Positions 1 to 64,000 of a DNA stretch of 64,000 nucleotides are shown here, piece after piece (the first letter of the stretch is position 1; each line of letters begins with the position of its first letter). The notes under the pieces are model-generated. The model worked only from the letters and a program-made list of their open reading frames with translations. It ran no database searches and was not told the origin of the DNA. The DNA lies in NCBI RefSeq assembly GCF_017168235.1, contig NZ_JABFAO010000002.1:640488-704487 (forward strand). Direction: 5' to 3'. The position numbers were made by a program, and so were the translations under genes. The stretch comes from Rhodococcus sp. KRD197 (GTDB lineage Bacteria > Actinomycetota > Actinomycetes > Mycobacteriales > Mycobacteriaceae).

Positions 1-216
1 GTGGTCAGGGGGCCCGCTCCCGGTGGCCTCACCGGTGCCGAGATCGCCGACGCCCTGCAGTTGCCGCTGCTGGCGAGCATGCGTCCTGAGCCCGGGCTCG
101 CCGTCCGAATCGAGCGCGGTGGTCTTGCGCTGCCCAGGCGTTCACCGCTCGCGGCAGCCGCCCGAGCCGTCCTCGACACGTTCGCCCGCAAACCGCAGAT
201 CGGGCGTGCCACATGA
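1..216 (+). CDS. C-terminal fragment of Ssd/CpaE-like Tad-locus protein
   Basis: The window opens inside this gene, so only the last 71 codons are seen and the start and any nucleotide-binding motif are missing. It lies directly ahead of a TadA-type ATPase, where mycobacteria and rhodococci carry the septum-site-determining (Ssd, Rv3660c-like) protein, a MinD/CpaE-family ATPase thought to position the secretion apparatus. The tail (LPLLASMRPEPGL, then a basic end) fits that family, but the assignment rests mainly on synteny. Its stop codon overlaps the next start as ATGA, indicating translational coupling. Confidence 0.6.
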   Translation: MVRGPAPGGLTGAEIADALQLPLLASMRPEPGLAVRIERGGLALPRRSPLAAAARAVLDTFARKPQIGRAT

Positions 217-1391
217 GCGTCGTCACCGCGGATCTGCTGGACCGTGTTCGCGACCGGCTGGCTCAATCCGCGGACGACCCGACACCGACGATGGTTGCCG
301 CGGCGATCCGCATCGAAGCCGGTGGCGTCCTGAGCGATACTGACCTGCTCGCTGCCTTGCGAGTGCTTCAGACCGAGTTGACCGGCGCTGGACCGCTGGA
401 ACCGCTGTTGAGCGATCCCTCTGTCGCCGATGTTCTCGTCACCGCGCCCGACGAGGTATGGGTGGACCGAGGCAGTGGCCTCGAGCGGGCCTCGATCCGA
501 TTCGCCGACGAGGCAGCTGTGCGTCGGCTGTGTCAACGTCTGGCGCTCTCGGCGGGCAGACGGCTCGACGACGCGCAGCCCTGGGTGGACGGCCAGCTAC
601 CCGGTGTCGGCGACGGCACGTTCGGTGTGCGGCTGCACGCTGTGCTCGCCCCTGTCGCCCGGGGTGGCACCTGCCTGTCTTTGCGGGTCCTGCGACCCAC
701 CACCCAGGGGCTCGGCGCACTGGCCGAGCGCGGCGCCATCGAACCAGAGGCGTTGCTACTGCTCCGCGCAATCGTGGCTGCACGCCTTGCCTTCCTGGTC
801 GTCGGCGGCACGGGCGCGGGAAAGACAACGCTGTTGGCGGCAATGCTGGGGGAGGTCAGCCGCACCGAACGCATCGTCTGCGTCGAGGATGCGGCCGAGT
901 TGGCGCCGTCGCACCCGCACGTGGTGCGGATGGTTGCCCGCGCACCCAACATCGAAGGAGTCGGAGAGGTGACGGTTCGGCAGCTGGTCCGGCAGGCCCT
1001 GCGGATGCGGCCGGACCGGCTGGTGGTCGGGGAAGTACGCGGCGCCGAGGTGGTCGACTTGCTCACCGCACTCAACACCGGGCACGACGGCGGGGCCGGG
1101 ACCATTCACGCGAACTCGCCCGTCGAGGTGCCTGCGCGGTTGGAAGCGCTTGCAGCTCTAGGGGGAATGGATCGCGCGGCCTTGCACAGTCAGCTGAGTG
1201 CGGCCCTGCAGGTGGTGCTCCACGTGCACCGCGGGGCCGACGGACGCAGGAGACTGCGGGAGATCGCGGTGGTGACGGCCGACGAAGCGGGCCGGGTCTC
1301 GATCATGCAGGCGTGGAGCATCATCGGGACGGCGTGGCCCGGCCGGGCTCGACTGGATCGACTTCTGGCCGAGCGAGGTGAGCTGTCGTGA
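213..1391 (+). CDS. tadA: TadA/CpaF-family secretion ATPase
   Basis: A 392-residue type II/IV secretion ATPase expected to power assembly of Flp-type pili or a related envelope machine at the cytoplasmic face of the membrane. Walker A (GGTGAGKTTLL) lies near residues 197-207, the VCVEDAAEL acidic segment follows, and RPDRLVVGEVRG near residue 266 is the Walker B-type region. Length suits actinobacterial TadA (Rv3659c-like), which is shorter at the N terminus than proteobacterial CpaF. The start overlaps the upstream stop as ATGA, and the stop overlaps the next gene's GTG start, so the tad genes form one coupled operon. Confidence 0.93.
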   Translation: MSVVTADLLDRVRDRLAQSADDPTPTMVAAAIRIEAGGVLSDTDLLAALRVLQTELTGAGPLEPLLSDPSVADVLVTAPDEVWVDRGSGLERASIRFADEAAVRRLCQRLALSAGRRLDDAQPWVDGQLPGVGDGTFGVRLHAVLAPVARGGTCLSLRVLRPTTQGLGALAERGAIEPEALLLLRAIVAARLAFLVVGGTGAGKTTLLAAMLGEVSRTERIVCVEDAAELAPSHPHVVRMVARAPNIEGVGEVTVRQLVRQALRMRPDRLVVGEVRGAEVVDLLTALNTGHDGGAGTIHANSPVEVPARLEALAALGGMDRAALHSQLSAALQVVLHVHRGADGRRRLREIAVVTADEAGRVSIMQAWSIIGTAWPGRARLDRLLAERGELS

Positions 1392-2182
1392 CTGCGGTGG
1401 GCGTGTTGCTGTGCGCGATGGCGTTGCTCGTCAGCCCGCGGCCCAGGGCACGGGTGGCCGTGTTGCGGCCCGAGGTGTCGAGATCGGTCGACCGTCGGTC
1501 TCGGGTGGTGATGATCGCGGCTGGCGTGGTCGTCGCACTGGTGCTCGCCCTGCAGACCGGAGGAGTGCATTTCGTCGCCGCAGCCTCGATCGTGGCCGCG
1601 ACCGTATGGAAACGGCGTCGAGGTAGAGGTTTTCGGCGCGAGCGACGCAGGGAGTCCGAGTCACTGATCGCCGGACTCGAAACCATCATCGGGGAACTAC
1701 GCGTGGGCGCTCACCCCGCGATCGCCTGCGGAACAGCGGCCGCCGAATGCACCGGGTCCGTTGCGTTGTCGTTTCGGCGCGCTTCGGGTCGTGCTCGGCT
1801 CGGGGGCACAGCTCACGAAGGTCTGCCGACAGCAGACTCGGCCGTGTCGCGGGAACTGACGATCCTCGCCGGCGCCTGGCGCGTCGCCGACGAAAATGGT
1901 CTCGCGCTGGTGGGTCTGCTCGGCGCTGCACGCGGTGATCTGCTGGCTCGCAATCGCTTCCGCGACCGCACCGAGGCGTCGCTGGCGGGTGCACGCGCAA
2001 CCGGGACCGTGCTGGCTGGGCTGCCCGTCCTCGGTGTGCTTCTGGGGCAAGCCATGGGGGCGTCACCGATCGATGTTCTGCTGGGCGGCGGTGTCGGCGG
2101 GATTCTTCTCGTGCTGGGTTCGGGCCTGGGCTGCGCAGGATTGTTGTGGACCGATGCCATCACCGAGCGGGTGTGCCGATGA
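1388..2182 (+). CDS. tadB: TadB-like inner-membrane secretion protein
   Basis: A 264-residue membrane protein in the TadB slot of the operon. Two hydrophobic segments near the N terminus are followed by a cytoplasmic loop containing RRESESLIAGLETIIGELRVGAHP, the usual GspF/TadB-type region, and by two C-terminal membrane segments. It should form part of the inner-membrane platform on which the TadA ATPase acts. The GTG start overlaps the tadA stop by four bases (GTGA), and the stop overlaps the next ATG (ATGA). Family assignment comes from topology, order and the loop rather than a catalytic motif. Confidence 0.8.
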   Translation: MTAVGVLLCAMALLVSPRPRARVAVLRPEVSRSVDRRSRVVMIAAGVVVALVLALQTGGVHFVAAASIVAATVWKRRRGRGFRRERRRESESLIAGLETIIGELRVGAHPAIACGTAAAECTGSVALSFRRASGRARLGGTAHEGLPTADSAVSRELTILAGAWRVADENGLALVGLLGAARGDLLARNRFRDRTEASLAGARATGTVLAGLPVLGVLLGQAMGASPIDVLLGGGVGGILLVLGSGLGCAGLLWTDAITERVCR

Positions 2183-2751
2183 TCTCCTCTGCTGCAGCGC
2201 TACTCGCGGTGGCCCTGATACTTCTGCCTGCACGACCGGGGGCACTGCACCGGCTGGACCGGGAGCGACCGACCGCGATGCCGCCGACAATCGTGCCGGT
2301 GCACGACCCGCATGCCGTGGCGACACTGTTCGACACCATGGCTGCTGCACTGCGCGGTGGACTACCGACCGGAACGGCAGCGCTCGCAGTGTCGACCATA
2401 GCGCCGGATGCCGCGGCAACGGCGCTGCGCACCACCGCCGACCTGCTGAGTCTCGGCGCCGACCCGGAAGTGTCCTGGGCGCCGGTGGCCGCCCTACCCG
2501 AGATCGAGCCGCTGGCACGTATGGCGCGACGATCGGCCAGATCCGGAGCCTCACTGGCCGATGCGGTAGCCGAACTCGCCGAGGCCGAGCGTGCGAGCGC
2601 CGAGGATGCTGCTGCGGCGGCCGCCGAACGGGCTGGCGTGCTCATCAGTGGGCCACTGGGCCTGTGCTTTCTGCCGGCCTTCGTCTGCCTCGGGATCGTG
2701 CCCGTGGTGATCGGACTGGCGGGCAACGTACTCGGCGGGGGACTGCTGTGA
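2179..2751 (+). CDS. tadC: TadC-like inner-membrane secretion protein
   Basis: A 190-residue GspF-domain membrane protein, the second platform subunit of the Tad system (Rv3657c-like). It begins with one hydrophobic segment, carries an alanine-rich loop with ARSGASLADAVAELAEAERA, and ends with a strong membrane segment. The ATG at 2179 overlaps the tadB stop (ATGA); an in-frame codon 33 bases further upstream lies inside tadB and is less likely. The protein is half the length of proteobacterial TadC, as is normal for actinobacterial versions. Confidence 0.8.
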   Translation: MISSAAALLAVALILLPARPGALHRLDRERPTAMPPTIVPVHDPHAVATLFDTMAAALRGGLPTGTAALAVSTIAPDAAATALRTTADLLSLGADPEVSWAPVAALPEIEPLARMARRSARSGASLADAVAELAEAERASAEDAAAAAAERAGVLISGPLGLCFLPAFVCLGIVPVVIGLAGNVLGGGLL

Positions 2752-2823
2752 TCACAGCCGATGCCCCGCCCCAGGAATTCCGGGACGGGGCCGCCGTCCC
2801 GGACATCGAAGAGGGGGACAGCC

Positions 2824-3027
2824 ATGAGCAACAACATCATCGAGCAGACCAAAGCCCGATTGATTCTGGCCGCGACGGAGGACGACGGAATGTCGACCGC
2901 CGAATACGCGATTGGGACTATCGCTGCCGCGGCGTTCGGGGCCGTTCTGTACACCGTGGTGACAGGGGGCTCGATCGTGGATGCGTTGACGGGGATCATC
3001 GACCGGGCACTCAATACAGCCGTCTAG
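2824..3027 (+). CDS. DUF4244 pilin-like membrane protein
   Basis: A 67-residue protein with a short polar N terminus, the segment DDGMSTAEYAIGTIAAAAFGAVLYTVV, and a short tail. The Glu-Tyr pair ahead of a hydrophobic helix resembles the processing and assembly region of Flp-type prepilins, and the family is DUF4244 (Rv3656c-like). It is the probable major pilin subunit of the upstream TadABC machine. The start is set by a GAGGGGGA ribosome-binding site at 2811-2818; a longer reading from 2761 lacks such a site. A cognate prepilin peptidase is not in the window. Confidence 0.85.
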   Translation: MSNNIIEQTKARLILAATEDDGMSTAEYAIGTIAAAAFGAVLYTVVTGGSIVDALTGIIDRALNTAV

Positions 3028-3044
3028 CCCACGCCGACGACGGG

Positions 3045-3344
3045 GTGGCGACGGTGGAGGCGGCGATCGCCATCGCATCCATCGTCGTGGTGGTCGTGAT
3101 GTGTATCGGCGCGATCATGGCGGTCTCGACTCATGTTCGCTGTGTCGATGCGGCTCGGGAAGCGGCGAGATCGACTGCGCGCGGTGACGAGGTGTCGGCG
3201 TTGCTCGTCCCTGATGGTGCGGTGTTGACCGTGACGGAGCAGGGCGGGTTCGTTGTTGCTCGCGTCGAGGCACGGACGCTGTTGCCGGGGTTGCGGGTGG
3301 GTGGTGAGGCGGTGGCTGCGCTCGAACCTGGTGCCCTCGAATGA
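3045..3344 (+). CDS. TadE-family pseudopilin-like protein
   Basis: About 99 residues. The N-terminal VATVEAAIAIASIVVVVVMCIGA is the TadE hallmark: a Thr-Val-Glu motif leading straight into one transmembrane helix. The remainder is a small extracytoplasmic domain. The start is uncertain because no classical start with a good ribosome-binding site exists; GTG 3045, 18 bases after the pilin stop, is the only nearby in-frame start. Its stop overlaps the next ATG (ATGA). It corresponds to Rv3655c in the mycobacterial locus. Confidence 0.75.
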   Translation: MATVEAAIAIASIVVVVVMCIGAIMAVSTHVRCVDAAREAARSTARGDEVSALLVPDGAVLTVTEQGGFVVARVEARTLLPGLRVGGEAVAALEPGALE

Positions 3345-3691
3345 GGGCGCGTGGTGATGACGGTGGGGTGACGGTGTTGGCGGCGTGTGCGCTGGCCGCG
3401 TTGTTGGTTGTGGTGATCGCGGTGGTGCACGTCGGATCGGCGGTGAGCGCTCGGCATCGGGCGCAGTCTGCGGCGGATTTGTCGGCGTTGGCTGCGGCCG
3501 GTGCGTTGGATCGAGGTGTTGCCGATGCGTGTGCGGCAGGTGGGGTCATCGTCGAGCGGATGCGCGGGGTGATGACCTCGTGTGTCGTCGAGGACTGGGA
3601 TGTGGTGGTGGAGGTGACGATCACGTTGCCGCTGGGCCGGTTCGGGTTGCGCGACGCCGTGGCCGCTGCCCGGGCCGGTCCTGTTGGCTAG
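3341..3691 (+). CDS. Rv3654c-type TadE-like secreted/membrane protein
   Basis: A 116-residue protein of the helicase/secretion-neighbourhood TadE-like family. The short charged N terminus (MRARGDDGG) is followed by one hydrophobic helix (VTVLAACALAALLVVVIAVVHVG) and the segment RHRAQSAADLSALAAAGAL, typical of TadG/TadE-like minor pilins. It starts inside the previous stop (ATGA) and its last four bases overlap the end of the convergent helicase gene. It probably works with the Tad machine; what it contributes is not established. Confidence 0.8.
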   Translation: MRARGDDGGVTVLAACALAALLVVVIAVVHVGSAVSARHRAQSAADLSALAAAGALDRGVADACAAGGVIVERMRGVMTSCVVEDWDVVVEVTITLPLGRFGLRDAVAAARAGPVG

Positions 3692-6060
3692 CCGCGACCC
3701 CGTTTCCCGTATGCGTCCAGCACGATCTGCAGAACGGTGACGGCTCCGGCTTTGTCGAGCGGATCGTTGCCGTTGCCGCACTTGGGTGATTGCACGCAGG
3801 ACGGGCAACCGGTGGGGCATTCGCACGAGGAGATCGCGTCCTTGGTCGCTTCCAGCCATTCTGCGATCGCGCGGTGGCCTCGATCGGCGAAACCTGCACC
3901 GCCGTCGTATCCGTCGTAGACGAACACCGTCGGGAGCCCGGTGTCGGGGTGCAGCGCCGTAGACACCCCACCGATGTCCCAGCGGTCGCACGTCGCGACG
4001 AGCGGCAGGAGCCCGATTGCGGCGTGTTCGGCGGCGTGCAGTGAGCCGGGGAAACGTTCGGGTTCGATGCCGCTGTCGATGAGCAGTTCCGGTGTGATGG
4101 TGTACATCACGGCGCGCGTGTCGAGGGTTTGTTCGGGCATATCGAGTTCGACCGAGTCGAGGATTTCCCCGGAATGCAGCCGGCGGAGGTAGCCGATGAC
4201 TTGATGCGTCACGTTCACCTGAACGAGCGCGATGCGCACCTCTCCGAGCGTGCGCTCGGAATGCACTGCCGTGATGGCGATGTCGGTGGTTTCGCGGGCG
4301 GAGGTGTTCCAGTCGGGGTGTTCGGGGTGTACGAGCGCAAGCCCGTCCTCCAAGTCGAGTTCGTCGACCACGAACGATTCACCTTGATGGATGTGGACGG
4401 CACCGGGATGAACTGTGGCGGGGGCTTTCCCGGAGTCGACGGTCCCGAGCATTCGCCCGGATTCTCCGTCGACGATCGCCACCTGGGTGCCGGTTCCGCC
4501 GCGGATGTTCACCGACGCGTGCGGGGCGTACTTCTGGCCTTCCGGTGTGATGAACCATCCGTGTGGCCTGCGGCGCAGCAGACCGTCTGCAGCGAGAGCC
4601 GTCAGCACTGTCTCGGCCTCCAGCTCGTCGGCCTCGGCGAAGGTGATCGGCAATTCTGCTGCAGCACAGAGCAGCTGCGGAGCCAACAGGTACGGATTGG
4701 TCGGGTCGGTGACGGTTGCTTCGACGGGCTTGTCGAGGAGGGCGGCCGGATGATGGACGAGGTAGGTGTCGAGTGGGTCGTCCCGGGCGACGAGGGTGAC
4801 GAGCGATCCCTCGCCGCGCCTGCCCGACCGCCCGGCTTGCTGCCAGAACGAGGAGACCGTGCCGGGGAAGCCCGCGACCACCACGGCGTCGAGACCAGCG
4901 ATATCGACGCCCAGCTCGAGGGCATTGGTCGTCGCGACGCCGAGGAGGGTGCCGTCGGACAGATTCGCCTCCAGCGCCCGACGATCCTCGGCGAGATACC
5001 CGGCGCGGTAAGCGGCGACACGCCCCGGCAAGTCGCGATCGACCTCGGCGAGCAGCCGCTGCGTGCCGAGGGCGGTCACCTCGGCGCCGCGTCGCGAGCG
5101 CACGAAAGTCAATGTGCGCGCCCCCTCGACCATGAGATCGGCCATGATCCTCGAGGCCTCCGCTCCGGCCGATCGACGCACGGGCGCACCGTTCTCGCCG
5201 GTGATCTCCTTCAGCAGCGGCGGTTCCCACAGTGCGACGGTGCGCGGTCCGTGTGGCGAGCCGTCCTCGGTCACCTCGGTGCACGGTGCGCCGACGAGTC
5301 TCGAGGCGGCAGCTCCCGGGGCCGATGTCGTCGCGCTCGCGAGCACGAAGGTCGGGGACGCTCCGTAGCGTGCGCAGATGCGTCGCAGTCGCCGGAGTAT
5401 CAGTGCGACGTTCGAGCCGAACACGCCGCGGTAGTAATGGCATTCGTCGACTACGACGAAGCGAAGGTTTCGGAGAAAACGCGCCCAACGCTCGTGTGCG
5501 CCCAGGATTCCGATGTGGATCATGTCGGGATTGGTGAAGATCCAGCGGGCGTTCGCACGCGCCCACTGACGGACCTCGATCGGGGTATCTCCGTCGTAGG
5601 CGCTCGGAAACACCTCGGCGAGTTGCGGTGCCTCCTCACGCAACTCGTCGGTGATGGAGATGATGCTGCGGAGTTGGTCCGCACCGAGCGCCTTGGTCGG
5701 GGCCAGGTAGAGGGCGCTCGCCCGAGGATCGCTCAGTAGGGTCGACAGAATCGGCATCTGGTATCCCAGTGACTTTCCCGAGGCCGTGCCGGTTGACAGG
5801 ACAACGTGATGACCGTCGTTGGCAAGTGTCGCTGCGCGGGCTTGGTGGCTCCAGGGTCTGGCGATGCCGCGCGCGGTCAGAACCGTGGTCAGTTCCGGTA
5901 GCACCCAGCTCGGCCAGTCGTCGAATTGTGCCTCGCGTGCCGGTAGTTCGGCGACGTGTGTCAGCGGTTGCTCTCCGGACGGGGTGCCGGCGAGGACGCG
6001 GTCGAGCAGTGCACGTCCGTAGCTCCGTTGACCCGTGTTCGGTGGATCAGGTTGGGTCAC
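3688..6060 (-). CDS. DEAH-box helicase with DUF1998 (Rv3649-like)
   Basis: A large superfamily 2 helicase of about 790 residues found beside Tad genes in actinobacteria. Visible motifs are STGTASGKSLGYQ (Walker A), VVVDECHYYRG (motif II, DECH), LASATT (III) and QQAGRSGRRG (VI). The C-terminal DUF1998 region carries a four-cysteine cluster (CECPTGCPSCVQSPKC), probably metal binding as in the MrfA repair helicase family, so DNA repair is a reasonable inference. Start: GTG at 6060, preceded by GGAG at seven bases; ATG 6096 is an alternative that adds 12 residues. Confidence 0.85.
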   Translation of the reverse strand: MTQPDPPNTGQRSYGRALLDRVLAGTPSGEQPLTHVAELPAREAQFDDWPSWVLPELTTVLTARGIARPWSHQARAATLANDGHHVVLSTGTASGKSLGYQMPILSTLLSDPRASALYLAPTKALGADQLRSIISITDELREEAPQLAEVFPSAYDGDTPIEVRQWARANARWIFTNPDMIHIGILGAHERWARFLRNLRFVVVDECHYYRGVFGSNVALILRRLRRICARYGASPTFVLASATTSAPGAAASRLVGAPCTEVTEDGSPHGPRTVALWEPPLLKEITGENGAPVRRSAGAEASRIMADLMVEGARTLTFVRSRRGAEVTALGTQRLLAEVDRDLPGRVAAYRAGYLAEDRRALEANLSDGTLLGVATTNALELGVDIAGLDAVVVAGFPGTVSSFWQQAGRSGRRGEGSLVTLVARDDPLDTYLVHHPAALLDKPVEATVTDPTNPYLLAPQLLCAAAELPITFAEADELEAETVLTALAADGLLRRRPHGWFITPEGQKYAPHASVNIRGGTGTQVAIVDGESGRMLGTVDSGKAPATVHPGAVHIHQGESFVVDELDLEDGLALVHPEHPDWNTSARETTDIAITAVHSERTLGEVRIALVQVNVTHQVIGYLRRLHSGEILDSVELDMPEQTLDTRAVMYTITPELLIDSGIEPERFPGSLHAAEHAAIGLLPLVATCDRWDIGGVSTALHPDTGLPTVFVYDGYDGGAGFADRGHRAIAEWLEATKDAISSCECPTGCPSCVQSPKCGNGNDPLDKAGAVTVLQIVLDAYGKRGRG

Positions 6061-6505
6061 TACTGCACTCCACGTTCTGCTTGATGTTGCACGCACCGGG
6101 CCCAGGCCCGCGACCTGCGGTTTTCATGCTATCGGGCGGCTATGCGCGCCGCGGCACCGGCCGGGTATAGGCCCTGGTGGAACCCGTTATCGGGGCAGTT
6201 GGTCGGTGGCGCGAGGGCCAAGATCAACTAAATGTGCGAAAACTACCCATTTCGACTGTTGGAAACGCCCGAGTCATGGTTGACTTGAGCTGGTCGCAGC
6301 TTCTGTGTTCGTGTATACGCTCGCAGGATCTTATGTTGCGAGCGGTGTGCTTTTGGAGCGTTTCCTGAAGGGGTCTCGGCTCGGCGTCGTTGCCGTGTCA
6401 GGGGTTCCGCCTGAGGGGGAATTCAGGAAGTACAACGGTCGGAACCGGCCCGGTGGACTGTAAGTGCTGTCCACCGCATCCGGTGTTAGAAAGAGAAGGA
6501 AAAGC
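6061..6505. other. Intergenic region with the cspA promoter and leader
   Basis: These 445 bases separate the divergent helicase and cspA genes and hold no convincing gene. A long untranslated leader is usual for cold-shock genes. The stretch from about 6280 to 6320 has TTGACT and GTATAC elements but with poor spacing, so no promoter is called with confidence. The final 55 bases form a hairpin (annotated separately) and an AGAAGGA ribosome-binding site. Confidence 0.5.
6451..6476 (+). promoter_or_regulatory. Hairpin in the cspA leader
   Basis: CGGTGGAC and GTCCACCG form a perfect 8-bp stem with a 10-base loop, ending about 15 bases before the ribosome-binding site. Structured leaders control translation of many cold-shock genes by temperature; a similar role here is inference. 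Confidence 0.45.
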
Positions 6506-6709
6506 ATGGCACAGGGAACTGTGAAGTGGTTCAACGCCGAAAAGGGCTTTGGATTCATCGCACCAGAAGACGGCTCCGCTGACGTTTTCGTTCACTACTC
6601 CGAGATTCAGGGCAACGGCTTCCGCACCCTCGAGGAGAACCAGCGCGTCGAGTTCGAGGTCGGCCAGGGCACCAAGGGTCCCCAGGCAACCGGAGTTCGC
6701 GCGGTCTGA
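6506..6709 (+). CDS. cspA: Cold-shock protein CspA
   Basis: A 67-residue single cold-shock domain that binds single-stranded nucleic acid and acts as an RNA chaperone in the cytoplasm. It contains the two RNA-binding motifs KGFGFI (RNP1) and VFVHY (RNP2) and the family opening [18 protein letters not shown]. The ATG follows AGAAGGA by seven bases; the upstream in-frame ATG at 6464 has no ribosome-binding site and would add residues unlike the family. Monocistronic, with inverted repeats immediately downstream. Confidence 0.97.
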
Positions 6710-6717
6710 TCGGCATC

Positions 6718-6735
6718 CCCCACCACCCGGTGGGG
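6718..6735 (+). terminator. Short hairpin after cspA
   Basis: CCCCACC, four bases, GGTGGGG: a perfect 7-bp GC-rich stem starting eight bases after the cspA stop codon. There is no following T-run, which is common for actinobacterial terminators. Confidence 0.5.
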
Positions 6736-6748
6736 CCAATCGATACAC

Positions 6749-6798
6749 CTCATCCCCCTCTCACGGTCGAGTTGCGCTCGGGCGTGGAGGGGGATGAG
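6749..6798 (+). terminator. 12-bp inverted repeat downstream of cspA
   Basis: CTCATCCCCCTC at 6749-6760 is exactly complementary to GAGGGGGATGAG at 6787-6798, with 26 bases between. It lies between the cspA stop and the next gene's promoter and probably backs up the first hairpin as a terminator. Confidence 0.5.
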
Positions 6799-6900
6799 TC
6801 GTATCCGGGGCACCGGCAGTGGGGGCGGCGGCAATGCAGGTGCTTCGACACGGACGTCGTACTCGTCCAGATTCGGTGTCGATGTCCTACTGTCCACAAT

Positions 6901-7488
6901 GTGAACCAGCTGTCCTTTTTCTCGGCCGAGTCGTTGCCACCCTCGGTGACCGACTTGAGTGGACTGCTGGCGTCCACCGGACAGGTGGCTTCCTCGGCTG
7001 CCGGCGCTCGGATCTCGGTCGTCGTCGATCGCGAGTGGCGCGCCGAAGCCATCGCGGATCTGATCGTTCAGTGCGGGCTCGACGCGGAGATCGGCCGGTC
7101 CGAGGAGGGCCACCCGCTCGTGCGGACGGCCTCGGTGCCCGAGCTGTCCGCGCTGGCGTCCCAGTGGACCAAGGGTGCGGTCAAGGCCATGCCGCCGGGG
7201 TGGGTGCCGGGTGCGCGTGAACTGCGCGCGTGGGTTCTTGCAGCAGGCCGCTCCGAGGCAGAGGGCGAACGGTACGTTCTCGGGCTGGACCCGCAAGCAC
7301 CCGACACTCACGCACCACTCGCGCAGGCGCTGATGCGGGCCGGGATCGCGCCCACGCTCATCGGCACGAGGGGGGCGATGCCGGGACTGCGCATCACCGG
7401 CCGGCGCAGGATGTTGCGGCTGGTGGAGAACGTCGGGCAGCCCCCCGAAAACGAGGACGCGCGTACCAATTGGCCGAGCGCCAGGTAG
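6901..7488 (+). CDS. Conserved protein of the Rv3647c type
   Basis: A 195-residue soluble protein of unknown function kept between cspA and topA in mycobacteria and relatives, where the counterpart is about the same length. It is helical and alanine-rich, with a conserved-looking middle (SQWTKGAVKAMPPGWVPGARELRAWVLAAGR) and no recognised catalytic motif. The start is GTG 6901 (NQLSFFSAESLPPS); reading from 6730 would add a basic, cysteine-containing stretch unlike the rest. Its constant place near topA hints at a DNA-related role, but nothing in the sequence proves it. Confidence 0.8.
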   Translation: MNQLSFFSAESLPPSVTDLSGLLASTGQVASSAAGARISVVVDREWRAEAIADLIVQCGLDAEIGRSEEGHPLVRTASVPELSALASQWTKGAVKAMPPGWVPGARELRAWVLAAGRSEAEGERYVLGLDPQAPDTHAPLAQALMRAGIAPTLIGTRGAMPGLRITGRRRMLRLVENVGQPPENEDARTNWPSAR

Positions 7489-7628
7489 GACAGCGAACAA
7501 CTGATCTGTAACTATTTTGACGACGTATGCCACTCTGTTACCAGGCGGACCGGTAAAAATGTCGGTTCCGGCGGGTAAGAAGCAGCCACGGCCCGTGGCG
7601 TCGAAGCACACGCGGCGTCGAGTAAACA

Positions 7629-10655
<3,027 letters not shown>

Positions 10656-10672
10656 CGTCCCCCCTCCTTCGG

Positions 10673-10721
10673 CATGAATGGACCATTGCAACTGTCTAAC
10701 CGTTGCAATGGTCCATTCATG
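10673..10721. repeat. 19-bp perfect palindrome downstream of topA (family 1)
   Basis: CATGAATGGACCATTGCAA, an 11-base loop CTGTCTAACCG, then the exact complement. It starts 18 bases after the topA stop and could end topA transcription. A diverged copy with nearly the same loop (CTGTCTAGCCG) lies after holB at 13114-13162, so this is a repeated element and not a one-off terminator. Confidence 0.8.
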
Positions 10722-10785
10722 TTGTCTGGCAACCAATAGCCGAAGGCGGTGGAACCGACGAGGGTCCGCGTGCGTCCAAGTTCGT

Positions 10786-11337
10786 GTGGGAAAGAAACTG
10801 GCAATCGCCCTGTGTGTGCTGGCGCTGACGGGATGCGCCCAAACGGTAGCGGGCACGGCCGTCGGCGAGGACAAGTGGCAGGGCCAAGGGGTGACCAGGA
10901 GTCAGACGCCCTCGACCTCACCCTCGTTTTCGACGTCTCGACCTCTTCCGTCGACGCCGGCGACACGGCCATCCGGGTTCGATCCCTGTGCTATCGAAGA
11001 TTTCCAGCTGGAGATCTTCTTCGGCGTGGATCCGGAGACACGAACGAGTGTCGCGGACGGCGAAGGATGTCTCTGGTCCGGTGAGGACCAGTGGTTCTCC
11101 GCCTTCGGCATCGATGTGAATCGAGAAGCGCTCGCGACTGTCCCTGGTGTTACCGGTCTGGGCGAGTTCGAGTCGCATGGACAGACGGTCCATCGGTATG
11201 TGATCGACGGAGCCTCGTGCGTCACGGTGGCCGAGATCGACGGTCAGTCTGTGCAGTTCGTAATGGTCGAGCATGAATTCGACTCGCGTTGTTTCGAGTT
11301 GGAGGTCGGTACCAGGTCGATGCTGGGGGTTGCGTAG
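10786..11337 (+). CDS. DUF3558-type lipoprotein
   Basis: A 183-residue predicted lipoprotein. From GTG 10786 the signal peptide reads VGKKLAIALCVLALTGC with a lipobox (LTGC), followed by a low-complexity Ser/Thr/Pro linker and a globular domain with FDPCAIEDFQ and EGCLWSG, the two cysteines typical of DUF3558 proteins. It would be anchored to the outer face of the membrane. Its stop is immediately followed by the ATG of a second protein of the same design, so the pair is an operon from tandem duplication. Function unknown. Confidence 0.8.
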   Translation: MGKKLAIALCVLALTGCAQTVAGTAVGEDKWQGQGVTRSQTPSTSPSFSTSRPLPSTPATRPSGFDPCAIEDFQLEIFFGVDPETRTSVADGEGCLWSGEDQWFSAFGIDVNREALATVPGVTGLGEFESHGQTVHRYVIDGASCVTVAEIDGQSVQFVMVEHEFDSRCFELEVGTRSMLGVA

Positions 11338-11871
11338 ATGCGCGCCTCGAAGGCAGTTTTCGGTGTCGCAGTGGCAGCTCTGGTTGCAGCGACCGGTTGC
11401 TCCGCGGACATACGCGGGACCGCCACCGCGGTATCCGAGGAATCCGACGTGTCTACGCCGGCCTCGTCGGAATCGATGCCCACGGACTTCGATCCATGTG
11501 ACTTGACTGCAGACTTGTTGGAAGAGCTCGACCTGACCGGTGTACAGCCCAACGAAGTGCCCGATTCGTCTGGCTGTGTATGGGCGAGTGGCATCTTTGC
11601 GCTCGGAATTCTTCTCGTCGAGGACGTCACGTTCATCGAGGATCCGGCCGCGAGAACTGAAGTCTCCGACATCGAAATTTTGCCGTTCGAGGACTACACG
11701 ACGTATCTTTTCGTCCTCGACGGCGACATGTACATGACGCAGACCATGACGGAGAGGGGTGCGTTCATGGTCTACATCACCCGAGCCGGTGATGCATCGC
11801 TGGCCGACGAGCGCGAATCCTTGTTGACTGTTTTCGAGGCGATAGCACCCTACTTTCCGCCACCTCGCTAA
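11338..11871 (+). CDS. DUF3558-type lipoprotein, paralogue of the preceding gene
   Basis: A 177-residue predicted lipoprotein starting on the base after the upstream stop. The signal peptide MRASKAVFGVAVAALVAATGC ends in a lipobox (ATGC), then an acidic Ser/Thr linker and the DUF3558 pattern FDPCDLTADLLEELDL ... SGCVWASG. The architecture matches the preceding protein, though sequence identity beyond the motifs is modest. The two occupy the interval between topA and holB, where mycobacteria have an adenylate cyclase gene. Role unknown. Confidence 0.8.
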   Translation: MRASKAVFGVAVAALVAATGCSADIRGTATAVSEESDVSTPASSESMPTDFDPCDLTADLLEELDLTGVQPNEVPDSSGCVWASGIFALGILLVEDVTFIEDPAARTEVSDIEILPFEDYTTYLFVLDGDMYMTQTMTERGAFMVYITRAGDASLADERESLLTVFEAIAPYFPPPR

Positions 11872-11907
11872 GGCTTCGAGTCGGACCCGCCGACTAGGCT
11901 GCCACCC

Positions 11908-13095
11908 ATGGCTGGAGTATTCGACCGACTGATCGACCAAGAGGACGTCGAGTCAGAGCTGACCGGTGCTGCCGTCGGCGCCCGCACCGGCGATCCGGGG
12001 TCGGCGATGACACATGCCTGGCTGTTCACCGGCCCGCCCGGATCGGGACGATCGATCGCTGCGCTGTGTTTCGCAGCTGCTTTGCAGTGCACGTCGGCGG
12101 GATCACCGGGCTGCGGTGAGTGTCATGCGTGCACCACGACGATGGCAGGCACGCACGGCGATGTTCGACGCATCATCCCGCAAGGACTGAGTATCAGTGT
12201 CAAGGAGATGCGCGAGATCGTGCAGATCGCGGCGCGCCGACCGAGTACGGGACGTTGGCAGATCGTGGTCATCGAGGATGCGGACCGGCTCAGCGAGGCT
12301 GCGGCGAACGCGCTGTTGAAAGTTGTCGAGGAGCCGCCGGAGCGGACCGTGATGTTGCTGTGCGCGCCATCCACCGATCCCGAGGACATGTCGGTGACGC
12401 TTCGCTCGCGCTGTCGCCACGTCCATCTCGTCACGCCCACGGCGTCCGCTATCGCACAGGTGCTGCAGACGCGGGATCAGCTGGACGCCGAGACTGCGCA
12501 GTGGGCCGCGTCGATCAGTGGTGGCCACGTGGGACGTGCGCGCAGGTTGGCGACCGATGCAGACGCTCGGGCTCGGCGCACCCGCGCGCTCGGGTTGGCG
12601 TCGGCGGCGGCACGCCCCAACCGGGCGTATCTGGCAGCCGAGGAGGTGGTCAAGGCAGCGGAGACCGAAGCCGCCGAGATCAGCGCCGCACTCGACGGTG
12701 TCGAAATGGAAGAACTGCGCACCGCGCTCGGAGCGGGCGGGACCGGCAAAGGGGCGGCCGGTGCGCTGCGCGGATCGGCTGGAGTGATCAAGGAGCTCGA
12801 GGCCCGGCAGAAGTCGCGGCGGACGAGAAACGTTCGAGATTCGTTCGACCGAGCGTTGATCGACCTGGCCGGACTGTATCGCGACGCCCTGACGCGGTCT
12901 TACGGCTCCACCGCAGTGCTGAACCACCCGGATATGTCGGAGCAGATCGAGCGGATGGCCAAGGGCGCCTCACCCGAGGCGTTGCTCAAGAGCATCGAGG
13001 CCATCCTCGAATGCCGCGAGGCGCTGGCACTGAACTCGAAACCGAAGTTCGCGGTCTACGCGATGGTGGCCCAGCTGGGCGCGGCGTTGCGCTGA
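11908..13095 (+). CDS. holB: DNA polymerase III subunit delta prime
   Basis: A 395-residue clamp-loader subunit that, with delta and tau/gamma, loads the sliding clamp on DNA. The N-terminal AAA+ domain has GPPGSGRS in place of a working Walker A: arginine replaces lysine, as expected for the ATP-inactive delta prime. A zinc-binding type module (CGECHACTT) follows. VVIEDADRLSEAAANALLKVVEEPPE is the conserved RFC-box region. The position after topA matches Rv3644c. The ATG at 11908 is the first residue of the standard MAGVFDRLIDQ opening. Confidence 0.95.
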   Translation: MAGVFDRLIDQEDVESELTGAAVGARTGDPGSAMTHAWLFTGPPGSGRSIAALCFAAALQCTSAGSPGCGECHACTTTMAGTHGDVRRIIPQGLSISVKEMREIVQIAARRPSTGRWQIVVIEDADRLSEAAANALLKVVEEPPERTVMLLCAPSTDPEDMSVTLRSRCRHVHLVTPTASAIAQVLQTRDQLDAETAQWAASISGGHVGRARRLATDADARARRTRALGLASAAARPNRAYLAAEEVVKAAETEAAEISAALDGVEMEELRTALGAGGTGKGAAGALRGSAGVIKELEARQKSRRTRNVRDSFDRALIDLAGLYRDALTRSYGSTAVLNHPDMSEQIERMAKGASPEALLKSIEAILECREALALNSKPKFAVYAMVAQLGAALR

Positions 13096-13113
13096 CTGGG
13101 GTCGGCCTCCTGG

Positions 13114-13162
13114 CATGAATGTGCCCTTGTAGCTGTCTAGCCGTTGCGATGGCCCATTGATG
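13114..13162. repeat. Decayed copy of palindrome family 1 after holB
   Basis: CATGAATGTGCCCTTGTAG, loop CTGTCTAGCCG, TTGCGATGGCCCATTGATG. It aligns over its whole 49-base length with 10673-10721, but the arms have drifted and only about two thirds of the stem still pairs. It lies 18 bases after the holB stop, exactly the same distance as the first copy from topA. Confidence 0.75.
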
Positions 13163-13214
13163 CCGATGGGGTTGGCCGATGGGGTTGGCCACTGGGGTTG
13201 GCCACTGGCCACTG
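13162..13214. repeat. Tandem repeat of 13-bp then 7-bp units
   Basis: Three consecutive 13-base units (GCCGATGGGGTTG twice, then GCCACTGGGGTTG) are followed by two 7-base units GCCACTG. It abuts the decayed palindrome and precedes tRNA-Thr. No reading frame uses it; it looks like slippage-generated sequence. Confidence 0.85.
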
Positions 13215-13288
13215 CCCCGTGAGCCCGAGGGTGGGCGATTTTCGTTTCGGTGGGGTGCTCCGTTAGACTCACCAACGCCGTAAGGCAC

Positions 13289-13361
13289 GCCGCCTTAGCT
13301 CAGTCGGTAGAGCATTTCACTCGTAATGAAAAGGTCAAGAGTTCGATTCTCTTAGGCGGCT
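13289..13361 (+). tRNA. tRNA-Thr (anticodon CGT)
   Basis: The full cloverleaf is visible: acceptor GCCGCCT/AGGCGGC, D arm GCTC/GAGC, anticodon stem TTTCA/TGAAA with loop CTCGTAA (anticodon CGT at 13322-13324, reading ACG) and T arm AAGAG/CTCTT around TTCGATT. The 3' CCA is not encoded. A possible -10 element TAGACT lies at 13264. Mycobacteria carry a threonine tRNA at the same place next to holB. Confidence 0.97.
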
Positions 13362-13373
13362 CAGAGAACGGAA

Positions 13374-13408
13374 GCCCCTCACCAGGACAGTCTGGTGAGG
13401 GGCATTTT
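13374..13408 (+). terminator. Rho-independent terminator after tRNA-Thr
   Basis: GCCCCTCACCAG at 13374-13385 pairs perfectly with CTGGTGAGGGGC at 13392-13403 around a 6-base loop, followed directly by ATTTT. The 12-bp GC-rich stem and T-run 13 bases after the tRNA end make this a textbook intrinsic terminator. Confidence 0.93.
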
Positions 13409-13534
13409 CGTGCGCGGACTCGACGTGAGGAGAGATCTGCGGAGACGAAGGAAGCTACCGATTCATCCGGTGGGCGGACTTGAAGGAGCCTGCGAGCGAC
13501 CGAAGTGCATGTGGTGAGGTTTCGGACTTGGGTC

Positions 13535-13548
13535 GGGACCTTGGACTC
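13535..13548 (+). promoter_or_regulatory. Degenerate DosR-like box ahead of the GH65 fusion
   Basis: GGGACCTTGGACTC agrees at about 10 of 14 positions with the core GGGACTWWAGTCCC of the mycobacterial hypoxia regulator DosR. It is weak alone; its interest lies in the similar box ahead of the neighbouring kinase gene. It lies 142 bases before the chosen start and 76 bases before the alternative ATG 13624. Confidence 0.25.
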
Positions 13549-13689
13549 TGTCCTCCAACCGTCGACGCTGCCAAGCTGTATTCAACAGCTGCCCAGTCGT
13601 GGAGGTCGCGATGCCCAAATGGAATGTTTTCGTCGCAGCAGTCAGACCCGACAACCTCGGTCGATCATGACGGTCGAGACTGCGTCGAC

Positions 13690-16600
13690 GTGAAGGTCAA
13701 TGGACACTGGATCGAAGCTGTTCTCTTCGATCTCGATGGTGTCGTCACCGACACGGCCCAGGTTCATGAGCGAGCTTGGAAAGCCGCATTCGATACGTTG
13801 CTCAGTGCCGCCGGACAAGGGGATCGACCATTCACGCATGAGGACTACCGAACCTATGTCGATGGCCGAGACAGATTCGACGCGGTCCGCGTGTTCGCTC
13901 GAGCGCGCGCACTGGATCTTGTCGAAAGCCCAACTGAAGCTTCGTCGCTGGGCAGTGTCCAGGAATGGGCCGACCGCAAGAACACTGAGTATCTGTCGGC
14001 GCTGACCTCCCAGGGAGTTCGCACCATCGAAGATACGATCGATGTGTTGCGGCGACTGCGGATGGCGGGTATCCCGACAGCGGTGGTCTCGTCCAGCCGA
14101 AACGCTCGCGCCGTGATGGCACTGGCCGGTGTCGGAGGCTTGTTCGACGTGCGCGTGGACGGCACCGATGTAGAACGTCGACGCCTTGCAGGCAAGCCCG
14201 CACCGGATCTGTATCTCGAAGCGGCCCGGCGGCTCGGATTTCCGCCGAAAACGTCGGCTGTTGTAGAGGATTCGGTTGCCGGAATTCAAGGAGCGCGGGC
14301 CGGTGGATTCGAATTGGTGATCGGACTGCAGCGGGCATCCGCACCCGCGCTACCCAATGCCGACATCACCGTCGGCAGTCTCGCCGATCTGGATATCGAC
14401 ATCGGTACGGACACCCCGGCCGGTGTCAACGAGGGATGCGAATTGTGCAGCGGTGACACCCGATCGCCGTGGGAGTTGCACTACCTCGGCTTCGACGTTT
14501 GGGAGGAGGGTATTCGTGAGAGTCTTTGCACTCTGGGAAACGGATACTTCGCAACTCGGGGAGCCCTGCCGGAAGCGACTGCGGATGGAGTGCACTACCC
14601 GGGTACGTATCTCGCCGGGTGCTACAACAGACTCCGATCGACCATCGACGGTGTCGACCACGAGGACGAATCGATCGTCGCATGGCCGAATTGGCTGGGT
14701 ACCACGTTCAGTATCGACGGTGGTCCTTGGTTCACCCCTGCCAATCAACGACCACTGCATCACCACATCGCCCTCGATCTGAAAAGGGGCGTTCTCAGAC
14801 GAGAGAGCCTCCTTTCCGATAACGATGGGCGTCGCACATGGCTTCGGCAGACACGGATCGTTTCGATGGCGTCACCGCACCTGGCCGCGCTCGAAACCCG
14901 GATCGAACCGGAGAATTACCGGGCAATGATCGCAGTGCGCTGTGCGCTGGACGCCGATGTTCGCAACGGAAACGTCGCCGACTTCCGGACACTCGACAAC
15001 GTGCACCTCACCGATATCGAAACAGGGCTGGGAGCAGACGATCTCGCCTGGATCCGGCTCAGAAGCCGCCAATCCCGAATTTCGGTCGCGCTCGCCTCAC
15101 GAGTGGACTCGTCAGCTCCGGTTCGACGGGCTAGCGATCAGCCGACGAGTGCATTTCACGAATCGTGGGCGGAGGCCTCACCGACCTCCGGAATCTACAT
15201 CACGAAGACGATCGCACTTTACTCCTCCCGGGATCGCGCTATCACGGATCCGCTGAGCACTGCGTTGTCCTCGCTTGCCGAACGTGACTCGTTCCCCATG
15301 CTGGTCGAGAGCCACGTACGGCAATGGCAAAGGCTCTGGGATCGCTTCGATCTGAAGGCCAGTTGCTCCGACCCCGACACCGTCCGAGCGGTTCGCCTGC
15401 AGCTTTTCCACGTAATCCAATCACTTTCACCCCACACCGTGGATCTCGACGTCGGTGTCCCTGCCCGTGGCCTGCACGGGGAGGCCTACCGCGGTCACAT
15501 CTTCTGGGACGAGTTGTTCGTGCTTCCCCTGTTGAACCTTCGCACACCGGAGTTGTCGAAGTCGCTGTTGCTCTATCGCCATCGGCGACTCCCGCAAGCG
15601 CGACGGCGAGCCAGGGAAATGGGTTACCGCGGCGCATTGTTCCCTTGGCAGAGCGGAAGCGACGGTAGAGAGGAGACGCCGCGCTTGCTGTTCAACCCGA
15701 GATCCGGGCGCTGGATGCCCGATCATTCGAGCCGACAGTTCCATGTCGGGTTATCCGTGGCGTACAACGTGTGGCACTACTGGGAAGTGACGGCGGACCG
15801 CGAATTCCTCGCATCGTACGGGGTCGAACTCTTGGTGGAGAACGCTCGATTCTGGGTGAGCCTCGCATCGCTGGATGCCGCCGACGGGCGGTTCGACATT
15901 CGCGGAGTCATGGGTCCCGACGAGTTCCACGACGGGTATCCGGGCCGCCCCGGCGCGGGAATCGATAACTGCACCTATGTCAATGTCATGGTGTCGTGGA
16001 GTCTCAGACGCGCGTTGGATGCGTGTCGGATCGTCTGCCGACCCGAGGACAACGGTTTGTGGAGTCGGCTCGATGTCGATCCCTCCGAACTCGATACCTG
16101 GCAGAGACTCGCGAGCCGGCTACGTATCGAGTTCCTGGACAACGGGTTGCTTGCACAATTTCACGGGTACGGCGAACTCGGCGAAATCGACCTCGACGAC
16201 TACCGACTGAGGTACGGCAACATCGGACGTCTCGACCTCATCTTGGAAGCCGAACATGATTCGTGTGCGAATTACAAGGTCTCGAAACAGGCTGACGTTC
16301 TGATGCTTCTGTACCTCTTCACCGCAGAAGAACTCACCGGCCTACTCGCCGGAATGGGATACGAATTCGACCCGAACACCATTCCGGCGACCGTCGACTA
16401 CTACCTTGCCCGTACAACTCATGGCTCGACGTTGAGCCGGGTTGCGCATGCCTGGGTCCTCGCGCGAGGTCACCGTCGGGACTCCTGGGAGATGCTCCGT
16501 GAATCGTGTACTGCTGATCTCGTCGATTCACAACACGGAACTACCCGCGAGGGAATACACCTCGGGGCGATGGCCGGCAGCGTGGATATCCTGCAGCGCT

Positions 16601-16881
16601 GCTACACCGGAATCGACGTTTGGGGCGACACCCTGCGGCTTCATCCACAGCTTCCCAACGAACTTCGATCACTCGAACTCAATCTCCGCTACCGCGACCA
16701 CTGGATCCACCTTCGGTGTGACCAGACTTCGACCACCGTCACGACCCGACCGAGCACCGCACCCCCGATAAGAATCAGCATCGACGGGCGGAAATTCACC
16801 CTCGAGGGCGGTGAAACCGTCGTAGCCGCTGTCGAACTCACACGTGGCGCGGATCTGAGACCGGTGCCTCGTCCGGGCTGA
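13690..16881 (+). CDS. Beta-phosphoglucomutase/glycoside hydrolase family 65 fusion
   Basis: A two-domain enzyme of about 1063 residues. Residues 1-240 are a HAD phosphatase/mutase of the beta-phosphoglucomutase type: DLDGVVTD gives nucleophile Asp14 and acid-base Asp16, and KPAPDLYLEAARRLG and VEDSVAGIQGARAGG are later HAD motifs. Residues about 255-1060 are a GH65 phosphorylase/hydrolase (trehalose, maltose or kojibiose type) with general acid Glu745 in MGPDEFHDGYPG. The fusion could phosphorolyse an alpha-glucobiose and convert beta-glucose 1-phosphate to glucose 6-phosphate. Related mycobacterial proteins are Rv3400-Rv3401 and Rv2006. GTG 13690 is chosen from the HAD N terminus; ATG 13624 and an upstream codon near 13480 are alternatives. 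Confidence 0.88.
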   Translation: MKVNGHWIEAVLFDLDGVVTDTAQVHERAWKAAFDTLLSAAGQGDRPFTHEDYRTYVDGRDRFDAVRVFARARALDLVESPTEASSLGSVQEWADRKNTEYLSALTSQGVRTIEDTIDVLRRLRMAGIPTAVVSSSRNARAVMALAGVGGLFDVRVDGTDVERRRLAGKPAPDLYLEAARRLGFPPKTSAVVEDSVAGIQGARAGGFELVIGLQRASAPALPNADITVGSLADLDIDIGTDTPAGVNEGCELCSGDTRSPWELHYLGFDVWEEGIRESLCTLGNGYFATRGALPEATADGVHYPGTYLAGCYNRLRSTIDGVDHEDESIVAWPNWLGTTFSIDGGPWFTPANQRPLHHHIALDLKRGVLRRESLLSDNDGRRTWLRQTRIVSMASPHLAALETRIEPENYRAMIAVRCALDADVRNGNVADFRTLDNVHLTDIETGLGADDLAWIRLRSRQSRISVALASRVDSSAPVRRASDQPTSAFHESWAEASPTSGIYITKTIALYSSRDRAITDPLSTALSSLAERDSFPMLVESHVRQWQRLWDRFDLKASCSDPDTVRAVRLQLFHVIQSLSPHTVDLDVGVPARGLHGEAYRGHIFWDELFVLPLLNLRTPELSKSLLLYRHRRLPQARRRAREMGYRGALFPWQSGSDGREETPRLLFNPRSGRWMPDHSSRQFHVGLSVAYNVWHYWEVTADREFLASYGVELLVENARFWVSLASLDAADGRFDIRGVMGPDEFHDGYPGRPGAGIDNCTYVNVMVSWSLRRALDACRIVCRPEDNGLWSRLDVDPSELDTWQRLASRLRIEFLDNGLLAQFHGYGELGEIDLDDYRLRYGNIGRLDLILEAEHDSCANYKVSKQADVLMLLYLFTAEELTGLLAGMGYEFDPNTIPATVDYYLARTTHGSTLSRVAHAWVLARGHRRDSWEMLRESCTADLVDSQHGTTREGIHLGAMAGSVDILQRCYTGIDVWGDTLRLHPQLPNELRSLELNLRYRDHWIHLRCDQTSTTVTTRPSTAPPIRISIDGRKFTLEGGETVVAAVELTRGADLRPVPRPG

Positions 16882-16893
16882 TCTCGAGCAAGA

Positions 16894-17880
16894 TCATCCG
16901 ATATCCGCGAGCAAGCGTTGGTACAAGCGATCCACGTCCTCCCTGGTGCAGGGTTGAGATCCGGGAGTCAGAGTTGCCGCTGCTCCGGCTGCGGTTCCGA
17001 GTCGAACGGCCTCCGTCAACTCCCACCCTTGGTCGAGCGCAAAGGTTATCGCTGCGACCATGCTGTCGCCCGCTCCCACGCCGTTGCCCGCCGACAGGTG
17101 CACGCCCGGCAACACGACGCTCTCGTCGGAAGTAACCAGTACGGCACCGTCAGGACCCAGTGAGATTACGACCACATCGCTCACCTTGGCCATGATCAGC
17201 TCACGCGCGGCGGCAATCTGTGAGGCCAAGTCCAGGAGAGGGGCGCCGACACAGTCTCGGAGTTCGCGGATGCTGGGTTTGATCAGGTAAGCACCGGTGA
17301 CGGTGGCCAGTGCGGGGCCCGATGTATCGACCACCAGCCGACAATCGTGGTGCGCCGCGAGTTCAGCGATGCGGCCGAAAAATCCGTCGGAACATCCAGG
17401 GGGGAGGCTGCCACTGACCACCAGATAGCCGTTGTCGAGCATGTGCTGCTCCAGGGCCAGCAGACAGCGGGCCTCGTCGGAGGAGTCCAGGCGCGGCCCG
17501 GGCAGCACGAAACGATATTGCAGCCGGTTCTGTTCGTCGGTAGCGGTGAAGCTCTCGCGAGTCGAGTCGCGGACAGGCACAGCGCGTACCGGGATTCCGT
17601 CACGTTCGATCAAGGCAAGCAAGTGTGCACCGGCATGGTCGCCTGCTGTCACGATTGCAGTTGCTTCGCCGCCCAAGGCGATGATTGCCCGGGCGACATT
17701 CACGCCTCCTCCACCGGCGTCGTACCTCGGGTTGCCGCAACGCATTTTTTCCGTATGCATCACGTGTGGCACCGACACGTTGATGTCGAGCGCCGGGTTC
17801 ATTGTGAGAGTGGTTATTGCAGTCAGTGCTGATTCCGTCGCCGACTCGATGGTCGCCGACTCCGGAAATTGGTGGTTCAT
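16894..17880 (-). CDS. PfkB-family hexose-phosphate kinase
   Basis: A 328-residue ribokinase/PfkB-fold kinase, closest in pattern to 1-phosphofructokinases and to the mycobacterial PfkB (Rv2029c) group. TLTMNPALDINVSV and YDAGGGGVNVARAIIALGG are the PFKB N-terminal signatures; the catalytic motif NGVGAGDSMVAA places the base at Asp272. It probably phosphorylates fructose 6-phosphate, fructose 1-phosphate or tagatose 6-phosphate; the exact sugar cannot be read from the sequence. The start has GGAG six bases upstream. It is convergent with the GH65 fusion (12-base gap), suggesting a joint sugar-phosphate role. Confidence 0.9.
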   Translation of the reverse strand: MNHQFPESATIESATESALTAITTLTMNPALDINVSVPHVMHTEKMRCGNPRYDAGGGGVNVARAIIALGGEATAIVTAGDHAGAHLLALIERDGIPVRAVPVRDSTRESFTATDEQNRLQYRFVLPGPRLDSSDEARCLLALEQHMLDNGYLVVSGSLPPGCSDGFFGRIAELAAHHDCRLVVDTSGPALATVTGAYLIKPSIRELRDCVGAPLLDLASQIAAARELIMAKVSDVVVISLGPDGAVLVTSDESVVLPGVHLSAGNGVGAGDSMVAAITFALDQGWELTEAVRLGTAAGAAATLTPGSQPCTREDVDRLYQRLLADIG

Positions 17881-17957
17881 TCAGGACTCCGATCGCTCGG
17901 ATTCCGACTGTTGCAGCCCGCGAGCCATTGGGCCAGAGCATTGATCCTTACGCCCGT

Positions 17958-17971
17958 GGGACTTATGACCT
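17958..17971 (-). promoter_or_regulatory. DosR-like box ahead of the PfkB kinase
   Basis: Read on the minus strand, AGGTCATAAGTCCC matches the DosR core GGGACTWWAGTCCC at about 11 of 14 positions, with the right half AAGTCCC intact. It lies 78-91 bases upstream of the kinase start, a normal activator distance. Rv2029c of M. tuberculosis belongs to the DosR regulon, which gives the match context, but no DosR gene is in the window. Confidence 0.35.
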
Positions 17972-17996
17972 CTCTACAACTGGTAGACGATCGGTG

Positions 17997-18824
17997 CTAA
18001 CCGTCGCCGGCCACCAGTCGGTTGCTCACCGCGCCGAGGTGGTCGATCTCGACGCTGACGTGATCTCCCGGCTTCAGCAGTAGCTGGGGTTTGCGGCGGT
18101 ACCCCACCCCGCCAGGGGTGCCGGTGAGAATGACATCCCCGGGTTCGAGCGTGGTGAACGTCGAGATGGTTGCGATCAGGTTGGGCACCGTGAACAGCAA
18201 TTGGGACAGATTCGACTCCTGCACCTTCTCACCGTTGACGATGGTGCGGATGCCGCAGCTGTCGAGGTCGACCTCGGCCGGGCAGACGATGCGCGGTCCG
18301 AGTGGTGTGCTGGCGTCCCAGGCCTTTCCCTGCATCCACTGGTGGGTCTTGTACTGGAAGTCGAGCATCGTGATGTCGTTGGCGACGGTGTAGCCGAGGA
18401 CGTGATCGAGAGCGTCTTCCTCGGTGATGCGTCGACCGCGCCGCCCGATGACCACCGCCATCTCGCCCTCGTAGTCCACCTCGGAACTCTCGGGTGGAAC
18501 GACGATGTCGTCGTATGCGCCGATGAGGCTGGAGGCGAACTTGGGGAACATGACCGGGTACGTCGGGAAATCACGCTTGGTCTCGACGATGTGATCGCGG
18601 TAGTTGAGTCCGACGCAGATCACCCGCGCAGGGTCGGTGACCACCGGTAGCACGCGGACCTCCTCGAGGACTAGAGGATGGTTCGTCATCCGCTCCGCCG
18701 ATGCCAGGGTCTCGATCGTGGTGCTGCGGCCGATCTCGGAGATGTCCTGCAGCGGAATCAGTGATTCGCCGTCCACCTCGCCTACACCGCGAACTCCGTT
18801 GTATTCGTAAGAGAGGTAAGACAT
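17997..18824 (-). CDS. Fumarylacetoacetate hydrolase-family protein
   Basis: A 275-residue FAH-fold enzyme that would hydrolyse or isomerise an acylpyruvate-type ring-fission product. The conserved core is visible: VICVGLNYRDH, FPKFASSLIG, VDYEGEMAVVIGRRG with metal-binding acidic residues, YTVANDITMLDFQ and LTGTPGGVGYRRKPQLLLKPGD. ATG 18824 follows the upstream gene's stop by one base (TGA-C-ATG), so it is the last gene of an MFS-dioxygenase-hydrolase operon. Together with the extradiol dioxygenase it should process a meta-cleavage product; the substrate is inference. Confidence 0.88.
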   Translation of the reverse strand: MSYLSYEYNGVRGVGEVDGESLIPLQDISEIGRSTTIETLASAERMTNHPLVLEEVRVLPVVTDPARVICVGLNYRDHIVETKRDFPTYPVMFPKFASSLIGAYDDIVVPPESSEVDYEGEMAVVIGRRGRRITEEDALDHVLGYTVANDITMLDFQYKTHQWMQGKAWDASTPLGPRIVCPAEVDLDSCGIRTIVNGEKVQESNLSQLLFTVPNLIATISTFTTLEPGDVILTGTPGGVGYRRKPQLLLKPGDHVSVEIDHLGAVSNRLVAGDG

Positions 18825-18825
18825 G

Positions 18826-19758
18826 TCAGATCTCGCTTTCGCTCGTCTTGCGCCAGCTCGCGAGCTGGCCACCCCACAGGTTCACCGATGCGGGCACCGG
18901 TCGCCATCGGCGCGGAACGTACTCGACGCGGTCGTCGTGGAACTTCTCCATCTCCGCCGACAGCTCGATGTGGTTCCCGGCCGGATCGTCGAAGAACACG
19001 AACAGGTTGTTTCCCGGGCCGTGACGGCCCGGCCCCCACACCACATCGACACCGAGATCGGTCAGTCGGTCGCACCAGGACTTGAAGTCCTCCCATTCGG
19101 CCAGATCGTAGGAGTAGTGATCGAGGTCGCCGGGGTGTCCGTTCTCGACCACGGCGAGGATGTGATGGTCACGATCGCTGCGCAGCCAGGCGAACTTGCC
19201 GTCGTCCAGTTGATCGGAGATGCGAAATCCCACGGTGTCGACGAAGAACGAGACCATCGCGGCGACGTTGTCGGTGCCGAGTGTGGTGTGCTGGAACTTG
19301 ATGGGGCGGCGTCCTGGATCGGCGGCATTCTCACCCTGCCGATGCACCGGGCAGTGGAAGTGCACCGGAGTGCCGTCGGGGTCGACCACCGAGATTCCCG
19401 ACGGCGCCCCGACGGCATTGTCTACGACCGTGGGGTCGAGGTCGGTCACCTCGTGGCCGGCAGCGACGAGGCGTTTGGCGATGCCCTCGATTCCGTAGTC
19501 ATCGCGGACCTCGAAACCGTAGTAGGCCAGTCCTTTCGGTCCCTCGAACAGGTCGAGTACGTGGTGTCCGAATCCCCAGCCCAACCGGAGACCTCCGCCT
19601 GCCAGAGTGTCCTGGATCGTCAGGCCGACGGTGCGTCCGTAGAAGTCCGCGGCATCGTCGATGTTCGGAACGGTGAAGCCTATGTGCGAGACGGCCGTTC
19701 GAGAGAGGGCGCCTGCGGCGCCGCGCTCCTGCAGAGTGACGCGAGTGGGTGTGTGCAT
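18826..19758 (-). CDS. Extradiol ring-cleavage dioxygenase (VOC type I)
   Basis: A 310-residue two-domain vicinal-oxygen-chelate dioxygenase that opens catechol-type rings next to the hydroxyl pair using Fe(II). From ATG 19758 the metal ligands are His157 (FQHTTLGT), His214 (LDHYSYDL) and Glu265 (GNHIELSAEME), the 2-His-1-Glu set of BphC-like enzymes. The N-terminal domain (SRTAVSHIGFTVPNIDDAADFYG) is the non-catalytic copy. ATG 19806, one base after the MFS stop, is an alternative that adds 16 residues; 19758 is preferred because AAAGGCGG precedes it. The ring substrate cannot be read from the sequence. Confidence 0.9.
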   Translation of the reverse strand: MHTPTRVTLQERGAAGALSRTAVSHIGFTVPNIDDAADFYGRTVGLTIQDTLAGGGLRLGWGFGHHVLDLFEGPKGLAYYGFEVRDDYGIEGIAKRLVAAGHEVTDLDPTVVDNAVGAPSGISVVDPDGTPVHFHCPVHRQGENAADPGRRPIKFQHTTLGTDNVAAMVSFFVDTVGFRISDQLDDGKFAWLRSDRDHHILAVVENGHPGDLDHYSYDLAEWEDFKSWCDRLTDLGVDVVWGPGRHGPGNNLFVFFDDPAGNHIELSAEMEKFHDDRVEYVPRRWRPVPASVNLWGGQLASWRKTSESEI

Positions 19759-19807
19759 GTCAGAAATCCGCCTTTCGGGGCGATGTGCGGGTGGTGTGGC
19801 GGTCATG

Positions 19808-21427
19808 TCAGTCTCTCGTCGGTTGCAGACGATCGGTCGTCGACGGGAGCGAGGTTGCTTTCGGTGTGGGTGGGGCCACCGGGCCCCGAGGCATTCCGCC
19901 TGGAATGACGAGGGCGATCAGAGCGGCGAGGACACTGGCCCCCACGCAGAGGTAGATGCTGGTGTCGAGGCCTGATTCGAGTGCGGTTCGGGCGAGTGGG
20001 GCGACTACGTCGGACACCGGTCCGAGGTCGGCATTGGCCACTGCCAGTGGCCCGCCCTGTTCGTTGACGCCGGTGGCCACGCCGACGACCTCGGGCGGTA
20101 GGGATCCGTCGGACAGGCTGGATGTGAGGGTGGCGCCCGCGACGCCGAATGCAACGGCACTGACGATGGCCGGACCCAAACTCTGACCTGTCTCACGAAC
20201 GAGACTGGTTACGGCACTGGCCATCCCTGCGTAGTCGATGGCGACAGCGCCGACTGCCACTGCGGTGAGCGCGGTGAACATGGTGATGAATCCTGTACCC
20301 AGCAACAGGATGGGGCCGGTCATCGCCAGCAGCGACGTGGAATCGCCGGGCAGCTGGGCCATCCAGAATTGACCGATAGCGAGAGCCAGCAGTCCGGTCA
20401 CGAGCAGGGTTCGGGGTGCGATGCGCATCAGCAATCGCGGCAGGAACGGTGTCAGCAGGAGGGGGACGGCTTGGATCAGCGCGAACGGCAGGGCAGCCTG
20501 CAACGGCCCGACGTGCAGTATCGCCTCGAGCTTCACGCTGAGCGCGTATGCGGTTCCGATGAAGCCGAACATAGCGAGAAGGCCGATTGCCGCCGCTGCG
20601 GCGAAAGATGGTGTGCGAAACAGGTTCAGGTCGAGCATCGGCGTTCGCGCACGGCGTTCGCTGATCACGAAGAGGATTCCAGCTGTGATGGAAATGACGA
20701 ATGCAGCGATGATGATCGGGGTGCCGAATCCTTCTACCGATCCTTGAATGACGGCGTACAGAAGGGCGAGCAGGGACACGGCGATGGTGATCTGTCCGGG
20801 CCAGTCGAGTCCGCGCCCTGCGGGATGACGCGAGTCGACGATGACGAGCGCACTGACTGCGGCAGTGACGAGCCCCAGAACGGCGGGAACGGCGAAGGAC
20901 CAACCCCAGCCGAAGTGTTCGGCGGCGAAACCGCTGATCAACGGCGCGATCATGGCGCCGAATGCCAAACTCACCGCCCAGTACGACAGCGCGCGTGCGC
21001 GGTCTTCTCGCTCGGGCGTGGCCGAGACCAACATGGCCAAAGACGTGGGAAAGATTGCGGCAGCACCGAGTCCGGCGATCGCCTGCCCGACTATGAGCTG
21101 CGTGAGTGTTCCGGATGTTCCGGCGACGACGTCGCCGGCGGCGATGAGAACGCCACCCCAGACGAGCAGTCGTTTGCGGCCGAACATGTCACCGAGTACA
21201 CCGAAATTGAGTTCGAGGATTGCGGTGGGGAGGATGAACGCGGCCGGAATCCAGGCCAGCGCCGCGACGCTGGCACCGAGGTCACGCTGAATGATTCCCA
21301 GCAGGGGCGCCGCCAAGGAAACCCCCATCTGCGCGACACCGATTACGAGGCAGCATGCGAGCAGCGTGCCCCGATCCAGTTTCTGTGCGTGCTTGACGGG
21401 GCCGCCACCCGATCGTGTGGATGTCAT
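19808..21427 (-). CDS. MFS transporter, DHA2/EmrB-like, probably 14 membrane segments
   Basis: A 539-residue major facilitator with regular hydrophobic helices and the MFS loop motif GVLGDMFGRKRLLVWGG between helices 2 and 3. Length and the ends suit the 14-helix DHA2 drug:proton group, many members of which export toxic aromatics; import of the catabolic substrate is the alternative. The start has AAGGA six bases upstream. It is the first gene of the leftward operon controlled from the region shared with the IclR regulator, which contains three operator-like repeats. Confidence 0.88.
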   Translation of the reverse strand: MTSTRSGGGPVKHAQKLDRGTLLACCLVIGVAQMGVSLAAPLLGIIQRDLGASVAALAWIPAAFILPTAILELNFGVLGDMFGRKRLLVWGGVLIAAGDVVAGTSGTLTQLIVGQAIAGLGAAAIFPTSLAMLVSATPEREDRARALSYWAVSLAFGAMIAPLISGFAAEHFGWGWSFAVPAVLGLVTAAVSALVIVDSRHPAGRGLDWPGQITIAVSLLALLYAVIQGSVEGFGTPIIIAAFVISITAGILFVISERRARTPMLDLNLFRTPSFAAAAAIGLLAMFGFIGTAYALSVKLEAILHVGPLQAALPFALIQAVPLLLTPFLPRLLMRIAPRTLLVTGLLALAIGQFWMAQLPGDSTSLLAMTGPILLLGTGFITMFTALTAVAVGAVAIDYAGMASAVTSLVRETGQSLGPAIVSAVAFGVAGATLTSSLSDGSLPPEVVGVATGVNEQGGPLAVANADLGPVSDVVAPLARTALESGLDTSIYLCVGASVLAALIALVIPGGMPRGPVAPPTPKATSLPSTTDRLQPTRD

Positions 21428-21457
21428 GGGGTTCCTTGCCGGAGATGGAATGGGGAT

Positions 21458-21474
21458 GTCCTATAAATCAGGAC
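21458..21474. promoter_or_regulatory. IclR-type operator site A
   Basis: GTCCTATAAATCAGGAC: 5-bp arms around a 7-base AT-rich centre, 31 bases upstream of the MFS start. It shares the pattern TCCT-N7-AGGA with sites at 21564 and 22388. Confidence 0.65.
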
Positions 21475-21480
21475 GCATGT

Positions 21481-21494
21481 TCCTTAATATAGGA
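21481..21494. promoter_or_regulatory. IclR-type operator site B
   Basis: TCCTTAATATAGGA, a variant with a 6-base centre, begins 22 bases after the matching point of site A, two turns of the helix on. Paired half-occupied sites are common for IclR repressors. Confidence 0.5.
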
Positions 21495-21563
21495 CAATAT
21501 TCATGGCCTGGATCACAGATGTCAATAGTTTCGACCATCAAAAATCTCGCATAGCGATTGTGC

Positions 21564-21582
21564 ATTCCTGTAATTCAGGAAT
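21564..21582. promoter_or_regulatory. IclR-type operator site C
   Basis: ATTCCTGTAATTCAGGAAT, a perfect 7-bp-arm palindrome ending 11 bases before the IclR start codon. Its position predicts autorepression. Confidence 0.65.
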
Positions 21583-21593
21583 AGTGTGGTCGT

Positions 21594-22379
21594 ATGGCAA
21601 CGGATTCGAGCGGATACCGCGAGCGCAACAGCACTGCAGATCGGGCCTTGGTCATCTTGGGTCTGTTCACTGAGGACCGGCTGCAGATCAGTGCGAACGA
21701 CGTCGCCGAGGCGCTCGGCAGCGCCAGGTCCACCGCGTACCGATACCTGCAGACGTTGGTTGCGGCCTCGTTCCTCGAGGAAGCTCCGGGCGGCGGCTTC
21801 CGCCTCGGCATCGGCGTTCTCGAGTTGGCGAGGTTGGCCCGGCGCGGGTACGGATTGACCGCGATCGCGCAACCGGTGATGCGCGCGCTGGCGGACGAGG
21901 TCGGCGAGACCGTCCTTCTTACACGGCTGGTGGACGACACCGTGGTCTGTATCGAGCGATGCGAGGGTGCCAAGCAGCTCGTTCGTCTGAGCTACGAGCG
22001 GGGCAGTCGGCTGCCGATCAACGCCGGCGCATCAGCGCTCACGCTGCTGGCGTGGTTGCCGGAGAAGGAAATTCGTGAGCTCCTGGGTCGCCATGCCCTT
22101 CAGCGCTTCACCGAACGAACGCTCACCGATGTCGATGTGCTCGTACAGCGCCTCGCGGAGATCCGGAGCGCCGGCTACGGCATGACCGTTGCCGAGGTCG
22201 ATCCGGACGCAACCGGAATCGCGGCCCCGATTTTCGACGACAGCGGCGCGGTTGCCGCCGCGCTGAGCATCGTCGCCATTCGCAGGCGGGTGCCGGAGGA
22301 TCGGTCCGAACTGCTGGTCACCGCTGTTCGGACCGCTGCCGAAACTCTGTCTCGGAAGTTGGCGGTCGTGAGATCATGA
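21594..22379 (+). CDS. IclR-family transcriptional regulator
   Basis: A 261-residue regulator. Residues about 14-75 form the winged helix-turn-helix (STADRALVILGLF ... DVAEALGSARSTAYRYLQTLVAASFLEE), and the rest is the IclR effector-binding domain (GETVLLTRLVDDTVVCIERCEG, GSRLPINAGASALTLLAWL, and the C-terminal GYGMTVAEVDPDATGIAAPIF). It lies divergent from the MFS-dioxygenase-hydrolase operon and directly ahead of the monooxygenase operon, with matching operator-like repeats on both sides, so it most likely controls both by binding a pathway aromatic. Confidence 0.93.
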   Translation: MATDSSGYRERNSTADRALVILGLFTEDRLQISANDVAEALGSARSTAYRYLQTLVAASFLEEAPGGGFRLGIGVLELARLARRGYGLTAIAQPVMRALADEVGETVLLTRLVDDTVVCIERCEGAKQLVRLSYERGSRLPINAGASALTLLAWLPEKEIRELLGRHALQRFTERTLTDVDVLVQRLAEIRSAGYGMTVAEVDPDATGIAAPIFDDSGAVAAALSIVAIRRRVPEDRSELLVTAVRTAAETLSRKLAVVRS

Positions 22380-22387
22380 TTCCCTGT

Positions 22388-22406
22388 AGTCCTATTTAGC
22401 AGGACT
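22388..22406. promoter_or_regulatory. IclR-type operator site D
   Basis: AGTCCTATTTAGCAGGACT: perfect 6-bp arms around a 7-base centre, between the IclR gene and the monooxygenase, about 45 bases before the latter's start. Confidence 0.65.
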
Positions 22407-22410
22407 CTAT

Positions 22411-22425
22411 TCCTATTTAACGTGA
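22411..22425. promoter_or_regulatory. IclR-type operator site E (half-degenerate)
   Basis: TCCTATTTAACGTGA keeps the left arm and AT-rich centre of site D but has a poor right arm. It starts 21 bases after site D, the same two-turn spacing as sites A and B. Confidence 0.4.
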
Positions 22426-22450
22426 CGCGCGCTACGTTGGGGTGGTGAAC

Positions 22451-24013
22451 ATGTCAGCCGACACCTCCTACGATGTGGCGATCTGCGGTGCCGGACCGGT
22501 CGGAATGACGGCGGGGCTACTGCTCGCGGCGCAGGGAATGACCGTGATAGTCCTCGAGCGCCGGTCGACCACCAGCAACGAACCCAAAGCGATCAGCATC
22601 GACGACGAGGCTCTTCGCGTGTACCAACAGGCCGGCGTCGTGGACCGTGTCCTGCCGATCGTCGTGCCCGGCACTGGAACTCGCTACTTCGACAGCAACG
22701 ACGAACCAGCGTTCCACGGCGGGGCAGCCATCCCATACCGGCTCGGCTACCCCTTCAAGAACCCGTTCGCCCAACCGGACCTCGAGCGGGTGCTGTTGTC
22801 AGCCCTCCAGGATTCACCCAGTGCCACCGTGCGCTTCGATACCGAAGTCACCTCCATCTCCCAGCATGCCGACGCGGTCGAACTCGTGGCAGGGGGCCGC
22901 TACCTCTCCGCCCGGTATCTCCTGGGGTGCGACGGCGGCCGGTCGACGGTCCGCTCCCTCCTCGGCATCGAGATGACCGGACGGAGCCACCCTGAATTGT
23001 GGCTCGTCGTGGACACACTCGGCGATTTCCACACCGAGCGATACGGAATGCACCACGCCGACCCGAAGCGTCCGCACGTGGTGGTACCCGGATTGAACGG
23101 GCGCTGCCGATACGAGTTTCGGTTGTTCGACGGCGAGGGCACGGTGACCGACGCCCCGCCCTTCGAACTCATCGAAGATCTCGTCTCTCGCTACCGCACC
23201 ATCACGCCCGACCAGGTCGAGCGAGCCGTCAACTATCGCTTTCACGGACTCGTTGCAGACCAGTGGCAGCGCGCTCGATGCTTCCTACTCGGCGACGCGG
23301 CCCACATGATGCCGCCCTTCGCCGGTCAGGGACTCAACTCGGGGATTCGGGATGCGGCGAACCTCGCATGGAAGATTGCAGGTGTCGTTCGCGGGACTCT
23401 GAACGAGACCGTCGCGCAGACATACGAATCCGAACGAGCACCACATGCGCGAGCTGTCGTCCGTGCGTCCGAGAGGCTCGGCCGGGTGGTGATGACGACC
23501 AACGAACGGCTCGCTCATCGCCGCGATGAGCTCATCGGCGCCGCACTGAAAACCGTGGACGGTCGGCGATTCTTCGAGACAATGGCGTACAGACCTCCGT
23601 ACGAATTCACCGACGGAATGATCGTCGCAGGCAGCGGTGTCGGTGTCGTGGTCGGTCAGCCCCGGGCTTTCGACTCCGCGACCCGAACGATCGAGCCGCT
23701 CGACGACGTGCTCGGACCGGGATGGGCGCTGGTGGGAGTGGACGTGACCGACCCCGCCGACTGGAAGCAGGCATCGCGCATCGCCGATCTGTTCGACGCC
23801 TCGACCGCGATGGTTCCCACCGACCACACAGTTCCCCGACTCGAGTCCGTGAACGTACTGCTCGATGTCGACGGCCGACTCGATGCCGAATTCGCGGCAT
23901 ATCGAGGGCATTTCGTTCTACTGCGACCCGACCACGTCGTTGCTGCGGCGTGGTACCCGACCGAGACCGACCGGATTCTTCCCGCAGTGACGGCATGGAC
24001 TCCCGAGCTGTGA
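22451..24013 (+). CDS. FAD-dependent aromatic hydroxylase (MhpA-like)
   Basis: A 520-residue class A flavoprotein monooxygenase that would hydroxylate a phenolic compound with NAD(P)H and oxygen. GAGPVG at residues 13-18 binds the ADP part of FAD; DGGRSTVRSLLGIE is the DG motif; GDAAHMMPPFAGQGLNSGIRDAANLAWK near residue 280 binds flavin and ribityl. Length and motifs resemble 3-(3-hydroxyphenyl)propionate hydroxylase MhpA. ATG 22451 is chosen over GTG 22442 because GGTGG lies six bases upstream. It leads an operon with the cleavage oxygenase and aldehyde dehydrogenase and would supply a diol to the extradiol enzyme. Confidence 0.9.
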   Translation: MSADTSYDVAICGAGPVGMTAGLLLAAQGMTVIVLERRSTTSNEPKAISIDDEALRVYQQAGVVDRVLPIVVPGTGTRYFDSNDEPAFHGGAAIPYRLGYPFKNPFAQPDLERVLLSALQDSPSATVRFDTEVTSISQHADAVELVAGGRYLSARYLLGCDGGRSTVRSLLGIEMTGRSHPELWLVVDTLGDFHTERYGMHHADPKRPHVVVPGLNGRCRYEFRLFDGEGTVTDAPPFELIEDLVSRYRTITPDQVERAVNYRFHGLVADQWQRARCFLLGDAAHMMPPFAGQGLNSGIRDAANLAWKIAGVVRGTLNETVAQTYESERAPHARAVVRASERLGRVVMTTNERLAHRRDELIGAALKTVDGRRFFETMAYRPPYEFTDGMIVAGSGVGVVVGQPRAFDSATRTIEPLDDVLGPGWALVGVDVTDPADWKQASRIADLFDASTAMVPTDHTVPRLESVNVLLDVDGRLDAEFAAYRGHFVLLRPDHVVAAAWYPTETDRILPAVTAWTPEL

Positions 24014-24041
24014 CCGAGAACCCAGACGAAAGGCGCTGACA

Positions 24042-25568
24042 ATGCGTGATCTACCGGCTCCCCTCCCGACGACCGTCGTCCGGCGGAACGCACCGGCCCC
24101 GCCGCGTCGCGCCGCGGACGTCGACTGGAACACCTCGAACAAGTTCCTGAACGGACCGTTCGCGCCGTGGCACGAGGAAACCGAGTCGTTCGATCTGACC
24201 GTGATCGGAAAGTTGCCGGACGACCTCGCCGGCGCACTCTTCCGGGTAGCGAACAACCCTCGATTCGAACCGCTCGACACCGACCGCTACCACTGGTGGG
24301 AAGGCGACGGGGGTGTCGCGGGGACGTACATCCGCGACGGCAAAGCCTCGTTCCGCATGAAGTGGGTCAACACCGACTCGATGAAGGTCGAGGTCGAGGC
24401 CGGCGAAGCTCTCTACAGCGGATTCGTGAACGGTTCGGGCAAGGCGCGCCGGGATCTCCCGCAGGGCGCGCCTCCGGCCAAGAGTGTTGCCAACACCAAC
24501 GTCGGGCTGTTCGCCGATCACCTTCTCGTGTATTTCGAAGGGGGACTGCCCCATTCGATGCATCCGGAGAGCCTCGACACGCAGGGAACATACGATTTCG
24601 GCGGTGCCGTCGACATCCTGTGCACCGCGCACTACAAAATCGACCCGGCCACTGGGAACATGCTCTTCTACGCGGCAGTAGGCCCGAGCCTGACCTGGTA
24701 CGAAGCCGATCCGACGGGTACCGTCGTGGACACCTTCTCCTTCGACATGGGCTGCCCGGCAATGGTCCACGATTACATCGTCAGCGAACACCTGGCCATC
24801 TTCCTGATCTCGCCGAACCAGTTCCGGCTCGACCGGATCATGGAGGGTCGCCCGGGTGTGCTCTGGGACGAAACGGCGGTTCCGGGCGGTAGCAGGTTTG
24901 CGGTACTCGACCGGCGCACACACGAGGTGACCTGGTACGACACCGGGCTCATGCTCGCGCCGACGCACTTCTTCAACGCGCACGAGACACCGACCGGCAT
25001 CGTGGTCGATCTGCACGTCATCGCTCGCTTGGGCAACCCCGCCGACGACTCCGACGAACCGCTCGACTCACACTCCTGGTTCCCACCGGCCATGGCCTGG
25101 CGATTCGTGCTCGACTCCGCGACGAAGACGACCACCCAGCAGATGCACAGCGGCATCGCCGGCGAGTTCCCCAAGATCAACGACGCCTGGCTCGGCAAGA
25201 AAAACCGGTTCGGCTACTTCACCACCACCCGGAATCTGTCGCCGTTGACCATGACCGACGGTCTCGCTCGTCACGACTTCTCGACCGGCCAGACGATCGT
25301 CCTGGAAGGGCCCGACGGCCTGACCAGCCCCAGCGAACCGGTGTTCGTCCAACGCCGCGGTGCTACCGAGGAAAACGACGGCTACCTGCTGACGATCTGG
25401 TGGAATCCCGCGACCGGCCTGTCCGAACTGCTGGTTCACGAGGCGAGCGCATTCGTCCGCGAACCGTTGGCGCGGATCAAGCTCCCCGTCCGTGTGCCCT
25501 TTGCCTTCCACGGATCCTGGGCCGAGGCCGAGGTGCTCGACGCAGCGGTCGCCGCACAGTCCGCATGA
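24042..25568 (+). CDS. Carotenoid/stilbene cleavage oxygenase, copy 1
   Basis: A 508-residue non-haem iron oxygenase of the carotenoid cleavage/lignostilbene dioxygenase family, which splits a C=C double bond to give two carbonyls. The four iron-binding histidines are visible: His197 (TAHYKIDP), His243 (MVHDYIV), His309 (THFFNAHE) and His490 (FAFHGSW). In soil actinobacteria such enzymes often cleave stilbenes, isoeugenol-type or lignin-derived alkenes; the neighbouring aldehyde dehydrogenase and ring-cleavage genes favour an aromatic substrate over a carotenoid. A paralogue lies at 28384-29868. GAAAGGCG precedes the ATG. Confidence 0.9.
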   Translation: MRDLPAPLPTTVVRRNAPAPPRRAADVDWNTSNKFLNGPFAPWHEETESFDLTVIGKLPDDLAGALFRVANNPRFEPLDTDRYHWWEGDGGVAGTYIRDGKASFRMKWVNTDSMKVEVEAGEALYSGFVNGSGKARRDLPQGAPPAKSVANTNVGLFADHLLVYFEGGLPHSMHPESLDTQGTYDFGGAVDILCTAHYKIDPATGNMLFYAAVGPSLTWYEADPTGTVVDTFSFDMGCPAMVHDYIVSEHLAIFLISPNQFRLDRIMEGRPGVLWDETAVPGGSRFAVLDRRTHEVTWYDTGLMLAPTHFFNAHETPTGIVVDLHVIARLGNPADDSDEPLDSHSWFPPAMAWRFVLDSATKTTTQQMHSGIAGEFPKINDAWLGKKNRFGYFTTTRNLSPLTMTDGLARHDFSTGQTIVLEGPDGLTSPSEPVFVQRRGATEENDGYLLTIWWNPATGLSELLVHEASAFVREPLARIKLPVRVPFAFHGSWAEAEVLDAAVAAQSA

Positions 25569-25602
25569 ACAGACATGGCACGAACAGACATGGCACGAAC
25601 CG
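25568..25602 (+). repeat. 15-bp tandem repeat between oxygenase and aldehyde dehydrogenase genes
   Basis: GAACAGACATGGCAC occurs twice in succession and a third time in part. Each copy contains an in-frame ATGGCACGA that could be mistaken for the next start codon, but no ribosome-binding site precedes these; the functional start is at 25623. Confidence 0.75.
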
Positions 25603-25622
25603 ATTCGACGAGAGGTAAGAAC

Positions 25623-27074
25623 ATGGCAAGCACAATGGCGTGGGCGCACAAGATATTCGACGGCCAGTGGAGAACAGGCGGAGGTGGAACACTCGACGTC
25701 GTGGCGCCGGCCACGGCCGAGGTGATCGCCACCGTCGGTGCCGCAGATGTCGGTGATCTCGACCGTGCCGTCGCCAAAGCGGTTTCCGCACAGCGAGAGT
25801 GGGCGGCGAAGCCGTACACCGAACGTGCTTCGGTGATGACTGCGGCCGCAGCGTTGTTGGCGGCTGATCCGGAGCGACTTTCGCGATGGCTGGTTCCCGA
25901 GTCCGGGTCGAGTCAGGGCAAGGCCGGCGGCGAGGTTCAGCTGGTGGCGGCCGAGCTCGCGGAGGCCGCCAATCTTGCCTCGCAGCCCTACGGTCAGGTG
26001 CTGCGCAGCGCGAAGTCGCGCTTCTCGGTGGGCCGATACGTACCGGTGGGTGTCGTTGGGGTGATCAGCCCGTTCAACTTCCCTGCGCTGCTCTCGATGC
26101 GGTCGGTGGCCCCGGCTCTCGCGGTCGGCAACGCCGTCGTCCTCAAGCCCGACCCGCGTACCCCAATTTCCGGAGGGCTTGCTCTCGCCGAGCTGTTCGC
26201 CGAAGCCGGATTGCCCGAGGGCTTGCTGCACGTACTCCCATCCGGAGCCGATGTCGGGGCCGCACTCGTCGCGCATCCGGATGTACCCTGCATCTCCTTC
26301 ACCGGATCCACCTCCGCGGGCCGGCGCATCGGTGAAGCGGCCGCACCACTGCTGAAGAAAGTCCATCTCGAACTCGGTGGAAACAACGCCTTTCTCGTAC
26401 TTCCCGACGCCGACATCAGCGCGGCCGCGTCGGCGGGAGCCTGGGGATCGTTTCTGCATCAGGGCCAGATCTGCATGGCGTCGGGTCGGCATCTGATCCC
26501 GGAGCATCTCGCCGAGGAGTACATCGGCAAGCTCGCCGAGATCGCGACTCGCATAACGGTCGGCGATCCGAGTGACCCGTCCAACGCGCTGGGGCCGATC
26601 ATCGACGAGAACCAGTTGAAGCGCGTCGACGGGATCGTGCAGGCAACACTGACAGCCGGTGCGGACCTCGCGGCCGGCGGCACCTACGAGGATCTGTACT
26701 ACCGGCCTACCGTGCTCGGCAACGTCCCCAAGGACTCGCCCGCGTTCACCGAGGAGATCTTCGGCCCGGTCGCGCCGGTCACCACGTACCGAACTGTCGA
26801 CGAGGCCATCGATATCGTCAACTCTTCGGAGTTCGGGCTTTCCGTTTCCATCCTGACCGCGAACCCGTTCAAGGCCTTCGAGCTTGCCGACCGCATCCGT
26901 TCCGGAGCGGTGCACATCAACGATCAGACGGTCGACGACGAGGCGGTGGCTCCGTTCGGCGGAGTGAAATCATCGGGATCAGGTGGGCATTTCGGGTCGA
27001 CGGTCAATCTCGACACGTTCTGCGACCTGCAATGGGTCACGATGCAGTCCGACATCGAAAAGTACCCCTTCTGA
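25623..27074 (+). CDS. Benzaldehyde/vanillin-type NAD(P)+ aldehyde dehydrogenase
   Basis: A 483-residue ALDH that would oxidise the aromatic aldehydes released by the cleavage oxygenases to acids. The general base is Glu250 (HLELGGNN) and the nucleophile Cys284 (GQICMASGR), 34 residues apart as in the family; FTGSTSAGRRIGEAAAP binds NAD and EIFGPVAPV is conserved. The pattern fits benzaldehyde and vanillin dehydrogenases. ATG 25623 has GAGAGG seven bases upstream; the in-frame ATG at 25575 lies inside a tandem repeat and is rejected. The coding end overlaps the next gene by 43 bases. Confidence 0.92.
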   Translation: MASTMAWAHKIFDGQWRTGGGGTLDVVAPATAEVIATVGAADVGDLDRAVAKAVSAQREWAAKPYTERASVMTAAAALLAADPERLSRWLVPESGSSQGKAGGEVQLVAAELAEAANLASQPYGQVLRSAKSRFSVGRYVPVGVVGVISPFNFPALLSMRSVAPALAVGNAVVLKPDPRTPISGGLALAELFAEAGLPEGLLHVLPSGADVGAALVAHPDVPCISFTGSTSAGRRIGEAAAPLLKKVHLELGGNNAFLVLPDADISAAASAGAWGSFLHQGQICMASGRHLIPEHLAEEYIGKLAEIATRITVGDPSDPSNALGPIIDENQLKRVDGIVQATLTAGADLAAGGTYEDLYYRPTVLGNVPKDSPAFTEEIFGPVAPVTTYRTVDEAIDIVNSSEFGLSVSILTANPFKAFELADRIRSGAVHINDQTVDDEAVAPFGGVKSSGSGGHFGSTVNLDTFCDLQWVTMQSDIEKYPF

Positions 27075-28345
27075 GGGAGGAGATCGCCGTCGTCATCGCC
27101 GCGCTCGTTCCGCGTGGGACCGAGCCCGTTACCGGGTTGGCGAGCGCGGCGTGTCGACACGGCGAGACGATCCTCGGTGCCAACGCGGTGGCGTGGGCTG
27201 TGCAGGTGGCCGGCGATCTCGCAGCTCGTGCTCAGGCCGAGCGCCCAGGTGGGGCCGTGCCGGTCCACGACATCGCCGTTCAGGGGGAAGTTCTCGTCCT
27301 GCAGATTCTCTCGACGCTGGCGGCCACCGACGATGTCGGCGGGTCGGTGGACATGGCAGCAATCGCGGAGGAGCAGATCAGAGCGCTCATCGCCGTGGGC
27401 GCTCCCTTCGAGCGGGTCGCAGAGACGATACGTATCGCGCACGAAGTGGTGGTGCGGGAGTTGTTGGGTGTGGCCATCGCACGTGAGGTCTCCGCCGCGA
27501 CGCTCACAGCGATCACCGTGTCGGTGGCACGCGCGACGGACGAGGTGCTCGCGTCCCTGGCGAAGCGTTATGTCCAGGAGGCAGAGCGGTTCTCCTCGTC
27601 GGTACAGCACGCCCGGCACGAGCTGATCGACGCGCTGCTCGACGGGAGGCCGGTCGACGAGCATGCCGTGGCCAGAATTCTCGGAGTGTCCATCGACAAC
27701 TATCACCGCAGTTTCGTCATCTCCGGGTCGCCGTCGTATCCGCATGTCGATGTGCGGTCGCTACGTCGTGCTGCCGATGCGATCAAGAATCGGCTCGGTG
27801 CACGGACGATCGTCGTGCGAGAGAACCCGAATTCTCTGTGGGCGTGGGTGTCCGCGGATCGCCGCCTGCCCGCCGACGAGTCGGTCGTCGCCGCTTCGAT
27901 CGGCGACGAGGTGCGGGTGGGCTTCGGCTCGATGCAATCGAAGGCGGCCGGTTTTCGTCGTACACATATGGAAGCCGAGGCCGCAGCACGGTACGGGCAC
28001 TCGACGGCGGCCCCCGTGGTCGACTATGCCCGCCACACACTCCCGGTACTGCTGAGCGCCGATACCGAGAGAGCTCGATGGTTCGTCGAATCGGAACTGG
28101 GGGAGCTGGCTGCACAGAATCCACGTAGTCGGGAACTCGTGGCCACGTTGAGATGCTATTTCGACTCGAAGTTGCGAATCGCTGTCGCTGCGGAACGCCT
28201 TCATGTGCACCGTAATACCGCGATCCACCGGTTGGCCGCTCTCGAGACGATTCTCGGGCATCCGGTGACCGAGCGACTCGCCGAGGTGCAGGCTGCATTG
28301 TTGCTTCTCGACGTCATCGGCAACCCGCCGGACGAGACCCCGTGA
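27032..28345 (+). CDS. PucR-type C-terminal helix-turn-helix regulator
   Basis: A 437-residue regulator with a long helical N terminus, a central ligand domain (LGVSIDNYHRSFVISG ... VRVGFGSMQSKAAGFRRTHMEAEAAARYG) and the terminal PucR/CdaR HTH (LVATLRCYFDSKLRIAVAAERLHVHRNTAIHRLAALETILG). Such proteins often activate aromatic catabolism genes. The only classical start is ATG 27032, inside the end of the aldehyde dehydrogenase gene, so the two are translationally coupled; it lacks a clear ribosome-binding site. It probably answers a pathway compound and may control the divergently read second cleavage oxygenase. Confidence 0.85.
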   Translation: MGHDAVRHRKVPLLREEIAVVIAALVPRGTEPVTGLASAACRHGETILGANAVAWAVQVAGDLAARAQAERPGGAVPVHDIAVQGEVLVLQILSTLAATDDVGGSVDMAAIAEEQIRALIAVGAPFERVAETIRIAHEVVVRELLGVAIAREVSAATLTAITVSVARATDEVLASLAKRYVQEAERFSSSVQHARHELIDALLDGRPVDEHAVARILGVSIDNYHRSFVISGSPSYPHVDVRSLRRAADAIKNRLGARTIVVRENPNSLWAWVSADRRLPADESVVAASIGDEVRVGFGSMQSKAAGFRRTHMEAEAAARYGHSTAAPVVDYARHTLPVLLSADTERARWFVESELGELAAQNPRSRELVATLRCYFDSKLRIAVAAERLHVHRNTAIHRLAALETILGHPVTERLAEVQAALLLLDVIGNPPDETP

Positions 28346-28377
28346 TCTTCGAACTCTTTGTCGATCACGGGGTCTCG
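28333..28377. terminator. Bidirectional terminator between PucR regulator and oxygenase 2
   Basis: CGAGACCCCGTGATC at 28333-28347 pairs exactly with GATCACGGGGTCTCG at 28363-28377, a 15-bp stem with a 15-base loop. The left arm includes the stop codon of the PucR gene. The repeat ends six bases before the convergent oxygenase stop, so one structure can serve both genes. Confidence 0.8.
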
Positions 28378-28383
28378 TTCAGG

Positions 28384-29868
28384 TCAGACGGTCTGGGATG
28401 ACACGGCGGCCTCGATGGCTGCGCCGTCGATCCAGTTGCCGTGGAATCCCATGGGGACACGCTGATTGAGTTTGATCCGCGCGACCGGTTCTGCATCGAA
28501 GTGCAACGCGTCGTGGATCAGCATTTCCGTCAATCGAGTGAAGGGATTCCACCACAACGACATCATCCAACCGTCGTCCTCGCTGGTGGCGTCATCGCGT
28601 GGGACGAAAACAGGTTCCGACGGTGAGACGAGCTCGGCGTTGGGGATCGTCGTGGTGAGATCGCCCTGATAGTCGTGCTTGGCCAATCCGTCGGTGAGCC
28701 ATCGGTCGGTGCCCTGCGTTGTGGCGTAGTAGCCGAAGCGATGCTTGCGCAGCGCGTACTCGTCGTTGATTCGCGGGAACTCACCGACGACATCGTTGAT
28801 CTGGTAGTCGCGGGTGAGGCGCTGCGAACTCAGGTCGAGCACCCACCGCCATGGTTTCGCCACCATGGAGTCGAACCACTCGTTGCAGTCCTGACCCGGT
28901 GCGATCGCCGCCGACTCCTCGCTGAGCCACCCCCACCGATCGGTGCGGTGACCGTCGATGACGATCGAACTTCCCTCCTGGTAGGCGTTGTAGAAGTGCG
29001 TGCCGGAGTACGCGCCGCCACCATCGATGAACGTGACGGCACCGCTGTGGCGATCGAGTACTGCGAATCGCGTCCCGTTCGAGGTCTCGGGGTCCCACAC
29101 CACCGACGGTTTACCTGCCATCAGGTCCTCCGGCCCGGTGAAGAGGGTGGGCGTGATCATGAAGACGGCGTAGTCCTCGGTGGCGACGAAGTCGTGCAAG
29201 AAGCACGCGACACCCATGTCGAACTGATGGCTGTCGAGAAGCTTGCCGTGGGAGTTGGCGTGATACCAGGTCAATGTCGAACCGGAGACACCGTAGAAGA
29301 GCATGTCGCCGTTGCGCGGATCGGTCTTCCAATGCGCGGTGACGGGTCCGGAAACATCACCGTGGTAGTCGTATTGGCCTCGTGTCTCCAGCGTCGTCGG
29401 ATGCAGTTCGTGCGGGAGGTCGACCTCGGTGAAGACCAGCAGCCGGTCGTCGAACAAGGTGACGTGGGTATTGGCGGGGTTCTTCATCGGCGGATCGAGC
29501 GAAAAATCAACTGGGACGCCACCATTGAGGATGCTGCCGTACACAGCCTTGCCGTTTTCCTCCTCGACCTTGAACGCTGCCGTCCTCACCCAACGGCTCG
29601 AGGCGTGTGCTCTGCCGTCGCGGAGAAACACACCGTAGATCATCCCGTCACCATCGAACCAGTGATAGCGATTCGGGTGTGGTGGCTGTACGTGCGGATT
29701 GGAACTGGTGCGATACAGCGCTCCATTGAGTTCGAGCGGAATCTTGCCCACTACTTCGAGATCGAAGGTATCGGCTTCTTGATGCCACGGCTCGAACGGT
29801 CCGTTCAGTGACCTGTTGTTCTCGTCCCACATGTGCTCGTCCTCTGCTGTCAGGGCACGTCCAGGCAT
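28384..29868 (-). CDS. Carotenoid/stilbene cleavage oxygenase, copy 2
   Basis: A 494-residue paralogue of the 24042-25568 protein sharing NRSLNGPFEPWHQE, RYHWFDGDG, TLTWYHA and SPSEPVFV. All four iron ligands are present (TAHWKTDP, FLHDFVA, THFYNAYQ, MGFHGNW). Keeping two diverged copies in one cluster suggests different alkenes or the two orientations of an unsymmetrical stilbene. Several starts are possible: ATG 29868 has AAGGAG at 11 bases; ATG 29832 has AGAGGA at seven and would trim 12 residues. It is transcribed toward the PucR gene and so has its own promoter. Confidence 0.88.
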   Translation of the reverse strand: MPGRALTAEDEHMWDENNRSLNGPFEPWHQEADTFDLEVVGKIPLELNGALYRTSSNPHVQPPHPNRYHWFDGDGMIYGVFLRDGRAHASSRWVRTAAFKVEEENGKAVYGSILNGGVPVDFSLDPPMKNPANTHVTLFDDRLLVFTEVDLPHELHPTTLETRGQYDYHGDVSGPVTAHWKTDPRNGDMLFYGVSGSTLTWYHANSHGKLLDSHQFDMGVACFLHDFVATEDYAVFMITPTLFTGPEDLMAGKPSVVWDPETSNGTRFAVLDRHSGAVTFIDGGGAYSGTHFYNAYQEGSSIVIDGHRTDRWGWLSEESAAIAPGQDCNEWFDSMVAKPWRWVLDLSSQRLTRDYQINDVVGEFPRINDEYALRKHRFGYYATTQGTDRWLTDGLAKHDYQGDLTTTIPNAELVSPSEPVFVPRDDATSEDDGWMMSLWWNPFTRLTEMLIHDALHFDAEPVARIKLNQRVPMGFHGNWIDGAAIEAAVSSQTV

Positions 29869-29962
29869 TCGCCTGTCGTCTCCTTCGAGCATGGACTCGC
29901 TTGCGGCTGCGGGCATCGGTCGAAGCGCACACCGTTGGGCGCGTGTGCTTACCGGCTGCAGC

Positions 29963-31093
29963 TCAGCGCGGTCGTACCGCATTCGTGGCGACGGATACGG
30001 TGCCGCCGCCGTTGCGTTTCGCCTCGTACATGGCGACGTCCGCGTCGCGGATCGCGTCGAGCATCTGCTCGGTGCTCGGGGGCGCGGAGCCTGACGGCAG
30101 AATCGCAGCACCGACACTGAAAGTGACCGGCGGTATGTCCGCTCGCGGCGCCACGAAGGTCGGGAAGGATGCCACGATCTGGTTCACACTGGTGCGCGAC
30201 CCGGTCACGATTGCGGTGAACTCCTCGCCTCCGGTGCGCGCCACGATCGCGTCCGGTCCAGCGTGGCGAGTCAGTTGTTGCGCCACCTCGGCGAGAACGG
30301 TGTCTCCGGCAGCGTGGCCGTAATTGTCGTTGACCGATTTGAAGGAGTCGATGTCCACCACCACGGCTGCGACGGTCGAGGCCGCGCCACCGAGATGTAT
30401 CAATCCGCTGGCGAGGTCGTCGAGTCCGTCGGCGAGCCCGCGCCGGTTGTACAGGCCGGTGAGAGCATCCCGGCGTGCCAGCTGGGACTGTCGGATCATC
30501 CGCGACCACAGCGCCTGCAGCGATGCTGGCCCGCCCAGTGCAACGGTCAACACGATCTGTGCCCGGACGAGAATGGTCGTGACGGATTCGGTGCCGTCCT
30601 CGAGCGCTGCCAGCGTGAGCACCGCCACCGTCGCGAGGACCACTCCGCTGTGCACTGCCAGGCTTCTCTGGCCCAGCGCGAGCAGCAGGTAGAAACCCGG
30701 CGCCATCAGTAGGGGAGCAGCGATGAGCGCCTCCGATGGCGATGCCAGGAGCAGCAGAATTGCCACGATTGCCGCTTCTGCCCAGACGGCGAAGAGCACT
30801 GCGGTCCGCGAGCATCGGCGCACTTCGACGACCATCCAGGCCGCGGCCAGCACTGAGTTCAGTACGAGGATCGCTACCACTACCCATGCGCCGCCTTCGA
30901 CGAACGCGTGGCTGTCTGTCAGGGCTATGGCGCCGATGACCGAGGCGTTCGCGGTCGATGCCGCGATCAGCCGTCTGGTCCGGACGCCGAGGAACGTGGA
31001 TGGGTTCGTGCTCGCGTGTGGCTTCGCGCTCGGGTGTGGCGCTGTTGTCCCGCGCCGCCCGGTCCCGAATGTCGGCGGTATGAGTGTGATCAT
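29963..31093 (-). CDS. Membrane-bound GGDEF diguanylate cyclase
   Basis: A 376-residue protein with about six membrane helices in the first 200 residues and a C-terminal GGDEF domain that makes cyclic di-GMP. DALTGLYNRRGL opens the domain, VDIDSFKSVNDNYGHAAGD carries the metal/substrate site, and the signature is GGEEF at residues 288-292, an active-type sequence. The RxxD inhibitory site that often lies just ahead is absent (the equivalent stretch is PDAIVART), so feedback inhibition through it is unlikely. The sensor part has no recognised ligand domain. Divergent from the TetR gene. Confidence 0.9.
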   Translation of the reverse strand: MITLIPPTFGTGRRGTTAPHPSAKPHASTNPSTFLGVRTRRLIAASTANASVIGAIALTDSHAFVEGGAWVVVAILVLNSVLAAAWMVVEVRRCSRTAVLFAVWAEAAIVAILLLLASPSEALIAAPLLMAPGFYLLLALGQRSLAVHSGVVLATVAVLTLAALEDGTESVTTILVRAQIVLTVALGGPASLQALWSRMIRQSQLARRDALTGLYNRRGLADGLDDLASGLIHLGGAASTVAAVVVDIDSFKSVNDNYGHAAGDTVLAEVAQQLTRHAGPDAIVARTGGEEFTAIVTGSRTSVNQIVASFPTFVAPRADIPPVTFSVGAAILPSGSAPPSTEQMLDAIRDADVAMYEAKRNGGGTVSVATNAVRPR

Positions 31094-31181
31094 GCCCGCT
31101 CCGTCCCATTGAGCCCATTGAGCCGAGCTGGAGTCTTCGCCTGTTCGGCGAAGGCACGGCTCCTGCTCGATGTGTTGTTCA

Positions 31182-31215
31182 TAATAGCCTTAAGGCCAAT
31201 ATGGCTAGCATTAAC
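31182..31215. promoter_or_regulatory. Cluster of short palindromes between cyclase and TetR genes
   Basis: The stretch holds the 10-base palindrome GCCTTAAGGC (31187-31196), the overlapping GCCAATATGGC (31195-31205) and flanking TAAT/ATTA arms. It lies 44-77 bases before the TetR start in a divergent promoter region and is the best candidate operator for that regulator. Confidence 0.4.
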
Positions 31216-31258
31216 GGGGAAATCACCCAAAAACGAGACAGGCGGTATCCTTCACGCG

Positions 31259-31927
31259 ATGGTACCGACCGAAACCGGCGCGGAGCCGGACCCGAACGCC
31301 CGGACTGCGGACGTCCCGACCTCGGAGCGCGCCGAATCCGGCGAGCCGCGATCGAGGTCGAAGCGGCCGGGTGGGCGTAGTGCGCGCGTCCAGGAGCAGG
31401 TGCTCAGTGCCACCCTCGCTCTGCTGACCGAGCGCGAGATCGAGACCATTTCGGTCGCCGACATCGCGGCTCGCGCGAACGTGGCCGAGACGACGGTCTA
31501 CCGCCGCTGGGGTAGTCGCACCGGGGTGGTCAGCGAAGCAGTGATGAAGCTGGCCTCGGCCAACAATCCGCCCCCGCGGACCGGGAGTCTGGCCGAGGAT
31601 CTCACGGTGCTCGCAAAACAGGTGGCGTTGCTGATCTCCCGGCCCGAGGTACGTCGGCTGTTGCGCGCGGTGTACGCCCTTTCGGGCGACCCCGAGATCG
31701 ACGAGGCGCGCACAGCGTTCTACGCCGCGCGATTCGAACTCGCCCGTGACATCGTCGAGCAGGGGCAGCAGCGCAGCGAGATCGGCGCCGATATCGATTC
31801 CGATGATGTCATCGAAAGTCTGGTTGCACCAATGTACTTCCGACTTCTCGTCAGTGGCCGCGAGGTCACCGACGAGTTCGTCGAGCGGTGCGTTCGCGAC
31901 ACCCTGCTGCTTTTCACTGGGGAGTAG
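31259..31927 (+). CDS. TetR-family transcriptional regulator
   Basis: A 222-residue repressor. A long polar N-terminal tail of about 45 residues precedes the HTH: ARVQEQVLSATLALLTEREIETISVADIAARANVAETTVYRRWGSR. The C-terminal ligand domain resembles the TetR_C_16-like group (PEVRRLLRAVYALSGDPEIDEARTAFYAARF). ATG 31259 is the first start of the frame after the promoter region; earlier in-frame codons lie inside the divergent gene. Probable targets are itself and the divergent diguanylate cyclase; the ligand is unknown. Confidence 0.88.
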   Translation: MVPTETGAEPDPNARTADVPTSERAESGEPRSRSKRPGGRSARVQEQVLSATLALLTEREIETISVADIAARANVAETTVYRRWGSRTGVVSEAVMKLASANNPPPRTGSLAEDLTVLAKQVALLISRPEVRRLLRAVYALSGDPEIDEARTAFYAARFELARDIVEQGQQRSEIGADIDSDDVIESLVAPMYFRLLVSGREVTDEFVERCVRDTLLLFTGE

Positions 31928-31939
31928 CTGCGCCGCTCG

Positions 31940-32290
31940 TCAGCTGAGGTCTGGGGCGCTCAGCCCGAGATGTTCGATGTGATAGACGGCCTCGTCCAGA
32001 AGCATCGCAACGTGGTTGTCGTAGAGGCTGTAGATGACGCTTCGCCCTGACCGGGTGCCCGTCACGAGGCCCATTGCGCGCAGCAGCCGGAGTTGATGGG
32101 ACACCGCTGACTGTTCCATCTCTACGGCGTCGGCGAGGTCGTTGACGCCGCTGGGACCCTGGCGCAATTGCGTGAGAATGCGAAGCCGGCTCGGTGTTGC
32201 CAGGGCTTGAAGCGTGGCGGCGACGGTCGCTGCGGAGTCTGCGTCGAGCTGCGCCGGCGGCGTGGTGCGTCCGTCGACCGTGTGTCCCAT
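31940..32290 (-). CDS. nmtR: NmtR-like nickel/cobalt-sensing ArsR-family repressor
   Basis: A 116-residue ArsR/SmtB winged-helix repressor. The N terminus MGHTVDGR keeps the Gly2-His3 pair, and the alpha-5 metal ligands fall at Asp91, His93, His104 and His107, the numbering of M. tuberculosis NmtR. Recognition helix: MEQSAVSHQLRLLRAMGLV. NmtR releases DNA when it binds Ni(II) or Co(II), inducing the divergent P-type ATPase CtpJ; the same arrangement is present here. ATG 32290 is preferred to the ORF's longer start at 32314 because the MGH terminus matches the family. Confidence 0.93.
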   Translation of the reverse strand: MGHTVDGRTTPPAQLDADSAATVAATLQALATPSRLRILTQLRQGPSGVNDLADAVEMEQSAVSHQLRLLRAMGLVTGTRSGRSVIYSLYDNHVAMLLDEAVYHIEHLGLSAPDLS

Positions 32291-32300
32291 GCCACAACTA

Positions 32301-32344
32301 TAGCTAATGTACACATGTATAGCTCTTCATGTAATCATGTACAG
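32301..32344. promoter_or_regulatory. nmtR-ctpJ operator/promoter region
   Basis: The 54-base gap between the divergent genes contains three direct copies of CATGTA (32314, 32328, 32336) and an AT-rich stretch AGCTAATGTACACATGTATA beginning at 32302. It is the expected binding region for the NmtR homologue. Spacing of 14 and 8 bases is irregular, so which copies matter is not clear. Confidence 0.55.
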
Positions 32345-34276
32345 ATGACGACCGTACTTCCCCAGACGCTCCCCGGACGGACCATCGGCAGCGACAGAAC
32401 CACGTTGCTCGCCGTACCGGAGGTTCGCTGGGCGTCCGCGGCGACCGCGCTGTTCGTCCTCGGGTTGCTGGTCCAGCTCTCACCCGCCCCGACCTGGATG
32501 TACTGGACCCTCTACCTCGCGTGCTACATCACCGGAGGTTGGGAGCCTGCGCTCGAGGGCATTCGCGCTCTGCGAAACAGGGCACTCGACGTCGACCTCC
32601 TGATGATCGTCGCGGCAATCGGCGCCGCAGCAATCGGGCAGATCTTCGACGGTGCTCTGCTCATCGTCATCTTCGCGACATCCGGAGCCCTCGAGGCGGT
32701 ACTGACGAAGCGCACCTCCGACTCGATTCGCAGCCTCCTCGATCTCACCCCGGAGACCGCCGTAATTGTCGCGGAGAACGGCGACGAGCAACAGGTCGAT
32801 GCCACCTCGCTGCGCCCCGGTGACGTGGTTCTCGTGCGTCCAGGCGAGCGCATCGCGGGAGAGGGGACTGTCGTCGAAGGCCACAGCGACGTCGACCAGG
32901 CCTCGATCACCGGGGAGCCGATTCCGGTCTACCGAAGCGTCGGCGACGAGGTGTTCGCGGGCACCATCAACGGCACCGGGGCGTTGCGGGTGCGGATCGA
33001 CGTCGACCCGTCGAACACCGTTCTCGCCCGCATCGTCGCGACGGTCGAGCACGCCTCGGCCACCAAGGCCAAGAAGCAGCTGTTCATCGACAAGGTCGAG
33101 CAGTACTACTCCAAGACCATCGTCGGCGCCACCGCGGCGATCTTCGGGATTCCGATGGCGTTCGGGAGCGAACTGCAATCGGCGCTGCTGCGGGCGATGA
33201 CGTTCATGATCGTCGCCTCGCCCTGCGCCGTCGTGCTCGCGACGATGCCTCCGCTGCTCGCCGCGATGGCCACTGCGGGCAGGCACGGAGTCCTGGTGAA
33301 ATCGGCAGTGGTGATGGAGCAATTGCGTCGGACATCGGTGGTCGCGTTCGACAAGACCGGCACGCTGACCGAGGGCGTCCCGCACGTCGAGCGGATCGTC
33401 GCGTTCGACACCCGAGACGAAAGCGAGGTGCTCCGACTCGCCGCGGCCGTCGAGCACGGCAGCGAGCATCCGATCGGTGCGGCCATCGCCCTCGCCGCGC
33501 GCAGGCGCGAACTGAACGTCCCGACTGCCTCGGACTTCGAGTCCGCACCCGGCTCGGGTGTGCGGGCCCGCATCGAAGGACACATGGTGGCCGTCGCCAA
33601 GCCGACCGCGCGGGAAAAGGATCAGCACGCGATCATCGAGACGCTCGAGTCCGCCGCAATGACGGTGGTCGTTGTCACCATCGCAGACGAAGTCGCGGGA
33701 CTGATCGGGCTGGTCGATACGGTTCGAGTCGATGCAGCACGGGCCGTCGCCGAGCTGGAAACCGTCACCGGCAACGGAACCGTCCTACTCACCGGCGACA
33801 ATTCTCGGGCCGCGCACGCGGTGGCGAGAGAGACGGGCATCGTCGACGTCCGGGCCGGGCTGCTGCCGCACGAGAAGGCGAGCGCGGTGAGCGAGATGGA
33901 CGAACACGTGCTCCTCGTCGGCGACGGCGTCAACGATGCCCCGGCACTGGCCGCAGCGGATACCGGATTCGCGATGGGCCGAAAGGGCTCGGATCTGGCG
34001 CTCGACACCGCCGACGCAGTGCTGATTCGCGATGATCTCAGCAGCATCGCGTCTGTGATCGAGCTCTCCCGCCGCGCCCACCGAATCGTGGTGGCCAACC
34101 TCGTCATCGCAGCCACGTTCATAGTCGTGCTGGTCACGTGGGACCTCCTCGGACACCTCCCACTGCCCATCGGCGTGGCCGGGCACGAAAGTTCTACGGT
34201 GCTCGTCGCGTTGAACGGGATGCGGCTGCTCTCCTCGCGGGCGTGGCGACCAGGGGACGATTGCGCGAGGCCGTGA
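32345..34276 (+). CDS. ctpJ: P1B-4-type metal-exporting ATPase, CtpJ-like
   Basis: A 643-residue heavy-metal P-type ATPase with no N-terminal metal domain, typical of subgroup P1B-4 (cobalt/nickel export). Transmembrane metal site: SPC in FMIVASPCAVVLATMPP and, in the last helices, HESSTVLVALNGMRLL (family HEGGT). Phosphorylation site DKTGTLTEG, ATP-binding EHGSEHPIG and hinge GDGVNDAPALAAAD are intact. ATG 32345 starts just after the operator. It pairs with the divergent NmtR homologue, so it should export Co(II) and Ni(II) when these accumulate. Confidence 0.93.
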   Translation: MTTVLPQTLPGRTIGSDRTTLLAVPEVRWASAATALFVLGLLVQLSPAPTWMYWTLYLACYITGGWEPALEGIRALRNRALDVDLLMIVAAIGAAAIGQIFDGALLIVIFATSGALEAVLTKRTSDSIRSLLDLTPETAVIVAENGDEQQVDATSLRPGDVVLVRPGERIAGEGTVVEGHSDVDQASITGEPIPVYRSVGDEVFAGTINGTGALRVRIDVDPSNTVLARIVATVEHASATKAKKQLFIDKVEQYYSKTIVGATAAIFGIPMAFGSELQSALLRAMTFMIVASPCAVVLATMPPLLAAMATAGRHGVLVKSAVVMEQLRRTSVVAFDKTGTLTEGVPHVERIVAFDTRDESEVLRLAAAVEHGSEHPIGAAIALAARRRELNVPTASDFESAPGSGVRARIEGHMVAVAKPTAREKDQHAIIETLESAAMTVVVVTIADEVAGLIGLVDTVRVDAARAVAELETVTGNGTVLLTGDNSRAAHAVARETGIVDVRAGLLPHEKASAVSEMDEHVLLVGDGVNDAPALAAADTGFAMGRKGSDLALDTADAVLIRDDLSSIASVIELSRRAHRIVVANLVIAATFIVVLVTWDLLGHLPLPIGVAGHESSTVLVALNGMRLLSSRAWRPGDDCARP

Positions 34277-34293
34277 CGGGGCATGCAACCGGG

Positions 34294-34995
34294 ATGACAA
34301 AACTACTTTTCGCTGTGACAGCCGCTGACCACTGGACACTGAAGGATGGATCGAAGCATCCGACGGGATTCTGGGCGGAGGAACTCGTCGAATCGCACCG
34401 CACGTTCATCGAAGCCGGATTCGACGTCGTCGTCGCCACCCCGGGCGGCAAAGCGCCGGTCGTCGACGAGGGATCGCTCTCCGTCGACGCGAACGGAGGC
34501 GACGAAGCGAAAGTCGCCGACCAGAAGGAGTACCTCGCCTCGATCGAGTCGACTCTGCAGAAGCCCCTGGCACTCGAGGAGCAGAAGGCTGCCGACTTCG
34601 ACGCCATCTTCGTTCCGGGAGGGCACGGGCCGATGGAGGATCTCGCGGTGTCCAGCCAGTTCGGTGCCTTGGTCTCGGACTTCCTCGACGGCGGCAAGCT
34701 GGTGTCGACGGTGTGCCACGCACCGGCCGCCTTGCTCCCCGCGAGGCGATCGGACGGAGCGTGGGCGTTCGACGGCTACGAGCTGACAGGCTTCACCGAC
34801 GAGGAGGAGACCCAGGCGGGCCTTGCCGATGTCGCGCCCTGGCTGCTCGAAACCCGGCTGCGGGAATCGGGTGCGAAGTTCTCGAGTGGCGCGGCATGGG
34901 GACCGCACATCGTCGTCGATCGCAACCTCTACACAGGGCAGAACCCAGCATCGACGAAGCCACTCGCGGACCGGGTCGTATCAGCCCTGTCCTGA
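34294..34995 (+). CDS. DJ-1/PfpI family protein (Hsp31/GATase1-like)
   Basis: A 233-residue protein of the type 1 glutamine amidotransferase-like DJ-1 superfamily. The nucleophile elbow is STVCHAPAALL, with FDAIFVPGGHGPMEDL upstream carrying the conserved glycine loop. Members act as glyoxalase III/chaperones or deglycase-like stress proteins. ATG 34294 lies 17 bases after the ctpJ stop, so it may be co-transcribed with the metal exporter; a longer frame from 34138 overlaps ctpJ and is rejected. The exact reaction is uncertain. Confidence 0.88.
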   Translation: MTKLLFAVTAADHWTLKDGSKHPTGFWAEELVESHRTFIEAGFDVVVATPGGKAPVVDEGSLSVDANGGDEAKVADQKEYLASIESTLQKPLALEEQKAADFDAIFVPGGHGPMEDLAVSSQFGALVSDFLDGGKLVSTVCHAPAALLPARRSDGAWAFDGYELTGFTDEEETQAGLADVAPWLLETRLRESGAKFSSGAAWGPHIVVDRNLYTGQNPASTKPLADRVVSALS

Positions 34996-35021
34996 CCGGT
35001 TTCGCCCGCAACGCCGGCCAG

Positions 35022-36692
35022 TCAGAATCTTCGCCTCAGCCGCATGCGAAGGGGCCGGCCGTCGGGATCGATGAACTTTCGGTACACCACAGCGGCCATC
35101 CGCTGCTGCCACTGAGGCGGCACGACGATGTTGTGTTGCCTCAGTCTGCCGGGTGGTCGCGGCGCGGCCCCCGGCGCCCGATGCCACTCGTCGAGCCGCG
35201 TCACACTGGCCCGGACCGCATCGAAGAACGATGCCGGGTCGATCAGGTCGTCGTCCTCGCCCTCCGCGCGCCCGAGGTGCTCGCGGGCAAGTTCGAGTCG
35301 AAGTTCACGGGCGAAGACTCGCGCGCCGTCGCCGAGACCACCCGGATCGGCGGGCGTGCGCTCGTCGCGTTGTTCGTCGACCATGGCCGCGGTCAGTTCT
35401 GAATCGTGTGTCCACGAGCGACGGTTGAAGTTGTCGGAACCGACTGCTGCCCAGACGTCGTCGACGATGCACACCTTCGAGTGCACGTACACCGGAATGC
35501 CGCGGTCGTTCTCGAGGTCCAGCACGAGCACGCGGTCCTCGCCGGCGTCACGAATGACGTCCAACGCGGCCGAGTGGCCGAGCAGCGCCGGCGGAATCGT
35601 GATGGGGCTGTCGTCGTCGAGATACTTCGGCACCACGACGATCAGACGCAGATCCGGCGACCGCCGCAGAGCAGCCGCGAACACCCGAGCAACATCCACC
35701 GACCAGAGATACTGGTCCTCGACGTAAATGAGGCGGCGGGCACGGCGCAGCGCCTTCGCGTACGCCCTGGCGGCACTGAACTCACCCTTCGTCGCGAAGG
35801 GGTAGGCCGGATGCCGTCGGGGGTAGGTGCGCAGCAGTTGTACCGCGCAGGTCCCTGCATTCGCCGGGTCGGCGCCCTGCAGCGGTATCGGAGTGCGCTC
35901 GGACGAGACTCCGCGGAGCACATCGGAGAGCACATGCCACGGCAGCCGCGAGAGCGCCGCCGGGTCGTCCCAGCGTTCCCGGAACACGTCCTCGACGTCG
36001 CGGACGGCGGGGCCCTCGATCTGGACCTGCATGTCGTGCCACGCCGGGGTCTCGCCGTACTCGGGCGGAAACGGTCGGCTCACGGGATCACCGAAATGGT
36101 TGGCGTCGTCGCGCCGCGCACGCGCGAGGTCGATGCCGCCGACGAACGCCAGATCGGTTTTCGTATCGTCTCGATAGCGGACGACGACGAACTTCTGGTG
36201 ATGGCTGCCCAAGGTCAAGACACGTTGATCGAGGATCGCCTCGCCCCCGGCGTCCTCGAGCCGCTGGGCCAGCTTGCGATTCTTGGGGCCCGTGTATCCG
36301 AGCGTCTTGATGTGCGAGCGCCACACCATGCCTTTGACCGTCGCGCCGCGCGTGGCGGCATCGGTGAGGGCGTCCTCGACCGTGACTCCGTCGGTGAGGT
36401 ACTGCTCGGGGTCGCCGCGCCAATCGGTGAACAGGACGAGATCGCCGTCACCGGCCGACCGAACCGCGCGTTCGAGTGCCTCGAAGTACGGTTTGCCGTG
36501 CACCAGGGGAGTGACCCGGTTGTTCTCGGTCCACGCCGAAATGCGGGTGTCCGGGTTTCCGCGCTCCTCGGCGCTGAGAAACCACCCGTGGGCAGAGTCG
36601 AAAGTCAGGGCCTGCTCGTTCAGCGAGTCGATGGTGCGGCCGAGCCTGCGCGCGACGTCGTCGACTGTTCGGCGTAGACGCTGCAGTATCAC
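35022..36692 (-). CDS. Phospholipase D-family protein
   Basis: A 556-residue protein with two HKD half-sites: HHQKFVVVRYRDD near residue 165 and HSKVCIVDDVWAAVGSDNF near residue 415, which together form one phosphodiesterase/transphosphatidylase site. FTDWRGDPEQYL and EDQYLWSVDVARVFAAAL are further family features. No signal peptide is evident, so it is probably cytoplasmic or membrane-associated. Substrate may be a phospholipid or another phosphodiester. Convergent with the DJ-1 gene and divergent from the SDR gene. Confidence 0.9.
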   Translation of the reverse strand: MILQRLRRTVDDVARRLGRTIDSLNEQALTFDSAHGWFLSAEERGNPDTRISAWTENNRVTPLVHGKPYFEALERAVRSAGDGDLVLFTDWRGDPEQYLTDGVTVEDALTDAATRGATVKGMVWRSHIKTLGYTGPKNRKLAQRLEDAGGEAILDQRVLTLGSHHQKFVVVRYRDDTKTDLAFVGGIDLARARRDDANHFGDPVSRPFPPEYGETPAWHDMQVQIEGPAVRDVEDVFRERWDDPAALSRLPWHVLSDVLRGVSSERTPIPLQGADPANAGTCAVQLLRTYPRRHPAYPFATKGEFSAARAYAKALRRARRLIYVEDQYLWSVDVARVFAAALRRSPDLRLIVVVPKYLDDDSPITIPPALLGHSAALDVIRDAGEDRVLVLDLENDRGIPVYVHSKVCIVDDVWAAVGSDNFNRRSWTHDSELTAAMVDEQRDERTPADPGGLGDGARVFARELRLELAREHLGRAEGEDDDLIDPASFFDAVRASVTRLDEWHRAPGAAPRPPGRLRQHNIVVPPQWQQRMAAVVYRKFIDPDGRPLRMRLRRRF

Positions 36693-36805
36693 GCTTGGAA
36701 ATACTGTCAGAGAGTTCGGTTCGGCGTGCCACGAGGCTCCCGTTCAGCGGCGCGAACACGCTGCCCGGATGAGGTCAGTTTCTTGTCGTGCGCTATACCT
36801 GGGTG

Positions 36806-37627
36806 ATGAAGGTTACAGGCAAGGTTGCCGTGGTCACCGGTGGAGGCGGGGGGATCGGCGGAGCGCTTGCCGAACGCCTCGTCGCGCAGGGCGCCCGAGT
36901 GGTGGTGTCGGATCTGAATCCGACGTCGGCCTCGGAGGTCGTCACGCGCATCGACGCGACCAGTCCCGGCGCGGCCGTCTCGCTCGGTGGGGATGCGTCG
37001 AAAAGCGAGGACATCTCCGCGCTCATCGCGCTCGCCGAGGACACGTACGGGCCGGTCGATCTCTTTTTCGCCAACGCGGGCATCAGCGGGGCGCCCGGGC
37101 TCGAAGCATCCGAAGCCGACTGGGATCTCTCGATCGAGGTCAATCTCCGCGCACATATCAGGGCGGCGCAGCAGTTGGTTCCCAAGTGGCTCGAACGGGG
37201 CGAGGGCTACTTCGTCAGTACCGCCTCTGCCGCCGGTCTGCTCACTCAGATCGGCTCGGCCACCTACGCGACCACCAAGCACGCGGCCGTCGGCTTCAGC
37301 GAGTGGCTCAATGTCACCTACGGCGACAGGGGGATCAGGGTCAGCTGCCTGTGCCCGATGGGAGTGAACACCAAGCTGCTCTATGCGGGCCAGGAATCGG
37401 GGAGCGCCCTGGGCGCAGCCGCGACCAAGGCGGTGCTCTCCGCGGGAGACGTACTCGAACCCGCCGACGTCGCCGAGATCGTGCTCGCGGCGATGGACGC
37501 CGAACAGTTCCTCATCCTGCCGCACGCGAACGTTCTGGACATGTACCGAAACAAGGGTGCGGATTACGACCGGTGGCTGCGCGGCATGCGCCGCTACCAG
37601 AAAGCCCTTCTGGGCGAATCGAACTGA
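36806..37627 (+). CDS. Short-chain dehydrogenase/reductase
   Basis: A 273-residue classical SDR with NAD(P)-binding TGGGGGIGG near residue 12, the NAG motif (FFANAGIS) and catalytic YATTK. It probably oxidises or reduces a hydroxyacyl or similar alcohol. It precedes an acyl-CoA dehydrogenase gene by 13 bases, so the pair likely acts in one beta-oxidation-type route. ATG 36806 is used; GTG 36803 and a codon at 36788 are in frame and equally short of a strong ribosome-binding site. Confidence 0.9.
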
Positions 37628-37640
37628 GGAGAGAAATCAC

Positions 37641-38846
37641 GTGTCGTTCTTCGAAACAACCGACCGCGGCAAGAAGTATCAGGCCGATCTGCTCGAGTTC
37701 ATGGACTCGCACATCTATCCAGCGGAGTCGGTGTACGAGGAGCAGATGCGTGAGCTGGGTGATCCGCACGGTCAACCCCAGATCATCGAGGATCTGAAGA
37801 AGGAAGCCAAGTCTCGCGGGTTGTGGAACCTATTCCACCCGCACCCCGAGTGGGGCCCGGGGTTGACGAACCTCGAATACGCCCCACTCGCGGAGATCAT
37901 GGGACGCAGTCACATTGCCTCGGAAGCGTGCAACTGCGCCGCCCCCGACACCGGGAACATGGAAGTGTTCACGCTCTTCGGCACCGATGAGCACAAGGAA
38001 AAGTATCTGAAGCCGCTGTTGGACGGCACCATTCGTTCTGCGTTTGCGATGACCGAACCCGGTGTCGCGAGTTCGGATGCGACGAACGTCGAGATGAGCA
38101 TGGTGCGTGACGGCGACGACTACGTGCTCAACGGTCGCAAGTGGTGGACCTCGAACGCGATGCACCAGAACTGCAAGGTGCTCATCGTGATGGGCAAGAC
38201 CGACCTGGACGCGGCGACGCACAAGCAGCAATCGATGCTGGTCGTCCCGATCGACGCACCCGGTGTGACGATTCTGCGCAATCTTCCGGTGTTCGGCTAC
38301 ATCGATCGCGAAGGCCACGCCGAGGTGCTCTTCGAGGACGTTCGCGTGCCGTCGAAGGACGTGCTGAAGGGGCCGGGCGAAGGCTTCGCCATCAGCCAGG
38401 CGCGGCTCGGGCCCGGACGAATCCACCACGCGATGCGGACGATCGGTGTCGCCGAGCGGGCACTGGAACTGATGTGTCGTCGAGCGGTTGCTCGCACCAC
38501 CTTCGGCAAGCCGATCGCGACCCGGTCCAACATTCAGGACTGGATCGCCGAGGCTCGCATCGATATCGAGAAGACACGTCTTCTCACCCTCAAGGCTGCC
38601 TACCTGATGGACACGGTCGGCAACAAGGAGGCGCGCACCGAGATCGCCGCGATCAAGGTCGCGGCCCCCGAAATGGCACTGAAGGTGATCGACCGTGCGA
38701 TCCAGGTACACGGCGGCGGCGGGGTGAGCAACGACTTCCCGCTGGCGATGATGTACGCCCACATCCGCACGCTCAGGCTCGCAGACGGGCCGGACGAGGT
38801 GCACAAGATGGCGATCGCGAAGATGGAGCTCAAGAAGTACCTCTAG
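37641..38846 (+). CDS. Acyl-CoA dehydrogenase (ACAD10/11-like)
   Basis: A 401-residue FAD-dependent acyl-CoA dehydrogenase that introduces an alpha-beta double bond into an acyl-Co[16 protein letters not shown] is the FAD/substrate segment, [31 protein letters not shown] the central helix region, and [34 protein letters not shown] the end motif. The opening [23 protein letters not shown] is typical of the ACAD10/11 subgroup, some of which handle 4-hydroxyacyl-CoAs. The GTG start has GAGGAGAG eight bases upstream. Likely an operon with the SDR gene. Confidence 0.92.
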
Positions 38847-38856
38847 GCGGCCTCGC

Positions 38857-38906
38857 CGCATGTGCGTGGAAATACATAGTGGGACACGTATTTCCACTCA
38901 CATGCG
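38857..38906. repeat. Palindrome family 2, copy 1
   Basis: CGCATGTGCGTGGAAATAC and GTATTTCCACTCACATGCG form a 19-bp stem with one mismatch and a 12-base loop. It fills the gap between the convergent acyl-CoA dehydrogenase and alcohol dehydrogenase genes and is closely related to 41778-41827. Confidence 0.85.
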
Positions 38907-38914
38907 CGCAGCGC

Positions 38915-40024
38915 CTACAGGTGAATCACCCCGCGCATGTTCTTGCCGTCTCGCAGATCCTGATAGCCCTCGTTGACCTGTTCGAGCGTGTAGGTGTTGG
39001 TGATCAGCTCGTCGAGCTTGAGCTGGCCGGCATCGTAGAGCCGCAGTAGGCGCACGATGTCGTACTGCGGATTGGCCGAACCGAACAGTGTGCCCTTGAT
39101 CGTCTTCTGATTGAGCGTCAGATCGGTGCCGGAGACATGCACCGTCAGCGCCTCGGGATCTGCGAGACCGGTGAGAACGACGGTTCCGCCCTTGCCGATC
39201 GCGGCGGTAGCTGCCTGCACCACACCTTCGTCGACGGTTCCGACGAGGATCAGCGCCTGATCCGCGCCCTGTCCCCACGTCAGCTCGGTCAACTTCTCCT
39301 GCGCGGACTCGTAGTCAGCGAAGGCATGTGTCGCACCGAATTTGAGCGCCTGATTTCGCTTGAACTCCAACGGATCGACGACGAGTACGTGCTTCGCGCC
39401 GGCGTGCACGGCGCCCTGGACGGCGTTGATGCCGAGGCCGCCGATACCGTAGATGATCACCGAATCACCGGCCCGCACCCCTCCTGCATACACGGAGGTA
39501 CCCCATCCGGACGGGACGCCGCAGCCGACGAGAACCGCTGTCTCGAGGGGCAGCCAGTCGTCGATCTTGACGACGGAATGCTGCGAAATCGTCGCGCGTT
39601 CGGCGAACGTGCCGAGCATGCACATGGCGCCGAACTCGGTCCCCTTGTCGTCGCGACGCCGGAACGAGCCGTCGGGCATGCAGCCCTCGAGAATCGTTGC
39701 GCCCATGTCGCACAAGTTTTGTCGACCCGTAGAACAGTAGCGACAGGTGCCGCAGTTGGGAATGAACGAACAGACGACGTGGTCCCCGGGCGCGACCTTG
39801 GTGACGCCGGGGCCGACCTCCTCGATGATGCCCGAGCCCTCGTGTCCACCGACGATCGGGAATCGGGGCGGCAGATCGCCGTCGAGAAGATGGAGATCGG
39901 AGTGGCACAGGCCGGCGGCGACGTATTTGATCAATACCTCGCCCGGGCCGGGGCCGTCGAGTTCGAGCTCGAGGATCTCGAACGGCTTGTGTGCCTCGAA
40001 GAGAACTGCTGCTTTTGTCTTCAT
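38915..40024 (-). CDS. Zinc alcohol dehydrogenase, NDMA-dependent (nicotinoprotein) type
   Basis: A 369-residue medium-chain zinc dehydrogenase of the actinobacterial nicotinoprotein group, which keeps NAD(H) tightly bound and in vitro uses N,N-dimethyl-4-nitrosoaniline. Catalytic zinc region GLCHSDLHLLDGDLPPRFPIVGGHEGSG, structural zinc cluster CGTCRYCSTGRQNLC, and cofactor motif GIGGLGINAVQGA. Substrates are usually primary or secondary alcohols. It sits beside an AcoR-like activator; its promoter region has a TATCGA dyad and a CRP-like site. Confidence 0.9.
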   Translation of the reverse strand: MKTKAAVLFEAHKPFEILELELDGPGPGEVLIKYVAAGLCHSDLHLLDGDLPPRFPIVGGHEGSGIIEEVGPGVTKVAPGDHVVCSFIPNCGTCRYCSTGRQNLCDMGATILEGCMPDGSFRRRDDKGTEFGAMCMLGTFAERATISQHSVVKIDDWLPLETAVLVGCGVPSGWGTSVYAGGVRAGDSVIIYGIGGLGINAVQGAVHAGAKHVLVVDPLEFKRNQALKFGATHAFADYESAQEKLTELTWGQGADQALILVGTVDEGVVQAATAAIGKGGTVVLTGLADPEALTVHVSGTDLTLNQKTIKGTLFGSANPQYDIVRLLRLYDAGQLKLDELITNTYTLEQVNEGYQDLRDGKNMRGVIHL

Positions 40025-40050
40025 CGCGTCCCTATCTTGATGTATTGCTG

Positions 40051-40086
40051 TATCGAGATGTATGCATCGATAGTGACGCGGGTCAC
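40051..40086. promoter_or_regulatory. Dyad and CRP-like site in the alcohol dehydrogenase promoter
   Basis: TATCGA (40051-40056) and TCGATA (40067-40072) form an inverted repeat, followed immediately by GTGACGCGGGTCAC (40073-40086), which fits the CRP/GlxR half-site pattern GTGA-N6-TCAC exactly. The elements lie 27-62 bases upstream of the start codon. Confidence 0.5.
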
Positions 40087-40115
40087 GTGTGTGGAGTGTT
40101 CAGATACTGGACGTT

Positions 40116-41693
40116 CTAACCCTGGATGCTCAACTGCTTCATCCGCTTGTAGAGAGTCGTCCGGCTGATGCCCAGACTGTCCGCAGTTGCGGCCTTGTTG
40201 CCGCCGCACCGGGCAAGCTCGTGCACGATGGCGTCGCGCATCGCTGCGTCGAGAGCAGTCAAGGACCGCGCGGTGCACCGGCTACCGGGTCGAACGAGAT
40301 CGTGCTCGGTGATATCGCCGACCGACCGTCGCGCAGCCGCGTCGGTGACCTCACGTCGGAGCTCGCCGATGTTGCCGGGCCAGTCGTGATCGATCAGTGC
40401 GCTCATCGCGCCCGCGGTGAAGTGTGCGCGGGCCCCGAGCTCGGCCATCATCGCGCGAACCAGATCGGGAATCTCGTGTCGACGTGACCTCAGCGGTGAC
40501 AGTTCGACGGTGTCGGCGCACAGCGACAGCAGACGGCGATGCTCCGGCTCGGTGGAATCGCGCGTCGAACCCGATAGCGCGAACCATCCCTGTGCCGATT
40601 CGAGCAGTTCGAACAGCCGATGTGCGACGGGGCCGTCCGTCAGGTGTACGTTCTCCACCACGACGTCGCCTCCGGCGCCCACCGCGTCCTCGACCGCCGT
40701 CAGCCACGCGGCGGGCGTGGTAGTGACGAGGTCCGCGGCGTCGAACCACCGCGGCACGCGGGCCGCAGTCAACCTGGCCAAGGTGGTGGACTTGCCGGTC
40801 CCTGGCTCGCCGAGCACGCACAGTGGCTTCGCCGAGGGGGCCGCCGCCGCCGCCGGGCGAACCGGGCGGTGCCGAACGTCGATCTCGATGACGACCCCTG
40901 CGCCGGAAACCGGCCGCTCCCACCGGACGGTCACCAGGACGCCCGAGTTCAACGCGAGCGAGTCGACGACGCCGCTGCGGCGCACCGCGTCGTCGGTGAG
41001 TGATCGCAGTGCGGCATGGTCGACGGCATCGACGAGTTGCGCGGCGCTGGTGTTCTCGAGCAGCAGCTCGTCCGCGATCGCGACGACGGGGGCGCCGCGG
41101 CGCCTGGCCGATGCGTGCTGAAACGCATGGAAAAGCCGCTGTTCACCGCTGCGGGTCTCCGCGAGCAGCCGACCCTGGATGTCCTGGGCTGATTGGGCGA
41201 GTATCGGCAGAAGCAGCGGATTGTCCTCGCGGGCCGAGAAGGTGATGTCGAGGACGCCTTCGATGCGCTTGGTGACAGGGTGGATCAGCGGGTAGCCGTA
41301 GCAACTGAACTGCTTCATCGACTCGATGTAGTGCTCGTCGCCGCGTACCGCCAGCGGTGTGCGCAGTTCGAAGGTGGTGGCGATGGAATTGGTGCCCGAC
41401 GCCTCCTCGGTGAACGAGCGACCGACGACCGCGCCGACACCGAATACGATGTCCCGTAGCTCGCGGGTACCGAAGCGCAGGTCGACGAGTCGCGCATCCC
41501 GGTCGGCCAGCAGCACGCAGTATCCGGAACCGTCGAGAACGTTTTCCATGCGATCGAGAACGGGGTTCGCGGCGGCGAGCAGACGGCTTCGACGGTCGAC
41601 GTCGCGCAGGCTCGCCGACTCCAACGTATGCGCCGGCTCGAGACCGCTCGACGCAGAGCGCTGCCACGACCGAGCGATCTGTTCACGCACCAC
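40116..41693 (-). CDS. AcoR-like GAF/AAA/Fis transcriptional activator
   Basis: About 525 residues: an opening REQIARSWQRS, a GAF-type sensor (SGYCVLLADRDARLVDLRFG ... EEASGTNSIATTFE), an AAA+ domain with GEPGTGKSTTL, and a C-terminal Fis helix-turn-helix (GGNKAATADSLGISRTTLYKRMKQL). The GAFTGA loop that contacts sigma-54 is missing, in line with the absence of sigma-54 in rhodococci, so it resembles MimR/AcoR-like activators of oxygenase and alcohol genes. GTG 41693 is chosen because GGAG precedes it by seven bases; a longer frame runs back into a palindrome. Likely targets are the adjacent dehydrogenase and monooxygenase. Confidence 0.88.
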   Translation of the reverse strand: MVREQIARSWQRSASSGLEPAHTLESASLRDVDRRSRLLAAANPVLDRMENVLDGSGYCVLLADRDARLVDLRFGTRELRDIVFGVGAVVGRSFTEEASGTNSIATTFELRTPLAVRGDEHYIESMKQFSCYGYPLIHPVTKRIEGVLDITFSAREDNPLLLPILAQSAQDIQGRLLAETRSGEQRLFHAFQHASARRRGAPVVAIADELLLENTSAAQLVDAVDHAALRSLTDDAVRRSGVVDSLALNSGVLVTVRWERPVSGAGVVIEIDVRHRPVRPAAAAAPSAKPLCVLGEPGTGKSTTLARLTAARVPRWFDAADLVTTTPAAWLTAVEDAVGAGGDVVVENVHLTDGPVAHRLFELLESAQGWFALSGSTRDSTEPEHRRLLSLCADTVELSPLRSRRHEIPDLVRAMMAELGARAHFTAGAMSALIDHDWPGNIGELRREVTDAAARRSVGDITEHDLVRPGSRCTARSLTALDAAMRDAIVHELARCGGNKAATADSLGISRTTLYKRMKQLSIQG

Positions 41694-41777
41694 GCTGTGC
41701 TCCTCGAGTCCGAAAATTCCCCCGGCTCGAATCCAGGTTATCGAGCCATCGTTTCCTTCGTGGGGGAAGGCGCTTCG

Positions 41778-41827
41778 CGCATGTGAGTGGAAGTACATAG
41801 CGGGCTATGTACTTCCACTCACATGCG
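41778..41827. repeat. Palindrome family 2, copy 2 (perfect 23-bp stem)
   Basis: The left arm at 41778-41800 (beginning CGCATGTGAGTGGAAGTAC) is the exact complement of 41805-41827 with a CGGG loop. It lies 10 bases beyond the monooxygenase stop and ahead of the regulator start. It matches copy 1 at 38857 in all but a few positions. Confidence 0.9.
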
Positions 41828-41836
41828 GCGGAGCCG

Positions 41837-43660
41837 CTACCTCAGGTGGTGGACCTCCTGCAGCCCGTAGACGGGGGTGTCGATGCCCTCGTAGCGGGCC
41901 TTGATCTGCAGCGCGAGGTAGAGCGAGTAGTGCCGCGACTGGTGCAGGTTGCCGCCGTGGAACCACAGGTTCTCCTGCTGCGTCGGCTTCCACATGTTGC
42001 GTTGCTCGCCTTCCCACGGACCAGGATCCTTCGTGGTGTCCGAGCCGAGGCCCCAGCACTTGCCGACCTTGTCTGCGGTCTCCTGGTCGATCAGATCCGC
42101 CACCCACCCGTTCATCGAGCCGTAGCCGGTGGCGTAGACGATGAGGTCGGCCGGTAGCTCGGTCCCGTCTTCGAGTACGACGCCTGTCTTGCTGATCCGG
42201 GACACCTGGCCGCCGACCAGTTTGATCTTGCCCTCGGCCACGAGTTCGGATGCACCGACATCGATGTAGTAGCCCGAACCGCGCCGCAGGTACTTCATGA
42301 ACAGGCCGCTGCCGTCGTCACCGAAGTCGTGCTGGAATCCGGCCTTCTCGAGCCGGTCGTAGAAGTCCTTGTCCTTCTCGGCGATCTGCTGGTAAACGGG
42401 AATCTGGAACTCGTGCATGATGCGGTACGGCAGCGAGGCGAACGTCAGGTCGGCTTTCGCAGTCGTCATGCCGGATTCCACGGCCCGCTCGGAGTAGAGA
42501 TCGCCGAGCGCGATCTCGCACAGCGAATCGGACTTGACGATGTGCGTGGAGGATCGCTGCAGCATCGTCACATCGACGCCGGTTTCGTAGAGGGCCTTGC
42601 AGATGTCGTGCGCGGAGTTGTTGGAGCCGACGACGACGACCTTCTTGCCGACATAGGCGTCGGGACCCGGGTGCTCGCTCGAATGGTGCTGCTCGCCCTC
42701 GAACTCGTCCATTCCGGGGAAGTTCGGCACGTTCTTCTTGCCGGACATTCCGGTGGCCATCACCAGCTGCTTCGGACGGAGGATCACTTCCTCGCCGTCA
42801 CGGTCGAGGACGACGGTCCACTCCTGCGCGTCCTCGTCGTAGGTAGCGGACTTCGCCGTGGTGCGGGTCCAGTAGGGAACCTCCATGACCTTGGTGTACA
42901 TCTCGAGCCAGTCGCCGATCTTGTCCTTCGGCGCGAACACCGGCCAGTTCGGCGGGAACGGCAGGTAGGGGAGATGGTCGTACCAGACGGGGTCGTGCAG
43001 GCACAGTGACTTGTACCGCCCGCGCCACTGATCGCCGGGGCGGTTGCCGCGGTCGACGACGATCGCCGGTACCCCGAGCTGGCGGAAGCGTGCTCCCAGC
43101 GCGATCCCGCCCTGACCGCCGCCGACGATCAACGCGTACGGCTGCACGGTGTAGCCGAGTTCTTTCTCCTCCATCTCACGTTTCTCCGCCCAGTTCTGGG
43201 TGTCGGCGTTGGAGCCGTGCACTGCGCCCTGGATGCGGGTGGCGCCTTGGCGTTCCTCGTGTCCCTTGAGCTCCTGCATCGTGGTCAACAAGGTCCACGC
43301 CTGATCGTCCTTCAACCGCAGATGGCCTTTTCCGCGGCTGGTGGCGGTCTCGAACTCGATCCATGCCGACGTGACACCGTCGGCTTCGTCGGGCGTCTCG
43401 GTGGTGCGGAAGCCGGACGGGTCGGTCTCGTCGAGACGCTCGCCGAGCATGTCCTTGATGCCGTCACGGCCCTCGACGGTCTTGAGGTTCCACGTGAAGG
43501 TGACCAGGTCGCGCCAAAAGCTGTCGACGGCGAATTTGGCGGCGACGCGGTCGAGGTCGCGGGCAGCGAGCGCTGCCTCGAAGTCCGCCAACCATGCATC
43601 GACGCGTTCCTGTGGGGTCTGGAATTTCGCGGCTGCCGCCGGTTCCATGGTCTGGGTCAT
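41837..43660 (-). CDS. Flavin-containing monooxygenase with N-terminal SnoaL-like domain
   Basis: A 607-residue enzyme. The first 120 residues resemble an NTF2/SnoaL-like domain (ERVDAWLADFEAALAARDLDRVAAKFAVDSFWRDLV); then come the FAD site GGGQGGIALGARF, the second nucleotide site VVVVGSNNSAHDICKAL and FATGYGS-type motif IVYATGYGSMNGW. The fingerprint between the nucleotide sites reads FEGEQHHSSEH, close to the FMO/Baeyer-Villiger pattern FxGxxxHxxx(Y/W) but ending in His. It probably oxygenates a ketone, amine or sulfide. ATG 43660 follows GGGAG at six bases. Confidence 0.88.
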   Translation of the reverse strand: MTQTMEPAAAAKFQTPQERVDAWLADFEAALAARDLDRVAAKFAVDSFWRDLVTFTWNLKTVEGRDGIKDMLGERLDETDPSGFRTTETPDEADGVTSAWIEFETATSRGKGHLRLKDDQAWTLLTTMQELKGHEERQGATRIQGAVHGSNADTQNWAEKREMEEKELGYTVQPYALIVGGGQGGIALGARFRQLGVPAIVVDRGNRPGDQWRGRYKSLCLHDPVWYDHLPYLPFPPNWPVFAPKDKIGDWLEMYTKVMEVPYWTRTTAKSATYDEDAQEWTVVLDRDGEEVILRPKQLVMATGMSGKKNVPNFPGMDEFEGEQHHSSEHPGPDAYVGKKVVVVGSNNSAHDICKALYETGVDVTMLQRSSTHIVKSDSLCEIALGDLYSERAVESGMTTAKADLTFASLPYRIMHEFQIPVYQQIAEKDKDFYDRLEKAGFQHDFGDDGSGLFMKYLRRGSGYYIDVGASELVAEGKIKLVGGQVSRISKTGVVLEDGTELPADLIVYATGYGSMNGWVADLIDQETADKVGKCWGLGSDTTKDPGPWEGEQRNMWKPTQQENLWFHGGNLHQSRHYSLYLALQIKARYEGIDTPVYGLQEVHHLR

Positions 43661-43728
43661 GCCTACTCCCTCGTCGTTCGTGTACGTGCTGTGACCCAGC
43701 ACACTCCTTCTCGTCTGCTGGGTCGAGA

Positions 43729-43759
43729 GTTGCAGTGGGTTGCACGTGACGTGGCTCAC
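43729..43759. promoter_or_regulatory. GTTGCA pair and CRP-like site upstream of the monooxygenase
   Basis: Two direct GTTGCA copies start 10 bases apart (43729 and 43739) and are followed by GTGACGTGGCTCAC (43746-43759), an exact GTGA-N6-TCAC CRP-type site. They lie 69-99 bases ahead of the monooxygenase start, where activators usually bind. The same GTTGCA pair occurs as a dyad at 45141-45188. Confidence 0.5.
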
Positions 43760-43778
43760 GCCGGATTGGATGCCTGAA

Positions 43779-43860
43779 GACCTAGCACCGTTTTTGCCGA
43801 GCTCGCATATGCGCTATGACCTGAACCGATGTGCAGGGTCGGCAAAAACGGTGCTAGGTC
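43779..43860. repeat. 22-bp perfect inverted repeat after the membrane protein gene
   Basis: The arm 43779-43800 (beginning GACCTAGCACCGTTTTTGCC) is the exact complement of 43839-43860, with a 38-base loop. It starts nine bases beyond the stop of the membrane protein gene, so in that gene's transcript it could act as terminator. It is unrelated to palindrome families 1 and 2. Confidence 0.8.
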
Positions 43861-43869
43861 CACGGGCGG

Positions 43870-45072
43870 CTATGTACCGAGAGCCGGAGACAGCTTCCTC
43901 ATGCCGAGCGACTGAAAGCCGATGACGTAGATCAGCGTCCAGAGCACGAGCCAGTCGACGAAGCCGAGAGCGTTGCCGTGCACGCCGGTAGCCACCTCGG
44001 GCTCGTGCAGGATGTGTTCCGCGGCGAAGTGGTAGTAGAAGAGGAAAGTGCCCACCGCCAGCGCGAAGGTGAGCGCCGCGCGGATCGACGGGCTGAACCT
44101 GTTCCCGAACCCATGAGCCCAGAAAATCATCCAGAACGCCCAGCACACGCCGATCTGCGCCGGGAACTGATTGATGACGCTGCCCAACTCCGCGGTTGCC
44201 GTCGATCCGAGGAGTACCTTCGCGAAAGGAACCATCAGGAAGTAGATGGCGGTCCCGAGAAGAACGTTCCCGACGGTTGCAGCGAGTGCGGTCCGGCCGC
44301 CACCGCCGAACAGTTTCCATGGCCAATTGTCGAGCGTCTGGCCGGTGAGGATGACGGCGACGACCATCGAGTAGAACCAGCCGAGCACCGTGTCGACTGT
44401 CATCAGCGGATCTGTCGCCGAGAGCGAGACGGACGGTAGACCGAACACGAAGTACAGGGCCAGCGTCGGGACGGCGACGAACGCGATCTCGCACAGTCCG
44501 ATCAACGGCTGCTTCATCCCCAGTGCGGTCCATGGCCAGTGTTGCCAGTTCAGAACGACCATCACCCATGTCGCGAACCCGAACAGGACGAAGAGTGCGC
44601 CGGCGAAGTAGCCGAGTCCGCCTTCGCGGGAGCCGGCGAAGTCCGGAAACAGCGAGCCGAGTCCGCTGCCGAGAAGCCATGTGACCGCAACAGCGAAGAT
44701 GCCCGTCGCTACCAGGATGGTGATCCCGCGTAGTGGTTGGGCGAGTTTGTCGAATCCTGCGAATTCGCCGTTGAATCCGATGAAGACGATGAACAGGATC
44801 GCCCAGAAGAGCGCTGCGTTGAAGGGCAGCGGATAGAAGCTCCACGGACTGGTTGTGGGATCGGCGAGGAGATACCACGTGGCGAGCGAAATCGTCACGA
44901 CGACGGCGAGATTCGCCGCGCCGAAGGCGAACCAGTGGCCTTTCGCCGCTCGGCCGGGTGCGGAATGACCCTGTGGGGCGGGAGTGGAGCCCGCGGAATG
45001 ACTATCTGGGGCGGGAGTGGAGCCCGCGGAATGATTATCTGGATCGCGTTCGACGCCTGCTGTTGTGGTCAT
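43870..45072 (-). CDS. Polytopic membrane protein of unknown function
   Basis: A 400-residue protein. The N-terminal 45 residues are hydrophilic and contain two copies of NHSAGSTPAP-type repeats; the remainder forms about ten to eleven membrane helices with Trp/His-rich loops (LNWQHWPWTALGMKQPL, NWPWKLFGGGGRTAL, FYYHFAAEHILHEPE). I do not recognise the family. It is divergent from the butanediol dehydrogenase gene, shares its GTTGCA dyad region, and lies upstream of the monooxygenase, so uptake of, or electron transfer to, the same pathway is possible but unproven. Confidence 0.85.
   Translation of the reverse strand: MTTTAGVERDPDNHSAGSTPAPDSHSAGSTPAPQGHSAPGRAAKGHWFAFGAANLAVVVTISLATWYLLADPTTSPWSFYPLPFNAALFWAILFIVFIGFNGEFAGFDKLAQPLRGITILVATGIFAVAVTWLLGSGLGSLFPDFAGSREGGLGYFAGALFVLFGFATWVMVVLNWQHWPWTALGMKQPLIGLCEIAFVAVPTLALYFVFGLPSVSLSATDPLMTVDTVLGWFYSMVVAVILTGQTLDNWPWKLFGGGGRTALAATVGNVLLGTAIYFLMVPFAKVLLGSTATAELGSVINQFPAQIGVCWAFWMIFWAHGFGNRFSPSIRAALTFALAVGTFLFYYHFAAEHILHEPEVATGVHGNALGFVDWLVLWTLIYVIGFQSLGMRKLSPALGT
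44960..45042. repeat. 33-bp in-frame tandem repeat inside the membrane protein gene
   Basis: Units 44960-44992 and 44993-45025 differ at only a few bases and a third partial unit follows to 45042. Each encodes an 11-residue unit of the HSAGSTPAP type in the exposed N-terminal tail. Copy number is likely to vary between strains. Confidence 0.85.
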
Positions 45073-45140
45073 GATCGGCTCTCCTGGGGCAGCGGGGATT
45101 GGGCGCTGTAACTATGAGCTGGATCACAAACGCGATATCA

Positions 45141-45188
45141 GGGTTGCGGGGGGTTGCATTTGGCCCGCGATGCAACGCCCTGCAACCC
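45141..45188. promoter_or_regulatory. Four-part GTTGC dyad upstream of the butanediol dehydrogenase
   Basis: GTTGC starts at 45143 and GTTGCA at 45153; their mirror images TGCAAC lie at 45171 and 45181. All four are symmetric about 45164.5 with 10-base spacing within each half. The centre lies 86 bases before the dehydrogenase start and 92 bases before the divergent membrane protein start. Confidence 0.6.
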
Positions 45189-45196
45189 TGGCGCCC

Positions 45197-45212
45197 TGTG
45201 CCTCAGGTCACA
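45197..45212. promoter_or_regulatory. CRP/GlxR-like site ahead of the butanediol dehydrogenase
   Basis: TGTGCCTCAGGTCACA matches TGTGA-N6-TCACA with one mismatch and lies 39-54 bases upstream of the start codon. Similar sites occur ahead of the alcohol dehydrogenase and the monooxygenase. Confidence 0.45.
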
Positions 45213-45250
45213 TAGACATAGACGCATCAAACGAACAGGAGTGTGAAGCG

Positions 45251-46309
45251 ATGCGCGCAGCTGTGTATTACGGCCCGAACAAGGTGGAGATCGCCGACGT
45301 GCCCGAACCGACCCCCGGCCCGGGTGAGGTGAAGGTGAAGGTCGGGTTCAACGGGATCTGCGGGACAGATCTCCACGAGTACTACGCGGGACCGATCTTC
45401 ATCCCCACCGAGCCGCATCCGCTGACCCACCAGCAGTTGCCGCTGGTGCTGGGCCACGAGTTCTCGGGCACTGTCACCGAGGTCGGCAAGGGTGTGACGG
45501 GCACGAGCGTCGGCGATCGCGTCGCAATCGAACCGCTGTATCGCTGCGGGCACTGCGGGCCGTGCCGCGCCGGCAACTACAACATCTGCCAGCAGATCGG
45601 GTTCCACGGCCTGATGTCCGACGGCGGCATGGCCGAGTACACCGTCGTCCCGACGAACATGATTCACCAGCTCCCGGAGAACGTTTCGCTGGAACTGGGC
45701 GCGCTCGTCGAACCGATGTCGGTGGCCTTCCATGCCGCGACACTGGGCGATCCGAAGCCCGAGGACACCGCGATGGTGTTCGGCGCCGGGCCGATCGGCA
45801 TCGGTCTGTGGTTCGCCCTTCGAGGTAAGGGACTGGACGACGTCTACGTCGTGGAGCCGTCGCCGACGCGCCGTGCCTCGATCGAAGCGCTCGGCGCGAA
45901 GACCCTCGATCCGACGGCGGTCGACATTCCCGCCTACATCGCCGACCGGACCGACGGGCGTGGCGCCGACGCGATCTACGACGCCGCCGGAGTGCAACCT
46001 GCCGTCGAGACTGCCCTGGGGTGCATCGGTGCGCGCAAGCCCGTCGTCAGCGTGGCGATCTACGAGAAGCCTTTGACCACACCGCTGCAGAAGCTCGTGA
46101 TGAACGAATCTCGCATCCAGGGTTCGCTGTGCTACACCTCGGCCGATTACGAGGCCGTCATAGAGCTGATGTCGCAGGGCAAGTACGACACGACCGGCTG
46201 GGTGGACAAGATCGGGCTCGAGTCGGTCATCGACGACGGTTTCGAGGCGCTGCACGCGGGCACGAAGATGAAGGTTCTAGTCGATCCGTCCGAAGGAGCA
46301 ACAGCATGA
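45251..46309 (+). CDS. 2,3-butanediol dehydrogenase-like zinc dehydrogenase
   Basis: A 352-residue medium-chain dehydrogenase of the (R,R)-butanediol/sorbitol type, interconverting a diol and an acyloin such as acetoin with NAD(H). Catalytic zinc region GICGTDLHEY and GHEFSGTV; structural zinc cluster CGHCGPCRAGNYNIC; cofactor motif GAGPIGIG. The ATG at 45251 follows GTGTGAAGCG. It overlaps the following acetoin reductase reading frame by four bases (ATGA), so both were made from one mRNA. The four-part GTTGC dyad and CRP-like site lie in its promoter. Confidence 0.9.
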   Translation: MRAAVYYGPNKVEIADVPEPTPGPGEVKVKVGFNGICGTDLHEYYAGPIFIPTEPHPLTHQQLPLVLGHEFSGTVTEVGKGVTGTSVGDRVAIEPLYRCGHCGPCRAGNYNICQQIGFHGLMSDGGMAEYTVVPTNMIHQLPENVSLELGALVEPMSVAFHAATLGDPKPEDTAMVFGAGPIGIGLWFALRGKGLDDVYVVEPSPTRRASIEALGAKTLDPTAVDIPAYIADRTDGRGADAIYDAAGVQPAVETALGCIGARKPVVSVAIYEKPLTTPLQKLVMNESRIQGSLCYTSADYEAVIELMSQGKYDTTGWVDKIGLESVIDDGFEALHAGTKMKVLVDPSEGATA

Positions 46310-47072
46310 GCGTCGTACTCGTCACCGGAGCCGGCCAGGGGATCGGCCGCAGCATCGCGCTACGACTCGCTGCCGACGGCCACGACATCGCACTCGTCGA
46401 CATCAACGACAAGATCGAGTCGGTCGCGGAGGAGGTGCGAGAAAAGGGCCGAGCAGCAACGACATTCACCGCAGACGTCAGTGATCGTGCTCAGGTGTTC
46501 GCCGCCGTCGAGCACGCCCACAACGAGCTCGGCGGGTTCGATGTGATGATCAACAATGCCGGCATCGCCCAGGTTGCCCCGCTCGATGATGTGTGCGACC
46601 GGAGGATACGAAGAAGATCTGGGCCGTCAACGTCGACGGTGTGTTGTGGGGAATTCAAGCTGCCGCAGCGAAGTTCAAAGCGCTGGAATGCAAGGGCAAG
46701 ATCATCAATGCCTCCTCCATTGCCGGTCATGACGGGTTCGCGATGCTTGGCGTGTACAGCGCCACCAAGTTCGCGGTTCGCGCTCTGACGCAGGCGGCAG
46801 CCAAGGAATATGCCTCCCATGGCATCACCGTCAACGCTTACTGTCCCGGTGTGGTCGGCACGGACATGTGGGTGACCATCGACAAGCGGTTCGCCGAATT
46901 GACCGGTGCTGCCGAGGGCGAAACCTACGACAAGTTCGTCGGCGGGATCGCTCTCGGTCGGGCGCAGACGCCGGAGGATGTGGCGGCGTTCGTGTCGTAC
47001 CTGGCCGGTCCGGATTCGGACTACATGACTGGTCAGGCACCGCTCATCGACGGTGGCCTGGTGTTCCGCTGA
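46306..47072 (+). pseudogene. Acetoin(diacetyl) reductase SDR, frameshifted
   Basis: Both halves of a 254-residue SDR are present in different frames. The first half runs MSVVLVTGAGQGIGRS ... [16 protein letters not shown]; the second runs [16 protein letters not shown] ... YSATKFAV ... [12 protein letters not shown]. At 46591-46595 the sequence reads GTGTG where GTG would keep the frame, so a duplicated TG (+2) explains the break. The catalytic residues fall after the shift and are not translated in frame. The family (budC/acetoin reductase) fits the preceding butanediol dehydrogenase. A sequencing error remains possible. Confidence 0.88.
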
Positions 47073-47108
47073 CCCACCTTTGCGCTCGTGAAGTGATCTG
47101 GAGCACAA

Positions 47109-48422
47109 TTGACTGTGATGACACCGTCGACAGGTCCCGAACCTGCGCTGGCGGCGGGCGAGGACCCGCGCCGCTACGCGCAGATTCTCACTGCCGTGTA
47201 CGACGCGACGATGACCGGCGGCAAGTCGCCGGCTCGCCCGCGGGAGGTGATCGGGGACTCGTGGCGACGGCTGCAGACTCTCGGTATCGACCCTGAGCAG
47301 CGCAGCGTCGCCACGCCGCAGATCGACGTCTCGGACCTCGAGCTCAGCCGTCGGGAATCGGGCCTGTTCGACATCCTCGACGACCTGGCCCACGGGCTCG
47401 AATCCGTGGTCCAGGACGGCGACAACATCCTGGTGGTCGCCGACCGGCATGGCCGGGTGCTGTGGCGGAACGGGACGACGTCGGTGCTCGACCGCGCGGA
47501 CGGGCTGGGTTTCGTCGAAGGCGCGAACTGGGCCGAGGAGTCGGTGGGTACCAACGCCATCGGTACCGCGCTGGTCTCGCGCCGCGCGGTGCAGATCTTC
47601 TCGGCGGAACACTATGTGCGAAGCCATCATCCGTGGACCTGCGCGGGCGCGCCCATCAAGGATCCGCGAACCGGGCACGTCATCGGCGCAGTCGATGTCA
47701 GTGGCCCCGCGAGTACGGTGCATCCGACCACGCTGGCGCTGGTGGACGCCATCGCTCGTCTCGCGGAATCGCAGTTGCGTGAACAGCATCGACAGAATCT
47801 GGACCGATTGCGTTCGGTTGCCGCGCCGATGCTCGCTCGGTTACGGTCCCCGGCGCTCGCTGTCGACTCGCACGGCTGGGTTGCTGCGGTCGAGTCCGTT
47901 GCCCTGCGCAACCGCATCCTTCTCCCCGAGGAACTCGCCTCGGGTCGGTTCTGGTTGCCGACGCTCGGGATGTGCGATTTCGAGCCGCTACCGGGTGGCT
48001 GGTTGGTGCGGCCGACCGACGCTCACGCGGACGCAACCGCGTCGGAGGCGGGCAGCACGACGACCGTGGTGCTCGATCTTCGGCAGCCTCAACGCGCACG
48101 AGTGCAGATCCGCAGCGAGGCCGGGGAGTGGACGCACGAGCCCACACCCCGACACGCCGAAATTCTGTATCTGCTCGCGACCAACAGAGCCGGGCGCAGT
48201 GCCGCGCAGATGGCAGCGGACCTGTTCGGCGACGACGGCCGGGCCATCACCGTGCGCGCGGAGATGTCGCGGTTGCGCAAACACCTCGCCGGCATCGTGC
48301 TGACACAGCCGTACCGATTCGACGAATCGGCGCACGTTCAGCTTCTGCTCCCCGACGATCCGAGCCGTCTGCTGCCGCATTCCACAGCGCCGGCGATTCG
48401 CCGCACGTTGACACACACGTGA
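47109..48422 (+). CDS. GAF-domain transcriptional regulator of the acetoin/diol region
   Basis: A 437-residue regulator with the AcoR-like opening PREVIGDSWRRLQTLGIDP, a GAF domain (LVVADRHGRVLWRNG ... WAEESVGTNAIGTALVSRRAVQIFSAEHYV ... HPWTCAGAPIKDPRTGHVIGAVDVSG) and no AAA+ domain. The C terminus (ILYLLATNRAGRSAAQMAADLFGDDGRAITVRAEMSRLRKHLAG) is a winged-helix type DNA-binding region. It probably senses acetoin or a related compound and controls the preceding diol genes. TTG 47109 has GGAG five bases upstream; GTG 47115 and ATG 47118 are alternatives. Confidence 0.85.
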   Translation: MTVMTPSTGPEPALAAGEDPRRYAQILTAVYDATMTGGKSPARPREVIGDSWRRLQTLGIDPEQRSVATPQIDVSDLELSRRESGLFDILDDLAHGLESVVQDGDNILVVADRHGRVLWRNGTTSVLDRADGLGFVEGANWAEESVGTNAIGTALVSRRAVQIFSAEHYVRSHHPWTCAGAPIKDPRTGHVIGAVDVSGPASTVHPTTLALVDAIARLAESQLREQHRQNLDRLRSVAAPMLARLRSPALAVDSHGWVAAVESVALRNRILLPEELASGRFWLPTLGMCDFEPLPGGWLVRPTDAHADATASEAGSTTTVVLDLRQPQRARVQIRSEAGEWTHEPTPRHAEILYLLATNRAGRSAAQMAADLFGDDGRAITVRAEMSRLRKHLAGIVLTQPYRFDESAHVQLLLPDDPSRLLPHSTAPAIRRTLTHT

Positions 48423-48428
48423 TGTGCT

Positions 48429-48565
48429 GGTGCATACTGCACAGCGAACACAAGCACACCAGCCGCAGGGGGAAGCCGGTCGAAATCCGGCGCTGACCCG
48501 CAACGGTGGGTTGCCTCATCACGAGGCAGCGAGCCCGATTACCCAGCGACTGCGTGAGCGGCACC
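48429..48565 (+). promoter_or_regulatory. Cobalamin riboswitch
   Basis: The conserved core of a B12 aptamer is visible: GGGGGAAGCCGGTCGAAAT from 48468, then CCGGCGCTGACCCGCAACG, then GAGCCCGATTACC near 48531. GGTGC at 48429 and GCACC at 48561 can close the outer stem. Between 48566 and the start codon at 48666 several short inverted repeats (for example ATTCGT/ACGAAT at 48568-48587) and a CTTTCTTTTT run could form the expression platform. It should repress the downstream transporter operon when adenosylcobalamin is plentiful. Confidence 0.92.
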
Positions 48566-48665
48566 TATTCGTCGTGGTCTACGAATCGGCAGCCCCGCGC
48601 GTGGCGATTCGTGCTGCGTGTGTCGGCTTTCTTTTTCGTGGCTCTGAGCTCCAAGTGAGGTTCTC

Positions 48666-49649
48666 GTGTCACGCTCCACCCTTACCCTGAACGCCGCCGT
48701 CTTCCTCGCGGCAGTGTCACTCGTCGGCTGTTCTCGCGGCGACGCGGTCGAGATGGCAGCCGCAGGGGCGCCGTTCGAAAGCGCCGTCGAGGTCACCAAC
48801 TGCGACACCGTCCAGCAATTCGACGCCCCGCCGCAGCGCATCATCTCCATGAACGACCACGTCACCGAGGTCCTCATCGAGATGGGCGTCGCCGACCGCA
48901 TCGTCGGCATGGGATACCAGGACGCAACTCCGACGCCGGAGACGGCCGAGGAGTTCGCGCGTATTGAAGGCCTCGCCGACGAGTATCCGACGCGCGAACA
49001 GATCCTCGATCTCGACCCCGACCTGGTTGTCGGCGGCATGCGCAGCGCATTCGACGACAAGGAGGGACGTTCACGAGACTCGTTCACCGAAATCGGGATT
49101 CCGACCTTCCTGTTCTCGGAGTACTGCGGGTCCGGTCTCGCGGATATCGGCATGCTCGAGACCGACTACACCCAACTCGGTGACATCCTCGGCGTCCCGG
49201 ACGCCGCACGTGAGGTCACCGACGGTGTCGTGAACGAGCTGGCCGCGCTCCGCGAGGACCTCGACGGCGTCACCCCGACACCCACCTTCTTCTACGACTC
49301 CGGCGAGGCCGCACCGATGACGATCGGCGGCGTCGGCGTGGGCCAGTTGATCGCCGACCAGGCCGGAGCGGCCAATATCTTCCCCGAGGGCGAACGGCCC
49401 TACCTGGACACCACCTGGGAGGTGGTGGGCGAACGGGCCCCGCAGGCCATCGTCGTACTCGACTACGGAGACACCTCGGCGCAGGGCAAGATCGACTTCC
49501 TGAAGAACCAGCCGATCATGGCGACGACCCCGGCGGTGCGCGAGGACAACTTCATCGTCGTGCCCCTCGACGACTTCTTCGAGAGTCCCCGGCTGGTCAC
49601 CAGTGCCGAGACCATCGCGAAGGCGCTGCATCCGGACCGTTTCCAGTGA
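48666..49649 (+). CDS. ABC transporter substrate-binding lipoprotein (corrinoid or F420-0 type)
   Basis: A 327-residue BtuF/FepB-fold solute-binding lipoprotein. GTG 48666 follows GTGAGG; the signal peptide ends in lipobox VGC at about residue 22. FDAPPQRIISMNDHVTEVLIEMGVADRIVGMG and the segment ADEYPTREQILDLDPDLVVGG are the periplasmic-binding lobes. Automatic annotation tends to name this family a putative F420-0 transporter, but the cobalamin riboswitch directly upstream makes corrinoid uptake the better reading. It overlaps the permease start (GTGA). Confidence 0.9.
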   Translation: MSRSTLTLNAAVFLAAVSLVGCSRGDAVEMAAAGAPFESAVEVTNCDTVQQFDAPPQRIISMNDHVTEVLIEMGVADRIVGMGYQDATPTPETAEEFARIEGLADEYPTREQILDLDPDLVVGGMRSAFDDKEGRSRDSFTEIGIPTFLFSEYCGSGLADIGMLETDYTQLGDILGVPDAAREVTDGVVNELAALREDLDGVTPTPTFFYDSGEAAPMTIGGVGVGQLIADQAGAANIFPEGERPYLDTTWEVVGERAPQAIVVLDYGDTSAQGKIDFLKNQPIMATTPAVREDNFIVVPLDDFFESPRLVTSAETIAKALHPDRFQ

Positions 49650-50734
49650 CAGCCGTCGCCGAGAAGCAGTCCTCCGGAGCGAAGCCGTCGACGGGTCGAC
49701 GCTCGCGCATCGGCTTCGGTCTCATTCTTGTACTCCTGACGGCGGCCCTGCTGATGGCCATCGCGGCAGCAGTGTCATTCGGGTCGGTGCGCATTCCGGT
49801 CGGCGACGTGTGGGCCATCGTCATCCACCGACTGGCGCCAGGAGCATTCGAATCCTGGTGGACAGAGGCTCGGGCGGTCATCGTCGTCGATTCACGCCTG
49901 CCGCGGTCGCTGACCGCAGCTGTCGTCGGGGCCTCGCTCGCATTGGCGGGAGGGGTCGCCCAGGCGGTCACCCGAAACCCGCTCGCCGACCCGTACCTGC
50001 TCGGTGTGTCCTCGGGTGCCGGGTTCGGTGTGGTGCTCGTGATGACGCTCGGTATCGGCGCGGGCGCGCTCGGCGTGTTCACCGTGCCGGCGGCGGCATT
50101 CGTCGGCGCGATGATTCCGCTGTTCCTCGCGCTGGCCATCGGCGGCAGATATCCGCAGTCGACGGCCATCATTCTCGTCGGCGTCGCGTTGAGCAGTGTT
50201 TTCACGGCGCTGATCACGTTCACGTTGCTGGTCTTCGCCGACGAACGGAGCCTCAGTGGCGTGTTGCACTGGCTCGCGGGAGGATTCGGTGACGCGCGGT
50301 GGTCGACCCTGCCGTTTCCTTTGCTCGCGCTGATCGTCATCGGAATCGTCATTCTCGTCAGCGCACCCAAGATGGATCTGCTCACCACCGGCGACGACGG
50401 AGCTGCAGCCCTCGGCCTCGATGTCCGACGATTCCGCATCGTGCAACTACTCGCCATCTCCATGCTCGCCGGTGCGGCCGTATCCGTCAGCGGCGGAATC
50501 GGATTCGTCGGCCTGCTGGTGCCGCACCTGGCGGGATACATCGTGGGTACGCGAGCGATCCGGTTGCTTCCGGTGGCGGCGCTGCTCGGTGCGATCGCAT
50601 TGGTCGGCGCGGACACCCTGGCACGCTCGGTTGCGCAGAGCACCGAGGTGCCGGTCGGAGTGGTGACGGCCCTCGTCGGTGCGCCGATCTTCGTCTTCAT
50701 GCTCTACCGCCGTTACGCGAGGGAGATGCGATGA
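49646..50734 (+). CDS. FecCD-family ABC transporter permease
   Basis: A 362-residue permease with about ten membrane helices of the BtuC/FecCD type. RLPRSLTAAVVGASLALAGGVAQAVTRNPLADPYLLGVSSGAGFG is the family signature, and SGGIGFVGLLVPHLAGYIVG near residue 285 contains the coupling-helix region that contacts the ATPase. The GTG start overlaps the binding-protein stop, and its stop overlaps the ATPase ATG, so all subunits are coupled. It should pass corrinoid or a related chelate across the membrane. Confidence 0.92.
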   Translation: MTAVAEKQSSGAKPSTGRRSRIGFGLILVLLTAALLMAIAAAVSFGSVRIPVGDVWAIVIHRLAPGAFESWWTEARAVIVVDSRLPRSLTAAVVGASLALAGGVAQAVTRNPLADPYLLGVSSGAGFGVVLVMTLGIGAGALGVFTVPAAAFVGAMIPLFLALAIGGRYPQSTAIILVGVALSSVFTALITFTLLVFADERSLSGVLHWLAGGFGDARWSTLPFPLLALIVIGIVILVSAPKMDLLTTGDDGAAALGLDVRRFRIVQLLAISMLAGAAVSVSGGIGFVGLLVPHLAGYIVGTRAIRLLPVAALLGAIALVGADTLARSVAQSTEVPVGVVTALVGAPIFVFMLYRRYAREMR

Positions 50735-51498
50735 GTCTGCTCGTACACAACGTCAGCGCGACCCTCGGATCGCGAGAGGTGTTGCACAGCATCGGGTTCG
50801 AGGTTCGTCCCGGGGAGGTGCTCGGACTCGTCGGCCCCAACGGATCGGGCAAGACCACCGCCCTGCGGTGTTGTTACCGGGCACTGACGCCCGCGAGTGG
50901 GTCGGTGCTCGTCGACGGCGTCGATGCGCACGAGATGAAGCGAGCCGAGCTGGCGCGGATCGTCGGCGTCGGGACACAGGAACCCGCGGCGTCGGTCGGC
51001 TTGACCGTCCGCGAATCCGTGGCTCTCGGGCGGGTACCGCACCGGGGCTGGTTCGATCGCCCGAGCGCGTCCGACGAGGACATCGTCACCTCCTGTCTGC
51101 GCCGGGTTGATCTTCTCGATCTGGCCGGACGCGATGTCGGCGCCCTGTCCGGTGGGGAGCGGCAACGCGTGTCCATCGCGCGAGCATTGGCGCAGCAACC
51201 GCGCATCCTGCTGCTCGACGAACCGACCAACCACCTCGACCTCCGGCAGCAACTGGTCGTCATGAACGCAGTCCGCGATCTCGCCGCCGACGGGCTCGCT
51301 GTCGTCGTCACTGTGCACGATCTGCGCCTGGCGGTGGAGTACTGCACCGCCCTCGCCGTGATCGCCGACGGCTCGGTGGTGGCCTCGGGTGCAACCGCCG
51401 AGGTACTGACAGACGAACTACTGGCCGAGGTGTTCGGTATCCGCGCCACGGTCCGCACCCGTCCGCGTCCGACCATCGATATTCACGGACTGGCATGA
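50731..51498 (+). CDS. ABC transporter ATP-binding protein
   Basis: A 255-residue ATPase. Walker A is GPNGSGKTTALR, the Q-loop lies around GVGTQEPAASVGLTVRESVALGR, the signature is LSGGERQRVSIARALAQ, Walker B is RILLLDEPTNHLD, and the switch histidine is in VVVTVHDL. It drives the BtuC-like permease. ATG 50731 overlaps the permease stop (ATGA), and the stop overlaps the start of the FhuF-like gene. Confidence 0.93.
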   Translation: MSLLVHNVSATLGSREVLHSIGFEVRPGEVLGLVGPNGSGKTTALRCCYRALTPASGSVLVDGVDAHEMKRAELARIVGVGTQEPAASVGLTVRESVALGRVPHRGWFDRPSASDEDIVTSCLRRVDLLDLAGRDVGALSGGERQRVSIARALAQQPRILLLDEPTNHLDLRQQLVVMNAVRDLAADGLAVVVTVHDLRLAVEYCTALAVIADGSVVASGATAEVLTDELLAEVFGIRATVRTRPRPTIDIHGLA

Positions 51499-52187
51499 CC
51501 GTCTACGAACTTGCCGCGGCGCGGGTGCCAGGGCTGGGAGAGTACCTCGACGGCCCGTTCGATCTGCCGGCGTCGGTGATGTGCGATCGGCAGTGGCTGG
51601 CCGATCGAGTGGCAGACACCGGTCGGCGGTGGACCTGCACGGACGACCGCGTCAACGGGACGTTGTGGTGGTACTCGGCCAGTTCGACGCTGGCGTACAT
51701 CGCCGTCGCCACCGCGATGGTGACGGGGGAGGCCGCCGATCCGGGCGTCGAGAACGCGTCGTGCTTCCTGCGCCCGGATGGTTACCTCGGCGGCGTCCGG
51801 ACTGAGCGCGTGATCGCTGTGGACCGCCTGCCGGCCGCGTTGGCAAGCACCTTCGGTGGCGTCGTCGACGCGTTGTCTGCCGTCTCGGGGGCCCGGCGGC
51901 AGTCGCTGTGGGCGATCGCGACGGACTCCATCGCCAACCGCAGCCTCGACGTCGGCGCTGCGCTCGGTGACAGGGCGTTGGGCAGCGAATTCGGGGCGTG
52001 GCTGGTGCGGGAGATGGCCTCCCCGATGCCGAGACCGCGGTTCGTCGAGGTCGGGGGCCGCACGTTCACCCAGCGGTGCTCGTGCTGCCTGCTGTACCTC
52101 ACCGGCGGTGCCGACAAGTGTGTGAGTTGCCCGCGCCGAACCCCGGCTGATCGCTTGCGTGGGCTCGAGGCAGCCGCGCGCTACTAG
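51495..52187 (+). CDS. FhuF-like [2Fe-2S] reductase
   Basis: A 230-residue protein whose C terminus carries the FhuF cysteine pattern CC-x10-C-x2-C (within RCSCCLLYLTGG and KCVSCPR), which binds an unusual [2Fe-2S] cluster. FhuF reduces ferric siderophores after uptake. Here the gene is coupled (ATGA overlap) to a transporter under a cobalamin riboswitch, so it may reduce the imported corrinoid cobalt instead; that is inference. No signal peptide is present, consistent with a cytoplasmic reductase. Confidence 0.85.
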   Translation: MTVYELAAARVPGLGEYLDGPFDLPASVMCDRQWLADRVADTGRRWTCTDDRVNGTLWWYSASSTLAYIAVATAMVTGEAADPGVENASCFLRPDGYLGGVRTERVIAVDRLPAALASTFGGVVDALSAVSGARRQSLWAIATDSIANRSLDVGAALGDRALGSEFGAWLVREMASPMPRPRFVEVGGRTFTQRCSCCLLYLTGGADKCVSCPRRTPADRLRGLEAAARY

Positions 52188-52216
52188 CCTGTGTAGTAGT
52201 GGACTAAGGTGTCTTC

Positions 52217-52735
52217 ATGACTTCCGGGCCCGACGCTCCCACGCGCATGCGTGGTGCATTCGTCGGCGCCGTGTCCGGGTCGTTGTCCATCGCCGCCCAC
52301 GGAATGGGCGGCGGAACCATGGTGCCGAGTGAATCGGCGCTCGTTCTTCTCGTGGTGGTCAGTGCCGCCCTCGGAGGCCTGGTGTCCCTGTTCGGGGCAC
52401 GCGTTCCGCTGGTCGCGGTGCTTGCTCTGGGCCAGTTGGTCGGGCACACGGTTCTGTCGATCGCGAGCGAGCACCATCATGCCTCCGCTCTGACACCGTC
52501 GATGCTTGCCGCGCACGCTGCCGCGACCGCGCTGTGTGCGCTGCTCGTCCGCGGCGCAGTGCTCGGCTGCACGCACGCAGTGTCGGTTCTCCGACGCATC
52601 CTGCCGGTCCTTGCCGTGGTGCTGCCGGTGCAGGAGCGACCGCGCCTCGTCACGGTCGACTATCGACCCGATGTCATTCTCCGACTGTTGGTGTCCTGGG
52701 GACCAGGAACACGCGGGCCTCCCGTACCGGCCTGA
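52217..52735 (+). CDS. Small membrane protein of the copper/heme group, unknown function
   Basis: A 172-residue protein with four or five membrane helices and a His-rich segment (ASEHHHASALTPSMLAAHA) in the middle. I do not recognise a named family. It begins the run of genes for a PepSY membrane protein, PCuAC chaperone and DyP peroxidase, and is separated from the next by about 100 bases. Metal handling is a guess based on its neighbours and the histidines. ATG 52217 lies 29 bases after the FhuF-like stop. Confidence 0.75.
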   Translation: MTSGPDAPTRMRGAFVGAVSGSLSIAAHGMGGGTMVPSESALVLLVVVSAALGGLVSLFGARVPLVAVLALGQLVGHTVLSIASEHHHASALTPSMLAAHAAATALCALLVRGAVLGCTHAVSVLRRILPVLAVVLPVQERPRLVTVDYRPDVILRLLVSWGPGTRGPPVPA

Positions 52736-52836
52736 GCTGTCCGCTTCACCCCACTCGTATTTCCTGATACCCGTGGGGCTTCCCCCTGCGCCTGAGCGGC
52801 GCCACCACCTCATTTCGAGACGAATCGAGTTCTCGT

Positions 52837-54246
52837 ATGTCCATACAAGGCACAGTTGTGCCCGAAACCGGGCAGGCGCCCGAACACTCGCCGCCCGAAC
52901 CGTCACTGATGATGAGACTCCACTTCTACGCCGGGATTCTCATCGCACCGTTCATCCTCGTCGCCGCCGTCAGCGGCGGCCTCTACGCCCTCGCGCCGAC
53001 CGCCGAGGACATCGTCTATTCCGATCTGCTGCACACTGATTCGACCGGACCGACAGCGTCGGTGGCCGAACAGGTCGACGCGGCAACACTGGTTCGACCC
53101 GACCTGGCGCTACAGGCGGTTCGACCCGCAGCAGAGCCAGGCGAGACCACCCGCGTGATGTTCACCGACCCGACTCTCGGCGAATCGGAACGTCGAGCGG
53201 TCTTCGTCGATCCCGTGACGGCCGAATCCGTCGGCGAATCCGTCGTCTACGGCAGTAGCGGTGCACTACCGATGCGGACCTGGATCAGCCAACTCCATCG
53301 TCACCTTCATCTCGGCGAGCCGGGCAGGATCTACAGCGAGCTCGCGGCATCGTGGCTGTGGATCGTCGCGCTCGGGGGCGTCGTGCTGTGGGTGCGGCGC
53401 TACCGAAACCGCGGCGGTCCACTGCTCACCGTCGACCGATCGCTGACGGGCCGGGCGCGTACCCGCAACTGGCACGGCGCCGTCGGAATCTGGATCGCTG
53501 TGGGGTTGGTCTTCCTGTCGGCGACCGGATTGACGTGGTCGAAATACGCCGGCGAGAACATCGGCGATCTTCGTACGTCGCTGAGCTGGACCACACCGAA
53601 AGTCGACTCCTCGCTCACCGGAAGTGCCGCATCGATGTCTGGCGACCACGCCGGACACGACACATCGGCGGCGCCGATGGTCACCGGTGACGCTGCGAGC
53701 GCGGGAGCCGCTCGCCTGGATGCGGTGCTCGGCTCGGCACGTGCCGAGGGGATCGACGGCGCTGTCGAGGTGACGATCCCAGCGGATGCGAGCACGGCAT
53801 TCGTCGTCACGGAAACCCGCCAGCCCTGGGTGTTGTCGACCAGCTCCGTCGCCATCGACGGGGCCACCAACCAAGTGGTGGACACCAACTGGTTCGAGGA
53901 CTGGCCGCTGGCGGCGAAGCTGACCATGTGGGGCATCGCGCTGCACATGGGCATTCTGTTCGGTCTCGCCAGCCAACTCGCATTGGCCTTGTTGGCGCTC
54001 GCGCTCGTCACCGTAGTCGTCCGCGGCTACCTGATGTGGTGGCAGCGTCGGCCGTTCTCGGCCACCCCTGCGCGCGGGGGCGTCCGGCGCCAACCGATCC
54101 GGGTGATCGTGGCGCTGGTAACAGGGGCCGCCATCGTCGGCTGGTTCGTGCCCCTGCTCGGGATCAGCCTGCTGGCCTTCCTTCTGATCGACGCCGTCAT
54201 CGGACTGCGGCAATCCACACCAACTCACACATCGGAGACAGTATGA
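52837..54246 (+). CDS. PepSY-associated membrane protein
   Basis: A 469-residue protein of the PepSY_TM (iron-uptake-related) family: membrane helix near residue 35, a periplasmic PepSY-like domain, helix pairs near 180 and 225, a second soluble domain, and three to four C-terminal helices. SQLHRHLHLGEPGRIYSELAASWLWIVALGGVVLW and RNWHGAVGIWIAVGLVFLSATGLTWSKY carry the conserved histidines that bind heme in related ferric reductases. The loop SGDHAGHDTSAAPM may bind metal. Its stop overlaps the next start (ATGA). Confidence 0.88.
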   Translation: MSIQGTVVPETGQAPEHSPPEPSLMMRLHFYAGILIAPFILVAAVSGGLYALAPTAEDIVYSDLLHTDSTGPTASVAEQVDAATLVRPDLALQAVRPAAEPGETTRVMFTDPTLGESERRAVFVDPVTAESVGESVVYGSSGALPMRTWISQLHRHLHLGEPGRIYSELAASWLWIVALGGVVLWVRRYRNRGGPLLTVDRSLTGRARTRNWHGAVGIWIAVGLVFLSATGLTWSKYAGENIGDLRTSLSWTTPKVDSSLTGSAASMSGDHAGHDTSAAPMVTGDAASAGAARLDAVLGSARAEGIDGAVEVTIPADASTAFVVTETRQPWVLSTSSVAIDGATNQVVDTNWFEDWPLAAKLTMWGIALHMGILFGLASQLALALLALALVTVVVRGYLMWWQRRPFSATPARGGVRRQPIRVIVALVTGAAIVGWFVPLLGISLLAFLLIDAVIGLRQSTPTHTSETV

Positions 54247-54731
54247 AAATCTTCAGAACAGCCCTCTTGGTAGCATTTTCCGCAGTTGCGCTGGCCGGTT
54301 GCGGCGCGGACGAAGCGCCCAGTGAAGCGCCAAGTGAAGCGGACTCGGTCACCATCTCCGACGGCTGGATCAAGTCGGTCGATACGGGCATGACAGCGGG
54401 GTTCGCCGAGATTCGCAACGACGGCGCGGAGCAGGTCCGTGTGGTGTCCGCCTCCACGCCTGTGGCGCCGATGATGGAACTACACGAAGTGGTCCCCAGC
54501 GCAGACGGTTCGATGAAGATGCAACCGAAGGAAGGCGGCTTCACCGTGGCCGCGGACGACACCACGGTGCTCGCCCCCGGTGGCGATCACCTCATGCTGA
54601 TGAACGTCACGGACCCGTTGACACCGGGCACCGACACCGAAATCACCCTGACCTTCGAGGACGGGTCGAGCACCACCTTCACCGCGCAGGTCCGCGATTT
54701 CGCCGGCGCACAGGAAAACTACAGTGGCTGA
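54243..54731 (+). CDS. PCu(A)C-type periplasmic copper chaperone lipoprotein
   Basis: A 162-residue copper-binding lipoprotein. The signal peptide MKIFRTALLVAFSAVALAGC ends in a lipobox (LAGC), and a short EAPSEAPSEA repeat follows. The PCuAC Cu(I) site is recognisable: MMELHEVV, KMQPKEGG and GGDHLMLM supply the His and Met ligands. Such chaperones deliver copper to the CuA site of cytochrome oxidase or to secreted copper enzymes. It overlaps both neighbours, so it is co-translated with the PepSY protein and DyP peroxidase. Confidence 0.92.
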   Translation: MKIFRTALLVAFSAVALAGCGADEAPSEAPSEADSVTISDGWIKSVDTGMTAGFAEIRNDGAEQVRVVSASTPVAPMMELHEVVPSADGSMKMQPKEGGFTVAADDTTVLAPGGDHLMLMNVTDPLTPGTDTEITLTFEDGSSTTFTAQVRDFAGAQENYSG

Positions 54732-55923
54732 CAAGCCGCACCAGGGTCGCACGGGTATCAGCCGGCGACGTCTCCTCAAAGGAGGCGTCGCCGCCCTCGG
54801 CGCCGGTGGTGCAGTGATCGGCGCCGGTGGGCTCGCGTACGGGTTGGCCGCAGAGCCTGGTGAAGCCGTATTCGGTAGCGAGACAATACCGTTCCACGGA
54901 GATCATCAGGCCGGGATCTCCACCGCGGCGCAGGCACACGGCACGTTCGTGGCGCTGAATCTGCTCGACGGGATCGAACGAGGCCAGCTGATCTCGCTAC
55001 TGAAGCTGTGGACCACCGACGCTGCCCGGCTGACGCAGGGCCTTCCCGCGTTGGCCGACACCGAACCCGAACTGGCGGTGATACCAGCGAATCTCACTGT
55101 CACCGTGGGGTTGGGGCCGGGTGCGTTCGCCGCCGCGGGCGTGCCGTCGCCGGTGCAACCATTGCCGGCCTTCGGCATCGACCAGCTCCAAACACGCTGG
55201 AACGACGGTGATCTGCTGCTACAGATATGCGCCGACGATCCTGTTTCCGTCTCGCATGCGGTGCGCGTGCTGACCAAGAACGTTCGGTCAATGGCATCGG
55301 TGAAGTGGGTGCAGCGCGGGTTCCGATCCTCGCGGGGCGCTCACCCGTCGGGAACCACCATGCGGAACTTGATGGGGCAGGTCGACGGCACCGTCAATCC
55401 GGATCCCGCGGTGGATTTCGATGACCTGGTGTGGAATTCGGACGGCGGATCGACGCTGGTGCTGCGCCGAATCGCGATCGAGATGGACACCTGGGATGTA
55501 TTGGATCGTGGTGGGAAAGAGTTCACGATGGGCCGAAAGCTCGATACGGGCGCACCGCTCACCGGCGAATTCGAACACGACGAGACGGACTTCGAGGCTA
55601 CCGACAAGTTCGGGATTCCCATCATTCCGCCGGGTTCGCACATCGCACGGGCGCGTGCCATGCATGCCGGTGAGCGGTTCTTGCGTCGGGCGTACAACTA
55701 CGACGACCCGCCTGCGGACGGTGCGACCAGTAACTCGGGCCTGATCTTCGCGGCGTACCAGCGGGACATCGAGAGCCAGTTCCTCCCCGTCCAGCAGCGC
55801 CTCGACGAGCACGACGCGCTCAACGAGTGGACGACGCCGATCGGTTCCTCGGTGTTCGCCTTGCCGCGCGGCGTCACCGAGGGTGGTTGGCTCGGGGAGG
55901 AGCTGATTCAGCCAACCGGATAG
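54724..55923 (+). CDS. Tat-exported DyP-type peroxidase
   Basis: A 399-residue heme peroxidase of the EfeB/DyP A class. The twin-arginine signal is SRRRLLKGGVAALGAGG near residue 13. The GxxDG motif (GQVDGTVNP) supplies the distal aspartate, and GSHIARARAMHAGERFLRRAYNY carries the proximal heme histidine and catalytic arginine. It may oxidise dyes, lignin-like phenols or heme iron. GTG 54724 lies inside the end of the PCuAC gene (8-base overlap). Its last 16 bases overlap the convergent AhpD-like gene. Confidence 0.93.
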   Translation: MADKPHQGRTGISRRRLLKGGVAALGAGGAVIGAGGLAYGLAAEPGEAVFGSETIPFHGDHQAGISTAAQAHGTFVALNLLDGIERGQLISLLKLWTTDAARLTQGLPALADTEPELAVIPANLTVTVGLGPGAFAAAGVPSPVQPLPAFGIDQLQTRWNDGDLLLQICADDPVSVSHAVRVLTKNVRSMASVKWVQRGFRSSRGAHPSGTTMRNLMGQVDGTVNPDPAVDFDDLVWNSDGGSTLVLRRIAIEMDTWDVLDRGGKEFTMGRKLDTGAPLTGEFEHDETDFEATDKFGIPIIPPGSHIARARAMHAGERFLRRAYNYDDPPADGATSNSGLIFAAYQRDIESQFLPVQQRLDEHDALNEWTTPIGSSVFALPRGVTEGGWLGEELIQPTG

Positions 55924-56369
55924 CCGACCGGATATCCACTGGTGATCGCGATGCGGTTCCATCCGTTGATCACCACCGCCAGCCATGTCACCGCAGCAAT
56001 CTCCTGCTCTGACAAGGCTGCCGGTATGTGGGTGTCAGGAGTCGGCGAGTTGTGTTCGTCTGCGATGCGGGTGATTCGCTCGGCGAGGACCAGCGCAGCC
56101 TGTTCCTGATCGGTGAAGTACTGCGACTCCCACCATGCAGGCAGCACCGCGAGGCGATCGACACTCTCACCGGCAGCCACGGCGTCGCGTGTGTGCATAC
56201 GCAGGCAATGCGCGCAACCGTTGAGCTGTGAGACGCGTATCTTCACCAGCTCGACCAGAATGTGTGGCAGCCCAGCGGCTTCGGCGGCCTCGGCGGCGCG
56301 TTTGTCGAGCGCCACCTGGGCCTCGTAGGCGCTGGGGAACTGCTTGGTGACGTTCACGTGCGGCAACAT
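55908..56369 (-). CDS. AhpD/carboxymuconolactone decarboxylase-family protein
   Basis: A 153-residue all-helical protein with the AhpD redox motif CAHCLRMH (Cys52, Cys55, His59), found in alkyl-hydroperoxidase-like disulfide reductases. SQLNGCAHCLRMHTRDAVAAGE and EQEIAAVTWLAVVINGWNRIAI are family hallmarks. It may remove peroxides, which fits its place next to a peroxidase. It overlaps the DyP gene's 3' end by 16 bases on the opposite strand. ATG 56369 has an AAAGGA-type element upstream. Confidence 0.9.
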   Translation of the reverse strand: MLPHVNVTKQFPSAYEAQVALDKRAAEAAEAAGLPHILVELVKIRVSQLNGCAHCLRMHTRDAVAAGESVDRLAVLPAWWESQYFTDQEQAALVLAERITRIADEHNSPTPDTHIPAALSEQEIAAVTWLAVVINGWNRIAITSGYPVGYPVG

Positions 56370-56466
56370 GTGTGTCCTTTCTTCGCGGCACCGGTTTCGG
56401 TGCCGTCACCCGAGTGGACGAAACGGCTCACGATTGTGTGACAGGTAGGCACGTAGTGTGGATCGG

Positions 56467-56811
56467 GTGAAACTTTCGACCGTCGTGTTGGCGAGTGTGG
56501 TGCTCGCCAGCGTTGTCTCCTGCTCGTCTCCGACGCCCACAGAACCAGCTGCTCCGCCGCCGCCCAATCAGGTGAACGTAGTGGACCGCTCATACTCGCC
56601 GTCCGAGCTCACGGTCAGCGTGGGAGATACCGTCACCTGGGTTTTCGACGACGGAGGGATGGCGCACGATGTCGTGGCCGACGACAAGTCGTTCAGAAGC
56701 CCCCTGTTGAAGTCCGGGACGTTCTCGTACACCTTCGACGAACCGGGCACGTTCTCCTACCACTGCACCCCGCACCCGGATATGACCGGAAGCGTCACCG
56801 TCGTTCCGTAG
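56467..56811 (+). CDS. Plastocyanin-like cupredoxin lipoprotein
   Basis: A 114-residue small blue-copper-type protein. The signal peptide VKLSTVVLASVVLASVVSC ends in a lipobox (VVSC), followed by a Pro/Thr linker and the cupredoxin fold: VSVGDTVTWVFDDGGMAHDVV gives the first His ligand and YHCTPHPDMTG the Cys, His and Met. An electron-transfer or copper-storage role on the outer membrane face is likely. GTG 56467 gives the better signal peptide; GTG 56458 adds three residues. It continues the copper theme of the neighbouring PCuAC gene. Confidence 0.88.
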   Translation: MKLSTVVLASVVLASVVSCSSPTPTEPAAPPPPNQVNVVDRSYSPSELTVSVGDTVTWVFDDGGMAHDVVADDKSFRSPLLKSGTFSYTFDEPGTFSYHCTPHPDMTGSVTVVP

Positions 56812-56849
56812 GGGTTGTGAACCTCAGGTTTACAGCCTAGTCTAGTGGT

Positions 56850-57452
56850 GTGAACCAAAAGTTGTCAGATCTGGTGTCTACCGACAAACCAACCGATATC
56901 GGTGACGAGCGGAACCGTCGCGCCGGTGCACTGCACCGATTGCAGGAGTCTCTCGCCCGCGAAGCTCAGGTCGTGCAGGAAGCCGCTGCTACGACGGAAG
57001 CTGCTGCTACGACGGCAATCTGGCTGGGTGCCAGTCTCGCCGACCTCGCCCTGGTCACCGGCAAAACCCGTCAGGCAGCTCGAAAGCGGTGGCCGTCGCT
57101 GGGGGAGGTGTACCGCCGGCGGCTGTGGCTCGGAAACCACGTCGACGAGATCCGGTGGGCGGCGCACGTCGTTCTCGAGAATCAGGCGGAGATCGACGTC
57201 GACAGCGAGGTGCTCGACGAATTACGGGCGCTTGAAGCGGAGGTCGCTCAACAGTTCGACGAGGCCGCCGTCGGTGACGCTGCCGACCCTGCACACCGAT
57301 GGCACTCTTTGGACCGTCTGGTGAACGTGGCGCTCCGGGGGCTGACCAACACCGCACGCACCACCGGGGAGCAAGGCGAGTTCGCGATCCACGGCGCCGC
57401 AGGAGTTGTCGGCTTCTACGATCACGCGATCGGCGACGGGCGGAGTTCATGA
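56850..57452 (+). CDS. Conserved soluble protein with possible HTH, unknown function
   Basis: A 200-residue acidic protein. Residues about 60-90 (ASLADLALVTGKTRQAARKRWPSLGEVYRRR) look like a helix-turn-helix of the phage/transposase type, so a DNA-binding role is possible. Residues 44-55 come from an 18-bp tandem repeat (EAAATTEAAATT). GTG 56850 sits 9 bases after TAGTCT, a possible -10 element, with no ribosome-binding site, which suggests leaderless translation. No family name is certain. Confidence 0.75.
   Translation: MNQKLSDLVSTDKPTDIGDERNRRAGALHRLQESLAREAQVVQEAAATTEAAATTAIWLGASLADLALVTGKTRQAARKRWPSLGEVYRRRLWLGNHVDEIRWAAHVVLENQAEIDVDSEVLDELRALEAEVAQQFDEAAVGDAADPAHRWHSLDRLVNVALRGLTNTARTTGEQGEFAIHGAAGVVGFYDHAIGDGRSS
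56979..57014 (+). repeat. 18-bp in-frame tandem repeat
   Basis: GAAGCCGCTGCTACGACG is followed directly by GAAGCTGCTGCTACGACG; one base differs. It encodes EAAATT twice in a helical linker ahead of the possible HTH. Confidence 0.9.
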
Positions 57453-57464
57453 TGCTCTGACACC

Positions 57465-58793
57465 ATGACCGGCATGAGAAACGCGTTGCGTCCGGCCTCG
57501 TTCACCGCCGGAACCCTCACGCTGCTCGGCACCTTGTATTTCGCGCAGGGTGTTCCCTTCGGGTTCTTCACCCAGGCGTTGCCGGTGGTGCTGCGCGAAT
57601 CCGGATACTCGCTGGTCCAGATCAGCGCGGCGGGCGTGCTCTTTCTTCCCTGGGGATTGAAATTTCTGTGGGCACCGTACGTCGACCGATACGGAACCCG
57701 CAGGCGGTGGCTGTTGACGCTGCAATCCGCAGCAGCTGCGATCGCGTTGGCGTTGTCGTTTCTCGACCTGTCCTCGACGCTGCAGTGGTTGTTCCTCGGT
57801 ATCTTCGTGATGAATGCGGTCTCTGCGACTCAGGACATCGCCACCGACGGGATCGCGGTGCGCACGCTGTCGGTGGCGCAACGCGGACTGGGCAACGGGC
57901 TTCAAGTCGGTGCCTACCGCATCGGGATGGTGTGTGGCGGTGGCGTGTTGCTGTGGCTGTTCAGCTTTGCCGGTTGGCGGGCATTGTTCGTCGCGATGGC
58001 GGCGCTGCTGCTGATCGCAACCATCCCGGTCTGGTTGATGCGCGGGCAACTGAGCGCCGCCGACGCCGCAGGCGAGCAAGACGCTGACGCCGCAGGTGAA
58101 CGAGATGAGGTCGACGCACCGGCACGTCTTGCGATCACGTGGTGGTATCGCCTGCGTAGACCCGGCATGTTCGCCTTCATCGCGTTGATCATCGGCTTCA
58201 AATTCGGTAATTCGATGGGCTCGGCGCTGGTCGGACCGTTCCTCTCGGACAGCGGCCTGACGCTCGGCCAGATCGCATTGGTGGAGGGCGGAGTGTCCTC
58301 GGTCGCCGCCCTGGGCGGTGCCGCACTGGGCGCCTGGTTGTCCTTCCGATACGGACGGCGGAACGCTCTGCTGGTGGGTGGCGTCAGCCAGACCCTGAGC
58401 CTCGGGCTCTACGTGGCTGCGTCAATGGGTATCGGCGGCTTCCCGTTGCTGGTCACCGCCAACATCACCGAGCACGTTCTCGGCGGCGCGGCGACGGTCG
58501 CGGTATTCGCTCTGATGATGGATGCATCCGAAAAACGCTTCGCAGGAAGCGATTACACGCTCATTGCGTGTGCGGTCGTGTTCGCCCAGGGTGCAGCCGG
58601 ACTTGCAGCCGGGGTGGTAGGGGATCTGTTCGGCTACACAGCGATGTTCGGCTCGGCGCTGGTGCTGTCCGGGATCGGGTGCGCAGCGCTCATCGTCGCC
58701 CTCGACCGAGGGGTCGGGCCGAGCGGGCTACGCGAGGTGATTGCTACGCGCAGAACGGACCGCCGCCGACGACACCCGACAATCGGTCACTGA
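57465..58793 (+). CDS. AmpG-like MFS transporter
   Basis: A 442-residue membrane protein with about 12 helices. TLLGTLYFAQGVPFGFFTQALPVVLRESGYSLVQISAAGVLFLPWGLKFLWAPYVDRYG is the AmpG/PAT-type start, and MNAVSATQDIATDGIAVRTLS is the matching loop. AmpG carries muropeptides or acetyl-CoA in other bacteria; the cargo here is unknown. The cytoplasmic loop has a near-repeat (AADAAGEQDADAAGERDEV). Its last 50 bases overlap the convergent lipase gene. ATG 57465 lies 12 bases after the preceding stop. Confidence 0.85.
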   Translation: MTGMRNALRPASFTAGTLTLLGTLYFAQGVPFGFFTQALPVVLRESGYSLVQISAAGVLFLPWGLKFLWAPYVDRYGTRRRWLLTLQSAAAAIALALSFLDLSSTLQWLFLGIFVMNAVSATQDIATDGIAVRTLSVAQRGLGNGLQVGAYRIGMVCGGGVLLWLFSFAGWRALFVAMAALLLIATIPVWLMRGQLSAADAAGEQDADAAGERDEVDAPARLAITWWYRLRRPGMFAFIALIIGFKFGNSMGSALVGPFLSDSGLTLGQIALVEGGVSSVAALGGAALGAWLSFRYGRRNALLVGGVSQTLSLGLYVAASMGIGGFPLLVTANITEHVLGGAATVAVFALMMDASEKRFAGSDYTLIACAVVFAQGAAGLAAGVVGDLFGYTAMFGSALVLSGIGCAALIVALDRGVGPSGLREVIATRRTDRRRRHPTIGH

Positions 58794-60045
58794 GCCACTG
58801 GGAGTATTGAGGGAAGACCAGTTGCGAGGGACCCAGGTGACTGATTCCGCTGCCCTCGACGATCGACGGCGCATCCTGTGATTCGAATCGAACCGTTCCG
58901 CCAGCACGGCACCACTGCCCCGCGAGATCGGCTACTTGTCCGTAGTCGACTATGTCGTCTGTTCGGACCGAATGAAGTAGCACTGGTCCGCTCGGTGCCC
59001 TCGTGCCGATTCTGTTCTCTTCCAGCACTGTCTGTGCTTCTGGAATCGAGCTCAGCAGTTCCGACAGCGGACGCCCGCTCACGGTGTAATTTCCGGTGCT
59101 TTTCAACCCGTAAGTCAGGGCAGTTCGAACTGTGCATTGTTCGGCGACATCGGCAAGCATCTCCTTTCCGACATCATTGGTTTGCGCGTCGATGATCGGT
59201 CCAAGCTCTGGATTGCTTTCCCGAAAGCCGTTCAGTGCGTATCCGATAGCGCCACTGAGTATCGAACCGTCGATCCGATCGAGGGTTCGGGCAAGGTCGG
59301 CCGGAACTGCTCCCGCGTAGGTTCCCGCGATCGTCAATTCAGGAGCATAGCTGCTGGCCAGCTCCGCTGCGGATGCGACGGCGCCACCGCCCTGCGAGTA
59401 GCCCCACAGCCCGACGGGAGTGCTTCGGTCGGCCGACGGTCGAAGGCTCAGGGCAGCGCGCACCGAGTCCAGTACCGCGGTTCCCTGATCGACGCGGTTG
59501 ACGTAGGTGTGGACTCCAGCTGTCCCGAGACCGGTGTAGTCGGTCATGACCACGTCGAAGCCGCGCGAGAGGAAGTTCACGATCAAGGGAATTTCCACTT
59601 GAAACAGTCCAGTTGGTGCATTGGCGTTGAACGGCTCGGCCATCGTCTTGGATGGGGCGCATTGATCGCCCTGACCCTGTGTTCCGGGTGCCAAAGCGAC
59701 AATCGGTCGTGGCGTCGGGCTGGTCCACGGAGCATTCGAACTGAACAGTGAACCGGAGCTCGCGGCAATCGAATCGTCGGACTTTGTGCTCGTGTACAGG
59801 ATTCGCTCGTACGGGAGAGCAGTGGGAAGGGCCGCTGCGGCTACGGCTGTCGGTTCGTGACGGAGCAGGACGCCCGGCCGGGTCTCGGTGGTGAGCGAGG
59901 GCCCCACGTAGAACTCGTCGCCGATCGGATGTGGACTTGCACCCGCCATTCCAACTGTGAGGTACGCCAACACAGCTGAGGTCACGATGACGGAAGTGGC
60001 GATCCGGCGGAAATGCCGACGGGGAACTGCGGAGAATCTGCTCAT
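58744..60045 (-). CDS. Secreted LIP-family lipase/esterase
   Basis: A 433-residue secretory lipase (LIP family, Candida-lipase-like, also common in rhodococci and mycobacteria). From ATG 60045 an Arg-rich signal peptide (SRFSAVPRRHFRRIATSVIVTSAVLAYLTVGMAGA) directs export. The nucleophile elbow is GLWGYSQGGGAVASAA; LLHSVRTDDIVDYGQ holds the Asp region and SGISHLGP the His of the triad. It should release fatty acids from acylglycerols or other esters. ATG 60063 is an alternative start. A divergent TetR gene and near-perfect operator lie upstream. Confidence 0.92.
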   Translation of the reverse strand: MSRFSAVPRRHFRRIATSVIVTSAVLAYLTVGMAGASPHPIGDEFYVGPSLTTETRPGVLLRHEPTAVAAAALPTALPYERILYTSTKSDDSIAASSGSLFSSNAPWTSPTPRPIVALAPGTQGQGDQCAPSKTMAEPFNANAPTGLFQVEIPLIVNFLSRGFDVVMTDYTGLGTAGVHTYVNRVDQGTAVLDSVRAALSLRPSADRSTPVGLWGYSQGGGAVASAAELASSYAPELTIAGTYAGAVPADLARTLDRIDGSILSGAIGYALNGFRESNPELGPIIDAQTNDVGKEMLADVAEQCTVRTALTYGLKSTGNYTVSGRPLSELLSSIPEAQTVLEENRIGTRAPSGPVLLHSVRTDDIVDYGQVADLAGQWCRAGGTVRFESQDAPSIVEGSGISHLGPSQLVFPQYSQWLSDRLSGVVGGGPFCA

Positions 60046-60152
60046 GTCCAGGAATACCAGCATCTTTCAGGCGATGTGCACAGGGCGGCGCGGCAGTCAC
60101 GCCCGTCGACTACGCCGACAAGCAGCTTCCGCATCGATTCGAGATTACCTCC

Positions 60153-60174
60153 ACCCTCTATAGTTATAGAGGGT
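60153..60174. promoter_or_regulatory. TetR operator between lipase and regulator
   Basis: ACCCTCTATA, two bases (GT), then the exact complement TATAGAGGGT. It is centred between the divergent genes, 57 bases before the regulator's start and about 108 bases from the lipase start. The long perfect arms and position make it the probable binding site of the adjacent TetR protein. Confidence 0.8.
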
Positions 60175-60231
60175 CTGAGATTGCATCTGTTACAAGTCAC
60201 CAAACTACGAGCGGCATTGAGGAGGAAACCC

Positions 60232-60813
60232 GTGGACGCTCGACGTGCCTCTATCGCCGACGCCGCGATCGACGTCCTCGGCACAGACGGCTCGCGTGGA
60301 CTCACCCACCACGCGGTCGATGATCGAGCTGGATTGGCACGTGGGTCGACTTCGTACTATTGCCGAACCCGTCAACAGCTCATCGCCCTCGCTGCTGCCA
60401 GGTTGGTCGAGATCGAGTTCGCGGAAGTAGCCGCCCTACCGGCGGGGCAGCCGAGTCCAGCGGACGATGCTGTCGACGCACTCTCCGCGCTTCTGGTGTC
60501 GTGGCTCGGCCCGTCCGGCATCGTGCACAGCAAGGCCCGACTCGAACTCTTCCTGTTGGCCGCACGCGACGACGAACTTTCGTCGACCATGAAGGCGTTT
60601 CGGGCCAAGTTCGTCGTGCAAGCCACTGCCCGATTGGGCGGCGACTCCCCAGAACAGCTCGGGGAGCTGATAGTCGCTTTGTTCGATGGATTGGTGCTCG
60701 CCCAATGTTCCTTCGAGAGAACGCCGATGACTCGAGACCACGCAAACAACCTGTTGGCTCCCTTGCGTACGATGCTCCGTCTTCACCGACCGCCACGAAG
60801 CTCGACGAACTGA
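60232..60813 (+). CDS. TetR-family repressor of the lipase
   Basis: A 193-residue regulator. DARRASIADAAIDVLGTDGSRGLTHHAVDDRAGLARGSTSYYCRTRQQLIALAAARL is the HTH; the remaining helices form the ligand domain. GTG 60232 has a strong GAGGAGG eight bases upstream; an in-frame stretch back to 60013 overlaps the divergent lipase gene and is rejected. It should bind the 10-2-10 palindrome just upstream and so control itself and the lipase, perhaps released by a lipid product. Confidence 0.9.
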   Translation: MDARRASIADAAIDVLGTDGSRGLTHHAVDDRAGLARGSTSYYCRTRQQLIALAAARLVEIEFAEVAALPAGQPSPADDAVDALSALLVSWLGPSGIVHSKARLELFLLAARDDELSSTMKAFRAKFVVQATARLGGDSPEQLGELIVALFDGLVLAQCSFERTPMTRDHANNLLAPLRTMLRLHRPPRSSTN

Positions 60814-60854
60814 CTTGGCTTGCCGCCGGATTCGGCGCGCCATCGGTGTCCCGC

Positions 60855-62006
60855 TCAACCCGTGAGGTACTCCGGTATCGGCGTTCCGTCGAGCCCGAGT
60901 GCCACGGCGGCACGAGCAGTGACCGGCCCGACGAGGTTCCCCGTCCCGTTGTAGCCGCCGAAAGCGATGACACCGTCGTCGACTTCCGTGCACAGGGGCT
61001 TGCCGTCACCAGTGAACCCGACGGACGCCGCCCAGCGCGCATTCACCGAAACCGGCTCGCCTGCCATCGATTCGGCGACCTCGGTGATGTAGTCCTGAAC
61101 CGGTGCGGTCGGATCACTCGAGAAAGTCCATTCTTCCTCAGCGAACCGATCGCGGCCACCGCCGACGAACAGGCGCCCCGCCGCATCCTGCTGGGCGTAG
61201 TCGTAACCCCACCGCCCGTACACCGGGCAGGGCAGCCGCTGCGCCGCGATCGGCGCGGTGGCCAGCATCTGCAGCCGTGCCGTGCGGACCCTGCGGTCGA
61301 GCTGGGGGAGTACCCGCTCGAGCCTGCCGTCGATCGCGACGAGAACCAGATCGCAGCGGATCGTTCCCGACGGGGTGGTGACGGACCTGCTCCCGATGGT
61401 CGACACCGGTGTGTGCTCGTACAGTGCCGCTCGTCCCTGCAGAGTCGAGGCCAGACCCAGTGCGCGACGAGCCGGATTCATGACCGCGTCGTCGGGCAGG
61501 AAGATTCCATGCCCCAGCTCGCCAGAGTATTCCTCGACTGCAATACCGTTCTCGCGTAAGCACTGTGCGAGCGCTGCGCAGTCGTTCGCGTCGGCGACGT
61601 CCGGCGGCGCGCCAGGCAGGCCCGCCAGCCTGATCGACCCGGTCCGACGGATGACATCCGAACCGAGAACTCGGTGCAGCGAGTCGATTTCGTCCAGGGT
61701 CGCGCGGTAGAGGTCGACCGCACACGGGCCCCACGCGGCGAGGGCGTCATGCAGAAACGTCGCCGGTCCGCCGAGCAAGAACCCGCCGTTTCGCCCAGCG
61801 GCCTCCGCAGCGATGCGGCCCGCGTCGATACCGATGACGTCATGCCCCCGGTCGACGAGTTCGCTGATTGCCGCCAGCCCCGAACCACCCAGCCCGACGA
61901 CGCACACATCGGTGCTGACGTCGGCCGCCAGCTGCGGTAGGCCCGGCCACCGAGCGACGACGGGATCATCGTCCCAGGCGGGTCGCGAGCGGTCGGTACC
62001 AAGCAT
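60855..62006 (-). CDS. FAD-dependent D-amino acid oxidase-like oxidoreductase
   Basis: A 383-residue flavoprotein of the DAO superfamily. The ADP-binding motif VCVVGLGGSGLAAISELVDRGHDVIGIDAG is near residue 35; the later GGYNGTGNLVGPVTARAAVAL is the FAD-pyrophosphate segment, and ARWAASVGFTGDGKPL is common in amine/amino-acid oxidases such as gamma-glutamylputrescine oxidase. Substrate is probably an amino acid or amine. It stands alone on the minus strand, separated from a DUF503 gene by about 30 bases on the same strand, which may be co-transcribed. Confidence 0.88.
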   Translation of the reverse strand: MLGTDRSRPAWDDDPVVARWPGLPQLAADVSTDVCVVGLGGSGLAAISELVDRGHDVIGIDAGRIAAEAAGRNGGFLLGGPATFLHDALAAWGPCAVDLYRATLDEIDSLHRVLGSDVIRRTGSIRLAGLPGAPPDVADANDCAALAQCLRENGIAVEEYSGELGHGIFLPDDAVMNPARRALGLASTLQGRAALYEHTPVSTIGSRSVTTPSGTIRCDLVLVAIDGRLERVLPQLDRRVRTARLQMLATAPIAAQRLPCPVYGRWGYDYAQQDAAGRLFVGGGRDRFAEEEWTFSSDPTAPVQDYITEVAESMAGEPVSVNARWAASVGFTGDGKPLCTEVDDGVIAFGGYNGTGNLVGPVTARAAVALGLDGTPIPEYLTG

Positions 62007-62037
62007 TGCTCGATGCTAACGAAATGGGCTTACACCT

Positions 62038-62334
62038 TCAGATGTCGTCGCTCCGAATGGTCCGACGACGCACAGCGACGAGTTCGAGCTCCGGGCGTGA
62101 TGCCGCGACACGCTCGAGGCGGTCGAGCACATCGATGACATGCGCCTGATCACCGGCGACGACCGATGCGCCGATCTCGGCCCGTCGGTGCAGATCGTGA
62201 TGCCCGGTCTCCGCAACCGAGACCGCAAATTTCCGGGCCATCTCCGCCACCACAGGTCTGATACGTGAGCGCTTCTCCTTGAGGGAATGCACGTCACCGA
62301 GAAGAAAATCGAACTCTATCCAACCGATCCACAT
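62038..62334 (-). CDS. DUF503 (YlxP-like) protein
   Basis: A 98-residue protein of the DUF503/YlxP family. The start WIGWIEFDFLLGDVHSLKEKRSRIRPVVAEMARKFAVSVAETGHHDLHRRAEIGASVVAGDQAHVIDVLDRLE is typical. In other bacteria it lies in the translation/ribosome-maturation operon (nusA-infB-rbfA); here it is away from those genes. It is probably a small RNA-associated cytoplasmic protein; no reaction is known. Confidence 0.92.
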   Translation of the reverse strand: MWIGWIEFDFLLGDVHSLKEKRSRIRPVVAEMARKFAVSVAETGHHDLHRRAEIGASVVAGDQAHVIDVLDRLERVAASRPELELVAVRRRTIRSDDI

Positions 62335-62390
62335 AGAAGCGCAATGCTACTCGGCGGCGCAACACCGCCCGCCGCGCTTAGGCTGGTTGT

Positions 62391-62804
62391 ATGACCGCCC
62401 CGTCCACGTCGACCCGCCGCGCCCTCGCTGGACCGGCGTCCGTCGCGGCTGCGGCGGTTACCGCGGCGGCGATGCTGTACGTCCGGGATCCACGAACGTC
62501 CTCGTACCTGCCGTGTCCGATTCACGCAGCGACCGGGCTGTGGTGTCCGGGCTGCGGCTCGACGCGGGCATTCGGCGCCCTCGTGCACGGCGACATCGCG
62601 TCGGCGCTGTCGTCGAACGCACTAACTGTGGTGCTCGGCGTCATCGGCGTCGTGATCTGGGCGGTATGGGCCATCGCGCGCGTGCGCGGCCGGTCCCTGT
62701 CATTGCGTCGGCCCTCGGCGGCGGTCTTCGCTGCGGGAGTGCTGGTTGTGCTGGCGTTCACCGTGTGGCGAAACATTCCGGCGGGCAGCTGGCTCGCACC
62801 GTGA
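62391..62804 (+). CDS. DUF2752 membrane protein
   Basis: A 137-residue protein with about three membrane helices and the DUF2752 hallmark CPIHAATGLWCPGCGSTRAFGALVHGD, a Cys-rich turn at the membrane surface. Function unknown. The following 32-residue gene starts 17 bases later and probably shares its mRNA. Confidence 0.9.
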   Translation: MTAPSTSTRRALAGPASVAAAAVTAAAMLYVRDPRTSSYLPCPIHAATGLWCPGCGSTRAFGALVHGDIASALSSNALTVVLGVIGVVIWAVWAIARVRGRSLSLRRPSAAVFAAGVLVVLAFTVWRNIPAGSWLAP

Positions 62805-62823
62805 CAAATCAAGGAGCAGCGTC

Positions 62824-62922
62824 GTGTTGTTGGAAATATTCTCGGTAGTGGTACTGATCGGGGCGCTCGTCGTGCTCATCCCGACGGCGCGTCGCGTGTT
62901 CAAGAAGGGTGACGACGAGTGA
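62824..62922 (+). CDS. Single-helix membrane peptide of 32 residues
   Basis: GTG 62824 is preceded by AAGGAG at seven bases. The product has one hydrophobic helix (LEIFSVVVLIGALVVLIPTA) and a basic/acidic tail (RRVFKKGDDE), so it would insert with the tail in the cytoplasm. It follows the DUF2752 gene by 19 bases and ends before a hairpin. Small size means conventional gene finders may miss it; its strong ribosome-binding site and orderly topology support a real gene. Function unknown. Confidence 0.7.
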   Translation: MLLEIFSVVVLIGALVVLIPTARRVFKKGDDE

Positions 62923-62935
62923 GCGGGTCCCCGGA

Positions 62936-62951
62936 CGCCTGATTTCAGGCG
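62936..62951 (+). terminator. Hairpin after the small membrane peptide
   Basis: CGCCTGATTTCAGGCG can fold as a 6-bp stem with a 4-base loop, 14 bases past the stop codon. It may end the DUF2752 transcript before the nsrR promoter. Confidence 0.5.
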
Positions 62952-63055
62952 AGTTTGCGGCGAATGCGCTGGTGTAAAAGCCGCACGAAACGTGGTGTTT
63001 GAACGCACGGCCGAAAAACTCGCATCGGTGGTGCGGGTTTATTACCGTGGTGGAC

Positions 63056-63496
63056 ATGCAACTGACTCGCTTCAGCGATCTGGCCCTGAGGGCGATGATG
63101 TTGCTGTCCGCCGTCGGCCCTGACGGACCACGGGTGACCACCGGTGCGATCGCCGTCAAAGTGAACGCATCGGAGCATCATGTGGCCAAGGCGGTCACGC
63201 GACTGGTCGAACTGGGGTGCGTGCGAGCCCAACGCGGCCGCACCGGTGGCATTTTTCTCACCGACACCGGGCGGTCGATTCCGGTCGGCCGTTTGATCCG
63301 TCTGCTCGAAGGGGATCGCGAGGTAGTCGACTGCGCAGGCGAGCATCCGTGCCCGCTCATCGCAGGATGTCGACTTCGCCGCGCACTGGCGGCCGCCAAA
63401 GAAGCGTTCTATCGGGAACTCGACGAGTACACGATCGACGAGCTGGCCGCGTCGCCGACGATCCCTCTCACCATCATTTCTGCACCTACACCCTGA
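63056..63496 (+). CDS. nsrR: NsrR-type nitric-oxide-sensing Rrf2 repressor
   Basis: A 146-residue Rrf2-family regulator. The N-terminal winged helix (MQLTRFSDLALRAMMLL ... NASEHHVAKAVTRLVELGCVRAQRGRTGG) is followed by three cysteines in DCAGEHPCPLIAGCR at Cys93, Cys99 and Cys105, the same positions as the [4Fe-4S] ligands of Streptomyces NsrR. The cluster reacts with nitric oxide and releases DNA. ATG 63056 is chosen; frames upstream have no NsrR-like residues. It lies 49 bases ahead of the flavohaemoglobin gene, its classical target. Confidence 0.93.
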   Translation: MQLTRFSDLALRAMMLLSAVGPDGPRVTTGAIAVKVNASEHHVAKAVTRLVELGCVRAQRGRTGGIFLTDTGRSIPVGRLIRLLEGDREVVDCAGEHPCPLIAGCRLRRALAAAKEAFYRELDEYTIDELAASPTIPLTIISAPTP

Positions 63497-63545
63497 CCCG
63501 GGCAGCGTTCTCGGATCGGCAATTCGTCCATCGGAAGGAACACCC

Positions 63546-64000
63546 ATGTCCACATCCAGCCCACTCGCGGTCGATCGAGGACTCGATCCCGCGCACGCGG
63601 ATGTCATTCGCGCCACGTTGCCCCTCGTCGGAGCGAACATCGACACCATCACAACCAACTTCTATGCCCGTATGTTCGAGGCCCGTCCGGAGCTACTGAG
63701 AAACCTGTTCAACAGGGGAAACCAGGCGCAGGGAGCTCAGCAACGAGCGCTGGCAGCATCGATAGCAACGTATGCCGCACACCTGGTCGACCCGCAGTTG
63801 CCGCACCCGGAACAGTTGCTCTCCCGGATCGGGCACAAGCATGCGTCCCTCGGGATCACCGCCGACCAGTACTCGATCGTGCACGAGCATCTCTTCGCTG
63901 CCATCGTCGAGGTACTCGGGGCCGAGACCGTCACTGCAGATGTAGCCGAAGCGTGGGATCGCGTCTACTGGTCGATGGCCGACACGCTCATCGACCTCGA
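63546..64000 (+). CDS. hmp: Flavohaemoglobin (nitric oxide dioxygenase), cut by the window end
   Basis: The first 151 codons are present. The globin domain shows Tyr40 (B10, NFYARMF), Gln60 (E7, FNRGNQ) and proximal His99 (F8, KHASLGI), matching bacterial flavohaemoglobins that turn NO plus oxygen into nitrate. The FAD/NAD reductase part lies beyond the window, so a single-domain globin cannot be strictly excluded. GGAAGGA precedes the ATG by six bases. It forms an operon-like pair with nsrR. Confidence 0.92.
   Translation, partial: MSTSSPLAVDRGLDPAHADVIRATLPLVGANIDTITTNFYARMFEARPELLRNLFNRGNQAQGAQQRALAASIATYAAHLVDPQLPHPEQLLSRIGHKHASLGITADQYSIVHEHLFAAIVEVLGAETVTADVAEAWDRVYWSMADTLIDL

Follow-up and report, generated by a model that had tools for sequence, protein, structure and literature searches.

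A cobalamin riboswitch-led operon of Rhodococcus joins an FhuF-like protein to a FecCD-class importer and may serve cobalt acquisition

FhuF-type proteins are repeatedly linked, by gene neighbourhood, to importers under B12 riboswitches that belong to two unrelated classes; judged from one open-access collection, this recurrent coupling looks new, and a search there for FhuF together with cobalamin riboswitches or cobalamin found no paper on the pairing. The window, the 64-kb stretch of DNA that we analysed, comes from the soil actinobacterium Rhodococcus sp. KRD197 and carries a riboswitch followed by genes for a binding protein, a permease, an ATPase and an FhuF-like protein, each gene overlapping the next by 4 bases (Table 1). 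The substrate is probably a cobalt compound of some kind, whether chelate or corrinoid. We tentatively favour a cobalt-acquisition module in which a Co(III) chelate would be imported and its Co(III) reduced by the FhuF-like protein to feed CobN, the ligand, substrate, cluster and electron flow all being putative.

Table 1 Positions of the riboswitch, leader elements and genes of the operon within the window
Feature	Position	Strand	Basis
Cobalamin riboswitch aptamer RF00174, divergent actinobacterial form	48408..48610	+	Rfam; covariation over 31 aptamers
L5-position loop UGACCC of the aptamer	48494..48499	+	Rfam alignment; invariant columns in 31 aligned aptamers
Aptamer hairpin UUCGU-CGUGGUCU-ACGAA	48568..48585	+	Conserved in 31 aligned aptamers
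Predicted hairpin over Shine-Dalgarno-like GUGAGG and GTG start	48637..48673	+	RNA folding
Lipoprotein-type binding protein, FecCD/BtuCD class	48666..49649	+	GTG start; Pfam PF01497, 92.1 bits
FecCD/BtuC-type permease	49646..50734	+	Pfam PF01032, 289.8 bits
ABC ATPase	50731..51498	+	Nearest models F420-0 ATPase and corrinoid ABC ATPase, both under cut-off
FhuF-like protein, CC-x10-C-x2-C, presumed [2Fe-2S]	51495..52187	+	AlphaFold model; PDB fold match; motif

A scan of the whole window gave an RF00174 match of 33.3 bits against a gathering score of 31.5 (E 1e-4), which taken alone is marginal. The first-pass annotation had placed a B12 aptamer before the operon, and we uphold that call because of covariation and conserved position: compensatory changes occur in 7 of 23 predicted pairs in an alignment of 31 aptamers (the window and 30 loci), and RF00174 lies directly 5' of the orthologous operon in all 11 carriers among 41 genomes searched (its own and 40 relatives), two of these matches scoring close to or under the gathering score (29.7 bits in G010). 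Because the aptamer also precedes 34 of 34 full homologous operons, chance placement is ruled out. The UUCGU-ACGAA hairpin keeps four stem pairs in 31/31 aptamers, one pair being U-A in 20 and C-G in 11, and base pairing between its GGUC and the L5 loop is conceivable. The hairpin over the start codon, with a folding z-score of only -0.86 in the window and, for the leaders of three homologous operons, of -0.97, -1.76 and -2.95, is a possible translational expression platform; a promoter and terminator scan, which found no consensus promoter and three terminator-like sites within the permease gene, was uninformative. Comparative evidence supports control of the operon by a B12 aptamer, and B12 would presumably lower its expression.

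For the wider survey a loose riboswitch-core pattern overlooked genuine sites and produced spurious ones, so two covariance models, R1 and R2, were used instead. R1 scores high by construction for 31 of its 35 strong matches, the sequences from which it was built, as does R2 for loci L211 and L212, both of which Rfam also found; R1 matches with E 0.0015 or worse are weak and were left out of the counts. All four genes occur together in 34 of 54 loci with an FhuF homologue, and the riboswitch and four-gene arrangement recurs in a second family, in all five genomes of one genus in which an FhuF-like gene was found. This conservation supports the view that the FhuF-type protein belongs to the operon.

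The FhuF-like protein has the motif of FhuF and is predicted to have its fold. Its AlphaFold model (pLDDT 94.6) matches a single PDB entry at E <= 0.001, E. coli FhuF (7qp5; E 1e-4, TM 0.66), with which it shares 13% identity, and a profile search with its alignment recovers 7qp5 at E 0.0094 over positions 58-205; four Hax3/dHax3 sequences ranked ahead of it (best E 4e-8) were set aside as repeat-like matches covering about 40-50 positions. The exact CC-x10-C-x2-C noted in the first-pass annotation for a fourth, overlapping gene is present at the C terminus, as the 4-base overlap is at the gene start, and CC-x(9-12)-C-x2-C occurs in 70 of the 72 family members in our tree set, the other two having a longer spacer; a [2Fe-2S] cluster is presumed. 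The protein scores below both FhuF cut-offs (TIGR03951, 22.3/63.85 bits; Pfam FhuF_C, 18.0/20.5 bits), and its relatives in L211 and L231 pass FhuF_C (31.5 and 31.7) but fail TIGR03951 (32.2 and 45.2). Unlike E. coli FhuF, it is tied to a B12-riboswitch importer.

The second importer class is that of the NikABCDE/Opp nickel-cobalt transporters, which is unrelated to the FecCD class of the window operon. In four genomes from two further families, a riboswitch is followed by NikA-B-C-DE genes with an FhuF-like gene last. Outside the window type, R2 found riboswitch-led importer operons ending in an FhuF-like gene at 5 of 89 loci (L211, L212, L214, L217 and L231) and at 6 of 20 in a second set, where L258 duplicates L231 and L272 duplicates L211; these fractions are not rates, because the loci were hand-chosen and partly overlap. 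Further R2 matches were left uncounted: two more in L217, one in L251, opposite in strand to the weak FhuF match of that locus, and, in L203, a weak match (E 0.026) that precedes an FhuF-like gene by about 0.9 kb, the interval showing no importer. The Nik-type loci L093 (partial FhuF match) and L215/L273 had no riboswitch match, and most of the fetched neighbourhoods that are not of the window type have their FhuF-like gene outside any riboswitch-led operon.

What the window operon imports cannot be read from the fold of its binding protein. The model (pLDDT 84) is closest to 4n01 and 4mlz, whose titles name no ligand; H. pylori CeuE and BtuF rank lower (Z 22.5 for BtuF, 1n2z), and past the four best neighbours, siderophore, heme, nickel-binding and B12 proteins are all within about 3 Z of one another. 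The operon resembles BtuFCD in being a FecCD-class importer under a B12 aptamer with a BtuF-like binding-protein fold, and differs in its fourth, overlapping FhuF-like gene and in a binding protein whose fold is no nearer to BtuF than to several heme, siderophore or nickel-binding proteins. CeuE, solved with Ni-His by its entry title, is a precedent for a metal chelate held in this fold.

The strongest rival, which we consider possible though less probable than chelate import, is corrinoid salvage, in which cobalamin or cobinamide would be imported and the FhuF-like protein would reduce cob(III) to the cob(II) state, and perhaps strip an upper ligand, ahead of adenosylation. Among secondary matches, those of the permease and ATPase to BtuC and corrinoid ATPase models are strong, yet these fall below cut-off, and the transporter misses all three BtuFCD equivalog cut-offs (BtuF 49.7/234, BtuC 222/334, BtuD 132/281 bits). 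B12-element control, for its part, has served to identify BtuFCD systems, according to PMC2667541. Comparison of FhuF-linked binding proteins with FhuF-less, riboswitch-led BtuF-like proteins shows that the two groups differ at likely ligand positions: His65, Tyr84, Tyr210, Asp211 and Tyr267 are present in 22/22 of the former and 0/12 of the latter, and position 246, aligned with the Trp of BtuF VPWP, is Trp in 12/12 FhuF-less proteins and Tyr or Phe in FhuF-linked ones. Of these residues Tyr84 speaks for a corrinoid, aligning with the tyrosine of BtuF SSYSDY, which we take to be a corrinoid contact, and the Tyr or Phe in place of Trp at position 246 speaks against it. In a tree of all 43 binding-protein rows the second family groups with the FhuF-less proteins with weak support (82/60); once five rows are omitted (the divergent NB_L146, NB_L150, NB_L157 and NB_L161, and NB_L160, a duplicate of TB_L107), the 22 FhuF-linked rows form one side of a branch with 100/100 support.

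The gene content of carriers bears on the same question. CobN is present in KRD197 and in 22/22 carriers tested, a count that covers 22 of 34 named carriers and carriers only, so carriers presumably synthesize B12 themselves, which counts against salvage. In Dietzia, cobN and a cobF-like methylase gene lie within 4 kb downstream of the operon in 7 of 8 loci; in two of those seven, cobD and a cobC-like gene are found on the upstream side as well, a pair that might act in cobinamide salvage. Both CbiM and NicO are absent from 11 of 29 distinct carriers, KRD197 included, versus none of 14 non-carriers belonging to its genus (one-sided p 0.006), and within the genus alone from 3/11 versus 0/14 (one-sided p 0.07), in phylogenetically non-independent counts (many Dietzia; three MAGs) whose p values ignore kinship. 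The 29 leave out four of the 22 named carriers, dropped as duplicates because of identical coordinates (G320=G020, G321=G013, G322=G018, G323=G010); the count is of CbiM and NicO, either of which may carry nickel rather than cobalt, with CbtAB, CorA, Nramp and ZIP outside it. Riboswitch-led CbiM occurs in 0/11 carriers versus 4/14 non-carriers (p 0.11, kinship ignored). A separate riboswitch-led BtuF-like system, away from the FhuF-like gene, is found in 7/11 carriers; its absence from the other four, versus 1/14 non-carriers (p 0.13, kinship ignored), favours salvage, as if the window-type system could have replaced it.

Against a corrinoid there are also the Nik-type operons that end in FhuF-like genes, for which we know of no corrinoid transport, and cob(III)alamin reduction in other bacteria occurs without a dedicated FhuF. 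A cobalt chelate suits the Nik-type operons better. Their recurrence, CobN in every carrier tested, the cobN neighbourhood in Dietzia, the absence of CbiM and NicO and the binding-protein signature together lead us to place the chelate ahead of the corrinoid. The proposal in the first-pass annotation of corrinoid uptake with its own iron-sulfur Co(III) reductase therefore survives in part: an FhuF-type protein is in the operon and Co(III) reduction by it is compatible with all our findings, whereas the corrinoid ligand is the less probable one.

It is unlikely that a ferric xenosiderophore importer has come under B12 control, with the FhuF-like protein releasing iron in a form of iron-cobalt cross-talk. 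Known FhuF substrates are ferric siderophores, many siderophore and heme proteins are among the structural neighbours of the binding protein, and at L011, L013 and L014 a close FhuF-like gene is accompanied by genes of MFS/FUSC type, with no riboswitch by Rfam or R2 (R1 gave only a weak L013 match, 4 kb off on the opposite strand, E 0.0015); however, nothing was found to link the B12-riboswitch control seen across four families to iron, and the Nik-type partners, the Dietzia cobN neighbourhood and CobN in the carriers tested indicate cobalt.

That the operon transports F420-0, as family names suggest, is scarcely credible: TIGR03868, TIGR03869 and TIGR03873 are indeed the best NCBIfam models for the three transporter proteins, as the first-pass annotation's family assignment implied, but NCBIfam grades all three as hypothetical equivalogs, the scores (162/392, 263/437 and 261/372 bits) fall 111 to 230 bits short of the curated cut-offs, so that the label fails, and nine of nine further binding proteins, mostly riboswitch-led, also fail TIGR03868 (best 237.9 of 392.4). 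No papers came up in a literature search combining 'F420-0 ABC transporter' with cobalamin, and our result argues against handing this label to B12-switched operons.

Under the chelate reading, low B12 would allow the riboswitch to permit expression, and the binding protein, permease and ATPase would bring in complexed cobalt, a Co(III) chelate of metallophore or amino-acid type being likelier than a corrinoid. The cytoplasmic FhuF-like protein, through its presumed [2Fe-2S] cluster, would convert inert Co(III) into the labile Co(II) form, a step comparable to the action of E. coli FhuF in freeing iron from ferric siderophores; Co(II) would then leave its ligand and be inserted by CobN during de novo B12 synthesis. 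A partial parallel is CbtJKL of Sinorhizobium meliloti: this BtuFCD-like importer is controlled by an adenosylcobalamin riboswitch and provides cobalt, as the window operon is a candidate to do, and the passage of PMC7689651 consulted describes it as a Co(II) carrier, mentioning no reductase gene. More speculatively, actinobacteria might possess a cobalt counterpart of siderophore iron uptake, with B12-switched FecCD and Nik importers for Co(III) chelates and a [2Fe-2S] reductase of the FhuF family that would have been recruited on more than one occasion and would free the cobalt by reduction for CobN.

A search for 'cobaltophore' found no papers. Chelated cobalt under air tends toward inert Co(III) complexes, and how cells free it has, to our knowledge, been little explored. 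If our reading is true, B12-controlled importers would come with a reductase that fills a gap on the way from uptake to CobN, and a testable role would follow for the FhuF-like proteins, which occur in 134 of 298 genomes of the window's order.

The first-pass annotation described a cobalamin riboswitch leading a four-gene operon that ends in an FhuF-like gene, and this observation was right: each gene junction overlaps by 4 bases, the riboswitch lies on the same strand, and the aptamer core is present in all 34 complete four-gene loci among the 54 returned by a homologue search with the FhuF-like protein. These 34 keep the order binding protein, permease, ATPase, FhuF-like protein; one further locus (L037) is interrupted by a contig end, and the window-type transporter is absent nearby at the other 19. 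Across KRD197's own genome and 40 relatives, a window-type binding protein (at least 76% identity), a close FhuF-like protein (at least 64%) and a match to RF00174, the Rfam cobalamin riboswitch model, immediately upstream of the operon occur in the same 11 of 41 genomes, the match in one of them (G010) scoring 29.7 bits, below the gathering score.

Features of the riboswitch-led operon in the window
Feature	Position	Strand	Remark
Cobalamin riboswitch	48408-48610	+	33.3 bits vs gathering score 31.5
Binding protein	48666-49649	+	operon gene 1
Permease	49646-50734	+	operon gene 2
ATPase	50731-51498	+	operon gene 3
FhuF-like protein	51495-52187	+	operon gene 4

Taken alone, the window's aptamer score is marginal. 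R1, a covariance model derived mostly from the complete loci, detects the aptamer in the window and at all 34 of them; in an alignment of 31 aptamers the core flanking L5 does not vary, and compensatory changes are seen at 7 of 23 predicted pairs. Translational repression is plausible, because a foldable hairpin predicted 3' of the aptamer covers both a Shine-Dalgarno-like GUGAGG and the GTG start; its energy in the window is not unusual (z -0.86). The riboswitch match begins within the coding end of a GAF-domain regulator gene (47109-48422; DhaR-related, below cut-off).

F420-0 models are the nearest NCBIfam matches of the transporter proteins, yet these fall 111 to 230 bits under the cut-offs, and nine of nine additional binding proteins scanned, mostly riboswitch-led, failed TIGR03868. 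A second binding protein in the same genome, of TIGR03868/EitA type (C1:447133-448032), adjoins permease and ATPase homologues; its contig gave no RF00174 match. The FhuF-like protein is itself under the FhuF cut-offs (22.3 vs 63.85; Pfam FhuF_C 18.0 vs 20.5), the latter being passed by two relatives that occupy the corresponding place in operons of other families. Its AlphaFold model (pLDDT 94.6) has E. coli FhuF, 7qp5, as sole PDB match at E <= 0.001 (E 1e-4, TM 0.66), which a 26-relative profile also reaches weakly by sequence (E 0.0094); short repeat-protein matches that outscored 7qp5 in the profile search were set aside.

FhuF-like family matches occur in 134 of 298 genomes of the order, and in most of the neighbourhoods fetched, a chosen subset of these, no riboswitch-led importer was seen. 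The window's arrangement recurs in all five genomes of genus g41 (family f14) with an FhuF-like match, at 35-49% identity in the transporter proteins. In four genomes of two further families (L211, L212, L214, L217), a strong riboswitch precedes NikA, NikB, NikC, NikDE and a terminal FhuF-like gene; the L211 importer proteins are nearest, below cut-off, to nickel or nickel/cobalt importer models. Two Nik-type loci with FhuF-like sequence, L093 (partial match) and L215/L273, gave no riboswitch match. L217 holds back-to-back riboswitches (4007-4272 and 4393-4581), one leading to a ribonucleotide reductase gene and the other to the Nik-FhuF operon. Since window-type and other linked genes sit on different starred branches of the FhuF tree, with unlinked genes mixed into each, the linkage either had more than one origin or was lost repeatedly; the tree is unrooted.

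In three Rhodococcus genomes a FUSC-like and then an FhuF-like gene lie 3' of the same GAF-domain gene (L011 2421-6672, L013 3918-6663, L014 2463-6663), where the window has its riboswitch and ABC genes, with an MFS gene ahead of the pair in L011 and L014; Pfam was run on L014, and L011 and L013 were assigned by resemblance. Rhodococcus plasmids NZ_CP142144.1 and NZ_CP083975.1 (0.5-0.7 Mb) carry a gene whose product shares 50% identity with the FhuF-like protein, and a partial match with an in-frame stop at L078 and L094 (G007:C27:394514-394702) is possibly a decaying gene.

For the ligand, the evidence leans somewhat towards a cobalt chelate over a corrinoid. His65, Tyr84, Tyr210, Asp211 and Tyr267, which by alignment to BtuF likely face the ligand, occur in 22 of 22 FhuF-linked binding proteins and in none of 12 FhuF-less riboswitch-led BtuF-like proteins, which have Trp at 210 and 246 instead. 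Tyr84 also aligns with a BtuF tyrosine that we take to be a corrinoid contact, a point for a corrinoid, as are the usual reading of riboswitch-led FecCD systems as B12 importers and the four of 11 carriers (genomes with the window-type operon) in which it is the only riboswitch-led system of its class. A separate riboswitch-led BtuF-like system with no FhuF-like gene beside it is found in the other seven carriers and in 13 of 14 non-carriers, a point for a cobalt chelate, as is the partnering of FhuF-like genes with Nik-type importers.

Genome content points the same way. CbiM and NicO are both absent from KRD197 and, counting it, from 11 of 29 distinct carriers vs none of 14 same-genus non-carriers (one-sided Fisher 0.006 for carriers against non-carriers and 0.07 within the genus, kinship ignored); riboswitch-led CbiM occurs in 0/11 carriers vs 4/14 non-carriers (p 0.11). 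CobN is present in KRD197, 22/22 carriers tested and the three MFS/FUSC-type relatives, a count that covers these only and has no matched control. Seven of eight Dietzia loci have, within 4 kb downstream, cobN together with a cobF-like gene for a tetrapyrrole methylase; two of the seven also have cobD and a cobC-like aminotransferase gene on the upstream side. Pfam was run on L030 and L036, and the other loci were assigned by homologues; the cobF and cobC names are our own reading. Two side observations concern neighbouring genes. At four Blastococcus/Trujillonella loci that have no window-type transporter (L042, L045, L048, L050), the FhuF-like gene is about 3-6 kb from a SUMT-like tetrapyrrole methylase gene. 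Downstream of the window operon, 52217-54731 encodes a small protein with no family match, a PepSY_TM protein and copper chaperone PCu(A)C, perhaps a copper-handling cluster.

According to PDB titles, a structure of H. pylori CeuE, which shares the binding protein's fold, contains a nickel-histidine complex. Sinorhizobium meliloti CbtJKL, which resembles BtuFCD, supplies cobalt under a B12 riboswitch (PMC7689651), cobalt and B12 transporters are both under established riboswitch control (PMC3766115), and the M. smegmatis BtuFCD homologues are given as untested (PMC8088520). An open-access literature search combining FhuF with cobalamin riboswitches, BtuF or cobalt listed PMC7689651, PMC8264917 and PMC4531530 and found, in the text it covered, no account of the pairing; the passages covered in PMC7689651 and PMC4531530 deal with other matters.

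Read from context, predicted fold and conservation, the operon would be an importer with its own reductase, as the first-pass annotation had proposed for corrinoids; its corrinoid ligand is now somewhat less supported than a cobalt chelate, and the proposal of a dedicated Co(III) reductase has gained support.
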